Source: an uncultured Ruminococcus sp. (GTDB taxonomy: Bacteria; Bacillota; Clostridia; Lachnospirales; Lachnospiraceae). From it: a stretch of 7,743 bases of DNA. Made by a program: the position numbers and the translations under genes. Positions 1 to 7,743 of the stretch are shown here, in pieces. The DNA is taken from NCBI GenBank assembly GCA_900555215.1, contig USKR01000046.1, positions 1 through 7,743 on the forward strand. Direction: 5' to 3'. Positions within the stretch are counted from its first letter, which is position 1. Each line of letters begins with the position of its first letter. Under the pieces are notes generated by a model that searched no databases, was not told the origin of the DNA, and saw nothing but the letters and a program-made list of their open reading frames with translations.

Positions 1-500
1 ACAAAAATGGCTTTCAGATCATCCATGAGATACTTCTGCATCTTGTGGTAGAATTCTACCGCAATGCGTCCGAACCGGTATGTGATGTACCGGTAATGCA
101 GCACCTTGTGGAGATCGCAGTCCAGCGGGCGGAAAGGCGCGATGACCTGTTGTTTCGCACGAAGCTCTTCAATCTTCTTTTTCAGTTTTTCTTTCTTTTC
201 CTGAAGCTCCTGATAGTCCTCGTTTGCCTTGCGTACGACCTCAAACATGTCGTCCAGCCCCATTTTTGTATCCGGGACCACATCGTCCGCATTCGGAAGA
301 TAGCCCACGAACTCAGTCGCTTTGGCGAGCGCGTCCCGGTAGGGGTTGAGCTCCACGAAAGGCCTTAAGTTGTCCACGGTCTTGAGTTCGGACAGGGCGG
401 ATTCGAGCTGGATCTCATAGCGCGAGAGATACAGGTCGGTGACCCGGTCAATGTCGTTCCTCGGACCGGAGATATTGATGAATTTCATTTTAACGATCAT
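1..500 (-). CDS. ntpI: V-type ATP synthase subunit I, N-terminal part (runs off the left edge)
   Basis: Only the first 166 residues are present; the reading frame is open to the window edge. Subunit I (the a-subunit of the V/A-ATPase family) has a cytoplasmic N-terminal half that contacts the peripheral stalks and a membrane half that forms the ion path against the c/K ring. Visible here is the cytoplasmic start: MKFINISGPRNDID near residues 5-18, and a Lys/Glu-rich coiled coil at about 85-120 (QELQEKKEKLKKKIEEL), followed by the typical HYRYITYRFGRI segment at about 135-146. The start at 500 is chosen because its ATG overlaps the TGA of subunit C (ATGA) and a GGAGGT lies 8 nt upstream; a second in-frame Met four codons on is less well placed. 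No membrane helices fall inside the window, and whether the enzyme moves H+ or Na+ cannot be judged because the K subunit is outside. Family call confident from N-terminal pattern and operon position. Confidence 0.9.
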   Translation of the reverse strand, partial: MIVKMKFINISGPRNDIDRVTDLYLSRYEIQLESALSELKTVDNLRPFVELNPYRDALAKATEFVGYLPNADDVVPDTKMGLDDMFEVVRKANEDYQELQEKKEKLKKKIEELRAKQQVIAPFRPLDCDLHKVLHYRYITYRFGRIAVEFYHKMQKYLMDDLKAIF

Positions 501-1543
501 TGGGTCTTACCTCCAACGTAAGCTGCTGTCTCGCCGGGGCTTAAGCCGTAGCGTACGCATTCCATGGCGGTGGTCAGCTTATTGATTTCCTCTTCCTTCA
601 GGAAGAGATAGGTGTTGATCGCAGCCAGGGAATAGGGATCCCGGCGGCGGTCGACTGTATACAGATGATGCAGGCAGTCCGCATACATCTGTTCAATGGT
701 CAGGTTCTGATGAAAATTATAGTGGCGGGCATAGCTTGTTCTTGTCACAGCAGCCTCAAATTCCTCCAGACCGGGTGCCTCTACCAGCTCCTTCACCAGT
801 TCGGTTGAAAGTTTATAGTGGATCGGAATGAGCATCAGATAGATGTCAGCGGGCTTCATATTATAATATTTTTTAGCCCGGTAGATCCACTGAAGGTTCA
901 GAAGATCGATCTTCGAACCGCGGTCCCTCATAAAAAGCTCAAGATCCTGTTTCTTCAGGACTTTTTTCTGTTCTCTCCAAGTAGAAGTGTAGAAATAGAG
1001 ATCCAGAGTCAGGTTGTAATCATACAGCGTGACATTTTGTGAATCTTTCAGCTTTTTCAGAGGGGCATAATATTCTGTGCCTTTGAGATTCTCGATCAGT
1101 TCATCCGTTGTGCGGGAGGTGATGAGTTTCTCAATGGAAATCTGAGAGTACCTGTCAAAGAACGCCCTCTTGTAATTCAGGTCAAACGGCTGTCTGTACC
1201 TGTTGATCACAATGCGCAGACAGTAGTTGATCAGGTCGATCTCATAATTCTTAAGGATCAGTTTCATGAACCGGCGCTGCTTCTGTCCGCAGAATCGGTA
1301 GATTTTAGTGTAATCCCGGTAGAGAGACTGTACCAGCACTTTTTCTATATTACCTCTGTGGAGCTGATCCTCTTCCAGCGTATCCAGCACGTCTGCGTAA
1401 GCGGTGTTCTTTTTGAGATAATCGGCGATCTCGGGTACACTGCCCAGGTTCGCGATCTCAGTGAACTGCTCCGGCGATAAAAGCTTTGCCTCCATTGCCC
1501 GGATTTTTGTCACGATCCCGCTGTATTCAAGTAAATTTCCCAT
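497..1543 (-). CDS. ntpC: V-type ATP synthase subunit C
   Basis: A 348-residue protein of the V-ATPase subunit C/d family (AC39 fold), a soluble, almost all-helical socket that joins the central rotor stalk to the membrane K ring. The length is normal for the bacterial V/A-type subunit. The opening MGNLLEYSGIVTKIRAMEAKLL, the stretch KLILKNYEIDLINYCLRIVINRY at about 93-115, and the late LFLKEEEINKLTTAMECVRYGLSP segment (LKxxEIxxLxxxxE.xRYGL) are characteristic of this family. The gene starts 3 nt after the stop of the upstream stalk subunit. Its GAGGT ribosome binding site, 7 nt before the ATG, lies inside that gene's last codons. Its own TGA overlaps the ATG of subunit I, so translation of the three genes is probably coupled. 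Nothing suggests truncation. Confidence 0.94.
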   Translation of the reverse strand: MGNLLEYSGIVTKIRAMEAKLLSPEQFTEIANLGSVPEIADYLKKNTAYADVLDTLEEDQLHRGNIEKVLVQSLYRDYTKIYRFCGQKQRRFMKLILKNYEIDLINYCLRIVINRYRQPFDLNYKRAFFDRYSQISIEKLITSRTTDELIENLKGTEYYAPLKKLKDSQNVTLYDYNLTLDLYFYTSTWREQKKVLKKQDLELFMRDRGSKIDLLNLQWIYRAKKYYNMKPADIYLMLIPIHYKLSTELVKELVEAPGLEEFEAAVTRTSYARHYNFHQNLTIEQMYADCLHHLYTVDRRRDPYSLAAINTYLFLKEEEINKLTTAMECVRYGLSPGETAAYVGGKTQ

Positions 1544-1546
1544 AGG

Positions 1547-1858
1547 CTACACCTCGGTGATCCGCTTTAGGATTTCGCGGGCATACTCGGCATGCCTTTC
1601 TTCATATTCCTTTTGAAGCGCACGGATCGTCTCAGTGCTCGCTCCATTCTGGCTGTCAAGGATACCAGAAGTGCTTTTTTCCAGATCGTCCCGGATAGCG
1701 TTGATGCGCGCCTGTGTCTGCTTTTCCAGATCTGCATCAAAGGCTTTGCGTTTTTCTTCATATTCCCTGTCCAGGATCTCCTTTTGAGTTTCAGCATGCG
1801 CAACAATGGCTGATGCGGCATCTTCGATTTCCGTCAATTTGTTTACAATAGAGTCCAT
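1547..1858 (-). CDS. V-type ATP synthase stalk subunit, G/H-like coiled coil
   Basis: A 103-residue, highly charged protein predicted to be one long helix. Heptad-like Glu/Lys/Arg-rich sequence runs from about residue 5 to 62 (HAETQKEILDREYEEKRKAF, then DADLEKQTQARINAIRDDLE), followed by a Gly/Ser break near 63-75 and a second helix to the C-terminus. There is no signal peptide or membrane segment. Short coiled-coil proteins at the head of clostridial V-ATPase operons form the peripheral (stator) stalk, pairing with subunit E. I assign this role from position and architecture, because the sequence is too low in information to separate subunit G, H or F naming schemes. It is the first gene of the operon: AGGAGG lies 6 nt before the ATG, a promoter candidate lies about 30 nt further upstream, and subunit C follows after 3 nt. 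Confidence 0.8.
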   Translation of the reverse strand: MDSIVNKLTEIEDAASAIVAHAETQKEILDREYEEKRKAFDADLEKQTQARINAIRDDLEKSTSGILDSQNGASTETIRALQKEYEERHAEYAREILKRITEV

Positions 1859-1887
1859 AAAAAGCCTCCTCTTTGTGAGAAAATGCT

Positions 1888-1917
1888 AATATACTTTATC
1901 ATACACCTTTTCGTCAA
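1888..1917 (-). promoter_or_regulatory. Probable sigma-70/A promoter of the V-ATPase operon
   Basis: On the minus strand, TTGACG (1917-1912) and TATATT (1893-1888) are separated by 18 bp. Each matches the consensus in five of six positions. It lies about 30 bp upstream of the first start codon, just before the AGGAGG at 1870-1865. No better pair is seen between the two divergent genes on this strand. Confidence 0.6.
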
Positions 1918-1946
1918 AAAAGCAAGTAAAGAAATCGTTATAATGG

Positions 1947-1976
1947 TTCACATATAAGCTGTTTTCGTGCTATTAT
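1947..1976 (+). promoter_or_regulatory. Possible trmB promoter
   Basis: TTCACA (1947-1952) and TATTAT (1971-1976) with an 18-bp spacer, facing trmB and back to back with the V-ATPase promoter. A second -10-like TATGAT (1974-1979) overlaps, so the exact element is uncertain. A short palindrome (AGTTCC-AAT-GGAACT, 1982-1996) follows directly, at the expected transcription start. Confidence 0.4.
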
Positions 1977-2032
1977 GATAGAGTTCCAATGGAACTTGTT
2001 TCTAGTTTTGTTAAATAAGGGGAGGACTATTC

Positions 2033-2683
2033 ATGAGACTGAGAAATATACCGAGAGCCGAGAGCACGATCCAGGCTCATCCCGTTGTTATAAAGAGACC
2101 GGAAGACCAGAGGGGATGCTGGCGCCAGGTCTTTGGAAATAAAAGGCCGGTCCGCATTGAGATAGGGATGGGGAAAGGGCGCTTTATCCTGAATATGGCC
2201 AAAGCGCATCCCGATATAAATTTCATCGGCATTGAACGCTACTCCAGCGTCCTTCTGCGGGCAGTGGAAAAGTTCGATACAGAGGAATTCCGGGAGTTGA
2301 AAAATGTGAGGTTCGTATGCATGGACGCCAGGAATATAGCGGATGTGTTTGCAGAGGGAGAAGTGGAAAAGATCTATCTGAACTTTTCAGATCCGTGGCC
2401 GAAGGCGCGGCACGCAAAACGGCGCCTTACCTCTGTGGAATTTCTAGAAAGATATGAAAAAGTACTGCCGCAGGGAGGCACCGTGGAATTTAAGACAGAC
2501 AATACTGCACTTTTTAACTTTTCTCTGGAGCAGATCAAAGAGGCGGAGTGGACTGTGCAGGCATTTACTTATGATCTTCATCATAATGAAGAAATGAATA
2601 AAGGGAATATCATGACTGAGTATGAAGAAAAGTTTTCTCAGAGAGGAAATCCGATCAATAAACTGATCGCCGTGCGCAGGTAA
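2033..2683 (+). CDS. trmB: tRNA (guanine-N7-)-methyltransferase
   Basis: A 216-residue protein, normal length for TrmB, which transfers a methyl group from S-adenosylmethionine to N7 of G46 in the variable loop of many tRNAs. The family signatures are clear: SAM-binding loop EIGMGKGRF at 43-51, the acidic ribose-binding strand end IGIERY at 65-70, the methyltransferase motif LNFSDPWPKARHAKRRL at 116-132 (Asp120-Pro-Trp-Pro, with the basic patch that meets tRNA), and EFKTDN at 152-157. The C-terminal TEYEEKFSQRGNPINKL at 195-211 is also typical. GGAGG lies 7 nt upstream of the ATG. The gene stands alone, divergent from the V-ATPase operon. The nearest gene downstream is a tRNA-Lys, but that has its own promoter. 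It is a cytoplasmic housekeeping enzyme, and no key residue is missing. Confidence 0.96.
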   Translation: MRLRNIPRAESTIQAHPVVIKRPEDQRGCWRQVFGNKRPVRIEIGMGKGRFILNMAKAHPDINFIGIERYSSVLLRAVEKFDTEEFRELKNVRFVCMDARNIADVFAEGEVEKIYLNFSDPWPKARHAKRRLTSVEFLERYEKVLPQGGTVEFKTDNTALFNFSLEQIKEAEWTVQAFTYDLHHNEEMNKGNIMTEYEEKFSQRGNPINKLIAVRR

Positions 2684-2935
2684 GAATACGCACCATATCC
2701 ACCCGCTCCGCATATAATAGGATAGAGTCTGACTGCGGGACGGAAAATGTCGATGAAAAGAAAAAGATGGAAGACCTGTGTAAAAGAAATATTTTATTGT
2801 CAGCCTTGCCTGAACAGACAGATTTTGTGCATTCGAAAATCCATGCAGGAAGTGTGCAAGATCTTAAATTCCGGCTTCTGTCACGGAGACGATAAAAAAA
2901 ATAAGAAATAACATTAAAAAAATGTAAAAAAATGC
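2684..2935. other. Intergenic region, no confident gene
   Basis: The 250 bases between trmB and the tRNA promoter hold no convincing gene or clear terminator. A 54-codon plus-strand frame (2747-2911) encodes a basic, Cys-rich peptide with a CQPC motif, but its ribosome binding site (GGGA/CGGA) is weak. I see no family signature and do not call it a gene. The last 45 bases are A-tracts (AAAAAAA runs), which can act as an UP element for the tRNA promoter that follows. A CCCGC/GCGGG pair (around 2702-2739) is too far apart to be a good terminator. Confidence 0.5.
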
Positions 2936-2964
2936 TTGCATTTTTGAAAGGTGTCGTATATAAT
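2936..2964 (+). promoter_or_regulatory. Promoter of the tRNA-Lys gene
   Basis: TTGCAT (2936-2941), a 17-bp spacer, and a perfect TATAAT (2959-2964). The -10 ends 40 nt before the mature tRNA 5' end, leaving a short leader to be removed by RNase P. A-rich tracts lie just upstream of the -35, as expected for strong stable-RNA promoters. Confidence 0.8.
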
Positions 2965-3004
2965 ATCACTTGCGTTATCCGTTAAGGGTAGCAAAAGTGA
3001 GTAA

Positions 3005-3077
3005 GCGCGATTAGCTCAGTTGGTAGAGCACCTGACTCTTAATCAGGGTGTCCAGGGTTCGAACCCCTGATCGCGCA
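3005..3077 (+). tRNA. tRNA-Lys (anticodon CUU)
   Basis: A complete 73-nt cloverleaf. The acceptor stem GCGCGAT (3005-3011) pairs with ATCGCGC (3070-3076), and A3077 is the discriminator base. The D arm is GCTC-AGTTGGTA-GAGC. The anticodon stem CCTGA/TCAGG encloses the loop CTCTTAA, giving anticodon CTT at 3038-3040, which reads the lysine codon AAG. The T arm has the usual GGTTCGAACCC core. The 3' CCA is not encoded (CTT follows), so it must be added by tRNA nucleotidyltransferase. No cognate UUU lysine tRNA or other tRNA is nearby. The gene has its own promoter and terminator. Confidence 0.97.
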
Positions 3078-3082
3078 CTTAG

Positions 3083-3132
3083 AAATCGCTGTTTTTGCGG
3101 ACATTGCGAGCCGCGGGGACGGCGATTTTTTT
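3083..3132 (+). terminator. Intrinsic terminator of tRNA-Lys
   Basis: Arms 3083-3100 and 3111-3128 form an uninterrupted 18-bp RNA stem (AAATCGC...TGCGG with CCGCG...GCGATTT), in which five pairs are G-U wobbles. The loop is the 10 nt at 3101-3110, and a run of seven T ends at 3132. It begins 6 nt after the tRNA. Because of the wobbles it is a good hairpin only when transcribed on the plus strand. Confidence 0.85.
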
Positions 3133-3138
3133 CGTGAA

Positions 3139-3278
3139 GCAATGAGCAGCGCGGAAAAATAAAAGGATGGTCCCAGGGAAATGCAAGCACTTCCCTGGGA
3201 CCATCCTTCTTATTTTCCATGCGGCGAATGCCGCGACCGAGATGAAGCGGAGCGGAATCGAGGTGCGCTGCTCATTGC
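3139..3278. repeat. 140-bp nested inverted-repeat element, predicted four-way-junction fold
   Basis: Four sets of complementary arms nest without crossing. P1: GCAATGAGCAGCGC (3139-3152) with its perfect complement at 3265-3278, 14 bp. P2: 3153-3218, with an uninterrupted 18-bp core (3163-3180 with 3191-3208) and a 10-nt loop; a flanking GGAAAA/TTTTCC part adds up to 9 bp with single-base bulges. P3: GCGGC-GAAT-GCCGC (3221-3234). P4: ACCGAGAT (3236-3243) with ATCGAGGT (3257-3264), six Watson-Crick pairs around two adjacent G-A oppositions. Only 3 nt (3219, 3220, 3235) lie unpaired at the junction. No target-site duplication or coding frame is evident. It could be a structured RNA, a cruciform-forming repeat family, or simply a very elaborate convergent terminator. 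The arms are seen directly; the fold is inferred. Confidence 0.7.
3153..3218 (-). terminator. Probable terminator of the hydroxyacid dehydrogenase gene (usable in both directions)
   Basis: The long P2 hairpin of the surrounding element: an 18-bp perfect GC-containing stem (AAGGATGGTCCCAGGGAA and complement) around a 10-nt loop. Read on the minus strand, the stem is followed by TTTTATTTTT, a good U-tract, about 80 nt past the dehydrogenase stop codon. On the plus strand the tail CTTCTTATTTT is weaker, but it could back up the tRNA terminator. Confidence 0.7.
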
Positions 3279-3285
3279 GGCCGTC

Positions 3286-4224
3286 TTAACGTGCCTCCAT
3301 AAATTCCTCTATCTGTCCCGCGATGATCTTCATCAGCCGCTGCCTGGCTTCGATCGTTGCCCAGGCGATGTGCGGTGTGATGAAAAGCCTGTCCTTATCT
3401 TTTACATTTAACAGCGGGCTGTCCATTGCCATAGGCTCCACGGAGAGTACGTCCAGACCGGCCGCCCTGATCTCGCCTGCATTCAGGGCATCGGCAAGGT
3501 CTGCTTCATTGATGATAGGCCCTCGCCCCAGATTCAGGAGGATAGCGTCAGATTTCATTTTGCAGAAAGCATCTTTGTCCATCAGCCCTTCTGTGTATTC
3601 GTTGAGCGGAGCGTGGATGGACAGGATATCAGACTCTGACAGCAGAGTATCCAGATCCACCTGGTGATACCCTTCCTGAGCGGGAGCGCCGGATGCGGAG
3701 TAGTAAATGACCCTGGCCCCGAAAAGCCCTGCGATATCCGCTACACGGCGGCCGATCGCGCCCAGGCCGAGGATCCCCCATGTCATGCCGTTGAGTTCGT
3801 GGAACGTGCGGGCAAAATGGGTAAAGATCCGATCGTTAATGTAGCTGCCGCTTTTGACGTAATCATCATAATAGCGAAGATTTTCCATTAAATAAAAGAG
3901 CATGGCAAAGGTGTGCTGCGCCACGGACTCCGTGGAGTACCCTGCCACATTGCGCCATTCGATCCCGCGTTCCGCGAGATAGTCTTTGTCAAGATTATTC
4001 GTGCCGGTTGCAGTCACGCAGACGAGTTTCAGATTTTTGGCATCCGCGATCGTCTGTCTGTTGACCAGTACTTTGTTCACGACCAGGACATCAGCGTCTG
4101 TGACCCGTGCAGGCGCTTCTTCCGAAGAAGTGAAGGGATATCTGACGACCTCCCCGAGCTGTTCGAACTGTGAGTAATCAATGTCATCGCCAAGGGTGCT
4201 GGCGTCTAAAAATACGATTTTCAT
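3286..4224 (-). CDS. D-2-hydroxyacid dehydrogenase (glycerate dehydrogenase/hydroxypyruvate reductase-like)
   Basis: A 312-residue cytoplasmic NAD(P)-dependent oxidoreductase of the D-isomer-specific 2-hydroxyacid dehydrogenase family, which interconverts 2-ketoacids and D-2-hydroxyacids. The catalytic triad is intact: Arg234 (NLGRGP), Glu263 (SVEP) and His285 (TPHIAW). The Rossmann motif is GLGAIG (153-158). The residue that normally selects NAD, an Asp at the end of the second strand about 18 residues after the last Gly, is Ser176 here (VIYYSASG), so NADP use is possible. Substrate-loop features (TATGTNN at 71-77, the GYSTESVAQHTFAM helix at 95-108) fit the glycerate/hydroxypyruvate branch better than D-lactate dehydrogenase or SerA; there is no C-terminal ACT domain. 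AGGAGG lies 11 nt before the ATG. It is a single-gene unit, convergent with tRNA-Lys and divergent from the zinc-ribbon gene. The exact substrate cannot be read from sequence alone. Confidence 0.9.
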   Translation of the reverse strand: MKIVFLDASTLGDDIDYSQFEQLGEVVRYPFTSSEEAPARVTDADVLVVNKVLVNRQTIADAKNLKLVCVTATGTNNLDKDYLAERGIEWRNVAGYSTESVAQHTFAMLFYLMENLRYYDDYVKSGSYINDRIFTHFARTFHELNGMTWGILGLGAIGRRVADIAGLFGARVIYYSASGAPAQEGYHQVDLDTLLSESDILSIHAPLNEYTEGLMDKDAFCKMKSDAILLNLGRGPIINEADLADALNAGEIRAAGLDVLSVEPMAMDSPLLNVKDKDRLFITPHIAWATIEARQRLMKIIAGQIEEFMEAR

Positions 4225-4326
4225 AAAATATAAAACCTCCTTTGCAGACTGGAGTTAAGTATATCACATTTCAGCGTGCCGGGGCACATCCATTGTAAAG
4301 AAACTGTGAAAATTATCTGACCGCGC

Positions 4327-4356
4327 TTGCTATGTGCAGAGACAGTACGGTATATT
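4327..4356 (+). promoter_or_regulatory. Probable promoter of the zinc-ribbon/kinase unit
   Basis: TTGCTA (4327-4332), an 18-bp spacer, and TATATT (4351-4356). The palindrome CTGAC-A-GTCAG (4369-4379) lies just downstream of the expected start and abuts the AGGAGG site (4378-4383). It might be an operator or chance. Confidence 0.5.
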
Positions 4357-4392
4357 AGGTACAACGAACTGACAGTCAGGAGGAAATAAGAT

Positions 4393-4890
4393 ATGAGCGG
4401 ATTTTTTTCACATTCCAGCAGCAGAAGAAGATATCCCGATCCGAATATGGGCGGAGCGCATTACAGGAGAAAAGGTCTGTTTGGGATGCTTTCCGGTCTG
4501 GGAAGCGGATTCAGCTCCCGGAGCTCCCGGGGACACTATGGTCAGGGGTATCCGAACCAGGGATATCCAAACCAGGGGTATCCGAACCAGGGATATCCGA
4601 ACCAGGGATACCCAAATCAGGGATATCCGAACCAGGGATACCCAAACCAGGGATATCCAAATCAGGGATATCCGGATCCGGGCCAGGGGGGATTCCAGCC
4701 GACAGCCCCGGCAGCGGGCGGCCAGGCAGTGTGCCCGAAGTGCGGCGCTTCTGTCCCGGCAGGTTCCAGGTTCTGTCTCTCCTGCGGGGAGAAGATGGAG
4801 ACCAATGCATCATTCTGCCCGAACTGCGGGAGACCGCTCCCGGCAGGAGCTAAGTTCTGTTCAGAGTGCGGCGCGCCGGTACAGAGATGA
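4393..4890 (+). CDS. Double zinc-ribbon protein with GYPNQ pentapeptide array
   Basis: A 165-residue protein with three parts. Residues 1-50 are basic and Ser/Arg/Gly-rich (RRRYPDP, YRRKGLFGMLSGLGSGF). Residues 52-96 are nine pentapeptides, eight exact GYPNQ and a final GYPDP, surely disordered and similar in style to the Gly/Tyr/Pro/Gln tails of adhesive or phase-separating proteins. After a Gly/Pro/Ala linker come two zinc ribbons of the CxxC-10-CxxC type: Cys114/117/128/131 and Cys142/145/156/159, the second written CPNCGRPLPAGAKFCSECG. Such ribbons usually mediate protein or nucleic-acid contacts. There is no signal peptide or membrane helix. AGGAGG sits 9 nt before the ATG. The stop overlaps the start of the kinase-like gene (ATGA), which suggests the two products work together, perhaps with this one as scaffold or substrate. 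That role is inference. Confidence 0.85.
   Translation: MSGFFSHSSSRRRYPDPNMGGAHYRRKGLFGMLSGLGSGFSSRSSRGHYGQGYPNQGYPNQGYPNQGYPNQGYPNQGYPNQGYPNQGYPNQGYPDPGQGGFQPTAPAAGGQAVCPKCGASVPAGSRFCLSCGEKMETNASFCPNCGRPLPAGAKFCSECGAPVQR
4546..4680 (+). repeat. 15-bp in-frame tandem repeat, nine units
   Basis: Nine contiguous 15-bp units of consensus GGATATCCRAAYCAG. Eight encode GYPNQ and the last encodes GYPDP. Differences among units are almost all at third codon positions (GGA/GGG, TAT/TAC, CCA/CCG, AAC/AAT), so the peptide is kept while the DNA drifts. Copy number changes would preserve the frame. All three plus frames and one minus frame stay open through it, which creates spurious ORFs. Confidence 0.95.
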
Positions 4891-5633
4891 TATGTCTGAA
4901 GCGGCGCGGGGGCCGAAGCAGTAAGATCGGAGAGTACACCGTGGCATCCCGCATAGGCAGCGGACGCTACGGTGTCTGCTTTCTTGCGCATGGTCCGACA
5001 GGAAAAACTGTCGTTCTGAAAAGATTCCGGCCCAGAATGCTCCGGAAGAACCAGCAGCAGAACCATTATGAGGCGGTCATCCTGTCCGGCCTGAGCCATC
5101 CGGCCGTCCCGGAGCTTCTGGGAGTGATCAACTGCCGGCAGGGTTACTATTATGTCCTTGAGTTTAAGCAAGGGGCTACGTTGGAAGAGTGGCTTTTTAA
5201 GAGGAGAAAAATTTTTTCTCACGAAGAAATATACAGGATCGGGACACAGCTCTTTGGCGTTCTGGAATATCTTCACAGCAGGAATGTGGTGCACGGAGAC
5301 ATCAGCGTGTCGAATCTGACATATGACGGGGAGAAGCTCGCTCTGCTGGACTTCGGCCTTGCCAGATATGCGGATGGGAAGAACATCAGATTCAGCCTCG
5401 ACTATGCGCGGACGGCGAATGTTCTGATCTATCTGCTCTATTCGGGATATTCCGGAAGAGGAGACCGCCCGTGGCATGAGGAACTGGATCTTTCGGAAGG
5501 ACAGAGAGGATTTCTGCGCAGGATGCTGGAACAGGAGGAAGCATTTCGGGATACAGAGGAGGCGGCAGAAACATTTCAAAAATATTTTTCCCTTCAAGGA
5601 GGGAATGAAAAAAAGCAGCGTGTTGAAGAATAA
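4887..5633 (+). CDS. Minimal Ser/Thr protein kinase-like protein (HGD type)
   Basis: A 248-residue single kinase domain without membrane or sensor parts. Visible motifs: Gly loop IGSGRYGV at 23-30, the ATP-anchoring Lys45 (VVLKRF), probable helix-C Glu62 (NHYEAVIL), catalytic loop HGDISVSN at 136-143 (Asp138, Asn143), and DFGLAR at 155-160. The usual HRD Arg is Gly, as in Bud32- and small-molecule-type kinases. Only about 15 residues separate DFG from the helix-F-like DYARTANVLIYLL (172-184), so the activation loop and APE motif are missing, and the C-lobe is short. The start at 4887 overlaps the upstream stop (ATGA), which favours coupled translation; a GTG at 4866 would add seven residues, and neither has a strong ribosome binding site. 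It is probably catalytically competent and does not need loop phosphorylation, but the substrate is unknown. The zinc-ribbon partner is the natural candidate. Confidence 0.82.
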   Translation: MICLKRRGGRSSKIGEYTVASRIGSGRYGVCFLAHGPTGKTVVLKRFRPRMLRKNQQQNHYEAVILSGLSHPAVPELLGVINCRQGYYYVLEFKQGATLEEWLFKRRKIFSHEEIYRIGTQLFGVLEYLHSRNVVHGDISVSNLTYDGEKLALLDFGLARYADGKNIRFSLDYARTANVLIYLLYSGYSGRGDRPWHEELDLSEGQRGFLRRMLEQEEAFRDTEEAAETFQKYFSLQGGNEKKQRVEE

Positions 5634-5662
5634 GAAGATATTCTTTGACACGCTGCTTTTTT
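5609..5662 (+). terminator. Strong intrinsic terminator overlapping the kinase gene's 3' end
   Basis: Arms 5609-5631 and 5640-5662 pair over 23 bp (AAAAAAGCAGCGTGT with ACACGCTGCTTTTTT, then GAAGAAT with ATTCTTT), with only two G-U wobbles. The loop is 8 nt, and six T close the stem. The 5' arm encodes the last residues (KKQRVEE) and part of the stop codon. The A-run/T-run symmetry would also let it work from the opposite strand. Confidence 0.9.
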
Positions 5663-5873
5663 CATCAGGTCAGCTGAGGACTTTTCATAAATTTAAATGA
5701 AACTTCACAGAAAGTCAGGCGCACATTTAACACGGCCGCCATAGAATAGGAAAATATAAAAAGGTAAGACAATGAACCACAGCGCGGATATTATGGGACG
5801 ACAGGCTTAAATCTGCCGGATTGTTTCCTGTATATCGGCGCTGAATTTACTGTGGGAAAGGAATACAGGGATT
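5663..5873. other. Leader region upstream of the YibE/F gene
   Basis: There is no gene of normal size. I find no convincing -35/-10 pair; AT-rich patches (TAGAAT near 5745, TATAAA near 5755) lack a matching -35 at proper distance. A 12-codon frame (5772-5810, MNHSADIMGRQA) follows AAAAAGG at about 7 nt and could be a leader peptide or chance. An inverted repeat (5825-5833 with 5863-5871) ends 2 nt before the YibE/F start codon. Confidence 0.4.
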
Positions 5874-7034
5874 ATGAAGGACAAGATTTTACATACGCTG
5901 CTCCGAGCGCTTCCTATGGCGCTTGTCCTGGCGGTTCTGACGGTGACCGCGGTCTGGCTGAGCCGGATGGACGAGGATGAGACTGCGTCGGATGCCAGCC
6001 GGCTGGTGTACGCCTCCGCGGAAGTCACGGCAGTTCTGGCAGACAACGCACAAGAGGATCATCAGAACGCGGAGGGACGCCGCGTGGGTGATCAGGAGCT
6101 GGAGATCCGGATTTTGTCTGGAGACCATAAGGGTGAGATCATGACAGTGACCAACTATATGAGCGCGCTGTTCAACGTGGATGTGGATCAGGGAGACCGG
6201 ATCATTGTGCGGATCATGACGGATGAGGATGGTTCTTATTACGCATCGGTGTTCAACTATGACAGAGGGATCGTGCTGGGCGTGTTTCTGCTTATCTTTT
6301 TCGCACTGCTGGCAGTGCTTGGCGGGAAAAAGGGAGTCGGCGCGCTGGCAGGACTCCTGCTCACGCTTGGCTGTATCTGGTTCATCCTGATCCCGTGCCT
6401 GATCCGGGGCGTCCCGGCAGTTCCGGTGACCATCGGGGTATCAGCAGTGTCAGCGGCAGCCGGGCTGATCTTTTTGAACGGGTATTCGAAAAAGACGCTG
6501 TGCGCGGTATGCGGCTGTGTCGGCGGCGTGCTCGCGGCAGGGATCGCGGCGGCAGCGGTGGGAACCCTTTCGCCTATGAACGGCTTCAACATGCAGGAGG
6601 CAGAAAACCTGATCCTGTACGGAGCAGACCGGGGGCTGAAGATCAGCGGGCTGCTTGTGTGCGGAGTCCTGATCTCCGCACTGGGCGCTGTGATGGACGT
6701 ATCTCTCGGGATCGCATCGTCAGTGTGGGAGATGAGAGAACAGAATCCGGAGGCATCTGCGGGCAGCCTGTTCCGCTCCGGAATGCAGATCGGAAGAGAC
6801 GCTATGGGAACCATGGCGAATACGCTGATCCTGGCATTTGCAGGATCGTCTCTTAACATGCTGATCCTGGTGCAGACCTATGATATCCCCTTCCTGCAGC
6901 TGATCAATACGGACTCCATCGCGTTGGAGGTGGTACAGAGTGTGGCTGGTTCTTTCGGTATACTTCTGACAGTTCCTCTCGTGGCTTTTATCAGCGCCAG
7001 ACTGATGGTGCATTGCAGAGGCCGGAGAGTTTAA
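5874..7034 (+). CDS. YibE/F family polytopic membrane protein
   Basis: A 386-residue integral membrane protein. One N-terminal helix (about 10-30) is followed by an extracytoplasmic soluble domain (about 40-128, beta-rich, with EIRILSGDHKGEIMTVTNYM, where the family often has an OB-like stretch). About seven further helices follow, near 132-150, 155-177, 182-202, 207-230, 257-280, 316-335 and 355-378. The family hallmarks are GAVMDVSLGIASS at 271-283 and GRDAMGTMANTLILAFAGSSL at 307-327. The molecular function of YibE/F proteins is not established; transport has been suggested. In many Firmicutes two such genes are adjacent, but here only one is seen and the next gene is unrelated. The ribosome binding site is mediocre: AAGG lies 12 nt upstream and AGGG 3 nt upstream, the latter inside a possible hairpin. 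Family call is firm, role unknown. Confidence 0.92.
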   Translation: MKDKILHTLLRALPMALVLAVLTVTAVWLSRMDEDETASDASRLVYASAEVTAVLADNAQEDHQNAEGRRVGDQELEIRILSGDHKGEIMTVTNYMSALFNVDVDQGDRIIVRIMTDEDGSYYASVFNYDRGIVLGVFLLIFFALLAVLGGKKGVGALAGLLLTLGCIWFILIPCLIRGVPAVPVTIGVSAVSAAAGLIFLNGYSKKTLCAVCGCVGGVLAAGIAAAAVGTLSPMNGFNMQEAENLILYGADRGLKISGLLVCGVLISALGAVMDVSLGIASSVWEMREQNPEASAGSLFRSGMQIGRDAMGTMANTLILAFAGSSLNMLILVQTYDIPFLQLINTDSIALEVVQSVAGSFGILLTVPLVAFISARLMVHCRGRRV

Positions 7035-7040
7035 TATAGA

Positions 7041-7070
7041 TGGCTCCGAAATTTTTCCGGAGCTGGTTTT
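7041..7070 (+). terminator. Modest intrinsic terminator after the YibE/F gene
   Basis: GCTCCG (7043-7048) pairs with CGGAGC (7058-7063) over a 9-nt A/T-rich loop, and two more wobble pairs are possible at the base. A short TGGTTTTA tail follows, with only four T, so termination may be partial and some transcription may continue into the secreted-protein gene 60 bp downstream. Confidence 0.55.
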
Positions 7071-7100
7071 ACGGTCACTTTTCAAGATTGGAGGATGAAG

Positions 7101-7743
7101 ATGAAAAAGAAAGCAAAGACAGCGTTAAGCGCAAGGCTTACCGCGCTGTGCATGGCTGTCCTGATGGCATTTTCCCTTCTTCCGTCCACGGCGTCAGCCG
7201 CGGAAGGGACTTCCTTCGGGAGGATCACGGAAGAAGCGGAGTTTACGACAGGCAGCTATGTCATGGTGACAGATACTGGATTTGCGCCGCAGAAGATCGA
7301 CGGCACATGGCTTCCGGCAGATGAGCTGGGGACCGCACTGGGAGATACGATCGCGGCGCCGGCGGACGAGACGGTCTGGAAGATCGCCGTGTCGGGCGGC
7401 ACTGCCACCATCAAGGATATGGACGGACAGTTCCTTGCGCCGAAGGGCGGAAATGAAAACGGGATCCGCATTTCCGATACGGAGTATCAGTGGAAATGGG
7501 AATGCCGGGACGGGAAGTTCACGTTCAGCGGTCAGGGAGACGATACTGTCATCCTGGCGAGCAACCGGAGCAGCCAGAACAGATTCCGCGCCTACAAGAC
7601 GACGACCGTCGAGGGAAATCCAAACGGGTATCCTTCTGAGTTCACGCTCTACAAAGCGGCGGAAGGCGGAACATCTGAGGGGACAGTGGCGGCGCCGCAG
7701 GCAGATCCCCAGGCGGGAGCTGTGGCTTCCGGCACGGAGATCA
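7101..7743 (+). CDS. Secreted protein, N-terminal part (runs off the right edge)
   Basis: The first 214 residues of an exported protein; the frame is open to the window end. Residues 1-33 form a Sec signal peptide: basic MKKKAK, hydrophobic LCMAVLMAFSLL, and a likely signal peptidase I site after ASA at 31-33. The mature part begins with a beta-rich domain at about 41-185: TGSYVMVTDTGFAP, then TVWKIAVSGGTATIKD, FLAPKGGNENGI, YQWKW and FTFSGQGDDTVILASN, ending PSEFTLYK. An Ala/Pro/Gly/Glu linker follows from about 187, so another domain is expected beyond the edge. I associate this domain with large clostridial extracellular phosphoesterases/nucleases, but from memory of similar architecture only; no catalytic residues are in view. 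The start at 7101 is chosen because GGAGG ends 6 nt before it; the ATG at 7095 directly abuts that site. Confidence 0.8.
   Translation, partial: MKKKAKTALSARLTALCMAVLMAFSLLPSTASAAEGTSFGRITEEAEFTTGSYVMVTDTGFAPQKIDGTWLPADELGTALGDTIAAPADETVWKIAVSGGTATIKDMDGQFLAPKGGNENGIRISDTEYQWKWECRDGKFTFSGQGDDTVILASNRSSQNRFRAYKTTTVEGNPNGYPSEFTLYKAAEGGTSEGTVAAPQADPQAGAVASGTEI

Follow-up and report, generated by a model that had tools for sequence, protein, structure and literature searches.

The stretch of DNA analysed here, called the window, comprises 7,743 nucleotides of a contig from an uncultured Ruminococcus sp. of the family Lachnospiraceae. The element under study, at positions 3139-3278, is situated between a tRNA-Lys gene on the same strand and a convergent gene for a D-2-hydroxyacid dehydrogenase (Table 1), i.e. 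in the very setting claimed earlier from the letters and open reading frames of this DNA (the sequence-only reading). The other genes assigned in the window encode V-type ATPase C/AC39, a Methyltransf_4 protein (the gene being presumably trmB), a zinc-ribbon protein, a kinase-like protein and a YibE/F protein; the frames neighbouring V-type ATPase C/AC39 and one frame after YibE/F carry no assignment. As a separate observation, the gene at 4393-4890 codes for a short protein in which approximately eight YPNQG repeats precede zinc ribbons, and the kinase-like frame (4866-5633) begins within its 3' end.

The tRNA-Lys gene has a terminator-like hairpin of its own, and the element is therefore probably not needed for its termination. 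The T run of this hairpin (TTTTTTT) abuts the 5' side of the element, and a pattern scan for terminators did not have the hairpin among its matches. In related species, too, a hairpin on the tRNA side is similarly laid out next to the gene for the dehydrogenase. It should be pointed out that this hairpin is long and apparently well kept in relatives, beyond the needs of an ordinary terminator.

Table 1 Coordinates of the element, its parts and its neighbours in the window
Feature	Position	Strand	Remark
tRNA-Lys (CTT)	3005-3078	+	gene upstream of the element, same strand
Terminator-like hairpin 3' of tRNA-Lys	3083-3132	+	read from the sequence and detected as inverted repeat
5' lead CGTGAA	3133-3138	+	window form of (R)CGYGNAAGC, common in relatives
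5' closing arm GCAATGAGCAGCGC	3139-3152	+	pairs with 3265-3278
Long hairpin arm	3153-3218	+	predicted fold; apex GCAAGC
Unpaired joint AT	3219-3220	+	within family CAUA / CAUG
Tetraloop hairpin GCGGC-GAAT-GCCGC	3221-3234	+	predicted fold
Unpaired G	3235	+	junction
Core helix ACCGAGAT...ATCGAGGT	3236-3264	+	tandem G.A oppositions 3239-3240 facing 3260-3261
Mini-hairpin GC-GGA-GC	3247-3253	+	inside the core helix
3' closing arm GCGCTGCTCATTGC	3265-3278	+	pairs with 3139-3152
D-2-hydroxyacid dehydrogenase	3286-4224	-	Pfam 2-Hacid_dh; convergent to the element

Predicted fold of the window copy

The element had been described as a four-way junction closed by a perfect 14-bp stem, and the predicted fold bears this out, with 100% complementarity of the closing arms and three unpaired nucleotides at the junction. 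The two adjacent G-A oppositions described at the same time are present as well, as G3239.A3261 and A3240.G3260. The minimum free energy (MFE) of the plus-strand RNA is -87 kcal/mol (z -10.4) and that of the minus strand -89.2 (z -12.4), none of 200 dinucleotide shuffles being as low in either case; as the minus strand thus has a marginally lower value, the energy of the window copy alone provides no argument for the plus strand. The long hairpin of this copy is terminator-like on the minus strand only, so that a transcript of the dehydrogenase gene would, as judged from its sequence, meet it as a terminator with the tail TTTTATTTTTC.

With regard to the long arm, the window copy is an exception within the family, its apex being GCAAGC and reading as inverted, whereas the other 10 copies beside the dehydrogenase gene have GCTCGC, GCTTGC or GCTTGT. 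Compared with its counterpart in locus L001 (6166-6230, minus strand), the window hairpin appears flipped in place.

At the gathering threshold, Rfam 15 gave no match to the element in the window or in 18 copy-bearing loci, and the matches outside the element in the same set were only tRNAs and one TwoAYGGAY. A permissive search returned 44 sub-threshold matches on the long hairpin, mostly to miRNA models. Searches of the open-access literature, one of them by a core sequence word, yielded no paper recognisable as describing the element.

Distribution of the element

Comparison of genomes establishes the element, at the level of sequence, as one copy of a dispersed and partly tandem family of approximately 130-nt intergenic elements in Lachnospiraceae. 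Starting from the dehydrogenase, 151 relatives were reached, and 80 of them were kept as loci (the best one, from Lachnoclostridium sp. An76, being 100% identical in amino acids); the downstream flank of the dehydrogenase gene was inspected in 44 of the 80, and BLAST was applied to all of them. A DNA search found 4-16 matches per genome in all eight related genomes, some of these representing the second strand of the palindrome. The first list contained 68 matches, 10 of which were dropped as chance by eye.

A covariance model of the core, R1 (49 positions, 13 pairs), was used for wider scans, in which up to 20 candidates were scored per family genome and 15 per class genome; its E-values are rough, and the window core helix scores 73.2 bits with it. 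Matches were found in 130 of 299 sampled Lachnospiraceae genomes at E <= 1e-3 (117 at 1e-4) and in nine of 391 genomes from the class at E <= 1e-4, four of these nine (G001, G116, G188 and G269) belonging also to the family sample and five lying outside it. The idea of an intergenic repeat family, put forward earlier together with just such a model search in Lachnospiraceae, has thus held up.

Among the 20 genomes reached via named loci, 14 possess the element, the numbers of core matches being, for instance, 31 in Mediterraneibacter glycyrrhizinilyticus An427, 19 in M. catenae, 11 in Faecalicatena faecalis, six in Merdimonas faecis and three in Roseburia hominis An869. The remaining six—Butyrivibrio fibrisolvens 16/4, F. 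orotica, Drancourtella massiliensis, two Pseudobutyrivibrio and Lachnobacterium bovis—are without it, and it is therefore dispensable. The carrier genomes are in part drafts. Two copies searched against plasmid and phage records, and the exact core pattern against IMG/VR, gave no match in these collections, which sample Lachnospiraceae unevenly.

For the counts given below, identical sequences were taken once in the sets of 113, 114, 120, 125 and 126 copies, some loci overlapping one another (e.g. L184 and L253), and were left unmerged in the total of 182 core matches. Related sequences are treated as independent throughout, except in the values merged per site and in the GA count on distinct cores. 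Alignment A1 covers 33 of 50 distinct cores, and alignment A4 contains 67 of the 114 copies that have a closing stem; the 114-copy set used for folding and the 113-copy set used for placement were both pre-selected for that stem.

Family consensus and covariation

Read along the window plus strand, the consensus begins with the 5' lead AGCAAUGA, continues with a closing arm (GCAGUGC, GCCAUGC, GCCGUGC and others) and the long hairpin, the apex of which is frequently GCUUGC or GCUCGC, and passes through CAUA to the tetraloop hairpin, most commonly GGGC GNNN GCCC. Then come the core, ASS GA GAU GRA GC RNA GC GRA AUC GA SSU, and an arm matching the 5' closing arm, frequently followed by GG. Conservation within the family is strongest in the G.A core helix: of 128 distinct cores aligned to the model, 127 have GA on the two sides, while the surrounding pairs covary, the outer ones alternating between ACC/GGU, AGC/GCU and ACU/AGU; for the inner ones the alternatives are GAU/AUC, GAC/GUC and GUU/AAC. 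Where the stem of the mini-hairpin changes its length, it does so equally on either side (GC-GAA-GC, GCGC-GAA-GCGC). The closing arms form inverted repeats in 114 of 126 first copies, 12 being without a convincing closing stem. The four-way junction is present in the plus-strand MFE structure of 106 of 114 members (median of 4 unpaired nucleotides), as against 83 of their 114 reverse complements and 17 of 114 sequences obtained by one mononucleotide shuffle each.

In the 128 distinct cores, aligned by fitting to the model, 93.3% of the cells pair and 11 of the 13 pairs exhibit double changes; none of 500 shuffles came up to the observed value on any of five measures, and the covariation score is 0.271 compared with at most 0.059 for slid partners. 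RNAalifold, applied to a MAFFT alignment of 67 full-length copies, found the closing stem, the long hairpin, the tetraloop hairpin and the G.A helix, 33 of the 35 consensus pairs having double changes; these include the closing helix, where columns 16-22 covary with 152-161.

The same can be seen beside a single gene. Among the 11 copies near the dehydrogenase gene, most of them lying between it and tRNA-Lys (with a longer gap in L030 and L035), 29 of 53 pairs have double changes, mostly in the long hairpin; the core is nearly constant, and the long hairpins of L009, L030, L035 and L038 are largely different yet still pair. No element was found beside the dehydrogenase gene in L027. As far as these sequences tell, long-term selection is acting on the fold near this gene. 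The sequence-only reading had held that a lack of compensatory changes among homologues, or conservation of the long hairpin alone, would reduce the element to a plain bidirectional terminator; compensatory changes are in fact abundant, and sequence conservation resides in the extra helices rather than in the long hairpin.

Strand preference

Exchanges that keep a pair in only one of the strands point to the plus strand as the folded one, since G-U exceeds A-C by 70:20 in alignment A4, where the composition is nearly balanced. In the long hairpins of 125 copies the corresponding plus-strand ratio is 159:52. This bias fits a folded plus-strand RNA, or folded single-stranded DNA. The MFE favours the plus strand in 119 of 125 copies; the energy difference was, however, dropped as the main evidence on the strand, because shuffles already yield -6.1 of the observed -9.1 kcal/mol through base composition. 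The plus-strand preference proposed earlier is accordingly upheld by the family counts and not by the energy of the window copy, and covariation together with the G-U excess speaks for a structured element, presumably acting as an RNA. The fold thus covaries on the sense strand of the neighbouring gene, as would a cis-acting structured RNA.

Placement beside genes and the long arm

Gene orientation was taken from simple scripted ORF calls rather than from annotation. Nearly half of the copies (54/113) start at most 30 nt from the stop codon that ends an open frame of 90 codons or more on the same strand, 40 of them only 0-9 nt from it, the value for random points being 4%. For 31 more, a run of at least four T ends within 30 nt upstream (random points, mostly inside genes, 16%), and the remaining 28 lack both features within that distance. 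An exact TATAAT was observed upstream of seven of the 113 copies, as a raw count, at a spacing of 16-17 nt that would place the start site at the 5' end of the element. When upstream frames of at least 150 codons are considered, 65 of 120 copies have one on the same strand and 21 on the opposite strand, none being found for 34; merging to 91 sites gives 45, 18 and 28, respectively.

Pfam domains were sought in 30 of the 57 upstream frames and in 10 of the 48 downstream ones. The upstream genes so scanned are ordinary chromosomal ones, covering EF-Tu, ribosomal protein S9, NusG, subunits of V-ATPase and ATP synthase, rubrerythrin, an Fe-ADH/Aldedh fusion, an arginyl-type tRNA synthetase, transporters and others; none of the 30 frames matched a transposase model and one was without any Pfam match.

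Concerning the long arm, the number of T in the 10 nt at its 3' end averages 3.25 in 36 copies with a same-strand gene within 150 nt and 5.35 in 31 convergent ones (p 1e-4). Many of these copies adjoin the same genes, and with one value per site the means become 3.55 (30 sites with a close same-strand gene) and 5.11 (19 convergent sites), p rising to 0.02. A T-rich tail is thus commoner at convergent ends than before close same-strand genes, and the window copy is terminator-like on the minus strand only. The site after tuf illustrates a possible exchange: the element is there in G001 and G002, shortened in G003 and rearranged in G004, whereas a terminator-like hairpin stands there in G005 and just a hairpin plus a T run in G007 (the search of this site in G006 and G008 gave no match). 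Judging by such sites, the arm can substitute for a terminator. On the other hand, the arm is kept without a T tail in L112, L117, L122 and L128, downstream of aldehyde dehydrogenase and with a same-strand gene following within approximately 45 nt; as tail-less arms are kept before close same-strand genes, the element is not merely a terminator. In the rearranged copy after tuf (L301, from G004), extra sequence splits the core helix and itself ends in a core-like manner, possibly as a nested insertion.

Tandem copies and dispersal

The recurring unit consists of the tetraloop hairpin, the G.A helix and the 3' closing arm; the long hairpin does not recur. In Lachnoclostridium sp. An76 the gap corresponding to that of the window element contains three tandem cores with a period of 78 bp, more tandem copies occur in L028 and L038, and the copy number in arrays beside one gene ranges from 1 to 4. 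Altogether 55 of the 182 core matches follow another one within 160 nt. Downstream copies of an array are frequently without the 5' arm and, in arrays of short period, without the long hairpin too, so that they cannot each form the junction; they have probably arisen by local duplication. A peptide-coding role of the array was rejected, since the periods break the frame (e.g. 75, 74 and 75 in L111; 67 in L113).

In the course of evolution, duplication has spread the family. Genome G151 carries nine places that share the two top core scores. The cores of seven of its copies (L145, L161, L163, L164, L215, L219 and L230) are nearly identical, and these copies also have a longer piece of flank in common, AAATTCCGGTTTGTGCG ... 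AACTTCACCAATAACGGACG; their upstream sequences differ, several lie at contig ends and L215 is without the long hairpin. These seven copies are, in sequence terms, the best sign of recent dispersal. An Rfam match to TwoAYGGAY RNA (113 bits; L219, 258-425, plus strand) lies about 120 nt downstream of a G151 copy, on the opposite strand.

Signs of a transposition mechanism were looked for in the flanks and in the genomes. Target-site duplications near the dehydrogenase gene, plausible by eye, were at chance level in a systematic test: the longest word shared by the two flanks averages 4.88, compared with 4.64 for swapped flanks (112 copies). The copies thus have terminal inverted repeats (in 114/126), as a MITE would, and flank duplication not above chance. 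No Y1 transposase (PF01797), the partner to be expected from a REP/RAYT system, was matched in G290 (nearly one contig), G107 or G295 (both drafts, maybe incomplete), with 13-20 core matches each. Similarly, no reverse transcriptase (RT; PF00078) was matched in G703, with its 20 core matches, or in G295, with its 13, and G093 had one only below the cut-off, this domain being present in the other seven element-bearing genomes searched and in all six element-free ones. Across the 16 genomes searched, neither enzyme showed a link with the element.

Possible role of the element

The best reading of these sequences is that of a cis-acting structured RNA at transcript ends, similar to REP, ERIC and BOX in habit; membership in those families is not claimed. 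More specifically, the plus strand would be transcribed and fold as the four-way junction, likely capping the upstream transcript at its untranslated end, and one of the arms would probably act as a terminator wherever termination is required; we hold this tentatively, at close to an even chance. After transcription of the upstream gene, the 5' arm and the long hairpin would emerge just past the stop codon. At the end of a unit the U-tailed long arm would halt transcription; elsewhere transcription would continue and the four-way junction would close. Such a compact closed fold beside the stop codon might keep 3'-5' decay away from the upstream message or determine the ratio of neighbouring genes; that the junction protects the message from exonucleases is something we infer by analogy, the BOX repeats at 3' ends of operons having been proposed to impede 3'-5' exonucleases (PMC3049150). 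The near-invariance of the core suggests that it is bound by a partner, a protein or a nuclease. In copies of the terminator type the core comes after the terminator arm, and only read-through would yield it, or else transcription of the other strand from a convergent gene. Against a transcript-end role stand two features of the window itself, namely the terminator-like hairpin before the element and the slightly more stable minus-strand fold. In the family it is opposed by the 28 of 113 copies away from both a stop codon and a T run, the 21 of 120 with the upstream frame on the other strand, the 12 of 126 lacking a convincing closing stem, the incomplete downstream copies of arrays, the six of 20 genomes devoid of the element and the rise of p for the arm tail after merging. 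A stabilising effect, in turn, would have to be reconciled with known repeats that act otherwise, BIMEs being able to attenuate downstream genes and ERICs to destabilise transcripts or trigger their cleavage (PMC3049150).

The element might instead be a small mobile repeat of the selfish kind, comparable to a MITE or REP, the single-stranded DNA or RNA fold of which is read by a transposase or another enzyme and for which gene ends are simply harmless places of insertion. This is possible, if less likely than not. It would explain copies dispersed beside unrelated chromosomal genes, the G151 copies with their differing upstream flanks, and the presence, decay and absence of the element at the tuf site among related genomes, and the strand bias, too, fits folded single-stranded DNA. 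It is opposed by flank words at chance level, by carriers of 13-20 core matches without a Y1 or an RT match, and by the blank searches of plasmid, phage and IMG/VR records, uneven as their sampling of Lachnospiraceae is; moreover, copies near one gene have been kept with compensatory changes and a nearly constant core. Concerning the tandem amplification and the inverted hairpin of the window, both could be accounted for by a DNA cruciform or recombination site, in line with arrays of one to four copies beside the same gene. A site acting as a pure duplex has, however, no strand preference, and both the 70:20 excess of G-U over A-C and the placement of copies beside same-strand stop codons disfavour this part of the sequence-only reading and make the cruciform highly improbable.

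An ordinary bidirectional terminator with chance embellishment would agree with the terminator-like minus strand of the window and with the hairpins that occupy the place of the element after tuf in G005 and G007. The conserved part consists, however, of the non-terminator helices, the closing stem covaries and the tail-less long arm persists in the four loci after aldehyde dehydrogenase, all of which renders this explanation very unlikely. There is scarcely more to be expected of a small gene for a trans-acting RNA, composed of promoter, element and terminator. The seven copies preceded by TATAAT might be taken for it, but they are a small subset, most copies adjoining a stop codon or a T run, and five of the seven have a same-strand frame starting within 100 nt downstream, which would better fit a 5' leader.

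If the preferred reading of a structured RNA at transcript ends is taken further, the family could represent an RNA class spread throughout Lachnospiraceae, in which a standard junction module, with its G.A core read by a dedicated factor, sits on unrelated core genes and joins them into one post-transcriptional network. This extension is doubtful; were it true, the transcript ends and lifetimes of EF-Tu, ribosomal protein S9, NusG, V-ATPase, ATP synthase, rubrerythrin and tRNA-Lys would be set by it. To our knowledge, post-transcriptional control in Lachnospiraceae, major bacteria of the gut, has been little studied. The present analysis supplies a covariance model, ready for use, together with dozens of copies from genomes of a module that covaries strongly, is absent from Rfam 15 and is attached to core genes. 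If transcript ends or lifetimes are set by the element, it would constitute a regulatory layer of the whole family; if it is selfish, it would be a repeat of the chromosome that exploits the borders between genes while retaining a fold like that of an RNA. In both cases, orthologous sites that have or lack the element, such as the one after tuf, make it possible to test why structured interspersed repeats are kept by bacteria.

Comparison with known repeats and terminators

The ERIC (IRU) elements of Enterobacteriaceae are approximately 130 bp long and are not known to contain a repeated internal module. REP is a single hairpin of approximately 35 bp tied to RAYT (Y1) transposases, and REP and BIME are often located near stop codons. 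The element differs from the latter two by its length of about 130 nt, its four helices and the lack of any dependence on Y1 genes seen here; it is like them in being a dispersed intergenic palindrome with a proposed attenuating or stabilising influence on mRNA (for BIME, see PMC3049150). With ERIC it shares the habit of a structured intergenic repeat said to affect the stability of co-transcribed mRNA, and it is set apart by the phylum of its hosts and by the effect reported for ERIC, i.e. destabilisation or cleavage (PMC3049150), this comparison being one of descriptions.

The BOX elements of Streptococcus, with their module order boxA-boxB(n)-boxC, resemble the present family as short interspersed chromosomal repeats that have a predicted fold when transcribed and contain an internal module in a variable copy number (PMC3049150). 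They differ in their Streptococcus hosts and in the repeated module, which here is the 3' part (hairpin, G.A helix and 3' arm). The four-way junction with a terminator-like arm separates the two further, as judged from the description of BOX. Finally, the likeness to intrinsic terminators lies in the long arm, T-tailed at many convergent ends and occupying the place of a relative's terminator-like hairpin, whereas the difference lies in the three further helices, the conserved core and the tail-less copies before close same-strand genes.
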